Assembly: GCA_017461235.1 (NCBI GenBank)
Contig: JAFTYU010000009.1
Span: forward strand, 72,177-132,970
Length of the DNA stretch: 60,794 bases
DNA from: Clostridia bacterium
Lineage (GTDB): Bacteria > Bacillota > Clostridia > Oscillospirales > Acutalibacteraceae
Reading direction: 5' to 3'
Shown here: positions 1 through 60,794 of the stretch, piece after piece
Layout of the letters: every line of letters starts with the position of its first letter
Numbering within the stretch: the stretch's first letter is position 1
The notes under the pieces: generated by a model
Database searches by the model: none
What the model saw: the letters and a program-made list of their open reading frames with translations, nothing else
What the model was told of the DNA's origin: nothing
Made by a program: the position numbers and the translations under genes

Positions 1-1406
1 AATAAGAATTCGCCTAAAAATAATTTCCAGGACCATTTTATCCATTTTCCGTATGATACACCGATAAGTCCTATTGCAATTATCATCATACCACTTGTAG
101 GGTACAGAAGGTTTGTGAAGCCGTCTGCAAGGCAGAAGGTTGTAACCACACTTTGTCTTGTTATGCCTACAAGGTCAGATAGCGGAGCGATAAGGGGCAT
201 AATAAGGAAGGCTTTCGCAGTGCCGCTACCGATGAAGAATTCAAGCAAGGCGATTATGCCGAATAAGAGAAGTATTGCGACAGAAGGTGAAAGACCCTTC
301 ATAAGCTCATTTAATTCAAAAAGAATTGTGTGCATTATTTTGCCTTCACTCAATACGTAAGAAATAGCAATAACAAAAACAATTAAGGGAATTGCGGGGG
401 CAATGGTTTTCGCACCCTTAACGAAACTGAAGAACAGATTTTTTCCCTTGATTCCTGCAAAGTGCCCGGCAAGCAAACCACCTGTGGTGAAAAGGATTGC
501 CATTGCGGGGAGTGAAAGCATACCGCCTGTGCTGAGAACAAAATCGAGAATTATGAAAACAACGTCAATAAGCATACAAATTAAAAAAGCTTTTGCGCCC
601 TTTTTGATACTGCTGTCTTCAAGTATTTTTTCGGAATCGGATAAATTGTATTTTTCACGTAAAGCTTTGTCGGATTCATAAACCGGCGATTTTGTCGGAT
701 CTTTTTCTATTCTTTTAGCGTATAGGAAAAGGAATAAGAAAAGTATAAGATACACGCCTATGAAAACAATAATACGAAGCCATAGTCCCGAAAAAACATC
801 AAGTCCCGCTAACTTCTGGACGGTTACAACGTTAAAGGGATTGAATGTTGCCGCAGTAAAACCCCAGGCAATTGAAACAAGGCTGAGACCTAAACCTACC
901 AAAGAGTCCCAACCCAAAGCAAGTGAAACTGCTACTGCAATGGGTACAAGGGTTATGGATTCTTCGAGGATACCTGCGGTGGAGCTCAGCAACATACACA
1001 CAAAAATAACGATTGCCATAAGGGTGTATTTTTTGTTGCTGAATTTATTAATAAGTGTTGCCATTATGTATTTCAGAACACCGCATTTGTCAAGTATAAG
1101 GAAGGAACCGCCTACGAGAACTATCATAAGAATAATGGTAATACCTGTAGTTGCCTGACTGCTTGCAAAGCATAGTATCGGCGATAAAACGATTTTCCAT
1201 ATTGGCATTTTGTAATCTTCTAACAGAGTGTACGTGCCGTCAACTATAACTTCGTGACCGTCTTGTGTTGCGATTTCGTATTCGCCACGGGGCATAATCT
1301 GTGTCAGGACACCAATGAAAGCAAGAACGCATATAAGTACAAGGGTAATTGCGACCATTGTTTTTTTATTTAATTTAAGGCCGACTTCTTTATTAACGTT
1401 ACTCAT
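1..1406 (-). CDS. YfcC-family membrane carrier, 3' end cut by the window
   Basis: Translating the complement from the ATG at 1406 gives about 468 residues before the window edge. The protein starts MSNVNKEVGL, has an early membrane segment (AITLVLICVLAFIGVLTQ), then a short outside loop containing MPRGEYE, then many hydrophobic helices with conserved-looking stretches such as SSTAGILEES and LLEFFIGSGTAKAF. This is the pattern of the YfcC / C4-dicarboxylate anaerobic carrier (DcuC-like) group of 12-14 helix inner-membrane permeases. Related proteins are annotated as arginine/ornithine antiporter-like or dicarboxylate carriers; the substrate cannot be told from sequence. The start follows GTGAGGTTATA. 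It is divergent from the PP2C-like gene. Confidence 0.85.
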   Translation of the reverse strand, partial: MSNVNKEVGLKLNKKTMVAITLVLICVLAFIGVLTQIMPRGEYEIATQDGHEVIVDGTYTLLEDYKMPIWKIVLSPILCFASSQATTGITIILMIVLVGGSFLILDKCGVLKYIMATLINKFSNKKYTLMAIVIFVCMLLSSTAGILEESITLVPIAVAVSLALGWDSLVGLGLSLVSIAWGFTAATFNPFNVVTVQKLAGLDVFSGLWLRIIVFIGVYLILFLFLFLYAKRIEKDPTKSPVYESDKALREKYNLSDSEKILEDSSIKKGAKAFLICMLIDVVFIILDFVLSTGGMLSLPAMAILFTTGGLLAGHFAGIKGKNLFFSFVKGAKTIAPAIPLIVFVIAISYVLSEGKIMHTILFELNELMKGLSPSVAILLLFGIIALLEFFIGSGTAKAFLIMPLIAPLSDLVGITRQSVVTTFCLADGFTNLLYPTSGMMIIAIGLIGVSYGKWIKWSWKLFLGEFL

Positions 1407-1440
1407 TATAACCTCACAAATATAATCGAAGATAGAGTGT

Positions 1441-1469
1441 ATTATACACAAATGTATATTCAAATACAA
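1441..1469 (-). promoter_or_regulatory. Predicted sigma-A promoter of the YfcC-type gene
   Basis: On the complement, TTGTAT (1469-1464) is followed after 17 bases by TATAAT (1446-1441), about 35 bases upstream of the ATG at 1406. The -10 lies in the palindrome GTGTATTATACAC, which may also be a regulator site. Confidence 0.5.
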
Positions 1470-1490
1470 GTGCAACACGTTCATTTTTGA

Positions 1491-1519
1491 TTGACAAAGT
1501 ATATTTTTGTAAATATAAT
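1491..1519 (+). promoter_or_regulatory. Predicted sigma-A promoter of the PP2C-like/trmB operon
   Basis: TTGACA at 1491-1496 and TATAAT at 1514-1519 with a 17-base spacer form a perfect consensus promoter ending 20 bases before the ATG at 1540. Confidence 0.75.
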
Positions 1520-1539
1520 ATTTTATCGGGGGCGGATAG

Positions 1540-2337
1540 ATGGAGATTTTGGAAAGATTTACAAAAGCAAAAGCCCAAGATGAATCATTAAATGAGGATT
1601 TGCTGTTTTGTAACGATTCTTTTATTGCTGTAGTTGACGGAGTTACCGCAAAGGACAGGATTCTTTTCAATGGCAAAACCGGTGGCAGAGCCGCGGCGGA
1701 GATAATCTGTAAAATAATATCCGACTTTGAGCCGGAGAAAGATGTTTTTTCTGCTGTTGAAAAAATGACTGCCGGGGTTAAGGCTTTATATTCTGAGAGT
1801 ACCCCTGAAAGCAGTGCGGCGGCAAGCGTAATAATTTACAGTAAACAAAGAAAAGAAATCTGGAGTATCGGAGACTGTCAGTGCATTATAAACGGTGAGT
1901 TTTTCTCTCACGAGAAGGAGCTTGACCGCATAGTGTCGGATATGCGCGCATTAGTCCTTGAAATATCGCGCAGAGAAGGATTTACCGATACAGAGCTGGC
2001 AGAAAATGACACAGGAAGACAGTTTGTTTTGCCTGTGATTAAAAAACAACGCATTTTTGCAAACAGCGACGGCAGATTTTCTTACGGAGTGATTAACGGC
2101 AGTAGGGTGCATCGCAAAGATATAATTATTTATAAATTAAAAAGCGGTGACGAAGTAGTTTTAGCAAGTGACGGTTATCCCGAGCTCTGTGCTTCTCTGA
2201 AAGAAAGCGAAGAAAAACTAAAGAAAGAGATAAAAAATAATCCCTTGTGCGATGGTGATTACCGCTCAACTAAAGGGATTAAAAAAGGCAACTCGTCCTT
2301 TGACGACAGAACATATATAAGGTTTAAGGTATTATGA
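1540..2337 (+). CDS. PP2C-like (PPM superfamily) protein
   Basis: This 265-residue protein keeps the spaced acidic motifs of PPM/PP2C serine/threonine phosphatases: VVDGVTAKD near residue 31, SIGDCQ near 108, ASDGYPEL near 210 and a C-terminal DDRTYIRF where the family usually has DN-T. These aspartates normally bind the catalytic metals, so activity is plausible though the motifs are divergent. No membrane segment or regulatory domain is seen. Translation starts after a G-rich GGGGGCGG stretch. Its stop overlaps the start of trmB by four bases (ATGA), so the two are translationally coupled. Target unknown; a non-catalytic relative is possible. Confidence 0.7.
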   Translation: MEILERFTKAKAQDESLNEDLLFCNDSFIAVVDGVTAKDRILFNGKTGGRAAAEIICKIISDFEPEKDVFSAVEKMTAGVKALYSESTPESSAAASVIIYSKQRKEIWSIGDCQCIINGEFFSHEKELDRIVSDMRALVLEISRREGFTDTELAENDTGRQFVLPVIKKQRIFANSDGRFSYGVINGSRVHRKDIIIYKLKSGDEVVLASDGYPELCASLKESEEKLKKEIKNNPLCDGDYRSTKGIKKGNSSFDDRTYIRFKVL

Positions 2338-2975
2338 GAATAAAAAAGAAAAAACACGGTGCCGAAAGGCTTGAAGCCTGTGGCGATATTGTAATCAAAA
2401 ATTTAAAAGAAGAAGGCAGCACTTCGGAGAAGCTCTTCGGGAACAGTAATCCCTTACGTATTGAAATCGGTTGCGGCAAAGGTGATTTTATTGTGGGTAC
2501 TGCGGCTAAAGAGCCTGATGTAAACTTTCTTGCAATTGAAAAGGTTTCCGACGTTTTGATGCTTGCGGCAGAGAAAGTGAAAAAGTCGGAGCTTAAAAAT
2601 ATAAGAGTATGTTGTGTTGATGCCAAAGAGCTTTCAGAGATTTTCTCCGCAGGCAGTGTTGACAGAATATACCTTAATTTTTCTGACCCGTGGCCTAAAT
2701 CCCGTCATGAGAAAAGAAGGCTTACATACAGAAGTTTTCTTGAAATATACAAAAAAATACTGAAGACCGACGGCGCCCTTTATTTTAAAACAGATAACCG
2801 CGGACTTTTTGATTTTTCTTTAGAAGAGTTCAAGGGGTTCGGTATGCGTCTTGAAAAACTTACGTATGACCTTCATAATTCCGAATATATGGAAGGTAAC
2901 GTAATGACGGAGTATGAAAAAAGATTTTCATCAATGGGCGTACCGATAAACCGAGTTGAAGCGAAGTTTAAGTGA
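2334..2975 (+). CDS. trmB: tRNA (guanine-N7)-methyltransferase
   Basis: TrmB uses S-adenosylmethionine to form 7-methylguanosine in the variable loop of tRNA (usually position 46). The 213-residue protein has the SAM-binding motif IEIGCGKGDF near residue 44, the family hallmark SDPWPKSRHEKRR near residue 120 and the C-terminal TEYEKRF. Length is normal. It overlaps the preceding PP2C-like gene by four bases and is followed by a strong intrinsic terminator. Confidence 0.95.
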   Translation: MRIKKKKHGAERLEACGDIVIKNLKEEGSTSEKLFGNSNPLRIEIGCGKGDFIVGTAAKEPDVNFLAIEKVSDVLMLAAEKVKKSELKNIRVCCVDAKELSEIFSAGSVDRIYLNFSDPWPKSRHEKRRLTYRSFLEIYKKILKTDGALYFKTDNRGLFDFSLEEFKGFGMRLEKLTYDLHNSEYMEGNVMTEYEKRFSSMGVPINRVEAKFK

Positions 2976-2981
2976 TAATTC

Positions 2982-3016
2982 AAAAAAAGAAGGCTTGTTT
3001 TTCAAGCCTTCTTTTT
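2982..3016 (+). terminator. Intrinsic terminator after trmB
   Basis: A 9-bp stem GAAGGCTTG / CAAGCCTTC with a T5 loop is followed by a T-run and preceded by an A-run, so it could act in both directions. It closes the PP2C-like/trmB operon. Confidence 0.85.
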
Positions 3017-3052
3017 AATGATGAAAATTGCTGTGGTGCTTAAATGGTTTTA

Positions 3053-3253
3053 TTATTCAGTAAATTCAAAAAGCTCATTGGGCGTACAATTAAAAATTAA
3101 ACACAAAGTTTCAATGTTTTCGTAACGGATAGATTTTGTTTCATTGTTTATCATTTTGCTGAAATTCTGATAACTCATTCCCATTTGTTTGTATAACCAG
3201 TATTTTGTTTTGTTGTTTTCTTTGAGCAGATTTTTTACTCTTAACTTTATCAT
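3053..3253 (-). CDS. Small Xre/Cro-C1 type HTH regulator (cassette 1)
   Basis: A 66-residue single-domain helix-turn-helix protein. KYWLYKQMGMSYQNFSKMINNETKSI carries the HTH, and the end TLCLIFNCTPNELFEF is the usual last helix of compact Xre regulators. I place the start at the ATG at 3253 because GAGGAA lies seven bases upstream; an in-frame ATG at 3268 has no such site. It is divergent from the small unknown gene at 3361, and a large palindrome lies between them, which suggests autoregulation and control of the neighbour. A second cassette of the same design sits at 18.2-18.7 kb. Confidence 0.85.
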   Translation of the reverse strand: MIKLRVKNLLKENNKTKYWLYKQMGMSYQNFSKMINNETKSIRYENIETLCLIFNCTPNELFEFTE

Positions 3254-3293
3254 AAGATACTTCCTCATTAGATATTTTATCTAATCGTATCTT
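3254..3293. promoter_or_regulatory. Nested palindrome, probable operator of the Xre regulator
   Basis: AAGATAC (3254-3260) pairs with GTATCTT (3287-3293), and inside them ATTAGATA (3267-3274) pairs with TATCTAAT (3278-3285) around a TTT centre. The site covers the leader of the leftward Xre gene and lies just upstream of the rightward promoter, the classic place for an operator. Confidence 0.6.
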
Positions 3294-3303
3294 ATTTTGG
3301 ATC

Positions 3304-3332
3304 TTTACATATAGACTAATACATTATATAAT
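3304..3332 (+). promoter_or_regulatory. Predicted promoter of the cassette 1 small gene
   Basis: TTTACA (3304-3309), 17-base spacer, TATAAT (3327-3332), about 28 bases before the ATG at 3361. Confidence 0.6.
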
Positions 3333-3360
3333 GAAAACATACTATATTGGAGGTTCAAAA

Positions 3361-3714
3361 ATGACTGATATTAATTTTATAAGAGATTTAAATGCATTTA
3401 AGAAAATGTATAGCTATATTTTTAATATCGTAACTGATGCAATAAACATATGCCAAGATTCTGATGTGAAAAATATGTTGATTCAGGCACAACAACACAC
3501 AGAGAAGATTTATTGTGGGGAAAATCGTTGTCAAAAGATGTCCATTGACGAAGAAACAATAGTTGCTTTGTTGAATCTTTTAATTGTGATAGAAAATCAA
3601 AAACCGTTCTCTCAGCAAGACAGAGATTTTCTGGACGAGTGTAAAGATTGGATATGCGATTTACAGGATGGTCGTACAAAAGATATTCTTTTAGAGTTTC
3701 AAAAAAATATATAA
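3361..3714 (+). CDS. Unknown small protein with KKMY...FN..TDA...AQ motif (cassette 1)
   Basis: I do not recognise a named family. The start at 3361 follows TTGGAGG. The 117-residue protein is soluble and mostly helical. Residues about 13-52 (FKKMYSYIFNIVTDA, then MLIQAQQHTEKIYC) match the small protein encoded at 18307-18164 in spacing and key residues: KKMY, FN, TDA, IL/ML, QAQ, E and C. The second half (IDEETIVALLNLLIV, then DRDFLDECKDWI) is absent from the other copy. Both copies are divergent from a small Xre gene. Regulatory partner, antitoxin-like or phage-derived roles are possible; none is shown. Confidence 0.7.
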   Translation: MTDINFIRDLNAFKKMYSYIFNIVTDAINICQDSDVKNMLIQAQQHTEKIYCGENRCQKMSIDEETIVALLNLLIVIENQKPFSQQDRDFLDECKDWICDLQDGRTKDILLEFQKNI

Positions 3715-3740
3715 AAAAACAACCACCCTTTTGGGTGGTT
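3713..3740 (-). terminator. Terminator of the 5S rRNA unit, shared with the opposing gene
   Basis: AACCACCC and GGGTGGTT pair around TTTT (3721-3740). Read leftward it is followed by GTTTTTTT, so it is a strong terminator for 5S. Read rightward the T-tract is weak. Confidence 0.8.
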
Positions 3741-3750
3741 ACTTTGTTTG

Positions 3751-3869
3751 TGTCGGCATCGCCCTATTTTCCCAAGCGGCTTCCCACTAAGTATCTTCGG
3801 CGCTGTTGAGCTTAACTACCGTGTTCGGGATGGGAACGGGTGGACCCTCAACGCCATCAACACCGACTG
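3751..3869 (-). rRNA. rrf: 5S ribosomal RNA, solitary copy
   Basis: The complement reads as a full 5S rRNA of about 118 nt, with the conserved CCCGTTCCCATCCCGAACAC and AGTTAAGCTC blocks. The ends pair into helix I (GTCGGTGT with ATGCCGAC). No 16S or 23S rRNA lies next to it: trmB and the Xre cassette are on one side and the xylulokinase-like gene on the other. The exact ends are uncertain by a few bases. Confidence 0.95.
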
Positions 3870-3903
3870 TGAAGAACTGTTCGTCCTTCAAAGAACATTG
3901 ACT

Positions 3904-3931
3904 ATTATATCACTGATTTTGAAAAAGTCAA
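3904..3931 (-). promoter_or_regulatory. Predicted promoter of the solitary 5S rRNA
   Basis: On the complement TTGACT (3931-3926), a 16-base spacer, then TATAAT (3909-3904). This puts the start about 30 bases before the mature 5S end. The leader resembles a 23S-5S spacer, so the unit may derive from a rearranged rrn operon that kept or gained a promoter. Confidence 0.65.
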
Positions 3932-4023
3932 GCATTTTTTTCGGTTTTTTTAAATTTTTTTTCGTTTTTTTAAAATACATACGATATGAATAAAATTTGT
4001 GCAACTTTTTTATATATTTACTG

Positions 4024-4052
4024 TTGATTATTAACAGAAAATGGTGCATAAT
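4024..4052 (+). promoter_or_regulatory. Predicted promoter of the FGGY kinase gene
   Basis: TTGATT (4024-4029), 17-base spacer, CATAAT (4047-4052), 32 bases before the chosen ATG. Confidence 0.5.
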
Positions 4053-4084
4053 AAAGCTGTATTGATTTATGGAGGAATATGGAT

Positions 4085-5674
4085 ATGGGTAAATATGCAA
4101 TCAGTTATGATATTGGTACAACAGGTGTTAAAACCTGTATTTTTGAACTTGCCGATACTATCAAATTAGTTTCGGCTGCTTCGGAAGGCTACAACCTTTA
4201 CGTTTTCCCCGATGGTGGTGCTGAGCAGGAGCCACAGGAGTGGTGGGATGCCATGTGTTCCACAACCAGAAAGGTTCTTGATAAATGCGATGTTGACATA
4301 AATGATATTTGCGGTATTTCTTTCTGCTCACAGATGCAGGGCATTGTTCTTGTTGATAAAGACGGCAAGCCCGTCCGTCGTGCTATGAGTTATATGGACC
4401 AGAGAGCACGAAAAGAGGTTAAAGAAGGTTTGGCATACGGTCCCCAGGTGGCAGGTGCTTTTATTCCTAAGCTACTTGTTTCTCTGAGCATAACAGGTGC
4501 TGTTGCTGCTTCGGTTAAGGACCCTGTCTGGAAATATAAATGGGTTGAGAAAAATGAACCTGAAAACTTTAAGCGTGTACATAAATGGCTTGATGTAAAG
4601 GAATATTTTATTGCAAGAATGACGGGTGAGTTCTGTATGACACATGACTCCGCCTTTGCAACATTGCTTTATGATATCAAAAAACACGAATTCAGCAAAA
4701 AAATGTGCAATATGTTGGGCGTTAACTACGACCATCTTCCCGAAATCAAAAAATCATCCGAAAAAGTCGGTGAGCTCCTTCCGCAGGCGGCACAAGAGTT
4801 GGGCCTTGCCCCCGGTACTGCCGTTTTCGGCGGTGGTGGTGATGCATCGCTTATCGGTGTTGGCGCAGGTTCTGTTGCTTTGGGTGACACTCACATTTAC
4901 AGCGGTACATCCGGTTGGGTGTCAACTGTTGTTGATAAGAGTATTGTTGATGCTTCTGCTATGATTGCCGCAGTTGTTGGTGCGGAAGAAGGCAGATATA
5001 ATTACTTTGCCGAGCTTGAAACAGCAGGTAAGTGTCTTGAATGGGTTAAGGACCACCTTGCACTTGATGAAATTGGTATTTACCTTGAAAAGAAAAATGT
5101 TACCGACGGTTACGAGGCCGAGTACACAAGCCTTTATGATTATATGACCCATGTTGTTTCCAAGGTTCCTGCAGGTTCAGGCGGTGTCATTTTCACACCC
5201 TGGCTCCACGGTAATCGTTGTCCGTTCGAAGATCCTAATGCAAGAGGTATGTTCTTTAATCTCAGCCTTGAAACGGGCAAGAGCGAAATGATCAGAGCGG
5301 TGCTTGAAGGTGTTTGCTATCATCTCAGATGGTTCCTTGAGACCGAAGAGAAAAAGGTAAAATCTTCAGAAAAAGTCCGTTTTGTAGGCGGCGGTGCTCT
5401 TTCGGATCTTACTTGCCAGATTCTTGCAGATTGTACGGGCAAGGTGGTTGAAACTGTTGACACTCCCCAGAATGTAGGTGCGATGGGCGCGGCAGTGCTT
5501 ATTGCTGTCGGTATGGGTCAGTGTGACTCTATTGAAGATGCTAAAAAGCTTATTCCTGTCAGCAAAACCTTTACTCCGGATGCTGATGCTAAAAAGGTTT
5601 ATGACAAATATTATGAGGTTTACAAAAATCTTTATGCTTCCAACAAAAAGAACTTTGCAAAGCTCAATTCTTGA
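4085..5674 (+). CDS. FGGY-family carbohydrate kinase, xylulokinase-like
   Basis: A 529-residue sugar kinase of the FGGY family, most likely phosphorylating D-xylulose with ATP to feed the pentose phosphate pathway. It opens with the ATPase-fold phosphate loop YDIGTTGVKT, has the substrate-region GISFCSQMQGIV, the adenosine-side GTSGWVS and the C-terminal RFVGGGALSDL. Length fits the family. The ATG at 4085 lies nine bases after GGAGG, against three for an in-frame ATG at 4079, so I chose 4085. No xylose isomerase or transporter is adjacent, so the substrate is inferred from family only; another ketose or polyol is possible. Confidence 0.85.
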   Translation: MGKYAISYDIGTTGVKTCIFELADTIKLVSAASEGYNLYVFPDGGAEQEPQEWWDAMCSTTRKVLDKCDVDINDICGISFCSQMQGIVLVDKDGKPVRRAMSYMDQRARKEVKEGLAYGPQVAGAFIPKLLVSLSITGAVAASVKDPVWKYKWVEKNEPENFKRVHKWLDVKEYFIARMTGEFCMTHDSAFATLLYDIKKHEFSKKMCNMLGVNYDHLPEIKKSSEKVGELLPQAAQELGLAPGTAVFGGGGDASLIGVGAGSVALGDTHIYSGTSGWVSTVVDKSIVDASAMIAAVVGAEEGRYNYFAELETAGKCLEWVKDHLALDEIGIYLEKKNVTDGYEAEYTSLYDYMTHVVSKVPAGSGGVIFTPWLHGNRCPFEDPNARGMFFNLSLETGKSEMIRAVLEGVCYHLRWFLETEEKKVKSSEKVRFVGGGALSDLTCQILADCTGKVVETVDTPQNVGAMGAAVLIAVGMGQCDSIEDAKKLIPVSKTFTPDADAKKVYDKYYEVYKNLYASNKKNFAKLNS

Positions 5675-5707
5675 TTGGAAAAAAGAAAAAAATATTGTCA
5701 TAATGTG

Positions 5708-5736
5708 TTGAAAAATAAGGGTTTTTCTGTTACAAT
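5708..5736 (+). promoter_or_regulatory. Predicted promoter of mgsA
   Basis: TTGAAA (5708-5713), 17-base spacer, TACAAT (5731-5736), 35 bases before the mgsA start. Confidence 0.6.
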
Positions 5737-5771
5737 ACTAAAAAGGATTTCAAATTAAGGAGCGTGATTTG

Positions 5772-6173
5772 ATGAATATAGCATTGATAGCTCACGATTC
5801 TAAAAAAGAACTTATGACACAGTTCTGCATAGCTTATTGCGGTATTTTAAGCAAGCATAGCCTTTGTGCCACAGGTACAACGGGTAAACTCGTTGCGGAG
5901 GCAACAGGGCTCAATATAGAAAGATATCTCAGCGGTTCACAAGGTGGCGCTCAACAGATAGGCTCAAGAATAGCTTGCGACGAGATTGACTTGTTGCTTG
6001 TTTTCCGTGACCCTCTTAATCCGAAACCGGGTGAGCCTAACGAAACCAATCTTCTCAGGCTTTGTGATGTTCATAACATACCCGTTGCAACCAATATCGC
6101 CACGGCTGAGGCTCTTATTCACAGTCTCGAACGCGGTGACCTTGATTGGCGTGATATTGTTAATCCCAAATGA
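5772..6173 (+). CDS. mgsA: Methylglyoxal synthase
   Basis: MgsA converts dihydroxyacetone phosphate to methylglyoxal and phosphate, a bypass that relieves sugar-phosphate stress. The 133-residue protein starts [12 protein letters not shown] and holds the family signatures [20 protein letters not shown] and [13 protein letters not shown] (with the conserved Asp), ending [15 protein letters not shown]. The ATG at 5772 follows AAGGAG; an upstream in-frame TTG is less likely. Its placement after a sugar kinase fits carbon overflow control. Confidence 0.96.
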
Positions 6174-6187
6174 TAATTAAATCAAAG

Positions 6188-6226
6188 TCGGGTGTGTGAG
6201 GTTACGCCTCCTTCACCCGATTTTTT
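6188..6226 (+). terminator. Intrinsic terminator between mgsA and hisS
   Basis: TCGGGTG...GAGG pairs with CCTC...CACCCGA (6188-6220) and is followed by TTTTTT. The hisS start is only about 30 bases downstream, so hisS either depends on read-through or has a very short promoter region. Confidence 0.8.
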
Positions 6227-6253
6227 ATTGAAAATAAACTTAAGGAGCTTAAT

Positions 6254-7600
6254 ATGGCAGGAAATATTAAAGCAATAAAAGGTACGAAGGACACGTTACC
6301 TTCAGAAAGTTATAAATTACAATATATTGAGCAGGCGGCTCTTGATACCGCTAAAGCATACGGTTTTCACGAGATGAGAACACCTGTGTTTGAATATACC
6401 GAGCTTTTTGATCGCTCTGTAGGTGAAACTACCGATGTTGTTCAGAAAGAGATGTACACCTTTAATGATAAAGGTGACCGTTCAATTACGTTGCGCCCTG
6501 AAGGCACCGCGGGTGCTGTGCGTGCGTTCCTTGAACACGGTTTGTTTAATGAGCCCCTTCCGCAGAAGGTTTGTTACCTTACTTCGTGCTATCGTTACGA
6601 GAAGCCGCAGGCAGGCAGACTCAGAGAGTTTCACCAGTTCGGTATTGAATGCTTCGGTGCAGGTTCACCCGTTGCCGATGCAGAAATAATCGCTCTTGCC
6701 AACAGCTATTTTAATTTTATCGGCATAGAAAAGCTTGCTGTTGAAATAAACTCTATCGGTTGTCCCGAGTGCAGAAAAAAATATTCGGAAGCACTCAAAG
6801 CATACTTTGAAGACAGAAAGAGTGAGCTTTGCGAAACTTGTCTTTCAAGACTTGACCGTAACCCAATGCGTATTCTCGACTGCAAGAGTCCCGTGTGCTC
6901 TGAAATTGCTTCAGGCGCACCCGTTGTGCTTGATTATATATGCGATGACTGTCGCGATCACTTTGAAAAGCTCAAAACATATCTTGATGCGTTGAATATT
7001 TCTTACGTTGTCAATCCGCAGATTGTACGCGGTCTTGACTATTACACCAGAACTGTTTTTGAATTTGTATCACTTGACGAAAAAACAAAAGGGCTTGTTC
7101 TCGGTGGCGGCGGACGTTACGACGGGCTCATTGAAGAATTAGGTGGCGCGGCTATGCCTGCTTGCGGTTTTGCAATGGGTCTCGAAAGACTTCTTATCGC
7201 TATGGAAGAAAGCGGAATCCCTTTCCCTGAAGCACCTAAATGTAATCTTTCGATTGTAACTGCAGGTGAAAATGCCCTTCTCAAAGCCTTAGAGCTTTCC
7301 GCAGACCTGAGAAGTCAGGGTTATAGTGTGAATATTGATACCGTAGGACGTTCAATTAAAGCCCAGATGAAATTTGCAAATAAAATCAATTCCGAATTTA
7401 CTGTTGTTATCGGTGATAATGAACTTGAAAACGGCGTTGCAATGCTTAAATGCATGGATGACGGTACACAGACAGAAGTTTCGCTTGATGCTTTTGATGA
7501 AGGTTTTGAAAGAGCATATATGAACCGGGCAGTTGCGAATTTTGACAGCGCGGATTTTTCTGCTCTTACACAGGTAGATATAAATAATCTTTTAAGGTGA
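6254..7600 (+). CDS. hisS: Histidyl-tRNA synthetase
   Basis: Class II aminoacyl-tRNA synthetase that charges tRNA-His. The 448-residue protein has motif 2 region TSCYRYEKPQAGR...EFHQFGIE, the histidine-specific IVRGLDYYTRTVFE and GGGGRYDGLIEELGG (motif 3 region GFAMGLERLL), and a C-terminal anticodon-binding domain. The four cysteines in CPEC...CETC...CDDC look like a small zinc insert typical of many clostridial enzymes. RBS is AAGGAG. Confidence 0.97.
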   Translation: MAGNIKAIKGTKDTLPSESYKLQYIEQAALDTAKAYGFHEMRTPVFEYTELFDRSVGETTDVVQKEMYTFNDKGDRSITLRPEGTAGAVRAFLEHGLFNEPLPQKVCYLTSCYRYEKPQAGRLREFHQFGIECFGAGSPVADAEIIALANSYFNFIGIEKLAVEINSIGCPECRKKYSEALKAYFEDRKSELCETCLSRLDRNPMRILDCKSPVCSEIASGAPVVLDYICDDCRDHFEKLKTYLDALNISYVVNPQIVRGLDYYTRTVFEFVSLDEKTKGLVLGGGGRYDGLIEELGGAAMPACGFAMGLERLLIAMEESGIPFPEAPKCNLSIVTAGENALLKALELSADLRSQGYSVNIDTVGRSIKAQMKFANKINSEFTVVIGDNELENGVAMLKCMDDGTQTEVSLDAFDEGFERAYMNRAVANFDSADFSALTQVDINNLLR

Positions 7601-7606
7601 TTTTTT

Positions 7607-8218
7607 ATGGAGATTATAGATATTTCCAAAGATTTACTTAAAACGCCGGTTTACCCCGGTGACCCGGAAGGGTATATTGACCCGATACAGAATATCAGGT
7701 CCGGTGACCACTGTAATCTTAATTCGGTGTACACCTGCCTGCATACGGCTACTCATATAGATGCTCCCTTGCATTTTATAGAAGGCGGCAAAACCATAGA
7801 CAAATTTTCTATGGATTTATTTATTGGTGAATGTCTTGTGGTTGAGGCACCGCCCGGACCTATTACGGGTGCCTTTGCTGAAGACAATTTTCCTTGGGAT
7901 GACTGTGACAGGGTACTTATTAAAGGTAACGGACTCTCATACCTTATGGAGAGTAGTGCATATTACGTAGTGGATTCGGGTATAAAACTTATAGGTACCG
8001 ATTCACAGACTATCGGCAATCACGGTTCAAATCAGATTATACACCGCGCCCTTCTTTCTGCGGATATACCCATTATCGAAGGGCTTGATTTGTCCGGTGT
8101 TGAACCAGGAAGATACTTTCTTATGGCTCAACCGCTAAAGATTTCGGGTGTTGAAGCGGCTCCGTGCAGAGCGTTGCTGGTTAAGGACCATCTTTTCTGG
8201 TCAGGCTCAAGAAACTGA
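7607..8218 (+). CDS. Cyclase-family metal hydrolase (kynurenine formamidase-like)
   Basis: A 203-residue member of the cyclase/arylformamidase family (Pfam Cyclase). The metal-binding signature HTATHIDAPLHF is at about residues 46-57, with a further histidine in NHGSNQIIHRALL and the C-terminal EAAPCRALLV. Characterised relatives hydrolyse N-formylkynurenine or related amides and lactones. No tryptophan-degradation gene is nearby, so the substrate stays open. It starts seven bases after hisS and precedes rqcP. Confidence 0.85.
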   Translation: MEIIDISKDLLKTPVYPGDPEGYIDPIQNIRSGDHCNLNSVYTCLHTATHIDAPLHFIEGGKTIDKFSMDLFIGECLVVEAPPGPITGAFAEDNFPWDDCDRVLIKGNGLSYLMESSAYYVVDSGIKLIGTDSQTIGNHGSNQIIHRALLSADIPIIEGLDLSGVEPGRYFLMAQPLKISGVEAAPCRALLVKDHLFWSGSRN

Positions 8219-8240
8219 AAACGGTTAAAAGGGTGTTTGT

Positions 8241-8483
8241 ATGCGATTGGATAAATATTTAAAAGTATCGCGTATTATTAAGCGACGTACTGTTGCAAAT
8301 GAGGTCTGCGATGCAAAACACGTTGAAGTTAACGGCAAGGTTGCCCGCGCTTCCTACGAAGTTAAAACAGGCGATATTATTGCTATTCAGATGGGTTCAA
8401 ATCTTACGAAGTATAAGGTTCTTTCCGTGAACGAGTATGCAAAAAAAGATGAAGCCGCCAATATGTATGAGGTGATAAATTAG
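8241..8483 (+). CDS. rqcP: S4-domain RNA-binding protein, RqcP/YabO type
   Basis: An 80-residue, single S4-domain protein (MRLDKYLKVSRIIKRRTVANE... VEVNGKVA) of the RqcP (YabO) family, which in Bacillus works with RqcH on stalled 50S subunits in alanine tailing. In Bacillus yabO is followed by yabP-yabQ-divIC-yabR; here those genes are at 32.0-33.7 kb and this gene instead precedes the ATP synthase operon with one base between them. Confidence 0.88.
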   Translation: MRLDKYLKVSRIIKRRTVANEVCDAKHVEVNGKVARASYEVKTGDIIAIQMGSNLTKYKVLSVNEYAKKDEAANMYEVIN

Positions 8484-8484
8484 C

Positions 8485-8808
8485 ATGACAGATTTTTTGG
8501 GTGCAGTTATTACTTTCACAGCAGGCATAGGTATAGCTACATTAAATTATTATATTTCAAAATATTTCTTGGAAAAAAATCCCGACAAATTTGCTATGAC
8601 AACAGTTGTTAAACAGATTTTTAATGTTGGATACCTTGTAGCAGTTTATATGTTCGGGGATTTTTTGCCGTTTAAATTATCATATTTGCTTATCGGTGCA
8701 GTTTTGGGAATAACTTTGCCTATGTTTATTTACACGCGGAAGCTACTTAAGCTTAATGAATCAAAACGTGTAGAAACACGTGAAAAAGAAGGTGAGTCGG
8801 ATGGGTGA
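8485..8808 (+). CDS. atpI: ATP synthase accessory membrane protein (AtpI-like)
   Basis: A 107-residue hydrophobic protein with three predicted membrane helices (about residues 3-22, 40-57 and 63-85) and a charged tail. It overlaps atpB by eight bases at the head of the ATP synthase operon, the usual place of AtpI, which helps assemble the c-ring. Sequence identity to known AtpI cannot be judged by eye, so the name rests mostly on position and topology. Confidence 0.65.
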   Translation: MTDFLGAVITFTAGIGIATLNYYISKYFLEKNPDKFAMTTVVKQIFNVGYLVAVYMFGDFLPFKLSYLLIGAVLGITLPMFIYTRKLLKLNESKRVETREKEGESDG

Positions 8809-9472
8809 AAAATCAAAGGTTATAATTGAGCTTTTCGGGTTTCTTGATGTAACCGGTGAAGTTATTGGTATGTGGATTATATTGGGTATAATCACTTTGA
8901 TTTCGCTGATTGTAAGGCTTACTCTTAAAGAAAAACCCGGTAAATTTCAGAATATTATAGAAACAGGAATTGAATATCTAGACAACTTTTTCGGTGATAC
9001 TTTAGGTAAAAAGAAATCAAGAAAGTACTTTACGTTTCTTGCCACACTTTTTATTTTCATAATTTTTTCGAACTATTCGGGTCTTTTCCCGGGTATGGGT
9101 ATGACTGAATTTGTGAAGGCACCTACATCATCACTTTCGGTGACGGCGGGTCTGGGTATTGTAACATTTGTTTTCTTACAGATTGCAGGTTTGCGACATA
9201 GTGTTAAACACTATTTTAAAAGATTTGTAAGTCCTATGTTTTTTATGTTACCACTTTTATTGCTTGATGAAATTATAAAACCCGCCTCCCTTGCCTTGCG
9301 ACTGTACGGTAATATTTTTGGTGAGGAAACCGTAACGGAGGAGCTTTATCATATTTTACCTATCGGTGCTCCGGCGGTAATGATGATTTTGTCGTTACTT
9401 TTCTGTGCATTACAGGCGGTTGTGTTTACGATGCTTGTATCAATATACCTTGATGAGGTTACTGAAGAATAA
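8801..9472 (+). CDS. atpB: F-type ATP synthase subunit a
   Basis: The membrane proton-channel subunit of Fo. The 223-residue protein has the family motifs SNYSGLFPG, KAPTSSLSVTAGLG and SLALRLYGNIFGEE; the arginine in LALRLYGN is the essential residue facing the c-ring. I start at the ATG at 8801; an upstream in-frame start would add MKKKVSR inside atpI. Five to six membrane helices are visible. Confidence 0.95.
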   Translation: MGEKSKVIIELFGFLDVTGEVIGMWIILGIITLISLIVRLTLKEKPGKFQNIIETGIEYLDNFFGDTLGKKKSRKYFTFLATLFIFIIFSNYSGLFPGMGMTEFVKAPTSSLSVTAGLGIVTFVFLQIAGLRHSVKHYFKRFVSPMFFMLPLLLLDEIIKPASLALRLYGNIFGEETVTEELYHILPIGAPAVMMILSLLFCALQAVVFTMLVSIYLDEVTEE

Positions 9473-9496
9473 TTTTTTTAAAAGGAGAAATACAAA

Positions 9497-9727
9497 ATGG
9501 AAAATTCAGGAATTATTGCTATTGCAGCAGCTATGGCTATCGCTATCAGTACACTTGGTCCCTCTATAGCACAGGGTCTTACAGCAAAATCCGCAATGGA
9601 AAGTATTGCAAGACAGCCTGACGCGGCAAAGGACATTCGTTCAACACTTATTATTTCCCTTGCGCTTATGGAGGCTCTTACAATTTACGGTCTTCTTATC
9701 GGCTTTATGCTTATTTCAAAAATATAA
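9497..9727 (+). CDS. atpE: F-type ATP synthase subunit c
   Basis: A 76-residue two-helix proteolipid. The hairpin loop is ARQPDA, with the conserved Arg39-Gln40-Pro41. The ion-binding carboxylate is Glu59 ([11 protein letters not shown]), with Gln26 in helix 1 and Tyr64. The residue after the glutamate is Ala rather than the Ser/Thr of sodium-binding c-rings, and the segment matches chloroplast-type proton rings. RBS is AAAGGAG. Confidence 0.95.
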
Positions 9728-9738
9728 GGTGAGAATTA

Positions 9739-10158
9739 ATGAATATACAAATTTCTGTCATTATATGGACTGTGATTTGTTTTGTTGCCTTAATGTTGAT
9801 TTTACGTAATCTGCTTTTCAAACCATTGCTTGATGTTATGGATAAAAGACGCGAGCGCCTTGAAAACGCCGAAAAGAAAAAGGCGGAAATGGAAAAAGCT
9901 GTTCGTGAGCATGAAAAAAAGATTGCAGAGCAACAGGCACAGTATCTCGAGCACCAAAAAAGAAATGTTGCAGAAAAACTTGCTGCCATTCAGGCTGAAA
10001 GTAAAGATGCTGTTATACAGGCAAGGCAAAAACGTATAACCGATGTTGAGTCTTTTCGCATTGCTACAGTTGAAGAATGCGAAAAAGCAATAAATGACGT
10101 AAACGTCAATGCCAAAAATATTGCTGAGACTTTTGCCAAACAGGTAATTGCAAGATAA
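9739..10158 (+). CDS. atpF: F-type ATP synthase subunit b
   Basis: Peripheral stalk subunit: one N-terminal membrane helix (residues about 6-24), the conserved LLFKPLLDVMDKRRERL, then a long charged coiled coil with AEMEK and KKIAEQQ stretches. At 139 residues it is shorter than the usual 155-175. A second b-like membrane/coil segment is fused to the next gene product, so the stator may be a b/b' heteromer. Confidence 0.92.
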   Translation: MNIQISVIIWTVICFVALMLILRNLLFKPLLDVMDKRRERLENAEKKKAEMEKAVREHEKKIAEQQAQYLEHQKRNVAEKLAAIQAESKDAVIQARQKRITDVESFRIATVEECEKAINDVNVNAKNIAETFAKQVIAR

Positions 10159-10169
10159 GGGGCGATATT

Positions 10170-12383
10170 ATGGAAATACAGTATGTTATCATAAACTTTC
10201 TGTTAGTTGTCGCTATTGTGGTTATTGCAGGCAGAAAAACTATAAAATCTATTTTCACGAAACGGTTAAATCGTATTAATGACGAGTTTAAAGAAATTGA
10301 ACAAATCGAGAAAACAGAGTTGCCCGAGTTCAAGAATTTTGAGCCGGAAGCAAAGACAGAACAGTTATCTGACGATATAAAAAAAGCTGAGCTTGAGGCG
10401 CAGTCCAAAATAAAAAGAATAGAAGCAGCCGCTAAGAGAGAATGCTATGAAATTCACAAAGAATCTGTTGAAAAAGCGGGAGTAGAAATACTTGAAACAA
10501 TAAAAAAGAATGTTTGTGAATTGTTTTCTCAGGAGCCGTATCTCAGTGCTTTAAGAGCTCATGAAGCGGAAATGATAGACAATATTCTCAAGGAGGTTAA
10601 GCTTACACCGGGTGACTTAACATATCTTAAGCATCACGATGTTTTATATGTTACACTCAGTTCAGCACACAAGCTTTCCGAAGAAATTGTAAAGAAGGTT
10701 GACTCTTTTACAACCGAAATGTTAAACGAAGTCAACGGCAAAACATCTCTCTGGGTTTTAGAAGACCCGTCGCTTATCGGTGGAGTTAAGCTCAGAATCG
10801 GTGATACGGTATATGATTGTACCGTGTCAGAGGATTTTTACCGATATGAAAAAAGCCTTCGCAGAGTGCACATTCCTTTCGAAATAGGTGAGGATGAAAT
10901 TCTTAAAGAGTTCACTCATAAAGCGGAAACCTTCAAACCTAAAATTCACATATATCAGCTTGGCCGTGTTATGACTGTGTCGGACGGCATATGCTGGATG
11001 GACGGTCTTGCGGATATTATGTACGGCGAAGTTATTGAGTTTGACTGTGGCGAACGTGGAATGGTGCTTGATATTCAGCATAACCGTATCGGTTGTGTTG
11101 TTTTTGGCGAATATGAAAATATTGAAAGCGGTAGTCGTGTAAGACGTATAGGCAGAATCGCAACTGTTCCCGTAGGTGATGAGCTTCTGGGTAGAGTAGT
11201 TGACTCTGTGGGTAATCCTATTGACGGTGAAGGTTACATCAATACTGATGAACGCAGACCTATTGAGTTTAAAGCGCCTGCTATCCTTGACCGCGAAAGC
11301 GTAAGTGAACCGCTTCACACCGGTATAAAGGCTGTTGATGCTCTTGTGCCCATCGGAAAGGGTCAGCGAGAATTGATTATCGGTGACCGACAGACGGGTA
11401 AAAGTGCTGTTGCAATTGATGCTATTATAAATCAAAAAGGCAAAGATACAATTTGTATATATGTTGCTATAGGTCAGAAGGAATCAACAATTTCCGAAAT
11501 CAGAGAAACGCTTGAAAAATATGATGCGCTTAAATATACGGTTATTGTTGCGGCTTCTGCATCAGGTTCTGCAGCTACTCAGTATATTGCACCATTCAGC
11601 GCTACTGCTATGGGCGAATACTTTATGTATAACGGTAAGGATGTACTTATTGTATATGATGACCTGTCAAAGCACGCTGTAGCATATCGAGAGTTATCTC
11701 TTCTTTTACACAGACCATCAGGTCGAGAGGCTTATCCCGGTGATATTTTTTATCTTCATTCAAGATTGTTGGAGCGTTCAGCCAAATTGTCAGAGAAAAT
11801 GGGTGGCGGCTCTATGACGGCTTTACCCATAATAGAAACACAAGCAGGAGACATTTCTGCATATATTCCCACCAATGTTATATCCATCACCGATGGTCAG
11901 ATATTCCTTGATGGTGAATTGTATAATGAAGGACAGCGTCCTGCCATAAACGTAGGTCTTTCAGTTTCGCGTGTAGGCGGTTCGGCACAGACGAAGCTTA
12001 TGAAACAGGTATCTGCAAACCTTCGTACAAAGCTCGCTCAATATCGTGAGTTGATAGGTTTTGTTCAGTTCGGCGCAGAGGTAGATGCTGAAACGGCTAA
12101 AACCATCGAAACCGGTAAAAGGCTTACCGAAGGCTTGAAGCAAGCCCGTTATAAGCCCCTGGATGATAAATACCAGGCCTTGTTGCTTCTTGCGATTTCA
12201 GAAGGTTACAGTGATGACGTATCGATTGAATCGATGGCGATGTTTGAAGAAGAGCTTTATAAATTTTTTGATGCACAACACAGTGACATAATGAGTATTC
12301 TTGAAAAGGGCGATAAGCTCAGCAAAGAGACTCTTGATGAAATCAAGAAAGCTATGATTGAATTTAAGAAGAAGGTTAAATAA
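10170..12383 (+). CDS. atpA: Fused b'-like / delta C-terminal-like / alpha subunit of F-type ATP synthase
   Basis: One uninterrupted 737-residue frame. Residues 5-22 form a membrane helix, 23-118 a charged helical stalk like subunit b, and about 155-232 resemble the delta (OSCP) C-terminal domain (DPSLIGGVKLRIGDTVYD, near 199-216). From about 240 a complete alpha subunit follows: Walker A GDRQTGKS (405-412), the IYVAIGQKEST and DVLIVYDDLS segments, and SVSRVGGSAQTK (598-609). The usual six-helix delta N-terminal domain is not apparent. No separate atpH exists between atpF and atpG, where it normally lies, so delta function must come from this protein. There is no in-frame ATG between Met184 and Met268 and no clear internal ribosome site at the domain junction. 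RBS is AAGGGGCG. Normal alpha is about 500 residues. Confidence 0.93.
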   Translation: MEIQYVIINFLLVVAIVVIAGRKTIKSIFTKRLNRINDEFKEIEQIEKTELPEFKNFEPEAKTEQLSDDIKKAELEAQSKIKRIEAAAKRECYEIHKESVEKAGVEILETIKKNVCELFSQEPYLSALRAHEAEMIDNILKEVKLTPGDLTYLKHHDVLYVTLSSAHKLSEEIVKKVDSFTTEMLNEVNGKTSLWVLEDPSLIGGVKLRIGDTVYDCTVSEDFYRYEKSLRRVHIPFEIGEDEILKEFTHKAETFKPKIHIYQLGRVMTVSDGICWMDGLADIMYGEVIEFDCGERGMVLDIQHNRIGCVVFGEYENIESGSRVRRIGRIATVPVGDELLGRVVDSVGNPIDGEGYINTDERRPIEFKAPAILDRESVSEPLHTGIKAVDALVPIGKGQRELIIGDRQTGKSAVAIDAIINQKGKDTICIYVAIGQKESTISEIRETLEKYDALKYTVIVAASASGSAATQYIAPFSATAMGEYFMYNGKDVLIVYDDLSKHAVAYRELSLLLHRPSGREAYPGDIFYLHSRLLERSAKLSEKMGGGSMTALPIIETQAGDISAYIPTNVISITDGQIFLDGELYNEGQRPAINVGLSVSRVGGSAQTKLMKQVSANLRTKLAQYRELIGFVQFGAEVDAETAKTIETGKRLTEGLKQARYKPLDDKYQALLLLAISEGYSDDVSIESMAMFEEELYKFFDAQHSDIMSILEKGDKLSKETLDEIKKAMIEFKKKVK

Positions 12384-14915
<2,532 letters not shown>

Positions 14916-14918
14916 TTA

Positions 14919-14963
14919 ACAGGGTGAAGATGTGTATTAAAATACATCTTTGCTCTGTTTTTT
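14919..14963 (+). terminator. Terminator of the ATP synthase operon
   Basis: ACAGGGTGAAGATGTGTA pairs imperfectly with TACATCTTTGCTCTGT and is followed by TTTTTT. Confidence 0.85.
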
Positions 14964-15034
14964 AGTCACCTTGACCAATGTGCTCAATATTTTTGTGTTA
15001 TTATGTAGAAAATTGGTAAATGTACATAAAAATA

Positions 15035-15063
15035 TTGACAGTTTGGCTTATAGGTGATACAAT
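15035..15063 (+). promoter_or_regulatory. Predicted promoter of hpf
   Basis: TTGACA (15035-15040), 17-base spacer, TACAAT (15058-15063). The transcript leader would be only about 30 bases, leaving no room for a large structured leader. Confidence 0.7.
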
Positions 15064-15101
15064 TTATATGAAAAGAGAATAACACAGAAAGGGATGTTTT
15101 T

Positions 15102-15623
15102 ATGAACATTACTATCGTTGGCCGTAAATGTAACCCTCGTGAAGACTTCCGTCTGCGTGCAGAAAAGCGTCTGAGTAAAATCGACAAGCTTTTTGGTGAG
15201 GAGGCTGCTGCGAAGATAACCGCAACTGTTGAAAAAACCTGCCATATTGTGGAGGTGACAGTCACCAAAAGCGGTATGATTTTCCGTGCGGAAGAAAGTG
15301 CGGAAAATATGATTGATGCCCTTGACGAATGTGTGGATTCCCTTATCAGACAAATTCGCAAGAACAAAACCCGTCTTGATAAAAAACTTCATTCGGCAGT
15401 TCTTGATGATTTTATGGAACCCGTTGATGAAGAAGATTTTGACATTATAAGAGAAAAAACCATTTCTCTGAAACCGCAAAGTGTTGAAGAAGCAATTCTT
15501 CAGATGAATCTGTTGGGTCATAAGTTCTATATGTTTCTTAATGCCGATACGGATGAGATAAACGTTGTATATAAACGCAATGCAACGGGCTATGGTGTTA
15601 TAGCACCGGATAATTACAAGTAA
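15102..15623 (+). CDS. hpf: Ribosome hibernation promoting factor, long form
   Basis: A 173-residue protein: an N-terminal S30AE/RaiA-type domain (MNITIVGRKCNPREDFR..., about 1-100) that binds the small subunit decoding region, a linker, and a C-terminal dimerisation domain (about 118-172, HKFYMFLNADTDEINVVYKRN...GYGVIAP). The long form pairs 70S ribosomes into 100S particles. Monocistronic, with its own promoter and terminator. Confidence 0.95.
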   Translation: MNITIVGRKCNPREDFRLRAEKRLSKIDKLFGEEAAAKITATVEKTCHIVEVTVTKSGMIFRAEESAENMIDALDECVDSLIRQIRKNKTRLDKKLHSAVLDDFMEPVDEEDFDIIREKTISLKPQSVEEAILQMNLLGHKFYMFLNADTDEINVVYKRNATGYGVIAPDNYK

Positions 15624-15659
15624 TTTATTGGATTTTTTATAGGCTCCTTTTAAAAACAT

Positions 15660-15690
15660 GCAGACCGTGTAAAACGGTCTGTTTGTTTTT
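15660..15690 (+). terminator. Terminator after hpf
   Basis: CAGACCG / CGGTCTG hairpin (15661-15681) followed by TTTGTTTTT. Confidence 0.8.
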
Positions 15691-15811
15691 GTATCATTTT
15701 TCCTTCAGGCAAATATAATGTAAAGTTACAGGATTTTTTAAGGGAAAAGCCACTAAATTTTCAGAGTTTTTATAGGTTTTTTGTTAAATACAAAGAAGAT
15801 TTGAAATGCGC

Positions 15812-15840
15812 TTGCAAAATGATTTTAACAATTATATAAT
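15812..15840 (+). promoter_or_regulatory. Predicted promoter of serC-serA
   Basis: TTGCAA (15812-15817), 17-base spacer, TATAAT (15835-15840). RBS AAAGGAG lies before the ATG at 15879. No T-box or riboswitch pattern is visible in the short leader. Confidence 0.65.
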
Positions 15841-15878
15841 TAATACAATATTAACATTTTTAAAAGGAGAAATGTATT

Positions 15879-16961
15879 ATGGGTAGGGTGTATAACTTCT
15901 CTGCAGGTCCCTCTATGCTTCCTGAAGAAGTATTAAAAAAAGCAGCGGCAGAAATGCTGGATTATGAAGGTTGCGGTCAATCTGTTATGGAGATGTCCCA
16001 TCGTTCAAAAGTTTTTGACAACATTATCAAATCCGCAGAAGCTCTTTTAAGAGAGCTTATGAATATTCCGGATAATTATAAGGTTCTTTTTCTTCAGGGT
16101 GGCGCAACAACACAGTTTGCGGCTATTCCCATGAACTTTATGAATAAAAACGGTAAGGCAGACTATATCATCACAGGCCAGTTGGCTAAAAAGGCTTTCG
16201 GTGAAGCAAAAAAATACGGTGATGTAGTAGCGGTAGCATCATCCGCAGACAAAACTTTCTCATACATTCCCAAAACAACACGAGAAGATTTTCGTCAGGA
16301 TGCAGACTACGCATATATCTGTATGAATAACACAATTTACGGAACTGTTTATCATCAGCTTCCCGATACAGGTGATGTTCCGCTTATTGCTGATATTTCA
16401 AGCTGTTTCCTTTCAGAGCCTCTTGACGTAACAAAATTTGCTATGGTTTACGGCGGTGCACAGAAAAACGTTGCACCTGCAGGTCTTACTATCGTAATTG
16501 TTCGTGAAGATATTCTGGGTAATGCGCGTGATTACACACCTACAATGCTTGACTATAAGGTTCATGCAGATGCAGATTCACTTTCAAACACACCTCCTTG
16601 CTATACAATATATATATGCAAGCTTGTGCTTGAATGGATAAAATCATTGGGTGGTCTTGAAGCGATGGCGGAACGCAACCGCAAAAAAGCTGCAATCCTT
16701 TATGATTTCCTTGATAACAGCAAAATGTTCCGCGGTACTGTTGTTCCCGAAGACCGTTCACTTATGAACGTTCCCTTTGTTACAGACAGTGATGAGCTCA
16801 ATGCAAAGTTCGTTAAAGAGGCAGAAGCAGCAGGCTTTGTAAACCTTAAAGGTCACAGAAGTGTTGGCGGTATGAGAGCTTCAATTTATAACGCAATGCC
16901 TATTGAAGGCGTTGAAAAACTCGTTGAGTTTATGAAGAAGTTTGAAGAAGAAAATTCCTGA
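15879..16961 (+). CDS. serC: Phosphoserine aminotransferase
   Basis: PLP enzyme converting 3-phosphohydroxypyruvate and glutamate to phosphoserine. The 360-residue protein starts VYNFSAGPSMLPEEVLKKA and has SVMEMSHRSKVF, FLQGGATTQFAA, ISSCFLSEPLDV and the lysine-containing YGGAQKNVAPAG. Full length and intact. It is followed after 14 bases by serA; a serB phosphatase is not adjacent. Confidence 0.97.
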   Translation: MGRVYNFSAGPSMLPEEVLKKAAAEMLDYEGCGQSVMEMSHRSKVFDNIIKSAEALLRELMNIPDNYKVLFLQGGATTQFAAIPMNFMNKNGKADYIITGQLAKKAFGEAKKYGDVVAVASSADKTFSYIPKTTREDFRQDADYAYICMNNTIYGTVYHQLPDTGDVPLIADISSCFLSEPLDVTKFAMVYGGAQKNVAPAGLTIVIVREDILGNARDYTPTMLDYKVHADADSLSNTPPCYTIYICKLVLEWIKSLGGLEAMAERNRKKAAILYDFLDNSKMFRGTVVPEDRSLMNVPFVTDSDELNAKFVKEAEAAGFVNLKGHRSVGGMRASIYNAMPIEGVEKLVEFMKKFEEENS

Positions 16962-16975
16962 AAGGAAGATTTATA

Positions 16976-18130
16976 ATGTTTGATATTCTTACACTCAATA
17001 AGATTTCACAAATCGGTCTTAAAGAACTTGATGATAAATACAATATAACCGATAGTTGCGACGCTCCTGACGGTATAATTGTCCGTTCAGCCGCAATGCA
17101 TGATTATAATTTTAATGAAAAAACTCTTGCAGTAGCACGTGCAGGCGCAGGTGTTAACAACATTCCTGTTGATGAGTGTACCAAAAAAGGTGTAGTTGTT
17201 TTCAATACTCCGGGCGCTAATGCAAACGCAGTTAAAGAGCTTGTTATCGGCGGACTTATGATGTCTTCAAGACGTGTTGCTGCGGCTTACGATTGGTGCA
17301 AGACCCTTAAGGGCGAAGGCGATAATGTGGGCAAGCTTGTTGAAAAAGGTAAATCACAGTTTGCCGGTCCTGAAATTCTCGGAAAAACCTTAGGTGTTGT
17401 CGGTCTTGGTGCTATCGGCAGACTTGTTGCGAGTGCCGCAAGTGCTCTCGGTATGAAAATCGTAGGTTATGATCCTTACTTTAACGAAGAATTCAAGGGT
17501 GAACTTCCTTTGGATACAGAGTATGTTGATACACTTGATGCTGTTTATGAAAAATCGGATTACATTACTCTTCATCTTCCTTGCGTGGCTTCCACAAAAG
17601 GTATGATTAATGCTGAAACAATTGCAAAGATGAAGGACGGTGTGCGTATTCTTAACTTCGCACGAGGCGAACTTGTTGCAGGCGCAGATATGGCAGAAGC
17701 AATTAAATCAGGTAAGGTTGCCGCTTATGTAACCGACTTCCCTTCAGATGAGGTTATCGGTCTTGAGAATGTAACAGCACTTCCGCACTTGGGTGCATCA
17801 ACCCCCGAAAGCGAAGAAAACTGTGCATATATGGCAGCGGTTGAAATCCGTGAATACCTTGAAAAGGGTAATATTAAAAACTCTGTAAACTTCCCCAACG
17901 TTTCACTTGAAAACGAAGGTGAAAGAGTTTCAGTTATTCACTATAACGCACTTAATGTTATGAACGACGTTCTCGGCGCGTTTATGAAAAACGGTGTTGA
18001 AACAACGGGTTTTGCATCAAAGGCAAAGGGTGAGTATGCATACACACTTGTAGTTGCAGACAAAATCCCCGAAAGTGTTATAAACACGCTTAAGGCTAAT
18101 GAAGATATTATAAAGGTAAGAAAAATATAA
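16976..18130 (+). CDS. serA: D-3-phosphoglycerate dehydrogenase
   Basis: First enzyme of serine synthesis, oxidising 3-phosphoglycerate with NAD. The 384-residue protein has the NAD-binding GLGAIGRLVASAASALGM, the catalytic NFARGELV region and PHLGASTPESEENCA, and a short C-terminal regulatory-type tail ending YTLVVADKIPESV. It is the shorter form without an extra ASB domain. It forms a two-gene operon with serC. Confidence 0.96.
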   Translation: MFDILTLNKISQIGLKELDDKYNITDSCDAPDGIIVRSAAMHDYNFNEKTLAVARAGAGVNNIPVDECTKKGVVVFNTPGANANAVKELVIGGLMMSSRRVAAAYDWCKTLKGEGDNVGKLVEKGKSQFAGPEILGKTLGVVGLGAIGRLVASAASALGMKIVGYDPYFNEEFKGELPLDTEYVDTLDAVYEKSDYITLHLPCVASTKGMINAETIAKMKDGVRILNFARGELVAGADMAEAIKSGKVAAYVTDFPSDEVIGLENVTALPHLGASTPESEENCAYMAAVEIREYLEKGNIKNSVNFPNVSLENEGERVSVIHYNALNVMNDVLGAFMKNGVETTGFASKAKGEYAYTLVVADKIPESVINTLKANEDIIKVRKI

Positions 18131-18134
18131 TAGT

Positions 18135-18165
18135 AAAACGGCAGGATTTTTTTCCTGCCGTTTTT
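18135..18165 (+). terminator. Terminator of serC-serA
   Basis: AACGGCAGGA / TCCTGCCGTT hairpin with flanking A- and T-runs; probably bidirectional, also serving the leftward small gene whose stop lies in its T-run. Confidence 0.85.
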
Positions 18166-18307
18166 ATATATTTTCGTCGCTATTTATACATACTTCTTCT
18201 GCATCTATCTGGGCTTGCTTTAAAATTGCTTTTATTTCATCTGTACCTGACTTTTGCAAAGCATCTGTAATAGCGTTGAACAAAATTAAATACATCTTCT
18301 TGTACAC
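18164..18307 (-). CDS. Short protein with KKMY...FN..TDA...AQ motif (cassette 2)
   Basis: A 47-residue frame starting at GTG 18307 (four bases after GGGGTGG) or 43 residues from the ATG at 18295. It reads YKKMYLILFNAITDAL, then IKAILKQAQIDAEEVC. Position by position this matches residues about 13-52 of the larger protein encoded at 3361, and both sit divergent to a small Xre gene. A good promoter lies upstream. Shared motif, spacing, ribosome site and context together support it as a real gene; function unknown. Confidence 0.65.
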   Translation of the reverse strand: MYKKMYLILFNAITDALQKSGTDEIKAILKQAQIDAEEVCINSDENI

Positions 18308-18325
18308 ATAACCACCCCTTGAAAA

Positions 18326-18354
18326 ATAATATCACATCAACAATCATAAGTCAA
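18326..18354 (-). promoter_or_regulatory. Predicted promoter of the cassette 2 small gene
   Basis: On the complement TTGACT (18354-18349), 17-base spacer, TATTAT (18331-18326), about 20 bases before the GTG. Confidence 0.65.
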
Positions 18355-18391
18355 CTCAAAAGGGGTAATGTTATAAACTCAAAATGGTTAA
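18353..18391. promoter_or_regulatory. Two direct repeats, possible Xre operator
   Basis: AACTCAAAAGGGGTAA (18353-18368) and AACTCAAAATGGTTAA (18376-18391) are 23 bases apart, close to two helical turns. The first touches the -35 of the leftward small gene and the pair lies upstream of the rightward Xre gene. Confidence 0.45.
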
Positions 18392-18424
18392 CATAGTTGT
18401 ATAAAATACAAGCGAGGTTTTTAT

Positions 18425-18667
18425 ATGACTATAGGTGAAGCAGTCAAATTGCGGATTATTGAATTGGCTGATAAAAACAATATTACGTTAAATAAGCTTG
18501 CAACTGTATCGGGTTTAACACAGTCGACCATAAATAATATTACAGGTGGGCGAAATAACAGTGCAACTATATCGACAATAAAAAAGATATGTGATGGTCT
18601 TGAGATGGACATTAGAGAGTTTTTCAACTCAACACTTTTTGATGATTTGGAACAAGAAATAAAATGA
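18425..18667 (+). CDS. Xre/Cro-C1 type HTH regulator (cassette 2)
   Basis: An 80-residue one-domain regulator. ITLNKLATVSGLTQSTINNITGG carries the HTH, followed by TISTIKKICDGLEMDIREFF, a common ending of clostridial Xre proteins. It is divergent from the short KKMY-motif gene and followed by a strong terminator, so it is monocistronic. Confidence 0.9.
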   Translation: MTIGEAVKLRIIELADKNNITLNKLATVSGLTQSTINNITGGRNNSATISTIKKICDGLEMDIREFFNSTLFDDLEQEIK

Positions 18668-18668
18668 T

Positions 18669-18703
18669 AAACAGGTAGTTCGTTTGATGAACTACCTGTT
18701 TTT
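18669..18703 (+). terminator. Terminator after the cassette 2 Xre gene
   Basis: AACAGGTAGTTC / GAACTACCTGTT, a perfect 12-bp stem with a 7-base loop, followed by TTT. Confidence 0.85.
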
Positions 18704-18798
18704 GCGATATTTTCTATATGAAATTCGATTGCAATGTATTTAATTAAACTAAATGTAATATGATATAACTTTCTTTTGTGCAAGACGCATATCATATT

Positions 18799-18926
18799 AG
18801 TGAAGTTTTTGCTAAAGCAAAAGTGAAGTTGTGATAAATCACAGTGAAGTTTTGTTCTGTTAACAAAGTGAAGTTAAGTTTGCTACTGCACCGTTAGGTG
18901 CAACTTCACTACAAATTAACTTCACT
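18799..18926. repeat. AGTGAAGTT repeat array with interleaved hairpins
   Basis: The 9-mer AGTGAAGTT occurs four times forward (18799, 18822, 18843, 18867) and twice reversed as AACTTCACT (18902, 18918). Between units lie different short palindromes: TTTGC/GCAAA, GTGAT/ATCAC, TTTGTT/AACAAA and TGCACC/GGTGCA. So the 9-mer is fixed while each hairpin differs in sequence but keeps its pairing. No reading frame explains it. It fills most of the gap between the Xre gene and the aldo/keto reductase. Confidence 0.85.
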
Positions 18927-18948
18927 TGCGGTCACGCTAACTTAGTTG

Positions 18949-18969
18949 ATTTAAGCTATGCTTAAATCA
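18949..18969 (-). terminator. Hairpin at the end of the aldo/keto reductase gene
   Basis: GATTTAAGC / GCTTAAATC around TAT overlaps the stop codon of the leftward gene. No T-run follows directly, so termination is uncertain. Confidence 0.4.
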
Positions 18970-19893
18970 GGGAATAACATTACCTGCACTTGAAAAGATT
19001 TCATACCATTCCTGTTTTGTAATAGTTATATCTGCCGCAGCAGCACATTCAAGAAGTCTTTTGGGGTTCATAGTGCCTGTAAGGGGTTGCATTTTTGCGG
19101 GGTGACGGAGAATCCAGGCGATCACTATTGTGGACTTTGAAACACCGTATTTATCGGCTAATTCCTGAAGCTTAGCGTTAATTTCGGGAAAGTCGGGGTT
19201 ATCCACATAAACACCTTCAAAGAAACCATATTGGAAGGGAGACCAAGCTTGAATTGTGATATCTTCATATCGACAATATTCGAGTACGCCGCCGTCACGG
19301 TCAATAGCATTAGCCTCACGCATATTTACGTAAAGACCTTGTTTTACAATGTGGCAATCAGTGATGCTGAATTGAAGTTGGTTGGCACAGATGGGCTCAT
19401 CACCCATATATTTCTGCAAAAGTCGCATTTGCATAGGGTTCTGGTTTGATACACCAAAATGACGTACCTTGCCTTGTTCTTTTAAGGTGAGTAATGCTTC
19501 AGCCACTTCTTCCGGCTCGTAAAGTGTATCGGGACGATGCAACAGAAGAAAGTCAAGGTAGTTTGTATTAAGCCTTTTCAGGCAACCTTCCGTTGATTCT
19601 ATAATGTGTTCTTTGGAAAAATCAAACATTATTTTGCCGGGGCAAATACCGCATTTTGATTGTAAAATGATTTTTTCACGCACATCGTCATTCATACCGA
19701 TAGCCTTTGCAAAAACCTCTTCACTCTTACCGCCGCCATAAAGGTCAGCGTGGTCGAAAAAGTTAAGACCTGCACTCATAGCGGTATCAATAAGCGCTTT
19801 TGCCTCTGCTTCGGTCTTGTCCGCCATACGCATACAGCCTACGGCTACAACGGGCACGTCAACACCGCTTTTTCCAAGCTTCATTTTTCTCAT
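18967..19893 (-). CDS. Aldo/keto reductase
   Basis: A 308-residue NADPH-dependent oxidoreductase with an AKR TIM barrel. The catalytic tetrad region shows NFFDHADLYGGGKSEE (Asp, Tyr), LLLHRPD for the His, and the Lys region KIILQSKCGI. The C-terminal cofactor segment is GTMNPKRLLECAAAADI. It resembles the YdhF-like group of AKRs in Firmicutes; substrate unknown. The start follows CGGAGG. It is probably monocistronic. Confidence 0.93.
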   Translation of the reverse strand: MRKMKLGKSGVDVPVVAVGCMRMADKTEAEAKALIDTAMSAGLNFFDHADLYGGGKSEEVFAKAIGMNDDVREKIILQSKCGICPGKIMFDFSKEHIIESTEGCLKRLNTNYLDFLLLHRPDTLYEPEEVAEALLTLKEQGKVRHFGVSNQNPMQMRLLQKYMGDEPICANQLQFSITDCHIVKQGLYVNMREANAIDRDGGVLEYCRYEDITIQAWSPFQYGFFEGVYVDNPDFPEINAKLQELADKYGVSKSTIVIAWILRHPAKMQPLTGTMNPKRLLECAAAADITITKQEWYEIFSSAGNVIP

Positions 19894-19934
19894 AATATCA
19901 ACCTCCGATTATAGTTGCAATTTAAAATTAACTC

Positions 19935-20678
19935 TTAATATATTTCACAAATAATCCTGAGCCTGCCTTTTCTTGTGTCGCCTGATATTTCTTTGAATCT
20001 GAATCGTCCGTAACTTCTTACAGATACAATATCATTTTCTTTTACGGGATGTGAGCTGTTTGTAGTTAATCTGCCGTTTATAAAAACTTTTTCTCCGTCG
20101 ATAAGTGCGGAGCTTTTGCTGCGAGAGATATTATAAACTGCGGAAATTACGCTGTCTGCACGCAATGATGCCACAATGATGATTTTTGGTGTGGGTTCAG
20201 GCAAAATGTTTTCGGGTAATTTATTGCAGATACCGCAGCTTACACTTGTATGACGGACTTTTGTAAGATTATCAATAATGTAAGGTGCTATGTTTTCAAG
20301 GCAGAAAAGATACCCCTTATTGTCTGTAATGATAATATCACCTAAAGTTTCCCGTTTTATACCTAAGCCGGTTAAAGAGCCTAAAAAGTCACGGTGAGTA
20401 AGATTGTCAGAAAACTTCGCGGACAGTGGCTCAATACACAAAATAACTATTGGTGGTGACGGGGGATAGCCCATATCATTTTCGTCACCGAAACAGGCAA
20501 TTTTTCTTTCGGCTTCGGGAAAACCGCCTATAAGGGTGTATCCGTATTTTACCGTGTCAAAAAGAACGGCTTGCTCGTGCATATTCAAAAAGTCACTATA
20601 CATATAAATTCCGCGATTCTGTGCCCTTGATGACAGTTCTTTTAATCTGTTTTTTAGTATCTGCGTTTCGTCAGCCAA
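19935..20678 (-). CDS. S4-domain RNA-binding protein, YlmH-like
   Basis: A 247-residue protein whose last 70 residues form an S4 domain (SRSKSSALIDGEKVFINGRL...VKENDIVSVRSYGRFRF), preceded by a YlmH-type N-terminal region (HEQAVLFDTVKYGYTLIGGFPEAERKI). In Bacillus YlmH is linked to ribosome quality control and cell division. I place the start at TTG 20678 (MADETQILKNRLKEL), seven bases after AAGGCGG; an upstream in-frame start at 20714 would add 12 residues. Cell-division neighbours such as sepF and divIVA are not here. Confidence 0.85.
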   Translation of the reverse strand: MADETQILKNRLKELSSRAQNRGIYMYSDFLNMHEQAVLFDTVKYGYTLIGGFPEAERKIACFGDENDMGYPPSPPIVILCIEPLSAKFSDNLTHRDFLGSLTGLGIKRETLGDIIITDNKGYLFCLENIAPYIIDNLTKVRHTSVSCGICNKLPENILPEPTPKIIIVASLRADSVISAVYNISRSKSSALIDGEKVFINGRLTTNSSHPVKENDIVSVRSYGRFRFKEISGDTRKGRLRIICEIY

Positions 20679-20730
20679 TATCTCACCGCCTTTTCTACAA
20701 GGTAAGTATATCACAACAGTAACAATAAAT

Positions 20731-20779
20731 AAAGTAACAGTTGAATTTTTAAATAAGATAAAATTTCAACTGTTACTTT
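20731..20779 (-). terminator. Terminator after dnaJ
   Basis: A perfect 15-bp stem AAAGTAACAGTTGAA / TTCAACTGTTACTTT, followed leftward by a T/A-rich tract. Confidence 0.7.
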
Positions 20780-20783
20780 AATT

Positions 20784-21944
20784 TTATTTTTTCTTTTTAC
20801 CGCCGAAGAAGCCGCGTTTCTCCTCGGGTTTAACCGGATTATTGCCTAAAGTTTCGTTGAATTTAAGCAGAGCGGCTTTTTGAGCTTCGTTTAATGAACG
20901 GGGTACGTCAACGACGATTCTTACAAGCTGGTCACCGCGGCGTGAAGAATTAAGTACGGGGATACCACGATTTTTAAGCTTGAATACCTGACCGGGTTGT
21001 GTTCCTGCAGGAAGGTCGTATTCCACGTTGCCGTCAAGTGTGGGAACTCTGAGTTTGTCACCCAGGGTTGCCTGAATGTACGATATGCGCATATCGTACC
21101 ACACGTTGTAGCCGTCACGTTCAAAGAAGGGATGGGGTTTAACCGCAACTCTTACGTGTAAATCGCCGGCAGGGCCGTTATTCACACCGTGGTTGCCTTC
21201 ACCGCGTACGGGGATTGCCTGACCGTCATCAATGCCGGCAGGTATCATAACATCTTTTGTAATGGTTTTGCGGATTCTGCCGTTACCCTTGCAACGTGAA
21301 CAGGGTGTGGGGTTATAAGTACCTTTACCGCCGCAACGCTGACAGGTTTTTGAAGTGCTTATAGTGCCGAAAGGAGTGCGTTGCTGGACGTTAACCTGAC
21401 CTCTTCCGTTACAGTCGGGACAGGTCTGTGGTTGTGTGCCTTTTGCGGCACCGCTGCCGCCACATTCGTCACAAGCCTCTATGCGTTGGAACGTAACTTT
21501 TTTGGTGCAGCCTTTAGCTGCTTCTTCAAATGTGATGTGAACAGATGCCTGTATGTCACTACCGCGTCTTGGAGCTCTCGGGTTAGAGCGTGAACCGCCC
21601 CCACCAAAACCTCCGAAGAAGGACCCGAAAATATCACCTAAATCAAATTCCATTGCATCGCCGAAACCGCCGAATCCACCGCCAAAACCGCCACCTTGAC
21701 CTGCGCCGTAGCTGGGGTCAACGCCTGCGAAACCGAAACGATCATATTTTTCCTTTTTGTCAGCATCGGAAAGAATTTCATAAGCTTCGTTTGCTTCTTT
21801 GAATTTATCTTCCGCTTCTTTGTTATCGGGGTTAAGGTCGGGGTGATATTTTTTAGCGAGCTGGCGGTAAGCCTTTTTTATTTCATCAGGTGTAGCGTTT
21901 TTAGAAACGCCTAAAACCTCATAGTAATCTCTCTTGTCTGCCAT
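20784..21944 (-). CDS. dnaJ: Chaperone DnaJ (Hsp40)
   Basis: A 386-residue type I J-protein: J domain with the HPD triad (KYHPDLN), a Gly/Phe-rich region with repeated GGGFGG, four zinc motifs ([32 protein letters not shown]) and a C-terminal substrate domain. The ATG at 21944 follows AAAGGA; an upstream in-frame start at 21971 is less likely. Last gene of the heat-shock operon. Confidence 0.97.
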
Positions 21945-22018
21945 AACAGATTCCTTTCTGTTATCCGCCAAAGACGGCGCCTCGGGATGAGGTACCGTCT
22001 TCAGTGATTTTAGTTTTA

Positions 22019-23899
<1,881 letters not shown>

Positions 23900-24457
23900 T
23901 TAATTTGTAACCTGAACGGTTGCAAATCTGAGAATTCTGTCACCCATACGATAACCTTTTTCAAAAACACCGGCAATAGAGTTTTCGGGAAGGTCAGGGT
24001 TTTCAACGGTCATAACGGCGTTATGAATGTTGGGGTCGAATTCGTCGCCGACTTCACCGAATGCTTCAACCTCAAGGCTTTTGAGAATGTCTTTTAACTG
24101 AGTGTAAGTCATCTCAATACCTTTGCGGTAAAGCTCGATATCGTCGGTTTTATTATCGGTTGCTCTGTCGAAATTATCAATGACAGGAAGCAACGTTTTT
24201 AACGTGTTTGCTTTAGCGTCGCCGTATAAAGCTTCTTTTTCTCTCTGGGAACGATTGCGGAAGTTCTGATATTCTGCGAGTGTTCTCAGATGAGTGTCTT
24301 TAAGAGCGGCGAGCTCTTCGTTTAACTTTTCGATTTCTGTGGAAAGTGCCTGTATCTCACTCTTTTTGTCAGATTTTTTCTTTTTCGTTTTAGGTTCTTT
24401 TTCCGGAGTGGGTTCCTGATTTTCTTCAGGGGTCACTTTAGTTTCTTCTGTTGCCAT
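23900..24457 (-). CDS. grpE: Nucleotide exchange factor GrpE
   Basis: A 185-residue DnaK cofactor: charged N-terminal region rich in Lys/Glu, long coiled coil (residues about 35-95), then the family motif VEAFGEVGDEFDPNIHNAVM and a beta domain ending KGYRMGDRILRFATVQV. It lies 20 bases after hrcA. Confidence 0.96.
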   Translation of the reverse strand: MATEETKVTPEENQEPTPEKEPKTKKKKSDKKSEIQALSTEIEKLNEELAALKDTHLRTLAEYQNFRNRSQREKEALYGDAKANTLKTLLPVIDNFDRATDNKTDDIELYRKGIEMTYTQLKDILKSLEVEAFGEVGDEFDPNIHNAVMTVENPDLPENSIAGVFEKGYRMGDRILRFATVQVTN

Positions 24458-24477
24458 TTCTCTGCTCCTTAAATTAA

Positions 24478-25509
24478 TTATTCTTCATCCAGAGTCTCTG
24501 TCAGTAGATTTCCTATAACTCCGGCTAAATATTTTATTGTAGGTATAAGGTGGGCATAGTCGAGCCGCGTCGGGCCTATAATTCCTATTGAGCCGCTATC
24601 CCTGTCACCTACAGAGTATTTAGAAAAGATTGTTGTACTGTTTTTTAATTCACGATAGATATTCTCTGAACCGATTGCTACGTTTAATTGAGTTTTTTGA
24701 GAATCCAGCATATTTTCAAGTGGAGTCCCTCTGTGGAGAAAGTCCATCAGTCTGAAAGCATCTTCTGATAACTCGCTGTGGTTAAGAATATTGTTCTGTC
24801 CTTTTAAATGCAGGTCCGTAGTTTTCACCGCTTCACAAAGGTCTGCGATGGCACACAAAAACGGTGACATTATAAAGACTTTATCGCCGAGAGATGCTAC
24901 AAGAGTCTGAATGAAGGGAATGCTGATGTCCGAAACGCTTCTGCCGTTAAAATAAGTCTGGCAGATGTTGTAGAATACTTCCGCGATATCCATATTGATT
25001 TCGTTATCGCTTCGTACCACGGCGCTTTTTAGTATGCCTGATGATGCAAGCAGAACAATCATGGCGGTGTGGTTGCTCAAAGGAACAAGTTCTATACGCT
25101 TGATAACCGCTTCGCTGTCGGCGGGGGATGAAGAAACTGCTACGCAGTTAGTGAGTTCAGCAAGTATGCTTCCTGCTTTTTCTAAAAGCTTGTCGGGTTC
25201 GGATGAAAAAGAGCCTAACCAGATTTTGATGCGTTCCTGTTCTTCGAGTCCCAGCTCGTAGTTTGACATAAGGTTGTCAACGTAATAACGATAACCTTCC
25301 TGTGAAGGGATTCTGCCTGCGGAAGTGTGTGGTTGAGCGAGTAAGCCTGACTCGACCAAATCAGCCATATCGTTTCTTATGGTGGCGGATGAGACGGCAT
25401 TTCCCATCTGGGTGCAGATAACTTTAGAACCAACGGGTTCGCCTGTTGCGATGTAACGTTCAATGATAATAGCGAGAATATGTTGCTTGCGCTCTGAAAG
25501 TTCTGCCAC
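24478..25509 (-). CDS. hrcA: Heat-inducible repressor HrcA
   Basis: A 343-residue repressor that binds CIRCE and is kept active by GroEL. The N-terminal winged helix reads LSERKQHILAIIIERYIATGEPVGSK and SSATIRNDMADL; HTSAGRIPSQEGYRYYVD and the C-terminal SIGIIGPTRLDYAHLIP are family signatures. It starts at GTG 25509 behind AGAGGTG. A perfect CIRCE lies 40 bases upstream, so the operon is self-regulated. Confidence 0.97.
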   Translation of the reverse strand: MAELSERKQHILAIIIERYIATGEPVGSKVICTQMGNAVSSATIRNDMADLVESGLLAQPHTSAGRIPSQEGYRYYVDNLMSNYELGLEEQERIKIWLGSFSSEPDKLLEKAGSILAELTNCVAVSSSPADSEAVIKRIELVPLSNHTAMIVLLASSGILKSAVVRSDNEINMDIAEVFYNICQTYFNGRSVSDISIPFIQTLVASLGDKVFIMSPFLCAIADLCEAVKTTDLHLKGQNNILNHSELSEDAFRLMDFLHRGTPLENMLDSQKTQLNVAIGSENIYRELKNSTTIFSKYSVGDRDSGSIGIIGPTRLDYAHLIPTIKYLAGVIGNLLTETLDEE

Positions 25510-25548
25510 AGACGTTCACCTCTTTAGTATATGTTGTTTTAGCACCTG

Positions 25549-25575
25549 TTAGCACTCGTTAACGGTGAGTGCTAA
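25549..25575. promoter_or_regulatory. CIRCE operator
   Basis: TTAGCACTC (25549-25557), 9-base spacer, GAGTGCTAA (25567-25575): a perfect match to the consensus HrcA operator, immediately downstream of the operon promoter. Confidence 0.98.
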
Positions 25576-25585
25576 CTCTGTTAAT

Positions 25586-25614
25586 AATATAACTCTGAAA
25601 AGATATTTTGTCAA
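25586..25614 (-). promoter_or_regulatory. Promoter of hrcA-grpE-dnaK-dnaJ
   Basis: On the complement TTGACA (25614-25609), 17-base spacer, TATATT (25591-25586). The start would fall just before or in CIRCE. Confidence 0.85.
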
Positions 25615-25881
25615 CCTTTTTATGAATTATTTTTTGTGAATTATTTGTGAATATGTCAGATAAATGCAAAATTCAAAATTCCGCGGCACTTCGTGCATAT
25701 ACCATTATATATTATAACAAAAACTTTCCCTTTTACAGATTAAAAGGAGAGTTCTTGTTTGTGTCGCAACAAACGAAGCCGTGTTTGGATATATTATAAA
25801 TCAATTATGATTTAAAGGTGATACATCAAATGTGATTTATGATAATCTCGTTACAATATACGGAATCGGAAGGTTGCTTTT
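25615..25881. other. Intergenic region between the heat-shock promoter and the third Xre gene
   Basis: No coding potential with a ribosome site is visible. It holds a hairpin near 25755-25780 (TTTGT...ACAAA) and, at about 25804-25848, related ATGATTTA and GTGATTTATGAT motifs upstream of the Xre gene that could bind the regulator. Confidence 0.4.
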
Positions 25882-26094
25882 ATGAATTATATACAACGTT
25901 TAAGAGCATTAAGAGAGGATAATGATAAAACACAGAAGGATATTGCCGATGTTCTAAAAACAACACAGCAGTATTACGGACAGTATGAATTGGGTAAAAG
26001 AGCATTGCACATAGACCACTTAATAACATTATGTAAATACTACGATGTCAGCGCGGATTATATTTTGGGCTTGACAGACGAGCCGAAACCGTAA
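25882..26094 (+). CDS. Small Xre-family HTH regulator
   Basis: A 70-residue protein in the style of SinR/Xre: YIQRLRALREDNDKTQKDIADVL, then TTQQYYGQYELGKR (recognition helix region) and YYDVSADYILGL. Unlike the two other Xre genes here it has no visible small divergent partner. The stop lies in a palindrome (AAACCGTAAATTTACGGTTT) that may act as a terminator. Confidence 0.9.
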   Translation: MNYIQRLRALREDNDKTQKDIADVLKTTQQYYGQYELGKRALHIDHLITLCKYYDVSADYILGLTDEPKP

Positions 26095-26107
26095 ATTTAC
26101 GGTTTAC
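26088..26107 (+). terminator. Possible hairpin terminator after the third Xre gene
   Basis: AAACCGTAAA / TTTACGGTTT is a perfect palindrome over the stop codon; there is no clear T-run. Confidence 0.35.
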
Positions 26108-26225
26108 ACCTTAAATTACGAATTATAATCGGCTTGCCACTTAATTTGCCACTTGCAACTTTCAACTTGCAATTACAATCGGCGCAACGCGCCCTGAAAC
26201 CCCTCACTCCTAACTTCTAACTAAA
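26108..26225. repeat. Intergenic block with repeated short motifs
   Basis: AATTATAATCGGC and AATTACAATCGGC, two TTGCCACTT-type units and two CAACTT units lie together, followed by the palindrome GGCGC-AAC-GCGCC. It looks like a degenerate dispersed intergenic element; no gene is seen. Confidence 0.35.
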
Positions 26226-26226
26226 C

Positions 26227-26268
26227 AAAAAATCCCTGTCCGTTTTCGGACAGGGATTTTGTTAGTTT
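26227..26268 (-). terminator. Terminator of rplU-prp-rpmA
   Basis: AAATCCCTGTCC / GGACAGGGATTT hairpin, followed leftward by TTTGTTTAG; A- and T-runs on both sides suggest it acts in both directions. Confidence 0.85.
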
Positions 26269-26270
26269 GA

Positions 26271-26555
26271 TTATTGCTCAACGGGATAAACGCTGACTTT
26301 TTTGCGGTCTCTGCCAAGACGTTCGAAACGAACCTGACCGTCAACAAGAGCAAAGAGAGTATCGTCTTTACCTTTGCCTACGTTAGTACCGGGGTGGATC
26401 TTTGTGCCTCTCTGTCTTACAAGGATGTTACCTGCAAGAACATACTGACCGTCAGCTCTTTTAGCACCGAGTCTTTTAGATTCGGAATCACGGCCGTTAC
26501 GGGTAGAACCCATACCTTTTTTATGAGCAAATAACTGGATGTTGATTTTAAGCAT
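26271..26555 (-). CDS. rpmA: Ribosomal protein L27 with cleavable N-terminus
   Basis: A 94-residue L27. The mature core [15 protein letters not shown] is preceded by MLKINIQLF, the Firmicutes extension removed by Prp after the phenylalanine. Removal exposes the tail that reaches the peptidyl transferase centre. The prp gene lies directly upstream, as expected. Confidence 0.97.
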
Positions 26556-26558
26556 TCG

Positions 26559-26879
26559 TTACACCTCCGTAGTAGTTATCGTAACATTTTTAGGGTATTG
26601 CTTCGCAAGTTCCGTAATATGAAGCCGGAACCCAAGCAATATATCATTAGCTTTAGCTGCACTTTCGGCAGGGAGTGAGATTTTCATCATGCCGTCCTGA
26701 ACTTCTGCCGAGACGGGGAGCTTCATAATCTCTATGAGAGTATTGGCGGTCATATAAGCGGCGGAAGAAACTGCGGAACAAACAATGTCGTTGCCGTGAG
26801 TGTCGTAGCCGGAGTGACCCGATATCTCAAAGCCTGTAGGTGCATTTGTTGATGAATGATAAAATTTAACTTTTACCAT
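26559..26879 (-). CDS. prp: Ribosomal-processing cysteine protease Prp
   Basis: A 106-residue YsxB/Prp protease. The catalytic His and Cys appear in SGHSGYDTHGNDIVCSAVS. It cleaves the N-terminal extension of L27, encoded next. It lies between rplU and rpmA with three- to four-base gaps. Confidence 0.95.
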   Translation of the reverse strand: MVKVKFYHSSTNAPTGFEISGHSGYDTHGNDIVCSAVSSAAYMTANTLIEIMKLPVSAEVQDGMMKISLPAESAAKANDILLGFRLHITELAKQYPKNVTITTTEV

Positions 26880-26882
26880 TGA

Positions 26883-27194
26883 TTACGCATTGATGGCTGA
26901 AATCTCAACCTTTGTATAGGGCTGTCTGTGACCCATTTTGCGCTTTTCATTCTTTTTGGGTTTATAGGTTGCAACAACGATCTTTTTGCCTTTGCCGTTT
27001 TTGATAACCTTTGCGCTGACAGAAGCACCGTCAACGTAGGGAGCACCGACTTTAATACCGTCATCTGCACCAACTGCGATAACCTTGTCGAAGGTTATTT
27101 CTGCATCAGCTTCAACATCAAGTTTTTCAACGAAGATAACGTCGCCGTTTTCAACCTTGTACTGTTTTCCGCCTGTTTCGATGATTGCGTACAT
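26883..27194 (-). CDS. rplU: Ribosomal protein L21
   Basis: A 103-residue L21 ([20 protein letters not shown]...[11 protein letters not shown]). An open frame extends 30 codons upstream to 27284, but the canonical start is the ATG at 27194 behind AGGT, and the upstream part looks like a structured leader. Confidence 0.96.
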
Positions 27195-27296
27195 AGATTT
27201 TACCTGCTTTCTTTCAGTCTCGCTAACAAGGCACACTTTTGTGTTTGTGGGCATAACAAAACACCCGCCCTTAATATGCGGCAAATGGTATTTTAA
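27195..27296 (-). promoter_or_regulatory. Probable L21 leader RNA
   Basis: The 100-base leader on the complement contains ACACAAAAGTGTGCCTTG and GCGAGACTGAAAG, which resemble the conserved L21 leader described in Firmicutes and thought to autoregulate rplU. Pairing ACAC/GTGT is visible. Assigned by memory of the motif; a covariance search is needed. Confidence 0.5.
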
Positions 27297-28198
27297 CAGA
27301 TATCATTCTGTTTGTCAACAAAAATCCCACTTTTTTTCAGTTCTTTTTTCATATCATCGGGAAGCGGTGCGGTAAAGGTCAGATACTCGCCTGATACGGG
27401 ATGCGTGACAGAAATGCTTTTGCAATGTAATGCAGCACGGTTTAGGTCTTTGGTAGCTTTACCGCCGTACATTTCATCACCCACAAGGGGATTGCCTATA
27501 TAAGCGCAGTGAACACGTATCTGATGAGTTCTGCCTGTTTCGGTTATGATTTCAAGAAACGTTATGTTGTCTGTACCGTTTATTACGGTATAGTGAGTTA
27601 CAGCTTCATCACCGCGCTCATCTACCGTGCGAATGGTTTTGTCAGGGTCAGGGCGATAAACAGGAGCGTTTACTGTACCGCTTTGATTTGTCTTTCCCGT
27701 TGCGATTGCGTTGTATTTTTTTTCAATATTACCGTTAAGGCGTGATGCAACGTACGCATTTTTTGCAAATAACATTACGCCGGATGTGACTTTGTCCAAT
27801 CTTCCTACGGCATGGGGTGCGCAATCGTTCTGTTCTGTTTTTACAAGATAATTTGCAACAGCGTTGCAAAGGGTACCGTTGGGATGGTTATATGTAGGGT
27901 GTGTTGATACGCCCGAAGGTTTATTTACAACGAGCAAATCCTCGTCTTCAAAAATTATATCCAAAGGAAAATCCCACAAAGGGGGAAGAGCTGTTCTTTC
28001 AGGTAAATGCAATTCCACCTTATCACCTTCAAAAATCTTGTCTATGAGCCTTGAAGGTCTGTTATTAACAATCACCGCACCATGAGTGTGGCGCAGTGAT
28101 TGAACGATGTGTGTGGAAAGCATGACGTGACCTCTCAAAAAATGTATGAGCGGTCTGTTGTTATATTCATCATTAACAGTGAATTTTATGATTCGCAT
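27293..28198 (-). CDS. RluA/RluD-family pseudouridine synthase
   Basis: A 301-residue RNA pseudouridine synthase. The catalytic Asp is in [31 protein letters not shown] and [26 protein letters not shown] are the other family blocks. An N-terminal region resembles a short S4 domain ([23 protein letters not shown]). Target may be rRNA or tRNA. The ATG follows AAGGA. Confidence 0.93.
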
Positions 28199-28511
28199 AA
28201 CAAAAAATCCTTAACCTGAGTTTTGAACAATTTTCTTTTTTGCGAAAAAAGGCGAATGTATATGCAAGTGTATATACAAAACTCGAAAAAACGCGAATGT
28301 TCATAATTTTGTAGATGTAAAGTCAGTTACTTTACGTGTTTTTGCTGTTTTAAAATTCCAAAAAGACAAAAAGGCGATGTTTTAAACATTTTAGACACAG
28401 TTTTGAACAATGACAAGCATTTGACTTTACGGGTTTTATATGCAATAGTTTAATGTGATTTGTTCATAAGTTTGGTAAAACTACAAAAATATTCACTATA
28501 TACATAAAAAA
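28199..28511. other. Noncoding 313-base gap with direct repeats
   Basis: No gene is seen. It holds a near-identical 17-base direct repeat (CGAAAAAAGGCGAATGT at 28243, CGAAAAAACGCGAATGT at 28284), two copies of AGTTTTGAACAAT (28219 and 28399), and hairpins TGTATAT/ATATACA and GTAAAGT/ACTTTAC near 28317-28335. Confidence 0.5.
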
Positions 28512-29327
28512 TTACTTTATGGGGAATTCTGAAACTTTTCTTTCATTGAACTTTGCAACGAAGTCGAAGCCTGCTTCACGAGCGATTTCGTAAGCCTGTG
28601 GAATACCGAAACCGATACGCTCTGCATAGTGGGAGTCGGAGCCCACACTGACAAGTCTGCCGCCTAATTCTTTGTATCTTTTGACAGTATCCAGATCGGG
28701 AGCGGGCTTGTTAATGGGATATTTCAGACCACCCATATTTATTTCAAGAGCCTTATCTTTTTCGGCACAGAGCTTAAGAAGCTCGTCAACTTTATCGGAA
28801 TATTTATTGATATCTTCAATATAGCCGCATATATTATAAATGTATCTGAAGGGGTAGGTGATGTGGGCGAGAATATCAAAATTACCCCACTCCATCATCT
28901 GAAGAAGTTCGTCAAAATATTGGTTCATTAAATCTTCGACATTGTAGCCATCAAAGGATTTGAAATAGTAAAAATCTTCCATACCGCGAAGGTTGTGGAT
29001 AGAACCAATGATAACGTCGTAGTTTTGAGCATTAACAATTTTTTCTGCGAGGTCAGGAACATAGTGTGGTTGAGCAAGCTCTATACCCCTGAGAATTTCA
29101 AGCTTGCCGTCGAAAGCTATTTTTGCCTTTGAAACTTCAAAAAAACTTTGTGTTGCACGGCGGTCAAAACCGTCTTTATAAAACACATCCACTTCACAAT
29201 GGTCAGTGAAAGCAACACATTCTATACCGTTTGTGGCAGCGATTTCTGCCATATAGGTTGCAGAGTGATTGCCATCCTGTGAGTTGTCGGTATGGGTATG
29301 TAAGTCAATAATTTTAATGTCACTCAT
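28512..29327 (-). CDS. PHP-domain phosphatase, histidinol-phosphatase-like
   Basis: A 271-residue PHP hydrolase. Metal ligands show in DLHTHTDNSQDG, FTDHCE, GSIHN, HITYP and SVGSDSHYAERIG. Family members include HisK-type histidinol-phosphate phosphatases and other phosphoesterases. No other histidine biosynthesis gene is nearby, so histidinol phosphate is only a guess. The ATG at 29327 follows AAGG; an upstream start at 29363 is less likely. Confidence 0.85.
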   Translation of the reverse strand: MSDIKIIDLHTHTDNSQDGNHSATYMAEIAATNGIECVAFTDHCEVDVFYKDGFDRRATQSFFEVSKAKIAFDGKLEILRGIELAQPHYVPDLAEKIVNAQNYDVIIGSIHNLRGMEDFYYFKSFDGYNVEDLMNQYFDELLQMMEWGNFDILAHITYPFRYIYNICGYIEDINKYSDKVDELLKLCAEKDKALEINMGGLKYPINKPAPDLDTVKRYKELGGRLVSVGSDSHYAERIGFGIPQAYEIAREAGFDFVAKFNERKVSEFPIK

Positions 29328-29461
29328 ATAAAAACCTTCTTTCCGTGTGACTAATGATATCATAAAAATACATAAATGAACAGAGTTTATGCTAAAAAAT
29401 AAATAATAATCTTTTAAAATGTCGATATGTGTGATAGAATATGAGAGAGAGGAGTGACATT

Positions 29462-30346
29462 ATGAAATTAATCCTTAAAGCAAATGCAAAAATTAACCTT
29501 ATTCTTGATATTACAGGTATTAAAAAGAACGGCTACCATTCTCTTTTTACCGTTATGCAGTCTATAAGCTTGGGCGACACTGTTACTGTTGAAAAAACAG
29601 CCGGTGATGATATTACGGTTTCCTGTACGGTGCCCGGCGTTCCTACGGATAGCAGAAACATAGTATATAAATGTGCTGACAAATTTTTTGAATATGCAGG
29701 CATTACCAATAATCGCGGTATTCATATTCATATTGAAAAGAATACACCTTTTTGTGCAGGTATGGGTGGCGGTAGTGCAGATGGTGCGGCAGTGCTTGTA
29801 GCCCTTAATAAAATTTACAACACAGGTTACTCCGAAAAAATCCTTTGCCGTATAGGGGTTAAAGTCGGTGCGGACATACCGTTCTGTATAGTAGGCGGTA
29901 CTGCACTTGCTCTTGATACAGGTGCGGTTGTGGCTTCTCTTCCCGATATTGAAGGTTATCATATAGTTGTGGTTAAACCCGAAGATGGCGTTTCAACCAA
30001 AGAGGCGTATGCGGCTGTGGATTCGCTGACGGATATGAAAAAACCTAAAAACAATGAAATGTTAGAGTACCTTGCAGACGGCGATGCAGAAAATGCGTTG
30101 AAGCTTTGTGCAAATGTTTTTGAACAGGCTCTGGAAGTACCCGGGAGGGTTGATATTAAAGATATCTGCAACAAAAACGGTGCTGTTGCCGCCTGTATGA
30201 CAGGCTCCGGCTCTGCGGTTTACGGAATCTTTAAAGAGAAAATCAATGCAGAAAAATGTATAGAAGAACTCGAGAGATTATTTACTAATGTTTATCTTTG
30301 CACACCTGAAAAAGCAGGTGTAGAAATAATTGAAGTAATTGAATAA
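29462..30346 (+). CDS. ispE: 4-diphosphocytidyl-2-C-methyl-D-erythritol kinase
   Basis: A GHMP-family kinase of 294 residues in the MEP isoprenoid pathway. It starts with LKANAKINLILDITGIKKNGYH; the ATP loop is PFCAGMGGGSADGAAVL and the C-terminal motif is CMTGSGSAVYGIF. The start at 29462 follows GAGAGGAG. It is followed by an intrinsic terminator and then spoIIR. Confidence 0.96.
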   Translation: MKLILKANAKINLILDITGIKKNGYHSLFTVMQSISLGDTVTVEKTAGDDITVSCTVPGVPTDSRNIVYKCADKFFEYAGITNNRGIHIHIEKNTPFCAGMGGGSADGAAVLVALNKIYNTGYSEKILCRIGVKVGADIPFCIVGGTALALDTGAVVASLPDIEGYHIVVVKPEDGVSTKEAYAAVDSLTDMKKPKNNEMLEYLADGDAENALKLCANVFEQALEVPGRVDIKDICNKNGAVAACMTGSGSAVYGIFKEKINAEKCIEELERLFTNVYLCTPEKAGVEIIEVIE

Positions 30347-30351
30347 AAAAT

Positions 30352-30398
30352 AAAAACCGTCCAAAAATCATTTTATAAAATGAAAAGGGCGGTTTTTT
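30352..30398 (+). terminator. Terminator between ispE and spoIIR
   Basis: AAACCGTCC pairs with GGGCGGTTT, with an inner TCATTTTATAAAATGA palindrome, followed by TTTTTT. The spoIIR upstream ATG at 30402 lies just beyond. Confidence 0.8.
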
Positions 30399-30440
30399 AT
30401 TATGTATAAATTAAAATGCTTTAACGATAGGAAAGATAAA

Positions 30441-31046
30441 ATGCTACTTTGTGTTGTTTCTGTTTTTGTTGCGTTGTATGTGGCGTTTTCCTGTACATAT
30501 TTTGCAGGCGCGTCAAAAAGCGTAAGAGAAGATGTGGTAAGGCTTCACATTTTAGCAAACAGCGATACTAAAAAAGACCAGGAGATTAAATTAAAGGTGC
30601 GCGATGCCCTGCTTGAAAAAAACACGGCTATTTTGAGCGACGGGGTCAATACCGATAACGCTGAAGAATATTTTGAAATATCGAAAGATGAATTACTGAA
30701 AACCACGCGTAAGGTTCTTAAAGAAAATGGGTTTGCTTATGATGCGGTTATCACTCTTGAAAAGGAATTTTTTGAAACACGCGAATACGGTGATTTAATA
30801 TTTCCTGCAGGTGAATATACCGCGCTTAAGGTGGTTTTAGGCGAAGGCTCGGGCAAAAACTGGTGGTGCGTTATGTTCCCGCCAATGTGCGTGCCCGCTG
30901 CCGATGACGTTGAAACAAAAGAAAACACCGAAGACTACCTTACCTTTAGCGGTAATGAAATAGTCAACGGCGGGAAGAAATATATTATTAAATTCAAGTT
31001 GCTCGAAGTGTATGAAAAGCTTAAAAATTCAATGAGTAATGTTTAA
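30441..31046 (+). CDS. spoIIR: Stage II sporulation protein R
   Basis: SpoIIR is made in the forespore under sigma-F and secreted to switch on SpoIIGA processing of pro-sigma-E in the mother cell. The 201-residue protein has an N-terminal signal/anchor (LLCVVSVFVALYVAFSC), the conserved VREDVVRLHILANSDTKKDQ and the GKNWWCVMFPP block. I choose the ATG at 30441 because AGGA lies eight bases upstream; an in-frame ATG at 30402 sits in the terminator T-run with no good ribosome site. Confidence 0.93.
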   Translation: MLLCVVSVFVALYVAFSCTYFAGASKSVREDVVRLHILANSDTKKDQEIKLKVRDALLEKNTAILSDGVNTDNAEEYFEISKDELLKTTRKVLKENGFAYDAVITLEKEFFETREYGDLIFPAGEYTALKVVLGEGSGKNWWCVMFPPMCVPAADDVETKENTEDYLTFSGNEIVNGGKKYIIKFKLLEVYEKLKNSMSNV

Positions 31047-31157
31047 TTCAAGGGTGAAGCCTGTCATCCCTGTTTCGACTCTGCAGGAATAGGGATGGGG
31101 ACCGCGTAGCGATGGTGGGTGGTTCTCTTGCGCTTTATATTCAATCGGGCGTAAGTT
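31047..31157. other. Intergenic element between convergent spoIIR and fumarase gene
   Basis: It is more GC-rich than its neighbours and contains CATCCCT...AGGGATG (31070-31098) and GGGGACCGCGTAGCGATGG. It looks like a dispersed intergenic element or a converging terminator; no gene. Confidence 0.35.
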
Positions 31158-32000
31158 TTATATTATAATTTCAGCGTGTCTTGTTACGTGGCACCCTACG
31201 TTGACTGCTACGGGGAGACCTGCTATATGAGTGGGCGCAGTTTCGATATTAACCGACAGCGCCGTAATGTTGCCGCCGAAACCCTGTGCGCCTATATGTA
31301 ATTTATTAACTTCATCAAGCATACGCTTTTCAAGGTCCATGTAGAAATCATCCTTGTTGGGTGTTTCAATATCTCTGCACAAGGCCTTTTTGGCGAGAAT
31401 GGCTACACCTTCAAAGTCGCTGCCTATACCCACACCTAAAACAACGGGCGGACAGGGGTTTGCACCCGCAATTTTCACGGTATCAGCCACAAAAGCTATG
31501 ATATCTTCAATAGTTGCAGACGGTGTAAACATTTTGATTCTGCTCATATTTTCACTGCCGAAGCCTTTTGGTGCGGCGGTGAGTTTTATTTTATCACCGG
31601 GAACTAATGTAAGGTGAATAAGGGCAGGGGTGTTGTCACCCGTGTTACCTCTGCGAATGGGGTCAGTCACAACGGAACAGCGCATTTTGCCGTCAAGATA
31701 TGCTTTTCTGACACCGTTGTTTATCGCTTCGGTGAAATCACCGCCTGTTATATGGACATCCTGACCCAACTCACAAAAAAGCACAGCCATACCTGTGTCC
31801 TGACAGATAGGGATATTGTGCTTTTTAGCAATATCAATATTTTTGCACATATCACAGAAAATGCTTTTGGGGAGTGTTTCACTTTCAAGGCTTGCACCCT
31901 GACGTATTTTATTTTCGAGAGAGAAAGGAAGAACAGCATTTGCTTTTAAGAATAATTCTTCAACATTTTTTTCGATTACAGATGCACTGATCTCTCGCAT
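31158..32000 (-). CDS. fumA: Class I fumarate hydratase alpha subunit
   Basis: The 280-residue alpha part of the two-subunit, iron-sulfur class I fumarase (TtdA/FumA N-terminal family). Three likely cluster cysteines are in PICQDTG, GANPCPPVVLGVGIG and VNVGCHVTRHAE. Substrate signatures RRGNTGDNTPA and KGFGSENMS are present. The beta subunit, usually directly downstream, is absent: the next sequence is the convergent spoIIR. A tartrate dehydratase is the alternative. Confidence 0.88.
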   Translation of the reverse strand: MREISASVIEKNVEELFLKANAVLPFSLENKIRQGASLESETLPKSIFCDMCKNIDIAKKHNIPICQDTGMAVLFCELGQDVHITGGDFTEAINNGVRKAYLDGKMRCSVVTDPIRRGNTGDNTPALIHLTLVPGDKIKLTAAPKGFGSENMSRIKMFTPSATIEDIIAFVADTVKIAGANPCPPVVLGVGIGSDFEGVAILAKKALCRDIETPNKDDFYMDLEKRMLDEVNKLHIGAQGFGGNITALSVNIETAPTHIAGLPVAVNVGCHVTRHAEIII

Positions 32001-32051
32001 ATTTTCACCTTCTATAAAATCAACCGTGCCGATATCGACACGGTTGTTAAA

Positions 32052-32510
32052 TTAACCTCTTTGATTGCCGCCGCGACGGGGAGTAGATGTACCGCGTTTT
32101 GCGGCAGAGTTCTTTTTAAGATCGCTCATTTTTTCATCGCTGACGGTTTTGAATCTTGCCATCATATCTTCAAAAGACATATTTTCAGGCTCGCTTCTCT
32201 GCGTACCTGTCCAGACCTGGGGTTGTGACCTTCTGGGTTTGTCAGATGTACGCTTCGGCTTGGATTCTTCGTCTTGGGGAAGAGCTTTTTTTATAGAAAG
32301 CGCAATTTTACCTTTTTCGTTTATGTCGATAACTTTAACCTTAACGGTATCGCCTTCAGAAAGCTTTTCGTGAATATCCTTAATAAAGGATGATGAAACT
32401 TCCGAAATATGTACCATACCCGTTGTTTTGTCGGGGAATTCGACAAATGCCCCAAAATTTGTAATACCTGTTACTTTACCTTCAAGAATCGCACCGATTT
32501 CCACTGCCAT
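32052..32510 (-). CDS. S1-domain RNA-binding protein (YabR-like)
   Basis: A 152-residue protein with one N-terminal S1 domain (EIGAILEGKVTGITNFGAFVEF...GMVHISEVSS...VKVIDINEKGKIALSIK) and a basic, Ser/Arg/Gly-rich tail. In Bacillus, yabR lies directly after divIC, as here. Function probably RNA binding or translation-related. Confidence 0.85.
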   Translation of the reverse strand: MAVEIGAILEGKVTGITNFGAFVEFPDKTTGMVHISEVSSSFIKDIHEKLSEGDTVKVKVIDINEKGKIALSIKKALPQDEESKPKRTSDKPRRSQPQVWTGTQRSEPENMSFEDMMARFKTVSDEKMSDLKKNSAAKRGTSTPRRGGNQRG

Positions 32511-32539
32511 AGTTTACCTCTGTTGTTTGTTTTTTACTT

Positions 32540-32845
32540 TTATGTTCCGGGAGTTATGTCAACATAGACATGTTCGTCAGGCTTAACATAACCCTGTTCT
32601 CTGGCATATTTTTCAGCAATAGCGGCTTCGTCACCTTCGTCAACCGCTTTCTGGAGAGCTTCGTTTTCAGAAACCTGACTATCACGAACACTGACAGCAT
32701 CAGTATATTCAGCTTTGTTTTGCTTGAATTCAATAATTTCTTTTATAATCGGTATACCGATACATAAAACAATGCAAGAACATAAAACAAGAACGATAAT
32801 GCTAACCGGTTTTACTTGCTTTTTCTTCTTCGTAGTTTTCGCCAA
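32540..32845 (-). CDS. divIC: Septum formation initiator DivIC/FtsB-like
   Basis: A 101-residue bitopic protein: basic N-terminus, one membrane helix (residues about 14-34) and a coiled coil ending AREQGYVKPDEHVYVDI, the FtsB/DivIC signature. It probably starts at TTG 32845, eight bases after GGCGG, inside the end of yabQ. Works with FtsL/DivIB at the division septum. Confidence 0.85.
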   Translation of the reverse strand: MAKTTKKKKQVKPVSIIVLVLCSCIVLCIGIPIIKEIIEFKQNKAEYTDAVSVRDSQVSENEALQKAVDEGDEAAIAEKYAREQGYVKPDEHVYVDITPGT

Positions 32846-33386
32846 TGTTACGACCGCCTTTCTTCAGATTGATTTTACCTGCCAATAATATACCAAATAA
32901 ATTATACACATATAACCTTAGTTTTGGCAAGAGTTTTTTTCTGATTTTTGAAGACTTTTTTTCTGTTTTCAGAAAAAATTTGCGTAAACGGCATAAAAGT
33001 TTCGAAAAACACTTTTTTATAAGGCGAAAAGGCGCAGAAATCACCTTGAAAATGAAAGAGTAAAATCGTTTTAATAAGGCAATCATTTTATCTGTGATTT
33101 TTATAACCGCTATACCCAGTGAGATATAGTAAAAAACAGCGCCTATAAGTTCGCCGATAATTATGTAAAAACGGATTTCACCTTTATTGAGTGCTAGAAT
33201 AAAAATGAAGGTTATTAAACCGAACAATATAAAATAAATTATATCAGAAACTACAAGTGCAATTTTTGAGTTTGTTACAGATAGTCTTAATGCGCGCAAA
33301 ACATCATAAAGTATTCCGAGCAAAAAACCCAAGCCCAGTGAACTGACTAATATGGAAAGCTGTTCGTTTTGGGGTACAGAGTACAT
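32802..33386 (-). CDS. yabQ: Spore cortex biosynthesis protein YabQ
   Basis: A 194-residue membrane protein. The N-terminal GLGFLLGILYDVLRALR with several helices (to about residue 100) is the YabQ signature; the rest is a basic cytoplasmic tail. YabQ is made in the mother cell and needed for cortex formation. Its start overlaps the yabP stop by one base; its end overlaps divIC by 44 bases. Confidence 0.9.
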   Translation of the reverse strand: MYSVPQNEQLSILVSSLGLGFLLGILYDVLRALRLSVTNSKIALVVSDIIYFILFGLITFIFILALNKGEIRFYIIIGELIGAVFYYISLGIAVIKITDKMIALLKRFYSFIFKVISAPFRLIKKCFSKLLCRLRKFFLKTEKKSSKIRKKLLPKLRLYVYNLFGILLAGKINLKKGGRNIGENYEEEKASKTG

Positions 33387-33667
33387 CAGCGGAACACCCT
33401 TGATAAAAAGCCGCCGCTTTTTTCAATAACATCTGCATATTGCAGAGAGCTTATTTTCCCTTCAATGCAGAGCTCACCAACTTCTAAAGAAAGCTTGGTT
33501 ATATGAAGTTTTTCGCCACGTATTGTAAGCTCACCGTAGTCGGTGGCTGCAACTATTGTCTGTTCATCAAAACTTCCTACGTCGTTCACTCCCGATACAG
33601 AAAGCTTTTTTCTGTCTTCAAGTATGCAGTTGTGGGGCAAAAGTCCTGTTCTTTTGTCATCTGTCAT
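33386..33667 (-). CDS. yabP: Sporulation protein YabP
   Basis: A 93-residue YabP-family protein: LEDRKKLSVSGVNDVGSFDEQTIVAATDYG... is the typical start of this family, also seen in YqfC. It begins the yabP-yabQ-divIC-S1 cluster. Its ribosome site GGAGG is in the 3' arm of a strong hairpin. Confidence 0.92.
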   Translation of the reverse strand: MTDDKRTGLLPHNCILEDRKKLSVSGVNDVGSFDEQTIVAATDYGELTIRGEKLHITKLSLEVGELCIEGKISSLQYADVIEKSGGFLSRVFR

Positions 33668-33674
33668 AAAAACA

Positions 33675-33709
33675 CCTCCGTCACTACCAATTGTATGCAG
33701 TGTCGGAGG
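33675..33709 (-). promoter_or_regulatory. Hairpin that masks the yabP ribosome site
   Basis: Read leftward, CCTCCGACACT pairs with AGTGACGGAGG around a 13-base loop. The GGAGG is the Shine-Dalgarno site of yabP, seven bases before its ATG. It lies in the 53-base gap after the HAD gene. Confidence 0.6.
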
Positions 33710-33720
33710 GTTGTATGTTT

Positions 33721-34287
33721 TTATTTTATTTTTGTTATTTTTTTACCTTTTACAAGATAAGCGTTTTTGCTGATATCTATTAAAGGCTGGTCATTTAATG
33801 AGTCTGTGTAAAAATTTTCAATTTCGGTATCAGGATATTCACGGAAAAATGCTTTGAGCTTATTTTCCCTGAAGCAAAGACGTGTAATTTCACCCGTTTT
33901 GTCATCAATTACCGTGCCGATAAATTTTTTTATACCTAAACGTTCACAGATTATTTTTAAGCTGATTTCAGGTGAACAGGATATTATAAGGTCATCGTCA
34001 CTTTGTATCTTTTTATAAAAAGGCTTGATTTTATGCATATTATTATCCCAGAAGGTGACAAACTCATCGCCAAGACCGATATTTTTGACGTAATAGTCAG
34101 TAACGGTTTTGCCATATCGTGAAATGGCTTCTTCTACGGTAATGGAGCCTTTTTTGTATTTTATAAGGGCATTTATAACGGTAGGAATATATTTTAAAAG
34201 GGTTATATCCTTTTTGCAGTAGTATAAAAAGAAATCAATTATACTTTCACCGTCATAAATTGTGTTATCAAAATCAAAAACATTCAT
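33721..34287 (-). CDS. HAD-superfamily phosphatase (IB-like)
   Basis: A 188-residue HAD hydrolase: motif I FDFDNTIYDGES, helical cap (residues about 25-90), motif II LIISCSPEISL, and motif III/IV FYTDSLNDQPLI. HAD-IB members include phosphoserine phosphatase and phosphatidylglycerophosphate-type enzymes; serB activity would complete the serine pathway but cannot be told here. The ATG at 34287 follows GGAG and lies two bases after the carboxypeptidase stop. Confidence 0.85.
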   Translation of the reverse strand: MNVFDFDNTIYDGESIIDFFLYYCKKDITLLKYIPTVINALIKYKKGSITVEEAISRYGKTVTDYYVKNIGLGDEFVTFWDNNMHKIKPFYKKIQSDDDLIISCSPEISLKIICERLGIKKFIGTVIDDKTGEITRLCFRENKLKAFFREYPDTEIENFYTDSLNDQPLIDISKNAYLVKGKKITKIK

Positions 34288-34289
34288 TT

Positions 34290-36086
34290 TCAATCTCCAC
34301 TTTTAGATTCCAGAGCGGCAGCTAAGGCATATTTTGAATATTTATAATTAACGAAACCGTTAAAATCGGTGTAGTTAGAGTTGTTGCATGGCTTTACTGT
34401 ATTACTTGAATCACTTAATTCAACACAAACACCAGGTCGGTTGTAGGTGTGTCTGAACCAGTTCTCAAAACCGCCGCCGTAGCTTGAAGCATTGGTTGTG
34501 GGTTTTGTCATATAAAAACCGCAGGCGTTTGCGATATCTGTTGCAAATGCTTTATACCGGGCATTGTACTTCGTGTTGTATGTATCACCCCAATAAAGAC
34601 AATTACCTTTAATATGGATTGAAAGCATAAACTCAAAAGAGTTGTTTTCGCAAAGTGTCATAAGTGCTTGTGTTTCACTTTGGTCGCCACTTGCGTAGCC
34701 TTTGAAATAGTATTCTGAAGGACGGGTTACGCCATTGTTTATCTTATTCCATGCCAATGGGAAGTTGCGGTTAAGGTCAACGCCGTTATAGTTTGCCTTG
34801 TATTCAGACAAATCTTTCACATTAACGCTACTGTGGGGAGTGAGCCTTGAACGAACGATTTCAAGACCATCGGGGTTGGTGCAAGGGATAATATAAATGG
34901 TGTATTCATCTAAATACTTGTTGATATTATAATTTCCTATTTTACCGCTTGCGGTAGTTGCAGCAAAGCAATAGTCTTCAATGCAACGCAAAATATATTT
35001 GGTTGTTATATGCTCGCGTGCGTGGATGGCACCGACTATAAGGGCATTTTTCTCACCGTGGCCCATTGTAACCATTGGTATGTCTTTGCCTGCTTCGGAA
35101 GTACCTGCGGAAGTCAGCTTCAGCATATCCGGGTAGAGCGCAACAATCTTTTTAAGGTTTGAGTTTAAAGAAGAATAACTTTCTGCATAGGTGGTGTTTA
35201 TGATACCTTTAAACACAGGAGCTTTGAATCTTATTACAGAGCCATCGGAATAAAAATAACTGTATATTTTTCCGTTGGTTGCTCTGATAGTGTACCTGTA
35301 GACAGTGTTTTTCTTTGCGGTTTTATCAAGATAGTATTTGTTTTTAACTGTCGTAAGGTAAGACCATTTTTCACCTGCACCGCGTCTGTAAACACGGTAA
35401 GCAGTAGCGGATTTTACACCGCCCCAGGTTACAAAAACACCATTTGCACGGTTTGCGGTTTTGATTGAAGACGGATTTAAGAGCCTTTTAGTTACCACAC
35501 CTTCAGAAGAATAATAACTTATATGAGAGCCACAGACCGCTCTTGCAGTGTATCGGTAGGTTTTGCCTGAAACGGCAGTTTTGTCAAAATAATAAGGTTC
35601 TTTAACTGTTTTGAGATAAGACAATTTTTCACCTGCACCGCGCCTGTAAACCCGATAACCTGTTGCACCCGGGTTTTTTGACCAGGTGACTTCAATACCA
35701 TCGGTTTTGTTAACAGCTTTGAACGAATCAGGGTTTACAAGCCTTTTGGTGCTTTTTCCGTTGCGGTCATAATCACCGCGTGTTTTACCGTCGGTTGCAC
35801 GCAGAGTATAAATATAATAAATACCGTTTTCGGTGTTACGGTCCAGATATTCAGTTTCGGTTACAGTTTCAAGATAAGACCATTTTTCACCTTTGCAACG
35901 TCTGTAAACACGGTAACCCGTTGCACCGTAAACTTCATCCCAGTTGATTTTTATACCTTCAGTCTGATTTGCAATGGAAGTGATAACGGGTGTTTTAAGA
36001 TATGCGGCAAAAATAGTTACAGATATACTGACGGCAAGTGCCGCCGGCAATATAATTGATATTAATAACGCAATTGGTTTTTTCAC
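34290..36086 (-). CDS. Secreted or anchored M14 zinc carboxypeptidase with three FN3 domains
   Basis: About 598 residues. An N-terminal signal/anchor helix (LLISIILPAALAVSISV), three FN3-type repeats (about 32-118, 120-205, 206-290) each carrying a VYRRGAGEKWSYL-like segment, then an M14 metallopeptidase domain. Zinc ligands fit HAREH (His355, Glu358) and LSIHIKG (His491); DLNRNF gives the substrate arginine and GVCVELSD the catalytic Glu556. It probably cleaves cell-wall or dietary peptides outside the cell. Start chosen at GTG 36086, eight bases after AGAGG; GTG 36095 is an alternative. Confidence 0.88.
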   Translation of the reverse strand: MKKPIALLISIILPAALAVSISVTIFAAYLKTPVITSIANQTEGIKINWDEVYGATGYRVYRRCKGEKWSYLETVTETEYLDRNTENGIYYIYTLRATDGKTRGDYDRNGKSTKRLVNPDSFKAVNKTDGIEVTWSKNPGATGYRVYRRGAGEKLSYLKTVKEPYYFDKTAVSGKTYRYTARAVCGSHISYYSSEGVVTKRLLNPSSIKTANRANGVFVTWGGVKSATAYRVYRRGAGEKWSYLTTVKNKYYLDKTAKKNTVYRYTIRATNGKIYSYFYSDGSVIRFKAPVFKGIINTTYAESYSSLNSNLKKIVALYPDMLKLTSAGTSEAGKDIPMVTMGHGEKNALIVGAIHAREHITTKYILRCIEDYCFAATTASGKIGNYNINKYLDEYTIYIIPCTNPDGLEIVRSRLTPHSSVNVKDLSEYKANYNGVDLNRNFPLAWNKINNGVTRPSEYYFKGYASGDQSETQALMTLCENNSFEFMLSIHIKGNCLYWGDTYNTKYNARYKAFATDIANACGFYMTKPTTNASSYGGGFENWFRHTYNRPGVCVELSDSSNTVKPCNNSNYTDFNGFVNYKYSKYALAAALESKSGD

Positions 36087-36114
36087 ACCATACACCTCTT
36101 TTTAATTAAATCCT

Positions 36115-37977
36115 TTATATTTTGAGTATTACTGCCGAGTAGGCGTCGATTTTTACAAAATCAGACGAAAAGCCACCATGGAGTATTTCTTTTTTGTATT
36201 TGAATTCATCGGGAAGATAATAATCAATTTCGTGATTGTTGCGGTTAACAATAACAAACATCGTTTCGTTTTCTGTGTACCGTTTGTACGCAACGCAGGA
36301 TAACATTGCGGAATACGGTACAAAAGCACCGTCCTTAAGGCAAGAACTATTACGTCTTATATTGCCTAATTTTTTATACCAGTCGGTGAGCTCTTTATCT
36401 GCATTGTCCCAGGGGAAGAAGCTGCGGTTGAAGGGGTCACCGCCACCTTGCATACCTGCTTCATCGCCGTAATATACAGAAGGGAAACCGGGTAAGGTGT
36501 ACTGTAAAACAGTAGCAGCTTTAAGAAGCTTTTTAGCTTTTGTGTATTCTTCCGGGGATAGAGTGCAGCTTGCCTGAATATTTCGGGGTTTATGCTCTAT
36601 TGAATCGTAAATAAGCGCCGTAAGAACTCTTGCGGTATCGTGTGTGCCTATATGATTCATAAGGCAATGCAGGGCCTGTGGCGGATAATTTTCGCATACG
36701 GTAACAATGCTTTCCATAAAGTTTTCTGCAACGCCGTAGCGCATAAACGAAAGTATTGCGGCTGCAAACGGGTAGTTCATAACACTGTCAAGCTGGTCGC
36801 CCAGAAGATAACGACGTCTGCCGCCGTGACTGAATTTGTTTGTAGCATCTTCCCATACTTCACCTATTACAAAGTAATCCTTGTTAAGTGATTTGACGCA
36901 TTTATTGAATTCGTCAAGAAATTTATCGGGTAATTCATCGGCAACGTCTAATCTGAAGCCGGCGGCGCCGTTTTCGAGCCACTTTCGTGCAACGCCGTTT
37001 TCACCTGCAATATAATTTATAAAAGACGGATTATCTTCGTTTGTTTCAGGGAGCGTATCGATACCCCACCAGCTTTTATAAGTGCCGTCGTTTTTGAAGG
37101 TAAACCAATCCTTATATGGACTGTCAGGGGAATTGTAAGCACCGATAGTGTCATATCTGTTTTCTCTGTTAAAATAAATGCTGTCGGAGCCCGTGTGACT
37201 GAAAACTCCGTCAAGAATGATTTTAATGCCGTATTCATCGGCTTTTTTACAAAGGTCTCTGAAATCATTTTCATTCCCCAGCATAGGGTCGATTTTCATA
37301 TAATCAGCCGTGTTGTAGCGGTGATTTGAATGAGCCTCAAAAATAGGGTTAAGGTAAAGTATTGTCACACCCAGTTCGGAAAGGTAGGGGAGTTTTTCTT
37401 CGATACCTTTAAGCGTTCCGCCGAAATAGTCGTTATTGAGTATTTTGCCTTCGGCGTTCGGCTTCCATACAGGGCTCTCGGTGGTTGTTTTGTGGATCTG
37501 ACGGTCGGGAAAGGTGTTATCAACGGGCGTCTGAGAAGTGTTGAATCTGTCAGGAAAAATCTGGTACATAATACCGCCTTTAACCCAATCAGGTGTAACA
37601 TATTCTTTTTTATAAACGGTTTGTTGCCATTCATTGCCTGTGGGTGCAAATTCACCGCAACCGCCCGAACGAAGAAAAATGTTGCCTTTGCCGAAGGGTG
37701 TTTCATAGGTAAAATGGTAATAATATAAACCACTTGCTTCAAAGGTGAAGTTTATATCCCACCATTCCTCATTATCACCGTTCATACCGCACCAGAATAA
37801 ATCGCGGTGCTGTTCACTTTCACCGTCCTTATGGTAAATAAGAGTGACCTTACAACAAGAAAAATTGCGTGGCATAAGAACAGCGAGCCGCAAGCTGTCG
37901 CCTGCGGCTGTACTGCCGAATATTGATTTATGACGTGTATCGCGTGAATTGTAAGGTATAAAATGCAAAAAAATCAA
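36115..37977 (-). CDS. GH13 alpha-glucosidase/neopullulanase-like enzyme
   Basis: A 620-residue GH13 enzyme with an N-terminal beta-domain of the CBM34 type (to about 120) and a TIM barrel. Catalytic residues are Asp344 (GFRLDVADE), Glu373 (VIGEVWED) and Asp447 (IGTHDTAR), counted from TTG 37977. No signal peptide, so it acts on imported malto-oligosaccharides, cyclodextrins or pullulan fragments. The start is uncertain: TTG 37977 overlaps the galE stop, while TTG 37968 has better spacing from GAGG. Confidence 0.9.
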
Positions 37978-38990
37978 TCCTCATAACCGTTGGGGTTCTG
38001 GTGCTGCCATCTGTAGGAGTCAGCACACATTTCATCAATGCCTTTTTCAGCAACCCAGTTAAGCTCTTCTTTGGCTTTGGTAGGGTCTGAATAGCAAGTT
38101 GCAAGGTCGCCGGGACGGCGGTCAACAATTTTGTAGGGTACTTTTACGCCTGAAGCCTTTTCAAATGCGGCAACAACTTCAAGTACGCTGTAACCTCTGC
38201 CTGTGCCGAGATTATAAACAAAAACACCATTTTCGTCCAGGATTTTGTCGAGAGCCTTAAGATGTCCTTTAGCAAGGTCAACAACGTGTATGTAATCTCT
38301 GACACCTGTTCCGTCGATTGTATCGTAATCATTGCCGTAAACGCTTAAAAACTCACGTTTTCCTTCTGCAACCTGAGTTATGTAGGGCATAAGATTGTTA
38401 GGAATACCATTGGGGCTTTCACCGATCATACCACTGATATGAGCGCCGATAGGGTTAAAGTACCTTAAAATGCAAACACTCCATTCGGGGTCAGATTTGG
38501 CAAGGTCCTGAAGTATCTGCTCAATAAAAAACTTTGTAGTACCGTAGGGGTTAGTAGTACCGCCGGCAATCATAGTTTCTTTAAGTGGTGAAACATTGTG
38601 CTCACCGTAAACGGTTGCAGATGAACTGAAAACAATTTTCTTACAACCGTGTGCTGCCATTGCTTCACAAAGGGTAACGGTACCGCTTATATTGTTTTCG
38701 TAATAAAGAAGGGGCTTCTGGCAGGATTCGCCTACGGCCTTGAGACCTGCAAAGTGGATTACGGAATCAATATCGTATTTTTCAAAAACCTTGTCGAGAG
38801 CCGCTCTGTCTCTGATATCACATTCTTCAAAAGCAAAGCCTTTGCCTGCGAGCTTTTCGATTCTGTCAAGAACCTTTGGGCAACTGTTATAGAAATTGTC
38901 AATGATAACAATATCTTTGCCGCTTTCGAGTAATTCAATGGATGTGTGCGAACCGATGTAACCGGCTCCGCCTGTAACGAGTACTGCCAT
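37974..38990 (-). CDS. galE: UDP-glucose 4-epimerase
   Basis: A 338-residue short-chain dehydrogenase. The NAD loop is [13 protein letters not shown], the catalytic Ser and YxxxK region is SSSATVYGE...[12 protein letters not shown], and YFNPIGAH is a GalE signature. It converts UDP-galactose and UDP-glucose, serving galactose use and envelope sugars. Followed directly by the GH13 gene. Confidence 0.96.
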
Positions 38991-39023
38991 AATAATTTCT
39001 CCTTTTTCCTATGTGGTGCTTAG

Positions 39024-40511
39024 TTAAAAGATGATTTCATCTTCATTATCTTCTGTAGTTTGGGGTTCAGTTGTTTTCTGCTGTTCCTTTGTGGTCTGCG
39101 GAGCAGTCGTACTGGTCTCTTGGGTTGTGCTTGAAGATGATGTTGATGGTTTGTTGTTGTTATTGGGATAAATTACATTGTAATTTGTGTTAGGTTCCAT
39201 TTTCGGAAGGGTAGTTGTGACACCGAAAATAGATGTTTCAGAAGTGAGCTCTGTAAGCTCTGCAATAGTGTTGCCGGGGTTGTATTGAGTCGGCGCTTGT
39301 GTTTGCTGAACGGGGATACCACCTTGCTGAAGAATGTCTTTTTCGGGGGAATCCGATGCAGTAACAAAGTAACCGCCAAAATAAAGACCGCCTAAAATTA
39401 AGCCTGCGAGAGCAACAAGCGAAAGAAGTATCGCGATTAAAATAATAATTCCTTTGCGCTTCTTCTTTTTCTTTTTACCCGGCTTTATGTCTGCTATAAC
39501 CTCCGCTTCAATTCTTGATTGCTCATATTTAGCAATTTCATCAGGTGTTGCAGAGAGTTTAAAAATAACTTCATCCGCGTATTTATCAACCATAGAGTAT
39601 AATTCGTTTGTAGCTTCGGTAATAAGATTATCAACACTTTCGCCGCAATCCGCAAAAAGCTTTTTGACAACTATTTTATCTGCGGTAGCAACGCTTATGA
39701 AAGCGTAGTAGCAGATGATTTCGTCACCGCTTTTTTCGCGGAAAATATTTGAAACCGTGGCACCGATTTCAGTACTGCGCAATTCCATAGCACCTTTTGC
39801 AAGCTGTGCCGTGTATTGTTTAGGGTCATCAATACCTGTATCATTAACGAAAGGGGTAAAGAACACATATTCACCGTAACCTTCGCAAGCTCTGATATCT
39901 TCTTTGAGCATTTTAGAGGCAGGGGTGGAAGGAACGGACATTCTTATGTTATTAGATTTAAGCTTATCAACGATATTTTCTGCCTTCAAGGATGCGCGTG
40001 AAGAATCAGCAATTTCATTAAGTGAAGCTGTTTTGTCTTCCGCCTTGTTGAAGCAGGGTAAGTCTGAGTTTTCTAAAATATAGGGAACGACAGAGTCTTC
40101 CAAGGGGAAAACAACTATGTACTGTTCACCGTCTTTTATATAAAAACCACTGAAAAGACCGTCTTTTGATATAAGTTCGGTGCTTTCGTTGGGAACAAGG
40201 CAATGTGCCTTAAGAGTTTTTTCGTCAGATATCTTGTCACCGATAACTTCTGCAATGTTTTCACTGTATGCAGGAGTGAAGTTGAATGCTTTTATGAGTA
40301 TCGGCTTGAATTTAAGGTAAACTCCGGTTTCAACACCTAAAAGAAGAATGTTTGTATTGTCAATATATTCACTGATATCCGTAAACATCGCCTTTGGATC
40401 GGAAAAACTTTCAAAATAAATCGCGCTATCCGAAAGAGTTTCGGCAACAGTACGTTTTATATCGGCAAAAGCATGGCTGTTTTGCTCAAATGAATATGCT
40501 TTGATTATCAA
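39024..40511 (-). CDS. CinA-like membrane protein with Ser/Thr-rich outer tail
   Basis: A 495-residue protein of unusual build. Residues about 1-150 resemble the MoCF (CinA N-terminal) fold: CLVPNESTELISKDGLFSGFYI then YIVVFPLEDSVVPYI mirrors the CinA VP...GTAPGF...LPG...M block. Residues about 175-318 follow the CinA C-terminal (PncC) pattern, including LAKGAMELRSTEIGATVSNIF, but the active-site AESCTGG is replaced by VPSTPASK. A basic stop-transfer patch, one membrane helix (354-380) and a Thr/Ser/Gln/Asn-rich tail follow. The true cinA C-terminal domain gene and a sortase are the two genes upstream. Probably a catalytically dead paralogue with a surface role. Confidence 0.7.
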   Translation of the reverse strand: MIIKAYSFEQNSHAFADIKRTVAETLSDSAIYFESFSDPKAMFTDISEYIDNTNILLLGVETGVYLKFKPILIKAFNFTPAYSENIAEVIGDKISDEKTLKAHCLVPNESTELISKDGLFSGFYIKDGEQYIVVFPLEDSVVPYILENSDLPCFNKAEDKTASLNEIADSSRASLKAENIVDKLKSNNIRMSVPSTPASKMLKEDIRACEGYGEYVFFTPFVNDTGIDDPKQYTAQLAKGAMELRSTEIGATVSNIFREKSGDEIICYYAFISVATADKIVVKKLFADCGESVDNLITEATNELYSMVDKYADEVIFKLSATPDEIAKYEQSRIEAEVIADIKPGKKKKKKRKGIIILIAILLSLVALAGLILGGLYFGGYFVTASDSPEKDILQQGGIPVQQTQAPTQYNPGNTIAELTELTSETSIFGVTTTLPKMEPNTNYNVIYPNNNNKPSTSSSSTTQETSTTAPQTTKEQQKTTEPQTTEDNEDEIIF

Positions 40512-40532
40512 TTTTTACACCTCGTATTTGTA

Positions 40533-41606
40533 TCAATATAAAAAGAATTTTTTGTCGTTCTTGTAGGGATTCTGACTTGGGTCGCTGTAATAAGAGTCGG
40601 GATATTTTACAGGGGTATCTTTCATCGCTGCAAGATTTGTATCCACCTCGGGTGATTCGCCGTCGCGAACCATACGGGCAATAACAAGGAGTCTGGCGTC
40701 GTCGTATTCATAAGTACAGGTGCACAGAGTAACGATTGTGTCGGTAGGTAAAATATCAACACCTGTATCATAAAGCTTGCGTTTATCGATTTCTTCGATA
40801 TACTCCTCGTAACAAGCATCGGAGCAATGATTAAAGGTGAAATCGAAGAAATAACCGTTATCGCTGTCTGTTGAGCCGTTTGTAATAATTACGGCGTAGA
40901 TTTTCCAAGTGTGTTTTTCAAAAAGTGAATCATACTGAATGGTAGGATGCTTTTTAAAGAAGTCGATGCTCCTGTAGTTGAGCAGTCCGGCAAAACGGGA
41001 GCCGTCATTCATATTGTGCCCGTAAAGAAGTGTGTTGCGGTCAAAGGGCTCAAAGCTGTTTTTGTAGGAAGCGAAAACCGCACCGTAACTTGTGGCATTG
41101 CCGTAAAAGTCGTGGTTAAGATAATATTTGTTATTATCTGCCTGCACGACGGGTGTATCAATTTTAGTTCCGTCTATTTTTATATAGCCGACAGTCTGTG
41201 GATTGTTGGCATAGTGAAGTGCATAGTCACAAAGAATACCGTTAGGAAAATTGACGTTAATAAGTTCGGGGTATTTTTTGTAAAGATAAGCCCATTTTTC
41301 TTCTTCAGTCATAGATTCGAGTTCTTTTATGACATCTTCGGGAATAGTGGCTTGTTGGTGTTGCTTTTGTTCCTGTTTGAGAACAAGGAATTTTTCGATT
41401 CCGCGTTTGCCTAAAAACACGGAAGAAACTACAATAGCAACAATAAGAATAACGGAAATAATATTGAAAAGCACTTTTTTAGCTTGTTTTCTTTTTATTA
41501 ATTTTTCAATTGCAGTTTTTTGTGTTTCATCGTTACGGAAAACGGTTTCTTCAGCATCATGAAAATAGATGTAGGGAGAATTTTCGGTTTTTTTGTTTTT
41601 ACTCAT
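40533..41606 (-). CDS. Class B sortase
   Basis: A 357-residue membrane-anchored transpeptidase: N-terminal membrane helix (about 46-66), then the SrtB-type catalytic domain with His in LLYGHNM, Cys in TLCTCTYE and Arg in ARLLVIARMVR. It attaches surface proteins with NPQTN-like signals to peptidoglycan or pili. Its start overlaps the pncC-type gene by eight bases. No clear sorting-signal protein is encoded nearby except possibly the tail-bearing neighbour. Confidence 0.92.
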   Translation of the reverse strand: MSKNKKTENSPYIYFHDAEETVFRNDETQKTAIEKLIKRKQAKKVLFNIISVILIVAIVVSSVFLGKRGIEKFLVLKQEQKQHQQATIPEDVIKELESMTEEEKWAYLYKKYPELINVNFPNGILCDYALHYANNPQTVGYIKIDGTKIDTPVVQADNNKYYLNHDFYGNATSYGAVFASYKNSFEPFDRNTLLYGHNMNDGSRFAGLLNYRSIDFFKKHPTIQYDSLFEKHTWKIYAVIITNGSTDSDNGYFFDFTFNHCSDACYEEYIEEIDKRKLYDTGVDILPTDTIVTLCTCTYEYDDARLLVIARMVRDGESPEVDTNLAAMKDTPVKYPDSYYSDPSQNPYKNDKKFFLY

Positions 41607-42093
41607 TTATACCACCTAAAAGACTTAATGCCGTTTCTACGGCGGAAAGCCTGTTGTTTAATCTGATATTATCTTTGAATTTGTTGTTTAACTGTGTAAC
41701 CGTGGTGTTGTCCTTGTATGAAATTGCCACGTAAATTAACCCCACTTCTTTAAGTGTGTTATCTGAAAGAGGACCTGCAATTCCGGTGATACCTATGCCG
41801 ATGTCACTTTTAAGAGCCTTGCGTGCACCTTCAGCCATTTCACGGGCAGTTTGCTCGCTTACGGCACCGTAGGTATCTAAGGTTTGTGCTCTGACACCCA
41901 AAAGGTTGATTTTTACAAGGTTTGAATAACTGCATATACCGCCGTTATAAACAGCAGAAGCACCGCTGACATCAGTAATAATTTTACTGAGCCAACCGCC
42001 TGTGCAGGATTCTGCAAGTCCGAGAGTCAATTTTTTGCTTTTTAAGTTGTTAATAATATTTTCTGCTAAATTAATTAATTCGATTTCAGTCAT
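41599..42093 (-). CDS. pncC: CinA C-terminal domain / nicotinamide-nucleotide amidase
   Basis: A 164-residue stand-alone PncC-type enzyme that deamidates NMN to nicotinic acid mononucleotide in NAD recycling. It has GLAESCTGGWLSKIITDVSGAS, GGICSYSN, LDTYGAVSEQTAREMAEGARK and GITGIAGP. The MoCF half of full-length CinA is missing here but a diverged version is in the protein two genes downstream. The ATG at 42093 overlaps thiI by eight bases. Confidence 0.93.
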   Translation of the reverse strand: MTEIELINLAENIINNLKSKKLTLGLAESCTGGWLSKIITDVSGASAVYNGGICSYSNLVKINLLGVRAQTLDTYGAVSEQTAREMAEGARKALKSDIGIGITGIAGPLSDNTLKEVGLIYVAISYKDNTTVTQLNNKFKDNIRLNNRLSAVETALSLLGGINE

Positions 42094-43273
42094 TTTCAAC
42101 GCCGTCCGCAGTAATTGAAATACGTTTTATGCCATCATAAGCTCTTTGGCAAAGTCCGTCTATGTCAAGAGCTTTTTCTGCATCTTCGATATCGGGTAAA
42201 TGGGGTCTTGTTTTCGGGTGTTTTGGTGTGAATACGGTGCAACAATCTTCGAAGGGTTGAATTGAGATGTTGAACGTATCGATTTTACGGGATATTGTTA
42301 TTATCTCCTCTTTATCCATACCGATACAAGGACGGAAAACGGGGAATTCTGCCACAGCATCGGTACAACCTAAAGCGAGCGTTGTCTGACTTGCAACCTG
42401 TGCGACACTTTCACCTGTAATAAGGGCGTGACAATCGGTATTGCGTGCAAGCATATTTGAAAGACGCATCATAAATCGACGCATAATAATAGTGAAATAT
42501 TCTTCAGGACATTTTTCGCGTATTTCTTCCTGGATTTCGGTAAAGGGAACGGTGTACAGCCATATTCTGCCACTGTATCGGGCAACATTTGATAAAAGAT
42601 CGTGAACCTTTTCTTCAGCACGCAACGATGTATAGGGCGGTGATGCAAAGTGGATACCCACAAGGTCAAGTCCGCGCTTTGACATCATATAACCGGCAAC
42701 GGGACTGTCAATACCGCCTGAAATAAGTATAAGTGCTCTGCCCGATGAGCCGCAGGGCATACCGCCTGCACCCTTCAGCTGATTGCCGCGAACGTAAGCT
42801 TCATCGCGTATCTCTACGGTAACTGTGATATCAGGGTTTTTAACATCTACTTTAAGATGAGGGTAACATGACAAAAGTTTACCGCCTAATGTTGCGGATA
42901 TTTCGGGGGATTTAAAGGGAAATTTTTTGTCGGAGCGTTTAGCCTCAACCTTGAAGGTTTTGGCTTGCATAAGTTGGTCGCGAAGATATACGGGGGCGAG
43001 TTCGCAGATTTTGTCCATATCTTTTTCGCAGACACCTGCGCGCGAATAACCTGCAATGCCGAATACTCTTGAAATTTCATCTGCTGCGGCATCAAGGTCT
43101 GCAAATTCATCCAACGGAGCTACTGTGATGGTTGACTGTGATTTTTTAAACTCGAAATTTCCGAAGGGCTTGATTCTTCTGCGGATGTTTTTTACGAGCA
43201 TATCTTCAAAAGTTGAACGGTTAAGACCTTTAAGTGCTAATTCGCCGTCCTTGATAAGAATAATTTCTTTCAT
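42086..43273 (-). CDS. thiI: tRNA 4-thiouridine synthase ThiI
   Basis: A 395-residue enzyme that inserts sulfur at U8 of tRNA and serves thiamine thiazole synthesis. It has a ferredoxin-like/THUMP N-terminal half and a PP-loop LISGGIDSPVAGYMMSKRG. There is no C-terminal rhodanese domain, as in Bacillus, where a dedicated cysteine desulfurase hands over sulfur; such a gene lies directly upstream. The ATG at 43273 follows GGAAGGA. Confidence 0.95.
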   Translation of the reverse strand: MKEIILIKDGELALKGLNRSTFEDMLVKNIRRRIKPFGNFEFKKSQSTITVAPLDEFADLDAAADEISRVFGIAGYSRAGVCEKDMDKICELAPVYLRDQLMQAKTFKVEAKRSDKKFPFKSPEISATLGGKLLSCYPHLKVDVKNPDITVTVEIRDEAYVRGNQLKGAGGMPCGSSGRALILISGGIDSPVAGYMMSKRGLDLVGIHFASPPYTSLRAEEKVHDLLSNVARYSGRIWLYTVPFTEIQEEIREKCPEEYFTIIMRRFMMRLSNMLARNTDCHALITGESVAQVASQTTLALGCTDAVAEFPVFRPCIGMDKEEIITISRKIDTFNISIQPFEDCCTVFTPKHPKTRPHLPDIEDAEKALDIDGLCQRAYDGIKRISITADGVEND

Positions 43274-43294
43274 ATAAAATCCTTCCAAAGGGTA

Positions 43295-44424
43295 TTATTT
43301 TTTACCGTATTTTTGTGCCGCATCTCTGACGGCATCTATTAACAGGTGAACATCTTCCATAGTGTTGTATCGAGAAAAGCTGATTCTCACGGCACTGTCT
43401 ATTATATCAGGGGCAAGACCCATAGCTGTGAGAACGGGGCTTCTGTGTCCCGTTTTGCAAGCTGAACCTGCAGAAATGCATATACCCTTACTGTTCATAA
43501 AGTTTACGATAGGTTGGCTGGGGAGACCCGCAATTGAGATGTTTATGATGTAGGGTATAGCATCATCGGGTGAGTTTACGGTAACACAGCTTAAATCTTC
43601 TATGCCTGCCTGAAATTCGGATTTCAAAAGCTTTACGTAGTCATAATGCTTTTTGATATCCATTGCCTGTTCTGCGGCGGCACCGAAAGAGAAAATCGCG
43701 GGAGTGGCTTCTGTTCCCGAATGCATTGTTTTTTCCTGACCACCACCCAAAATATATGGCTTTATAAGATTGTTTGTTTTTATGTACAATCCGCCTACAC
43801 CTTTAAGGGCATGTATTTTATGACCGCTGACTGTAATTAAATCAGCATCAACGGTACGTGGATTTACAGGGATTTTGCCTAAAGCCTGCACACAGTCGGA
43901 ATGTATAATCGCCGGTGAGCCTGCGCGTTTAACCGCCTGACGGATTGCATTTACGGGAAGAACTGAACCTACTTCGTTATTAACTGCCATAACCGAAACG
44001 AGTATCGTATCGGCGTTAATGCTTTCGCAGAGCTCATCTTCGTTTATTCTGCCGTATTTGTCGGGAGATAATCTTACAACTTCAACACCTGATTTTTCGA
44101 GTTTACTTATTGGTTCGCTTACGCTCGGATGCTCAATAGCGGTAGTAACGATGCGGTTGCCGCGACGCCTGAGTTTTTCGTATGCGCCGAAAATGGCGGT
44201 GTTGTTGGCGGTTGTACCCGATGATGTGAAATAAAAATTATCTTCGGGCACGCCTAAAAGCTTACACACTTTTTTTCTGCTCTTTTTAAGTCGGGCAGCA
44301 GAGTCACTACCCATATCGTGTAAAGATGAAGGGTTGCCCCAGCATTCTGTTATGGCATTAAGAGCAGAATCTACTGCTTCACGGCAGGGTTTTTTGTAGC
44401 GCTGTTATCAAAATAAGAAGTCAA
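43295..44424 (-). pseudogene. Cysteine desulfurase (NifS/IscS family) with a frameshift near the start
   Basis: From TTG 44424 (after GGAAG) the frame reads TSYFDNSATK and then stops early. Adding one base to the six-T run at 44390-44395 restores KKPCREAVDSALNAI, TECWGNPSSLHDMG and the rest, giving about 376 residues, the family length. The downstream frame is intact: TSSGTTANNTAI, EHPSV, the PLP-lysine SGHKIHALKGVGG and the active Cys in SAGSACKTGHRSP. The locus pairs with thiI. It may be a sequencing or assembly error, phase variation or real loss; a downstream start at 44314 would lack the conserved N-terminus. Confidence 0.85.
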
Positions 44425-44468
44425 AACATTACTTCCTTTACTCAATTTAGGTTATTTATAATCAGTTT

Positions 44469-44498
44469 ATTATACAATATTATTATACTTCTTGTAAA
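44469..44498 (-). promoter_or_regulatory. Predicted promoter of the nifS-thiI run
   Basis: On the complement TTTACA (44498-44493), 18-base spacer, TATAAT (44474-44469), about 45 bases before TTG 44424. Confidence 0.5.
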
Positions 44499-44559
44499 TG
44501 GTTTTAAGTTAAGTTTTATTGTAAATTTATTGAATATTTTATGAATAAACGGAGAAAAT

Positions 44560-44740
44560 GGTGGTGAGTAAATATTTCATTGCTAGGATGAAAGAAATTA
44601 TCCGAACCGTGTTTTATACAGGCGGATTTCCATTCATCCTGTGCTAAAATACTTGCCAATCCGAAAGCCTTTCAAGACCGAAACGCCGAAAAGACTTGAA
44701 AAGATTCGCTTTTAGGCAGATTCGGATAACTCATTTCACC
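44560..44740 (+). other. Structured region upstream of ypeB
   Basis: Two large inverted repeats lie here: AGGATGAAAGAAATTATCCG (from 44586) with CGGATTTCCATTCATCCT (to 44641), and AATCCGAAAGCCTTTCAAG (from 44658) with CTTGAAAAG...GGCAGATTCGGAT (to 44728). No gene is visible. It may be a structured leader of ypeB or an intergenic repeat element. Confidence 0.5.
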
Positions 44741-44755
44741 CTAAGGAGCATAAAT

Positions 44756-46096
44756 ATGAGAAAAAGCAAACGACGTCTTATCAGAACGGTCAGTTTTTTG
44801 AGTGCGGTGATTGTTGCCCTTACTGTATGGGGAAGCGTGACCTCTTATAAACTTTCACAGGCAGAAAAATCTGTCAGAGCATCTAACGAAAGAGCCCTTA
44901 CTCAATTGGGGACATACCTTGACGATATAAGCCTTAATTTGCAAAAATGCATGTACTGTAACGGAAATACTATGCTGTCAACCGTGTCAACAAAATTATG
45001 GCGCTCGAGCTCATCTGCAAAAGAGAGCTTATCTGAACTTACGGACGGTAACACCGAAATATCGGGTGTTTATAAATTTTTATCACAGGTTGGCGAATAC
45101 ACCCTTGCGCTTAACGAGCGTATCGCTAACGGTGAAAAAATTTCCGCAGCGGAAACAGAAAATCTTAATAAACTTCTTGATTATGCTCAAAAACTCAGTG
45201 TTAACATCAACTATCTTATAGAGCAGGAAGAAAACGGTTTACTTGATTTTGAAGAAATTAAAACAACATTACAGAATGATAGCGGAGAAAGATTCTATCT
45301 GGGGGATGAACTCAATGATGCCAACCAGTCCCTGAATGATTATCCCACATTGATATATGACGGTCCTTTTTCAGACCATATTCTCAATAAAACTTCTGCA
45401 GTTACGGAAAAAATGGAAACAGTAACAGAGACACAGGCGAAGGACAAAGCGGCAGAGTTTTTGAGTATAGGAAGCAATGAACTTAAATTTCTGAGCAAAA
45501 CACAGAATAATCTGAGCACTTATACATTTTTTAATTCCGATTATACCGTTTCCGTGACACAGAAGGGCGGTATTGTCAGTAGTTTTATAACTTCTGATTT
45601 TGTTTCACAGATAGAGCTTTCATCCGAGCAGGCAATAAAAAATGCCGTGGAATTTCTTAATGAACATGGTTACGATAAAATCAAGGAAAGTTATTATTCC
45701 ACAACTGACGGCATATGCACAATTAACTTTTCATACTACGATAACGGCATAACTTATTACACGGATTTGATTAAGGTGAGTGTGGCTCTTGATACGGGGG
45801 ATATAACAGCTTTTGATGCAACGGGATATCTGATGAACCACAAAACACGTGCTGTAGAAAAAAATGTGAAATACACACCCACAGACGGAAAAAAGCTCTT
45901 GAATCCCAATCTTAAGGTTCTTTCGTATAAAAAAGCGTTTATTCCCACTGAATGGGAAACTGAACTCTACGTGTACGAATATCATTGCGTTGATAAGGAA
46001 GAACAGGAAGTATTGATATATATTGACCCCGTCACAGGGGACGAAAAGGATATTCTTATTCTTCTTTATACTGACGGCGGTGTGTTGACGAAGTGA
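44756..46096 (+). CDS. ypeB: Germination protein YpeB
   Basis: A 446-residue protein with an N-terminal anchor (TVSFLSAVIVALTVWGSV), a long helical region, and C-terminal PepSY domains (three segments between about 240 and 440, for example AIKNAVEFLNEHGY and DPVTGDEKDI). YpeB stabilises the cortex-lytic enzyme SleB in the spore. Normally sleB is the neighbouring gene; it is not present here. The ATG at 44756 follows AAGGAG; an upstream in-frame start at 44696 is unlikely. Confidence 0.92.
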   Translation: MRKSKRRLIRTVSFLSAVIVALTVWGSVTSYKLSQAEKSVRASNERALTQLGTYLDDISLNLQKCMYCNGNTMLSTVSTKLWRSSSSAKESLSELTDGNTEISGVYKFLSQVGEYTLALNERIANGEKISAAETENLNKLLDYAQKLSVNINYLIEQEENGLLDFEEIKTTLQNDSGERFYLGDELNDANQSLNDYPTLIYDGPFSDHILNKTSAVTEKMETVTETQAKDKAAEFLSIGSNELKFLSKTQNNLSTYTFFNSDYTVSVTQKGGIVSSFITSDFVSQIELSSEQAIKNAVEFLNEHGYDKIKESYYSTTDGICTINFSYYDNGITYYTDLIKVSVALDTGDITAFDATGYLMNHKTRAVEKNVKYTPTDGKKLLNPNLKVLSYKKAFIPTEWETELYVYEYHCVDKEEQEVLIYIDPVTGDEKDILILLYTDGGVLTK

Positions 46097-46170
46097 TGTA
46101 TAAAATATATTAATCTGTAAATAATTATAACGGAGTTTTGGGTATATTACTCCGGAAAGGACGTGAGTTT

Positions 46171-46455
46171 ATGAAGAAATTTATTACAATAGTTTCTGCG
46201 TTGGTTCTTGTTGGATGTATTGCGGTAGTTTTCTACGGTTGCGGTGCTGATGATAAAGAAATGACAACTACAACACCTACAGTTTCAACAACAAACACTG
46301 TTACAACGACTGAAAACAGAACGAACGCCGGTATGATTACCGATGTATCCGGCGACGATGACGGTGCATTAGGTGATGTTGTAACCGATGTATCGGAGGG
46401 TATTTCCCGAATGGTAACAGATATGTCAGAAGATGTTTCGCAGATATTGGAATAA
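46171..46455 (+). CDS. Small Thr-rich putative lipoprotein
   Basis: A 94-residue protein: MKKFITIVSALVLVGCIAVVFYGCGADDK looks like a lipoprotein signal with a cysteine after FYG, then a Thr-rich stretch and three near-repeats DVSGD/DVSEG/DMSEDVS. The start follows GGAAAGGACG. It is downstream of ypeB in the same direction, with a small CGGAGT/ACTCCG hairpin between. No family recognised. Confidence 0.65.
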   Translation: MKKFITIVSALVLVGCIAVVFYGCGADDKEMTTTTPTVSTTNTVTTTENRTNAGMITDVSGDDDGALGDVVTDVSEGISRMVTDMSEDVSQILE

Positions 46456-46471
46456 CTTTTCATAACAACAA

Positions 46472-46512
46472 AAAAGGAGATGTAAAAAACGAGAGTTTTT
46501 TACATCTCCTTT
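46472..46512 (+). terminator. Bidirectional terminator between convergent genes
   Basis: AAAGGAGATGTAAAAAAC / GTTTTTTACATCTCCTTT, an 18-bp perfect stem with a 4-base loop, after the small lipoprotein gene and before the end of the leftward zinc-ribbon gene. Confidence 0.85.
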
Positions 46513-46517
46513 ATATG

Positions 46518-49055
46518 TTATTTTATAAGTACTTCTTGTGAAATAAGAGTTGTATTATCATCAGAAAGAAGCTTGAAAGTAACTGTATAGTTGGAAGTGC
46601 TTGTGCTTGGATACTGAAGTGCAAAGGTGTTGTCATCTTCAGTAAGGACAACTTCTCTTGTATCGTGATAACCGATTGAGGTTGTGTAATCAATAGTCAG
46701 CTTCTTTGTGAAAAGCTCTGCATTGGTTACGGTTACGTGATAGTAGAACTTTTTGGAATTGTCAACCTCTTCAAGATTGGTTTCTGTATCGGTTTGACTG
46801 TAGTTTATGCAGGTAGATACCCCTTCTGCAAGCACTGTGTTAGTGCCTAAAAGTTTGTTGCGTATATCGCCGCTGTCCTTGTATTTTGCCTGCGCGAGAT
46901 CTTTAAGATAGCTGAGAGTTGTTTCGTTTTCTGCATCAAGGTTAGTGTTTACATAACCGTATTTTGCTTCAAGAAGCTTGTTGGAGCTGTCAGAGTATCC
47001 GTCTAAAGCGGTAAGCAATTCAATTGCTTTTGAGTAGTCTTTTTCGGAAATGAGTGAAATTGCTTTCTGATAATTACACTCATTTATCATATTAGCGCTG
47101 TCTGCATAACCGTCAAGAGTTTTGAACGCTATGATTGCATCGTCATACTTGCCTTGCTCGAGAGTCATAAGCGCCGCATTATAGGTACAGGAGCTGACTT
47201 TGCCTGCGCTGTCTTCGTAATTGCCGAGAGAAAGGAAGATTTGTTTCGCTTCATCGTATTTTTTTTCGTTCTCAAGAGAACATGCGAGAGAATAGCGTGC
47301 GAGAAGATATTTGTCTTCCGAATCGTCATAGTCGCCGAGTTTTTCATAAATTTCGGCAGATTCAGAGTATTTCTTTTCTGCAAACAGGGCAGCAGCTTTA
47401 TTGTAGTTGCTTTCATTGATTTTTGCAGGAACTACTTTAATGGCAACTATACCGATAATTGCAACGATTACCGCAACTATGGCGATAATGGGTGCAACAC
47501 TCATTTTGTGCTTTTTGGCAGGAGTTTCGGGCTCTGTTGCTTCAGGTGCGACCTCAACTTCGGCTTCAACCGTATCGGTTGTTTCGTCGTTTTCTATGAG
47601 ATTACCGTTTTCTGCAATGGTTTTAAGAAGGTTGAGTTGTTCGTTTTCCGCAACCGGTTCTTCTGTTTTTTCTTCAACAGCAGCTTCCTGTGTTTCTTCG
47701 GAAATGGCTGCCGTATCAGCTTCGTTGGTTGATTGAGAAATATCTTCTGTTTCTTCTTTATCAATTTCAACGGTTTCTTCGGCAGTTTCTTCTGAAGCTT
47801 CTTCTGCGATTTCTTCTGTTGCTGTTTCGGCAGCTTCTTCAGTTACTGCTTCAGAACTTTCTTCCGCAACGGTTTCTTCAGCTATTGTTATATCTTCAAT
47901 TGATACGACGCTGTCGCTTTCGTCATCTTCAACTTCGGCAGAGTTTTCAACAACAGCTTCTTCAGTTTCTTCAACTGTTTCTGCTGCTTCTTCAATTTCT
48001 GATGCAGAATAAACGTCTTCGTACTCTGCGGTTTCTGCAGTTTCTGCGGTTTCCGGCTCTTGTGACTGTTCGTTGGCAGACTCAACGTTATCGTTGTCTG
48101 CAACACTCTCAACGGGAACTTCAACAGTTTCGGCAATTGTAACAACAACTGTTTCGGTTTGCTGTTCGAATTCGTCGTCATGGTCTTTGAGACTTTCCTG
48201 GAAGAAATCATAACCTGCACTTTTAAGCTTTTCGCAGATTGTGGGAACGCCTTTGATTGATGCATATCTGCCTTCTTCAAGGAGCTTTGCAAGTTGTGAA
48301 AATTTCTCTGCGCTCGCCATAAGAAACTCATATTTCTGACGATTCTTTTCAAAGAACATCACAATACAACGGTAGTAGATTTCAAGATTTTTAATTTCAT
48401 TCGAAAGGATGCCTGTAAACACTGTATGTGCGTTGATGCTGTCAATAATTTTATTGAATTTTACATTACCGATATCAGATGCGAGTTCGGGCTCAACAAG
48501 GAAACAGTTTGAGAACCTGACACTGATTTTATTCAAGGCACGCTCGTTATAGGCGTGCGCAAACTCCGTGAGCTTGTTGCGGAAAGCTTTTGCTTCGTCC
48601 TGAAGCTTGATGATTGCGGAAACTTCTTTTTTGATTTTTTCTGCATCTGCATCCGCGAAAAGTTCAATATGAGCTTTTGCGAGTGCTTTTTCCGCTTTAA
48701 CAGCTTCATCATTTGCCAATGCAAGATAATGAACAAAGTCACCATCTGACATTTCAGCAAGAGCTTCAAGAAGCTTAACATATAAGTCTCTTAAAGAAAG
48801 GGTATCTTCGTCAATGCTGCAGGCGTCGCAGAGAGCCTTGTAGAAAATGGCTCTGGGCTCGGCACCGTTTTTGACAATGTATTTCATAAGGCAATCACTT
48901 GCTTTTGCAGGGTCGCCTTCGTGGTAATATTGGGCACCTGCAAGGAAGTTTTCTTCACTTTCGGAGAATGCCGCTTTACAACCGGGGCAGACGAGATTAC
49001 CTTCATTATTTTGGAGATAAGCATTTTTACATTCAGGACAAATGATTCTTATCAT
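46518..49055 (-). CDS. Zinc-ribbon, membrane-anchored TPR protein
   Basis: An 845-residue protein. The N-terminus holds a zinc ribbon (CPEC...CPGC), then a helical domain to about 310, a long Glu/Thr/Val-rich acidic stretch (about 310-500), one membrane helix (VAPIIAIVAVIVAIIGIVAI) and four TPR-like repeats that each end in a signature such as LGDYDDSE, LGNYEDSA, LDGYADSA or LDGYSDSS, then a C-terminal beta domain. The start at 49055 follows AAAGGTGG. Repeats of this G-Y-D-S type occur in many clostridial membrane proteins; function unknown, perhaps a scaffold. Confidence 0.75.
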   Translation of the reverse strand: MIRIICPECKNAYLQNNEGNLVCPGCKAAFSESEENFLAGAQYYHEGDPAKASDCLMKYIVKNGAEPRAIFYKALCDACSIDEDTLSLRDLYVKLLEALAEMSDGDFVHYLALANDEAVKAEKALAKAHIELFADADAEKIKKEVSAIIKLQDEAKAFRNKLTEFAHAYNERALNKISVRFSNCFLVEPELASDIGNVKFNKIIDSINAHTVFTGILSNEIKNLEIYYRCIVMFFEKNRQKYEFLMASAEKFSQLAKLLEEGRYASIKGVPTICEKLKSAGYDFFQESLKDHDDEFEQQTETVVVTIAETVEVPVESVADNDNVESANEQSQEPETAETAETAEYEDVYSASEIEEAAETVEETEEAVVENSAEVEDDESDSVVSIEDITIAEETVAEESSEAVTEEAAETATEEIAEEASEETAEETVEIDKEETEDISQSTNEADTAAISEETQEAAVEEKTEEPVAENEQLNLLKTIAENGNLIENDETTDTVEAEVEVAPEATEPETPAKKHKMSVAPIIAIVAVIVAIIGIVAIKVVPAKINESNYNKAAALFAEKKYSESAEIYEKLGDYDDSEDKYLLARYSLACSLENEKKYDEAKQIFLSLGNYEDSAGKVSSCTYNAALMTLEQGKYDDAIIAFKTLDGYADSANMINECNYQKAISLISEKDYSKAIELLTALDGYSDSSNKLLEAKYGYVNTNLDAENETTLSYLKDLAQAKYKDSGDIRNKLLGTNTVLAEGVSTCINYSQTDTETNLEEVDNSKKFYYHVTVTNAELFTKKLTIDYTTSIGYHDTREVVLTEDDNTFALQYPSTSTSNYTVTFKLLSDDNTTLISQEVLIK

Positions 49056-49134
49056 AATTTCCACCTTTACCTTATTAGGTATTATCGATGACATAAGTCA
49101 CCAAAATATAATTCACTATATCATAACATAAAAG

Positions 49135-49182
49135 GACCGACTTTTTCAATATTTTATTACAAAAACATTTCAAAAATCGGTC
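49135..49182 (-). terminator. Probable terminator after the glycosidase-like gene
   Basis: GACCGATTTTT pairs with AAAAAGTCGGTC on the complement, followed by CTTTTATG. Confidence 0.5.
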
Positions 49183-49216
49183 TCATTAAAACAAAAATAT
49201 ATTAAATTGTAATAAT

Positions 49217-51445
49217 TTAAGCCTTTTTAAGCCATAACTCGCAGAATTTGAAGCCTTCGGTCGGCTCGAATATTTCTAATTCCAGAGTTCCGTTCACGAA
49301 GATACTGCTATCGATGGTGTATGTTGCGCTTTCAAATCCGGGCATTAAAAACTCTTTATCAAATTCAGAATTCTTCAAACCACCGAATTGTGCCCCTTCG
49401 TAAATAACCTTACCGTTGGCGGTAACACGGTGCTTTGTGACATCGGGGTTTATATCACTCTTATAAACCACCGTGAGATTATAGTTCGTGTCACTTTTAA
49501 AACCACCGAATTTGCATTTTATGCCATAATTGTCATAAAGCTTGGTCATAGACATAGGTAACGGCTTTTCCTTGGTATAAGGTCTGTCACCCTGTATATC
49601 CATATAAATCTCGCCGTCTTGCTTAAGACCGAGAACGTTGAGCCCGTGTAACGCTACTGAATAATAAATCTCGTCGGTTTCGGTTTTATTTCTGTTGACA
49701 AGGCGGTTTATGTACTGTGCCTGTAAGGGCTTTTCCATAGTGAGAGCATATTGGAGTTTGTTGATAAAATATGCTTTGTCGGTAACGTTGTTATCAATGG
49801 TTTCCAGGGTTGCACCGCGCTCCCAACTGTCAGCATAGTAATGTTCCACATCCAATTGTATGCCTATCATACAGAACAGCTTATCTGCGAGAGCATTCAA
49901 TTCATCACGCAGTTGTGAATATTCGTCAGGGTATGGGGTGTTGAGGGTGTCAAGTGCATCTTCAATTAACCCTTTTTTCGCTTGGAATAAAGCCTTTTTG
50001 CAAAGTGGTTTTTCAAATATACGGCGCATTTTCACACATTTATCGCAACAGGCTCTGAAATAAAGAAGAACGAAACGCCAGTTTTCATTAAGAGAAGGTG
50101 TTTCGGTTTTGAGTGTGCAGAGATTTGCGTGAGCCATATCAATACAAGGATTTTCCACAGGGTCACCCTGCCAGCTTTTTTCAAGAAGAAATATTGTGTC
50201 TGCAATGACATTTTCATCGGCTTCATTCATAAAATACCGTGAGTAGTCAAGGAGAATTTCCTTTAAATCTGCATCCTTATCCCATTCGAGAGCGCTCCAT
50301 ATCATTTTATTAACATCATCGTGTACACCTTCGGAGTAGCTTACGCTGCCTATGGTGTAGGGTGCGAAAAGTCGGTGAAGGGTGCGCAGCTCTGTCGGAC
50401 GCGGATTGACGCTCTCGCGGGAAAGTGTTGAAGCCAAAGCAAAATGCCAGTCATCCTCAAGGAAATTAACGGGATATTCACAACGAAGGTTATGGGTAAT
50501 ATCCGGATAAAATCTTAAAGGATATCGTGCAGGAACTTTTTTTCTTAATTCGTGCATAGGAAATGCGTGATTGGGACCCATTATGACCGTATCAATTTCT
50601 GTCGGCATTTTTTCCATCTCTTTAATGAACGCATCGCCCCAATCTTTGTACTTGTGCGGTGCTTGAGCCGACGGGTGCATCTGTGCTTCGGGATGGAGTT
50701 TTTTTAGTAAATCAGATATTTTTCTGCAACGTTCCACAAAATCATCCGCGTACATCTCACCGGGATCACCACCGGGTGGGAAGACCGCGTTTATTCTCGG
50801 AATGCGTGAATAAATTTTTTCTCTTATCGCAAGGGCTTCTTCTTCAGTTTCGTTATCATCATTTGCGTGCCATAAAGAAACATCCAAATCAACCGAATCT
50901 GCAAGACGGGAAGCTTCGATAACAAATTCGTCCTGAGTGTATCTCATCAAAGGGTTCATTTCACCTTTGCCGAATTTTGTTGTGTTGTGCTCACAAGTGT
51001 TTGTTCCGAAAGCCATCATATCAAGGTAATATTCAAAATATTGGTTGTAATCCCACGCGTCGTAGGTATTAGGGGTGGTGCGGTAGCCGACCTGATGACC
51101 GCGGATGCTTTTCTGCGGTTTATGTGTACCGCAGATTGTATCAGTTATATCCACTCCGTCAGATGTGAATTTGGCTTTCCGAAGAATGTGTGAATAACCG
51201 AAGATCAGTCCGCGGATTGTTTTTGCGGTTATTATAAAACCACGGTCGGTTTCAGCTATAGTGTATTCATCTTTATTATCAATCAGGTTATCTGTTACAA
51301 ATGTTACAAAAGCGGTTGTACTGTCACTTGTAACAGTTACGTTTGCAGAAGTTCTTTTTTTCAGTTCCTTTGAAAAAAACTGTGCGGCACGTAATGTGTC
51401 GCCGTCTTTTGCGCAGATTTTAAAATCATTAACAGAGAAAAGCAT
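49217..51445 (-). CDS. Large glycoside hydrolase-like protein of unknown activity
   Basis: A 742-residue cytoplasmic protein. The first 100 residues (GDTLRAAQFFSKELKKRTSANVTV...) resemble the non-catalytic N-terminal domain of GH20/GH67/GH84-type enzymes. A TIM-barrel-like region follows, opening with SIRGHQVGYR and then TYDAWDYNQY and MAFGTNTCE, and including WHANDDNETEEE, VFPPGGDPGEMYADDF and VIMGPNH. The C-terminus looks like a beta-sandwich. There is no signal peptide. It may act on imported glucuronides or amino sugars; I cannot assign a CAZy family. Confidence 0.65.
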   Translation of the reverse strand: MLFSVNDFKICAKDGDTLRAAQFFSKELKKRTSANVTVTSDSTTAFVTFVTDNLIDNKDEYTIAETDRGFIITAKTIRGLIFGYSHILRKAKFTSDGVDITDTICGTHKPQKSIRGHQVGYRTTPNTYDAWDYNQYFEYYLDMMAFGTNTCEHNTTKFGKGEMNPLMRYTQDEFVIEASRLADSVDLDVSLWHANDDNETEEEALAIREKIYSRIPRINAVFPPGGDPGEMYADDFVERCRKISDLLKKLHPEAQMHPSAQAPHKYKDWGDAFIKEMEKMPTEIDTVIMGPNHAFPMHELRKKVPARYPLRFYPDITHNLRCEYPVNFLEDDWHFALASTLSRESVNPRPTELRTLHRLFAPYTIGSVSYSEGVHDDVNKMIWSALEWDKDADLKEILLDYSRYFMNEADENVIADTIFLLEKSWQGDPVENPCIDMAHANLCTLKTETPSLNENWRFVLLYFRACCDKCVKMRRIFEKPLCKKALFQAKKGLIEDALDTLNTPYPDEYSQLRDELNALADKLFCMIGIQLDVEHYYADSWERGATLETIDNNVTDKAYFINKLQYALTMEKPLQAQYINRLVNRNKTETDEIYYSVALHGLNVLGLKQDGEIYMDIQGDRPYTKEKPLPMSMTKLYDNYGIKCKFGGFKSDTNYNLTVVYKSDINPDVTKHRVTANGKVIYEGAQFGGLKNSEFDKEFLMPGFESATYTIDSSIFVNGTLELEIFEPTEGFKFCELWLKKA

Positions 51446-51599
51446 ATTAAACCCCCTGTGAGAGCAAAATTTATCAAAAACATTTTAGCACATAACGGGT
51501 CTTTCTTCAATATAAACAAATATTTTAAATATTATCACTTGCATTTTACATTCATTGTGATAAAATTACAGACATATTCTGAAAAACGGGAGAAACAAT

Positions 51600-52325
51600 A
51601 TGAATGCGTTTACCATAAAATGGTTTGGTGAATTGATTACATCGCTTATTAAAATCACACCCCGACTTAAAACAGCCAAAGAATTAAAAAAAACAAAAAC
51701 GTGGGAAGAATACAAGCCCTTCGTTGATGAGCAGGTTTATAACTGGATAAACCCACTTGTAGATAAGGCAGGTATAGAGTTTATCGCAGAGGGCACTGAG
51801 AAAATTCCACGCGGTGAACCTATTATATATACACCTAATCATGCAGGATTGGTTGATATCCCTGCAGTTATTCTTTCAACTCCCGTGGTACCTATATTTA
51901 TGGCAAAAAAGGAAATAGCATCAATTCCTCTTGTTAAGGACTGGATGTGGGTAATGGATTGTGTTTTTGTTAACAGAAGCAATAAAAGCCAGGCGCGTTC
52001 ATCACTTCACGATGCTATTGAAATGGTTAAAAACGGCAGAAGTATTGTTGTTTTTCCTGAAGGAACTCGTTCCAAGAATGGTGAATTAGGCGAATTCAAA
52101 GGCGGTGCGATGAAGATAGCTATGGAAACAGGCGCTAAGGTTGTACCTGTTTATCTTGAAGGCACCCGTGCTTGTTTTGAAGAAACAGGGAATATTGTTG
52201 CAGGAAAGGTTAAAGTGAAATTTCTTGACAGTATTTCAACAGAAGGACTTACTAAAGAAGAGTTTTTTGAAATGCCTGCTAAAATAAGAGATATTATTCA
52301 GGCAGAAAAGGATAAAAGTAAATAA
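51600..52325 (+). CDS. plsC: 1-acyl-sn-glycerol-3-phosphate acyltransferase
   Basis: A 241-residue PlsC-type acyltransferase of phosphatidic acid synthesis. The catalytic H-X4-D box is TPNHAGLVDIPA, the glycerol-phosphate site is VFPEGTRSKNGELGEFKGGA and VVPVYLEGT closes the domain. RBS is GGGAG. Monocistronic with a terminator. Confidence 0.93.
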   Translation: MNAFTIKWFGELITSLIKITPRLKTAKELKKTKTWEEYKPFVDEQVYNWINPLVDKAGIEFIAEGTEKIPRGEPIIYTPNHAGLVDIPAVILSTPVVPIFMAKKEIASIPLVKDWMWVMDCVFVNRSNKSQARSSLHDAIEMVKNGRSIVVFPEGTRSKNGELGEFKGGAMKIAMETGAKVVPVYLEGTRACFEETGNIVAGKVKVKFLDSISTEGLTKEEFFEMPAKIRDIIQAEKDKSK

Positions 52326-52337
52326 ACAGGTTAATTT

Positions 52338-52367
52338 ACAGGTGCCTTTGGGCGCCTGTGTTTTTTT
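52338..52367 (+). terminator. Terminator after plsC
   Basis: ACAGGTGCC / GGGCGCCTGT hairpin followed by seven T. Confidence 0.85.
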
Positions 52368-52462
52368 ACAATTTGTCACATTTTCGATAGGCTCAAAATA
52401 AATAGGGGTTGACAAATGGTAAAATTAAGGTTATAATACGACCCGCTGATTACAAATTGTAA
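52366..52462. promoter_or_regulatory. Inverted 11-mers flanking the amidase promoter
   Basis: TTACAATTTGT (52366-52376) is the exact reverse complement of ACAAATTGTAA (52452-52462), which itself lies in the palindrome TTACAAATTGTAA. The pair brackets the promoter and could bind a dimeric regulator or loop. Confidence 0.4.
52409..52437 (+). promoter_or_regulatory. Consensus promoter of the secreted amidase gene
   Basis: TTGACA (52409-52414), 17-base spacer, TATAAT (52432-52437). Confidence 0.8.
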
Positions 52463-52479
52463 CTTTTTCGGAGGAAAAT

Positions 52480-54129
52480 ATGACAAAACGATTACTAACT
52501 TCGTTGTTAGCCATTGTGGCGGCAATAGTTGTAGCCCCCGTTTTTGTAACACAGTCCTCGGCGGCAACAACCGATGAAGTTTATAATGTAAACAACGCAA
52601 TAGCTTATGCGGAAGATAACTGGGATAACGGTCGCGGTCTTTGCGCACAGTTTGTTTCCGAATGTCTTAATGCAGGCGGTGTTGATGCATACGGCACAAG
52701 AGTCGTTGACCTTTATAACGAGCTTATAAACAATAATTACGGAAAAGTATATAAACTGACTCTTACTAACGGCAAGAACGGTTCTTTAAGAATGGCGGAT
52801 AATAACGGCAAGATAAAAAAAGGTGACCCCATTTTTTATTTCTGCAATGTCTGCAAAACTTACGAGCACGTAGTTCTTTGTAACGGTGTTAACAGTAAGG
52901 GCTATATTCAGGATTATGCTCATAACAAAGCTCATAACGGCAAAAAACAGACATATACTTTTGACCATTGCGGAACAGATAACTGGACTTTTTACTCTGT
53001 AAGTATCGATGATGAAAATTCATTGATAACACCCGAAATCACCGGTATTACGGCTAAGGCCGACGGTGTTGAGATTAAGTGGAATCCGGTAAGACGTGCG
53101 GAAAAATATACCGTTTACAAAAAAGTGCCCGGCGGAAAATGGGTTGCACTGAAAAATGTAAAAACCACAGAGTTCATTGATAAAACTGCTGAAAACGGAG
53201 CAACATATAATTATACGGTGAAGGCAGTCAACGGTAAAATCAAAAGTGCTTATAAAACAAGCGACGAATTTAAATATATTGCACCTGTTGATTTCAAATC
53301 CGCAAGCGTTACGGATAAAGGTATAAAAATAACCTGGGAGAAAAATGATTCTGCTTCAGGTTATCATATTTACCGTCTTTCGGAAGGCGGCAAATGGACA
53401 AAAACAGCCACTCTTAAGGGCGGTAACAAAACAAGTTATACAGATACAAATGTTGAAAGCGGTAAAAATTATCGTTACAGAGTAAGAGCTTATTCCGGTT
53501 CGGTAACAGGCGCTTATCATTCAAAAGGAATAAGCACATATTTCGTTGATACACCCGTGCTTAAAAGTTGCACAAACTCTGCAAAGGGTGTTACGATTAA
53601 ATGGAACGCAATTCCAGGCGCAGGTAGCTACAGAGTTTACAGACGTGGCGCAGGGGAGTCCTGGCAGTTAATTAAAACTGTCAAAAACACGGTTTTTGAA
53701 GATACAACAGCAGAAAACAGTACAGTTTACAGATATACTGTAAGAGCAGTTTGCAAGGGTGTTTACAGCACATATGAATCCGGTATTGCTTTAAAACACA
53801 TAAAAACTCCCGGGCTTATTTCAACAGTTTCTACAGATGAAGGTATTATTCTTGAATGGGAAAAGGTTGAAGATGTAAACGGATATTACGTTTATCGTAA
53901 AGCCGCAGGGGATAAAGGCTGGACTCGCGTAGCTACAGTAAAAGACGGTGAAATTTATACTGATACAAACGTTGTTGAAGGTGTTGAATACACTTACACA
54001 GTCAGAGCGTACTTCGGTTCACAAAAAAGCTCGTATGATGCAAAGGGTATAGTTTGTAAATACATCCGAAGAAACGAAAATGAAATCGAAGCTCCCGATA
54101 CAGATACCGAGTCAGATGATATTGATTAA
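52480..54129 (+). CDS. Secreted amidase-domain protein with four FN3 domains
   Basis: A 549-residue exported protein. The signal peptide (LLTSLLAIVAAIVVAPVFV...SSAA) precedes an amidase_6-like domain: AIAYAEDNWDNGRGLCAQFVSECL carries the likely nucleophile Cys55 and YEHVVLCNGV the likely His130. From about 180 follow four FN3-type repeats, one with VYRRGAGESWQLIKTVKNT, nearly the same as in the M14 carboxypeptidase. The acidic C-terminus has no anchor. Probably a cell-wall hydrolase or binding protein. RBS is GGAGG. Confidence 0.8.
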   Translation: MTKRLLTSLLAIVAAIVVAPVFVTQSSAATTDEVYNVNNAIAYAEDNWDNGRGLCAQFVSECLNAGGVDAYGTRVVDLYNELINNNYGKVYKLTLTNGKNGSLRMADNNGKIKKGDPIFYFCNVCKTYEHVVLCNGVNSKGYIQDYAHNKAHNGKKQTYTFDHCGTDNWTFYSVSIDDENSLITPEITGITAKADGVEIKWNPVRRAEKYTVYKKVPGGKWVALKNVKTTEFIDKTAENGATYNYTVKAVNGKIKSAYKTSDEFKYIAPVDFKSASVTDKGIKITWEKNDSASGYHIYRLSEGGKWTKTATLKGGNKTSYTDTNVESGKNYRYRVRAYSGSVTGAYHSKGISTYFVDTPVLKSCTNSAKGVTIKWNAIPGAGSYRVYRRGAGESWQLIKTVKNTVFEDTTAENSTVYRYTVRAVCKGVYSTYESGIALKHIKTPGLISTVSTDEGIILEWEKVEDVNGYYVYRKAAGDKGWTRVATVKDGEIYTDTNVVEGVEYTYTVRAYFGSQKSSYDAKGIVCKYIRRNENEIEAPDTDTESDDID

Positions 54130-54148
54130 TAATTAGCATAAAATATTA

Positions 54149-54178
54149 CCCCTTGATTATCAGACGATAATCAAGGGG
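54149..54178. terminator. Bidirectional terminator
   Basis: CCCCTTGATTATC / GATAATCAAGGGG, a perfect 13-bp stem around AGAC, between the convergent amidase and permease genes. T-tracts are modest on both sides. Confidence 0.7.
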
Positions 54179-54200
54179 TTGTTGTCTTATTCAGGGATTT

Positions 54201-55190
54201 TTATCTTTCCTCGCGGAAGTAGTTTACACCAAGACTTCCGGGCGGTTGATGCTCTCTCTTTTTACGCATGCTTGTAATAATGAGAACGATGATTGTAACA
54301 ACGTAAGGAAGCATTTTGAAAAGCTCCTGGGTTTCTGTACCAAGACCTTGTATGTAGTTGTTTGCATTACAAAGGGCACCAAAAAGGAATGAACCCATAA
54401 TCGCCATGGAAGGTTTCCACAGAGCGAAAATAACAAGAGCAATAGCCATCCAACCACGGTCACCGAAAGCATTATTTGACCACACACCGCTGGCGTATGA
54501 CATAACGTACTGAAGACCGCCAAGTCCTGCAATTGCACTACCGATGCAGGTTGCGGCATAACGGTATTTTATAACGTTGATACCTGCGGCATCAGCAGTA
54601 GCAGGATTTTCACCTACTGAACGAAGGTTAAGACCTACGCGAGTACGGTTGAGAACAAATGAAACAACCAATGCAATTGCAATAGCAAGATATGTAAGAA
54701 AATCGTGTGAAAAGAGAAGCTCACCGAACCAGCCTAAATCATCTGCAAAGGGTAGTGTTGTTGAGAAGAAGGAGCTTGTCTTTGTAAGTGCAATTGAAGG
54801 TAATTCGCTCTTTGTGATATTGATAAGTGATGCACCAAGGAAGTTACCCAAACCGATACCGAGTGTTGTGAGAGCAAGACCCGTAACATTCTGGTTTGCG
54901 TGGAGTGTTACTGTAAGGAAACTGTAAATCAGGCCCATTACTACTGCACCGGCAATGGCACAAAGAAGGGGAATGATAACTGCCAGAAAACCGTTCATAT
55001 TGTTAATGTCGTTACCGCAGGCATTTTCATAAAGGAATGAGCCTACAACACCGCTGATGGCACCAACGTACATAACACCGGGAATACCAAGGTTAAGGTG
55101 TCCCGACTTTTCTGTAATTATTTCGCCGGTTGAACCGTAAAGAAGCGGAACGCCCAGGAGAATCGCGCGGCAAATGAACTGTATAATCAT
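54201..55190 (-). CDS. ABC transporter permease, purine nucleoside type (NupQ-like)
   Basis: A 329-residue BPD-type permease with about eight to ten helices. GATGEIITEKSGHLNLGIPGVM-like start (YGSTGEIITEKSGHLNLG), GLNLRSVGENPATADAAGIN and a GLGGLQYV segment are typical of the second permease of BMP-linked importers. It is the last gene of the xpt operon and overlaps the previous permease by four bases. Confidence 0.9.
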   Translation of the reverse strand: MIIQFICRAILLGVPLLYGSTGEIITEKSGHLNLGIPGVMYVGAISGVVGSFLYENACGNDINNMNGFLAVIIPLLCAIAGAVVMGLIYSFLTVTLHANQNVTGLALTTLGIGLGNFLGASLINITKSELPSIALTKTSSFFSTTLPFADDLGWFGELLFSHDFLTYLAIAIALVVSFVLNRTRVGLNLRSVGENPATADAAGINVIKYRYAATCIGSAIAGLGGLQYVMSYASGVWSNNAFGDRGWMAIALVIFALWKPSMAIMGSFLFGALCNANNYIQGLGTETQELFKMLPYVVTIIVLIITSMRKKREHQPPGSLGVNYFREER

Positions 55191-56299
55191 GCCTTAACCT
55201 CCTTTTTGCTGTGACGGAACTTGATTGAGTAGTGAATAAAGAATTCACAACCAACAAGCATAAGAATTACAATACCAACAATAATTTCAGAGAAGGATGA
55301 GTTAAGCAGGGACGTATCTGCAACTTTAGCAACACCCAATCTCAGGAATACAACAATACCGGTCATAACCACCATAATGAAGGGATTGAACTGACCGAGC
55401 CAGGACATCAGGATAGCTGTGAAGCCCTGACCGCCGACAAGGCTTGTGTTGATGCTATGGTCTTTACCTGCAACAAGGAGCATACCCGTGACACCGCATA
55501 AAGCACCTGAAATTATCATTGTACGGATAATAACCTTTTTAACGTTGATACCGATGTAACGAGCAGTATTCTGACTTTCACCGACAACAGAGATTTCATA
55601 ACCCTGTTTGCTGTATTTAAGGTAGATGTACATAAAGACGGTGATTGCGGCAACAATTACGATATTTACAAAGTAATCGTTGTTGCCGACTGCGGGGAAG
55701 TTACCGTAAGCAACGGGATTGATAACGTTTGAACCGCCGCCTTCAATGTAAACGTAATAAGCGATAATCTGTGTGGCTATGTAGTTCATCATAAGCGTGA
55801 ACAAGGTCTCGTTAGTGTTGAACAAAGCCTTGAAAATAGCAGGAATAACGCCCCATACTGCACCGGCAAGAATACTTGTAACCACGATAACTGCAATAAG
55901 TGCAGGGTAGGGAAGCTTTTCGCCGAATTGTATCATACAGAAGATAGAAGCAAGACCGCCCATAAGAGCCTGACCTTCTGCACCGCAGTTCCAGAACTTC
56001 ATTTTGAAAGCAGGGGTAAGGGCAAGCGCAAGGCAAAGAAGAATAGCAATTTCCTGTAAATATTTCCAGAGCATTGTGGTGCTGCCTTCAAACAGCCTGC
56101 CGAAAACGCCCGAGAACATAATCTCATATGTATCTCCCAGACTCTTTTCGGTAATTGCCATAGAAAGGAGACCTACAAAAAGGAACCCGATTATGATTGT
56201 GCAAACGCGTATGAGCCACGCCTGCCACTGGGGCATATCATCACGTTTAACAATGTGGAAAAGCGGTTCGTGATGTTTGTTGTCTTTCTGTTTAGCCAT
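55187..56299 (-). CDS. ABC transporter permease, purine nucleoside type (NupP-like)
   Basis: A 370-residue permease of about nine helices, with ALTPAFKMKFWNCGAEGQALMGG and YEISVVGESQNTARYIGINVKK, the hallmark EAA-like region of this family. It overlaps the ATPase gene by eight bases and pairs with the next permease to form the membrane channel. Confidence 0.9.
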   Translation of the reverse strand: MAKQKDNKHHEPLFHIVKRDDMPQWQAWLIRVCTIIIGFLFVGLLSMAITEKSLGDTYEIMFSGVFGRLFEGSTTMLWKYLQEIAILLCLALALTPAFKMKFWNCGAEGQALMGGLASIFCMIQFGEKLPYPALIAVIVVTSILAGAVWGVIPAIFKALFNTNETLFTLMMNYIATQIIAYYVYIEGGGSNVINPVAYGNFPAVGNNDYFVNIVIVAAITVFMYIYLKYSKQGYEISVVGESQNTARYIGINVKKVIIRTMIISGALCGVTGMLLVAGKDHSINTSLVGGQGFTAILMSWLGQFNPFIMVVMTGIVVFLRLGVAKVADTSLLNSSFSEIIVGIVILMLVGCEFFIHYSIKFRHSKKEVKA

Positions 56300-57836
56300 T
56301 GTTACTCTCCTTTCCGTCGTCCTTTGATTTTGTCATAAGAAGACCGATTTCTTCTTTTGTGATGTTGCGTGCATCAACAACGCCGGTAATTTTACCGGAG
56401 CCTATAACCATAATTCTGTCGCAAAGTTCAATAAGAACGTCAAGGTCTTCGCCTACGAAAATAACGGCAACACCTTTTTCTTTTTGCTCGTTAAGAAGGT
56501 TATAAATCATATATGATGAGTTTATATCAAGACCGCGGACGGGGTAGGCAACCATAAGAACGGTAGGTGATGCGGCGATCTCACGACCTACAAGAACCTT
56601 CTGTACGTTACCGCCGGAAAGACGGCGGACAGGTGTACTTGCACTTGGGGTTACAACTTCAAGGTCGTTGATGATTTTCATAGCAAGGTCTTTCGGGTTT
56701 TTACGTTTAAGGAACATAGAGTGACCTTTGGTGTAGCTTCGGAGCATCATATTGTCAACGATGTCCATATTACCTACAAGACCCATACCCAGTCTGTCCT
56801 CGGGAACGAATGAAAGACGTACACCCATATTTCTGATTTGCATGGGAGTTTTGTCTCTCAGGCTTTCTTTTTTGCCTGTTTTGGGGTCGAAATAGAATAT
56901 ATCACCGTATTCAAGTCTCTGAAGACCTGCAATAGATTCAAGCAGCTCTCGCTGTCCCGAGCCTGCAATACCTGCAATACCGAGAATTTCGCCGCTTTTA
57001 GCTGCAAATGAAACATTATCAAGGACGGTTGAGCCCATTCTGTCAACGCAGGTGATGCTGTTGACAACAAGCCTGTCCTGAGTATTTTTGGGTTCTGTTC
57101 TTTGGATATTAAGGTCAACCTTTTTGCCGACCATCATTTCCGTGAGTTCTGATTCGTTGGTTTCTGCGGTGTTGACTGTACCTACGTATTCACCTTTACG
57201 AAGAACAGAAACTCTGTCGGAAAGAGAAAGAACCTCGTGAAGCTTGTGGGTAATGATGATAATACATTTACCGTCATCACGCATACGGCGCAGGATACTG
57301 AAAAGCTTTTCGGTTTCCTGTGGAGTAAGAACAGCAGTCGGTTCATCAAGGATAAGTATATCTGCGCCTCTGTAAAGAACCTTGATAATCTCAACGGTCT
57401 GTTTTTCGGAAACAGACATTGTGTAGATTTTCTTTTCGGGGACAAGGTCAAAGCCGTACTGTTCGCTGATTTTTTTGATTTCATCGGTTGAAGCTTTAAG
57501 ATTATACTTTCCGTCTTCGATACCGAGAACAATGTTTTCGGCGGCACTGAAAACATCAACAAGCTTAAAATGCTGATGAATCATACCGATTTTGTACGTG
57601 AAAGCATCTTTAGGTGATGTGATATGAGCTTCTTTCTCGTCTATGAAAATCTGACCTTCGTCGGGGAAGTAGATACCCGAAATCATATTCATAAGAGTAG
57701 TTTTGCCGCTACCGTTTTCACCCAAAATTGAAAGAATCTCACCACGGTATGCGGTAAGATTAACATTTTTGTTGGCAACCACTTTGCCAAATGTTTTTGT
57801 GATATTCTTAAGTTCAATGGCAGGTTGTTTAGTCAC
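56292..57836 (-). CDS. ABC transporter ATPase with two nucleotide-binding domains (NupO-like)
   Basis: A 514-residue fused double ATPase like those of ribose and nucleoside importers. Domain 1: Walker A GENGSGKTT and Walker B ILILDEPTAVL, with a degenerate signature MSVSEKQ. Domain 2: a degenerate GIAGSGQRE loop, signature LSGGNVQK and VLMVAYPVRGLD in place of Walker B. This asymmetry is usual in the family. It starts at GTG 57836 after GGAGG. Confidence 0.93.
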   Translation of the reverse strand: MTKQPAIELKNITKTFGKVVANKNVNLTAYRGEILSILGENGSGKTTLMNMISGIYFPDEGQIFIDEKEAHITSPKDAFTYKIGMIHQHFKLVDVFSAAENIVLGIEDGKYNLKASTDEIKKISEQYGFDLVPEKKIYTMSVSEKQTVEIIKVLYRGADILILDEPTAVLTPQETEKLFSILRRMRDDGKCIIIITHKLHEVLSLSDRVSVLRKGEYVGTVNTAETNESELTEMMVGKKVDLNIQRTEPKNTQDRLVVNSITCVDRMGSTVLDNVSFAAKSGEILGIAGIAGSGQRELLESIAGLQRLEYGDIFYFDPKTGKKESLRDKTPMQIRNMGVRLSFVPEDRLGMGLVGNMDIVDNMMLRSYTKGHSMFLKRKNPKDLAMKIINDLEVVTPSASTPVRRLSGGNVQKVLVGREIAASPTVLMVAYPVRGLDINSSYMIYNLLNEQKEKGVAVIFVGEDLDVLIELCDRIMVIGSGKITGVVDARNITKEEIGLLMTKSKDDGKESNNG

Positions 57837-57857
57837 GTTAAACCTCCGTTCTATATA

Positions 57858-57937
57858 ATTCTCAAGAAATGGTTGCAGGTAAATACAGCCATTTCTTCAG
57901 AATTAGTCTGAGGCGAGAGTTGCCTCTCGTCTCAGAC
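57858..57937 (-). promoter_or_regulatory. Two stem-loops between the binding-protein and ATPase genes
   Basis: Read leftward, GTCTGAGACGAGAG / CTCTCGCCTCAGAC (57937-57906) is followed by ATTCTGAAGAAATGG / CCATTTCTTGAGAAT (57903-57858). No T-run follows, so they look like mRNA-stabilising or processing structures rather than a full terminator. Confidence 0.55.
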
Positions 57938-57949
57938 AATTTAAGGTTA

Positions 57950-59179
57950 TCAGCCGTAGTTTCTGTCAAGGAGAGTGATGCCATCGATTTCCATATCGAA
58001 GTAAGGAGCTGAACGGTGTTTTGATTCGTAGAATACGCCGTTTTCGATAACTTCGGTATCTTTTTCGAAGTTAGCATCGGTATCAACGTCTGCTTTGTAG
58101 CTGTCAACTTTTTCGCCGCCAACGGTGAAGTTAGCTGTATCGAAAACGTTAACCTTGCCTGCAAGGAGATCAGCCTTAACAGCTTCAAGTTTTTCAACAG
58201 TGCCTTTAGCAGCAGCTTTTTCATTTACGTCTGTAAGAACAACAGAACCTGTTTCAATAGTACCTGTCCAGTCTGTATCGATAGCCTTGCCGTCCATTAC
58301 GCACTGGATCATATATTTGAAGTAGGGAGTCCAGTCGATTCTTGAAGAAACGATGAATGTGTTGGGGCAAGCAGCGAGTGTTGAACCGTTGTAAGAAACG
58401 TTGGGAACACCTACGTTTTCGCAAGCTGTGGGAGCACCCATTGAGTCAGCGTGCTGGCTGATAAGAACGCAACCGCCGGCGATAAGAGCCTGTGCTGCTT
58501 CTTTTTCGAGCTGTTCATCGTACCAAGAGCCTGTGAACTTAACGTCCATTGTAACTGTGGGGCAAACTGATTTTGCGCCAAGGTAGAATGATGTGTAACC
58601 GGACATAACTTCTGCGAAAGTGAAAGCACCAACGTAACCCATCTTAGCTTCTTCAGCTGTGATGTCGCCTGCATCGATCATTTCGTTGAGCTTGAGACCT
58701 GCAGCAACACCTGCAAGGTATCTGCCTTCGTAGATGGATGCGAAAGCATTGTGGAAGTTAGCAACGCCTGCTGTGTGAGCCTGTGTACCTGTTGCGTGGC
58801 AGAACTGAACATCAGGATATTTTTTAGCAGCGTCAATAAGGAATGATTCGTGACCGAAGCTGTCAGCGAAGATGATGTCACAACCGTCAACCTCAATAAG
58901 CTCAACAGCAGCATCATAGCAGTCTTTTGACTCGGGAATCTGAGTCTTCTGAGCATATTCAACGCCCATTTCTTCACAAGCAGCTTTAGCAGCGTCCATG
59001 AAGTTTTTGTCGTATGTTGACTGTTCGTCGTGAAGGAAGATGAAACCAACCTTAAGGTCAACAACGGGTGCGTCCTTGTCAGCGTCTTTGTCAGCATTAT
59101 TGTTGCCGCAAGCTGCGAAGCAGCCTACAACCATAACGAGAGCGAGACAGAGAGCAAGAACTTTTGCAAACTTTTTCAT
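57950..59179 (-). CDS. BMP-family nucleoside-binding lipoprotein
   Basis: A 409-residue lipoprotein: signal MKKFAKVLALCLALVMVVGCFAAC with lipobox FAAC, then a periplasmic-type binding domain of the BMP/PnrA family (VGFIFLHDEQSTYDKNF, IFADSFGHESFLIDAA, YVGAFTFAEVMSGYTSFYLGAK). It binds purine nucleosides outside the cell and feeds the ABC importer. The ATG at 59179 is eight bases after GGAGG; ATG 59185 is too close. Confidence 0.92.
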   Translation of the reverse strand: MKKFAKVLALCLALVMVVGCFAACGNNNADKDADKDAPVVDLKVGFIFLHDEQSTYDKNFMDAAKAACEEMGVEYAQKTQIPESKDCYDAAVELIEVDGCDIIFADSFGHESFLIDAAKKYPDVQFCHATGTQAHTAGVANFHNAFASIYEGRYLAGVAAGLKLNEMIDAGDITAEEAKMGYVGAFTFAEVMSGYTSFYLGAKSVCPTVTMDVKFTGSWYDEQLEKEAAQALIAGGCVLISQHADSMGAPTACENVGVPNVSYNGSTLAACPNTFIVSSRIDWTPYFKYMIQCVMDGKAIDTDWTGTIETGSVVLTDVNEKAAAKGTVEKLEAVKADLLAGKVNVFDTANFTVGGEKVDSYKADVDTDANFEKDTEVIENGVFYESKHRSAPYFDMEIDGITLLDRNYG

Positions 59180-59209
59180 TTTCATTACCTCCGTTAAGGA
59201 ATTTATTTG

Positions 59210-59791
59210 TCAACAATCGTCATTTCTGAATGTGATTTTACCGTCATCCATACTTTCTACGATTGCTAATGACCTTACCTTGTAGCCCTTGTCGCGCAGT
59301 GCCTTACCGCCGGGCTGGAAGCCCTTTTCGATGGCGATACCGATACCGACCACTTCGGCGCCTGCCTGGTTAATAATATCAATAAGGGCGTTGCAGGCAT
59401 TGCCGCCTGCCATAAAATCGTCGATGATAAGAACCTTGTCCGAAGAATCAAGGTACTTTTTAGAAACGTTCATATTGTATTCTTTGCCGTGGGTGAAAGA
59501 GTAGCATTTTGCGGAGTAAACTTCGTTGCCAACGTTTTTGTGAGTGGCTTTTTTTGCAAAAAGGGCAGGCAAGTTGAAGTATTTTGCGGTGAAAACCGCG
59601 ATACCTATACCGGATGACTCAATAGTCACGACTTTCGTAGCGCCGCAATCCTTAAAAAGACGAAAAAATTCCTTACCCATTTCGTCAAGAATATTGACGT
59701 CAATCTGGTGGTTAAGGAACATATCGACTTTAAGAATATCGGTGCCTAAGGATACACCTTCATTTGCAATTTTTTCTTCAAGAAGCTTCAT
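59210..59791 (-). CDS. xpt: Xanthine phosphoribosyltransferase
   Basis: A 193-residue purine salvage enzyme converting xanthine and PRPP to XMP. It starts MKLLEEKIANEGVSLGTDILKVDMFLNHQID, typical of Xpt; the PRPP site is LIIDDFMAGGNACNALI. It leads the operon for the nucleoside ABC importer, 30 bases before it. The ATG at 59791 follows GGGAG; the upstream extension to 59863 is not needed. Confidence 0.95.
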   Translation of the reverse strand: MKLLEEKIANEGVSLGTDILKVDMFLNHQIDVNILDEMGKEFFRLFKDCGATKVVTIESSGIGIAVFTAKYFNLPALFAKKATHKNVGNEVYSAKCYSFTHGKEYNMNVSKKYLDSSDKVLIIDDFMAGGNACNALIDIINQAGAEVVGIGIAIEKGFQPGGKALRDKGYKVRSLAIVESMDDGKITFRNDDC

Positions 59792-59833
59792 AGCCATTAC
59801 TCCCGTCAAAAATAAAACCCTATTATGTTTTGA

Positions 59834-59863
59834 ATTATACATTATAACGCACGTGGATTGCAA
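59834..59863 (-). promoter_or_regulatory. Predicted promoter of the xpt operon
   Basis: On the complement TTGCAA (59863-59858), 18-base spacer, TATAAT (59839-59834). The leader is only about 40 bases, too short for a purine riboswitch. Confidence 0.6.
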
Positions 59864-60016
59864 GCATAATTTTGACGATTTTTGTCACTATTTGTTTTTT
59901 CGTTATTTTGAACAAATAAACGGGGGATTTATTGTTTCGTCAAAATATACAACTAATTAAATAAAACCACGAACTATGATTGCTTTAAAATGTTCGAATT
60001 GTAAAGATAAAAAACT
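59864..60016. other. AT-rich intergenic region upstream of xpt
   Basis: No gene or riboswitch is visible. A hairpin of TTTTGTGTTTT / AAAACACAAAA type at about 60027-60055 could terminate transcription coming from the right. Confidence 0.4.
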
Positions 60017-60283
60017 TTACACCATTGTTTTTTGTGTTTTACAAAAAACACAAAAGATTAGGAAAAACTTCAAATAAATCAACGGAAAATAAAGGTTATA
60101 GCTGCTGTGCGTAAGAAAATTAAGTGTAATGTTAAAACACTTTACAGTAGTGTTTGTTAAAAATGCACAATAAAAATTCGGAAATAAGGCGAAAATATCT
60201 TTGAGAAGCATATCGCCTACTTCACCCAGATTAAGCAAAACGCCAATGAGACCGAGACTGATACCACTGCCACCATTCAAACC

Positions 60284-60454
60284 GTAAGCTGCTTTAGAGA
60301 GAATGTTTGAGTTGTTGTCATTACCGATGAACTCAAGAAGAGCCATAATAACGTTGATGTCACCGTGGCTTCTCTGATAAGCAGTGTGAGATGATAAGAG
60401 ACCGAACGAACCACTTTGGAGAAACGGTGAAAAATCCATCTCGGCAAGGTCACC
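60284..60454. repeat. Tandem module, copy 1
   Basis: Shares about 160 bases with 60633-60794 at a period of 349 bases, including a stretch of roughly 85 identical bases over the SHTAYQRSHGD region. It has a nine-base insertion (codons LAE) relative to copy 2. Confidence 0.9.
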
Positions 60455-60632
60455 TAAAAGCCATGAACCGAATGTCCAGGCGACGGAATCTCTCAGAGTA
60501 CAAATATCTTCAATGATATAGTCAATCTTGTTAAGTCTGAGTGAACCAAGGATTGAAAGGTCGATAGTCTCCATACCTGCGAGGAGATCGTTGTCGACCA
60601 TGTCGAGTGCAAGGTCTGCGGACTCTTCTGCG

Positions 60633-60794
60633 GTAAGCTGCTTTAGAGAGAAGGTTTGAGTTGTTGTCATTACCGATGAACTCAAGAAGAGCCATAATAA
60701 CGTTGATGTCACCGTGGCTTCTCTGATAAGCAGTGTGAGATGAGAAGAGACCGAAAGAACCGCTCTGAAGGAGAGGGGCAAAGTCCATGTCACC
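60633..60794. repeat. Tandem module, copy 2, cut by the window end
   Basis: Near-identical partner of 60284-60454. Differences cluster at its window-end side (for example CCGCTCTGAAGGAGAGG against CCACTTTGGAGAAACGG), mostly synonymous-looking, which suggests two real diverged modules rather than a simple duplicated read. Confidence 0.85.

Follow-up and report, generated by a model that had tools for sequence, protein, structure and literature searches.

A conserved natural fusion of a membrane-anchored b-like stalk and the delta C-terminal domain with the ATP synthase alpha subunit suggests a three-stalk enzyme in gut Clostridia

Introduction

The literature describes ATP synthases as having one a subunit and one peripheral stalk (PMC12229609). 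In ordinary enzymes, the N-terminal region of alpha binds delta, and two of the three copies bind the delta N-terminal domain; Ueno et al. (2025; PMC12229609) argue that this domain, sitting on the three-fold axis of F1, restricts the enzyme to one stalk. According to the same source, deleting the delta N-terminal domain of the Bacillus PS3 enzyme and fusing the remaining delta to alpha resulted in an engineered enzyme that formed as many as three stalks, every one accompanied by an a subunit, and whose H+/ATP ratio was 5.8 versus 3.0. Cryo-EM particles of this enzyme carried 0, 1, 2, and 3 stalks in 15, 51, 26, and 8% of cases, respectively, and the authors suspect that stalks were lost during grid preparation. 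They also name natural delta-alpha fusions without the delta N-terminal domain (Acidaminococcus fermentans, UniProt G4Q3K6 and A0A1I2C5T3) and predict a multi-stalk enzyme (PMC12229609).

A further system bears on stalk number. In the PDB 9itj series of the Chloroflexus aurantiacus enzyme, an entry averages 3 alpha, 2 delta, and 4 b chains. Read from these counts, this suggests two stalks per F1, i.e., multiple stalks in nature; our full-text search found no literature on these structures. Here, we describe a gene of a Clostridia bacterium that joins a b-like membrane anchor, the delta C-terminal domain (deltaCTD), and alpha in one chain.

Results

The window, i.e., the whole stretch of 60,794 nucleotides that was analysed (from contig JAFTYU010000009.1), holds an operon on the forward strand with the gene order small membrane protein, a, c, b, fusion, gamma, beta, and epsilon (Table 1). 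It encodes a whole F-type ATP synthase, with a, b, c, gamma, beta, and epsilon adjoining the fusion and all giving Pfam matches over cut-off. In the clade described below, 71 of 80 loci have an ORF similar to the small membrane protein upstream of a, and the b gene precedes the fusion in 80 of 80, two of these b genes being cut by a contig end. The arginine motif of the a subunit is kept in all 71 complete homologues examined. Glu-Ser/Thr at the ion site of the c subunit means Na+ use, and Glu-Ala points to H+. As this site reads Glu-Ala-(Leu/Ile), and not Glu-Ser/Thr, in 74 of 74 complete homologues examined, we rejected Na+ use; the motif argues for H+ as the coupling ion. Epsilon truncation (Table 1) was considered as a marker and rejected, because it is found in three full-delta operons too.

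Table 1. Features of the ATP synthase operon in the window
Feature	Coordinates	Strand	Basis or remark
Small membrane protein, atpI-like by position only	8485..8808	+	No Pfam/NCBIfam family over cut-off
a subunit, 230 aa, short	8780..9472	+	PF00119, E 2.2e-43
c subunit, 76 aa	9497..9727	+	PF00137, E 3.3e-18
Separate short b subunit, 139 aa	9739..10158	+	PF00430, 33.1 bits, cut-off 28
Fusion: membrane helix, b-like segment	10170..10244	+	Residues 1-25; hydropathy, helix in both structure models
Fusion: b-like stalk	10245..10604	+	Residues 26-145; PF00430 below cut-off, profile A4, long modelled helices
Fusion: delta/OSCP C-terminal domain	10605..10865	+	Residues 146-232; delta N-terminal domain absent
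Fusion: joining segment and former alpha N-terminal helix	10866..10955	+	Residues 233-262; length fixed, sequence variable
Fusion: alpha subunit body, three domains	10956..12383	+	TIGR00962, E 3.5e-218; PF00006, PF00306, PF02874 each over cut-off
gamma subunit	12384..13220	+	PF00231, E 5.3e-51
beta subunit	13226..14638	+	TIGR01039, E 1.7e-229
epsilon subunit, 98 aa, without inhibitory C-terminal domain	14619..14915	+	PF02823 (N domain), sole match at E 1 or better

The host genome (2.15 Mb in 43 contigs, 93.97% complete) contains the fused alpha and its beta as its only ATP-synt_ab proteins, a single a subunit over cut-off, and the fused fragment as its sole OSCP match; this is therefore the only rotary ATPase found there. 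Neither a second OSCP/delta nor a free alpha gene was found elsewhere in this 93.97% complete genome. The sequence-only reading had reported atpH to be missing from the operon, which proved right and extends to the host genome at this completeness. rnfC is also present in the host, so that Rnf is a possible source of a modest gradient.

The fusion is encoded by a single uninterrupted frame of 737 codons (10170-12383, +). Residues ~1-145 form a membrane helix and a b-like stalk, residues ~150-232 the delta C-terminal domain, and residues 241-735 a complete alpha subunit, which matches TIGR00962 with 725.4 bits against a cut-off of 484.45. With the N-terminal piece as query, PF00213 matches residues 152-230 over cut-off (E 2.2e-10) and spans profile positions 96-172 of 172 only. 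Positions 1-95, the N-terminal helical domain of delta/OSCP, were unmatched in the fusion and elsewhere in the host genome, and the domain is absent from the structure model as well. The delta part of the fusion is the C-terminal domain only, not a whole delta.

For the b-like part, the ATP-synt_B match (PF00430, residues 4-114, E 7.9e-5) stays below cut-off with 23.2 bits versus 28. The architecture is that of b/b', with a membrane helix at the N-terminus leading into a long stalk helix, and profile A4 relates it to solved b chains, matching among PDB chains the b subunits of PS3 (6n2y), Chloroflexus, and the chloroplast (E <0.01) and the mycobacterial b-delta. Alignments A3 and A4 were built from 41 of the 77 unique fusion proteins. 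The stalk is modelled as long helices with a low-confidence break at about residues 50-66, and a 17-residue hydropathy maximum of at least 2.11 lies inside residues 1-32 in all 77 unique homologues. The composition read from the letters alone, b-like, delta, and alpha in one frame, is thus confirmed by the PF00430 (sub-cut-off), PF00213, and TIGR00962 matches. Of the delta-like and b-like assignments made there for the N-terminal segment, profiles recovered the OSCP/delta C-terminal half and a b match below cut-off; the loss of the delta N-terminal domain had been overlooked.

With residues 1-247 as query, 9 of the 60 near genomes, the own genome among them, showed the fusion, each time in one frame. 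Profile A1, built from nine fusions, was run against 394 genomes of the order: 18 gave full-length fusions, and another 42 gave partial matches only, to separate b or delta genes as judged by length. At E 1e-12 among 398 phylum-wide genomes, the profile matched the own genome alone. A scan of a genome collection gave 249 pattern matches and 188 relatives; the 80 best of these relatives were retained. The fusion is present in 80 of these 80 loci (76 complete frames and 4 running off the contig), and the order a, c, b, fusion, gamma, beta, epsilon is held wherever the contig covers the genes. No separate delta or alpha gene was matched at the loci of these best 80 of 188 relatives, so the arrangement with separate atpH and atpA at the same place, which would have spoken against a genuine fusion, was not encountered among them. 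The relatives are all MAGs, mostly assigned to Clostridia and Oscillospiraceae, alongside a small number of Christensenellaceae and others, and come mostly from the gut of ruminants, deer, rabbit, and horse. Removal of near-copies reduced 85 complete fusion proteins to 77 unique ones. A missing stop or frameshift at about 10860-10900, a worry raised from the sequence alone, was rejected, as the same frame is intact in 77 distinct homologues. In an alpha tree, the fused type forms one clade with a support of 100/100 and a long stem. The fusion is real and conserved well beyond chance, and the clade that uses it is old.

The alpha N-terminal helix provides a separate sign of domain loss. Expressed relative to the neighbouring alpha core, helix identity amounts to 0.84 among 11 operons with a full delta, 0.64 among 7 with a short separate delta, and 0.38 both among 4 deltaCTD-alpha fusions and among 26 members of the b-like-deltaCTD-alpha clade; this comparison omits L038, a short-delta row in which the motif was not found, and any pair whose core identity reached 0.95. 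This supports a loss of constraint on the helix, fitting an enzyme from which the delta N-terminal domain is gone. It supports rather than proves it, because the compared groups differ in age and size.

The joint between delta and alpha is fixed in length. From the conserved delta Asp (D216) to the conserved alpha Gly (G265) there are 49 residues in 75 of the 77 homologues and 48 in the other two; the joint sequence is variable, with a mean entropy of 2.09-2.15 bits in windows 231-260. The delta clamp is highly conserved (0.49-0.68 bits in windows 151-170 and 191-220). The same Asp-Gly span varies between ~37 and 53 residues in deltaCTD-alpha and delta-alpha relatives (23 fusions, the automatic value lacking for three), and a hand count from the alignment gives 48 for the engineered PS3 deltaDN-alpha chain. 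As the earlier reading stated, there is no ATG between Met184 and Met268; in-frame GTGs occur there at codons 219 and 233, with weak ribosome sites. In 41 of 77 homologues, residues 225-266 are free of in-frame ATGs. An in-frame ATG, GTG, or TTG with a strong site occurs somewhere at residues 141-266 in 37 of 77, by a ribosome-site score that is blunt and separates true starts from background poorly (22% of all codons 141-299 pass the threshold). No start position with a strong Shine-Dalgarno sequence near the junction is common to most of the 77. Synonymous-site constraint was not detected at 221-260; the score is raised at 261-290 (1.36-1.37 versus a mean of 1.17), likewise in other stretches of alpha. 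Codon 150 (10617-10619), just ahead of the delta domain, is ATG in 68 of 77 homologues and a leucine codon in the fusion studied here; a start at this codon would give deltaCTD-alpha, not free alpha.

Relatives show a graded series of stator designs. OSCP matches in the 60 near genomes comprise 11 full deltas, 11 separate deltaCTDs (frames of 53-92 aa, the 53-aa frame at a contig edge), 4 deltaCTD-alpha fusions, 9 b-like-deltaCTD-alpha fusions, one divergent 161-aa frame, and three more weak rows in other frames. Separate deltas of ~72-76 aa, made up solely of the C-terminal domain, lie between b and alpha in L037 (1241-1471), L035 (903-1121), L034 (1244-1462), L033 (1264-1482), and L038 (1249-1470). 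Two types can coexist: genomes G003 (L045/L050) and G008 (L047/L051) each hold a full-delta operon and the b-like-deltaCTD-alpha type, and G417 (L145/L192) holds the b-like-deltaCTD-alpha and the deltaCTD-alpha types.

A deltaCTD profile matched 207 of 394 genomes of the order. By hand count, the matches listed include at least 18 b-like-deltaCTD-alpha frames (one of 521 aa, the others of 736-784 aa), at least 43 frames of 579-625 aa, at least 9 genomes with frames of 637-706 aa, and at least 8 genomes with separate short deltas. We examined 20 such loci (10 of the 43 with 579-625 aa, all nine of the 637-706 aa group, and one 261-aa two-domain frame) and found delta and alpha in one frame in 19; from the 43, G054, G039, and G053 were examined additionally, and the other 30 are classed as fusions by length only. 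deltaCTD-alpha fusions without a b part are widespread in the order (L052-L055, L179, L181, L182, L189-L198) and resemble the engineered PS3 construct. L180 (4041-6068) encodes a tandem deltaCTD-deltaCTD-alpha in one 675-aa frame. The delta of L188 (complement of 4402-5154) has 251 aa and comprises one N-terminal domain and two C-terminal ones; a separate alpha adjoins it. L183, L184, L185, L186, and L187 are nearly full delta-alpha fusions (profile from 18-26 to 171-172); three delta N-terminal domains in one F1 would hardly find room together on the three-fold axis.

The trees took 26 or 12 of 101 usable fusion rows, thinned by identity and by hand, the 12-row tree without L060; five rows cut by contig ends were excluded from one analysis. 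The deltaCTD-alpha label needs at least 3 changes (gains or losses) over the starred branches. One large deltaCTD-alpha set (98/96) is nested in a wider group (95/80) with nearly full delta-alpha fusions and the ordinary separate delta of L018, as if fusion had preceded domain loss there. In another lineage, L055 groups as sister to L038 with its short delta (100/99), which looks as if domain loss had come before fusion. A general order of delta N-domain loss followed by fusion was rejected, since fusions keeping most of the domain adjoin the main deltaCTD-alpha clade. The b-like-deltaCTD-alpha clade is separate from both deltaCTD-alpha groups; its placement next to a sister group is tentative (85/72, long stem). 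The graded series points to repeated origins, and the deltaCTD-alpha design probably arose by two or more separate routes.

Discussion

We propose, with a probability of roughly two in three, that the operon encodes an obligate three-stalk ATP synthase in which each alpha would carry its own stalk half and up to three a subunits would give a low gear. Each alpha would bring a membrane anchor and b-like stalk, followed by the delta C-terminal clamp; since there are three alphas per F1, three identical fused arms would tie each F1 symmetrically to the membrane. Each arm is probably paired with one separate b subunit, giving a predicted composition of (b-like-deltaCTD-alpha)3, b3, beta3, gamma, epsilon, and a c-ring. 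What would make such a symmetric arrangement possible is that the delta N-terminal domain is lost; in other enzymes, it occupies the three-fold axis and permits a single stalk. A multi-stalk design of this kind is so far established with certainty in the engineered enzyme alone. Because the engineered enzyme carries an a subunit on each stalk, a single c-ring may here be served by as many as three a subunits, with up to three times the usual H+/ATP ratio. Presuming that it works in the direction of synthesis, this low-gear enzyme may allow gut anaerobes to produce ATP when ion gradients are small. A more complete version, a natural, obligate enzyme of three-fold symmetry whose three stalks are all covalently anchored, with three a subunits to each c-ring, an H+/ATP ratio equal to the c number, and a design locked by the anchor fusion, is tentative, and we would put it a little under even odds.

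The sequence-only reading rightly noted that three fused alphas bring three stator anchors to one F1. It saw in this a conflict with the single peripheral stalk, which vanishes because, by the published account, an enzyme with delta N-domain loss and alpha fusion binds up to three stalks (PMC12229609). Its proposed way out, a supply of free alpha by cleavage or internal initiation, is supported neither by start codons nor by synonymous sites nor by the fixed joint. Such free alpha would permit a one-stalk enzyme with one fused and two free alphas. The common ATG at codon 150 could speak for this, although its product would still carry the deltaCTD and the studied fusion has no ATG there, as could the 37 homologues with an internal start whose site is as strong as most true starts on a poorly discriminating score. 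Against these stand the 41 homologues without an in-frame ATG close to the joint, the lack of a strong start common to most, and the unconstrained synonymous sites at 221-260; a joint that keeps its length while its sequence drifts also argues against a conserved cleavage site. Free alpha is thus unlikely on these grounds, and we regard the one-stalk enzyme built on it as improbable.

Other readings accept three anchors and differ in what these do. Three stalks might share one a subunit, the arrangement of eukaryotic V-ATPases, so that the extra arms would stiffen the stator at a normal H+/ATP ratio. This is unlikely, though not far-fetched; in the published account, engineered stalks always came with an a subunit and the H+/ATP ratio doubled (PMC12229609). 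Alternatively, one arm alone might pair with b and a, leaving two idle, in line with the three stalks seen on just 8% of the engineered particles on the grid (PMC12229609). The membrane helix found in every one of the 77 homologues and the highly conserved clamp (0.49-0.68 bits) speak against this, and we consider it very improbable, even if a conserved arm is compatible with idle copies because all arms come from one gene. An assembly or annotation artefact might be feared in a source genome fragmented into 43 contigs, but the same frame recurs in 77 distinct proteins of many assemblies, which makes the chance of an artefact negligible.

The H+/ATP ratio is commonly held to follow c-ring size. 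A natural three-stalk enzyme, if true, would break the one-stalk rule and would allow anaerobes to make ATP from very small gradients. By our own arithmetic with the formula of PMC12229609, an assumed c10 ring with three a subunits would use 10 H+ per ATP; at a phosphorylation potential of 50 kJ/mol, the needed gradient would be ~52 mV versus ~155 mV. It could also provide the engineered design, which suffers from stalk dissociation, in a stable form, and the dense set of relatives makes the evolution of stator number testable. The principle, loss of the delta N-terminal domain together with fusion to alpha, is not new, because Ueno et al. (2025) noted natural delta-alpha fusions. The earlier statement that no such fusion had been described therefore falls for delta-alpha fusions without the delta N-terminal domain (PMC12229609) and stands for the type with a b-like anchor: full-text literature searches, covering the main texts of open-licence papers, found no published fusion of b-like, delta, and alpha parts. 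New as far as searched are the b-like anchor on every alpha, its old clade, and the graded series of relatives.

Among known systems, the Chloroflexus aurantiacus enzyme has separate subunits, unlike the fusion. N-ATPases (alternate F1F0) are F-type enzymes without a normal delta, and we know of none with a b-delta arm; the alpha part of the fusion scores 606.8 bits against the TIGR03324 cut-off of 750.5 and does not belong to this family. The mycobacterial b-delta resembles the fusion in having a b-like stalk and then delta in one chain, and takes the top rows for residues 1-232 by VIA-align. Unlike mycobacterial b-delta, the chain studied here does not end after delta but continues into alpha, and it lacks the delta N-terminal domain(s).

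The Acidaminococcus fermentans fusion is similar in that delta without its N-terminal domain is joined to alpha; the comparison relies on the published description, which in its available part mentions no b part (PMC12229609). The deltaCTD-alpha fusions of L052-L055 (568-587 aa) look like this type. The closest match is the engineered PS3 deltaDN-alpha FoF1, whose deltaDN-alpha chains (9jc1) are the three best Foldseek PDB matches of the full structure model; the fusion sequence aligns to 9jc1_I as one stretch through the junction, with delta lacking its N-terminal domain and joined to the alpha N-terminus in both. The two also share a joint of near-equal length and an epsilon without the C-terminal domain. 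The engineered enzyme is man-made, has b as a separate homodimer, and partly lost its stalks on the grid, whereas the natural fusion carries a b-like anchor in the same chain, accompanied by a shorter separate b gene. If the three-stalk reading is true, nature reached the design engineered in 2025, and this clade locked it by fusing the anchor to alpha.
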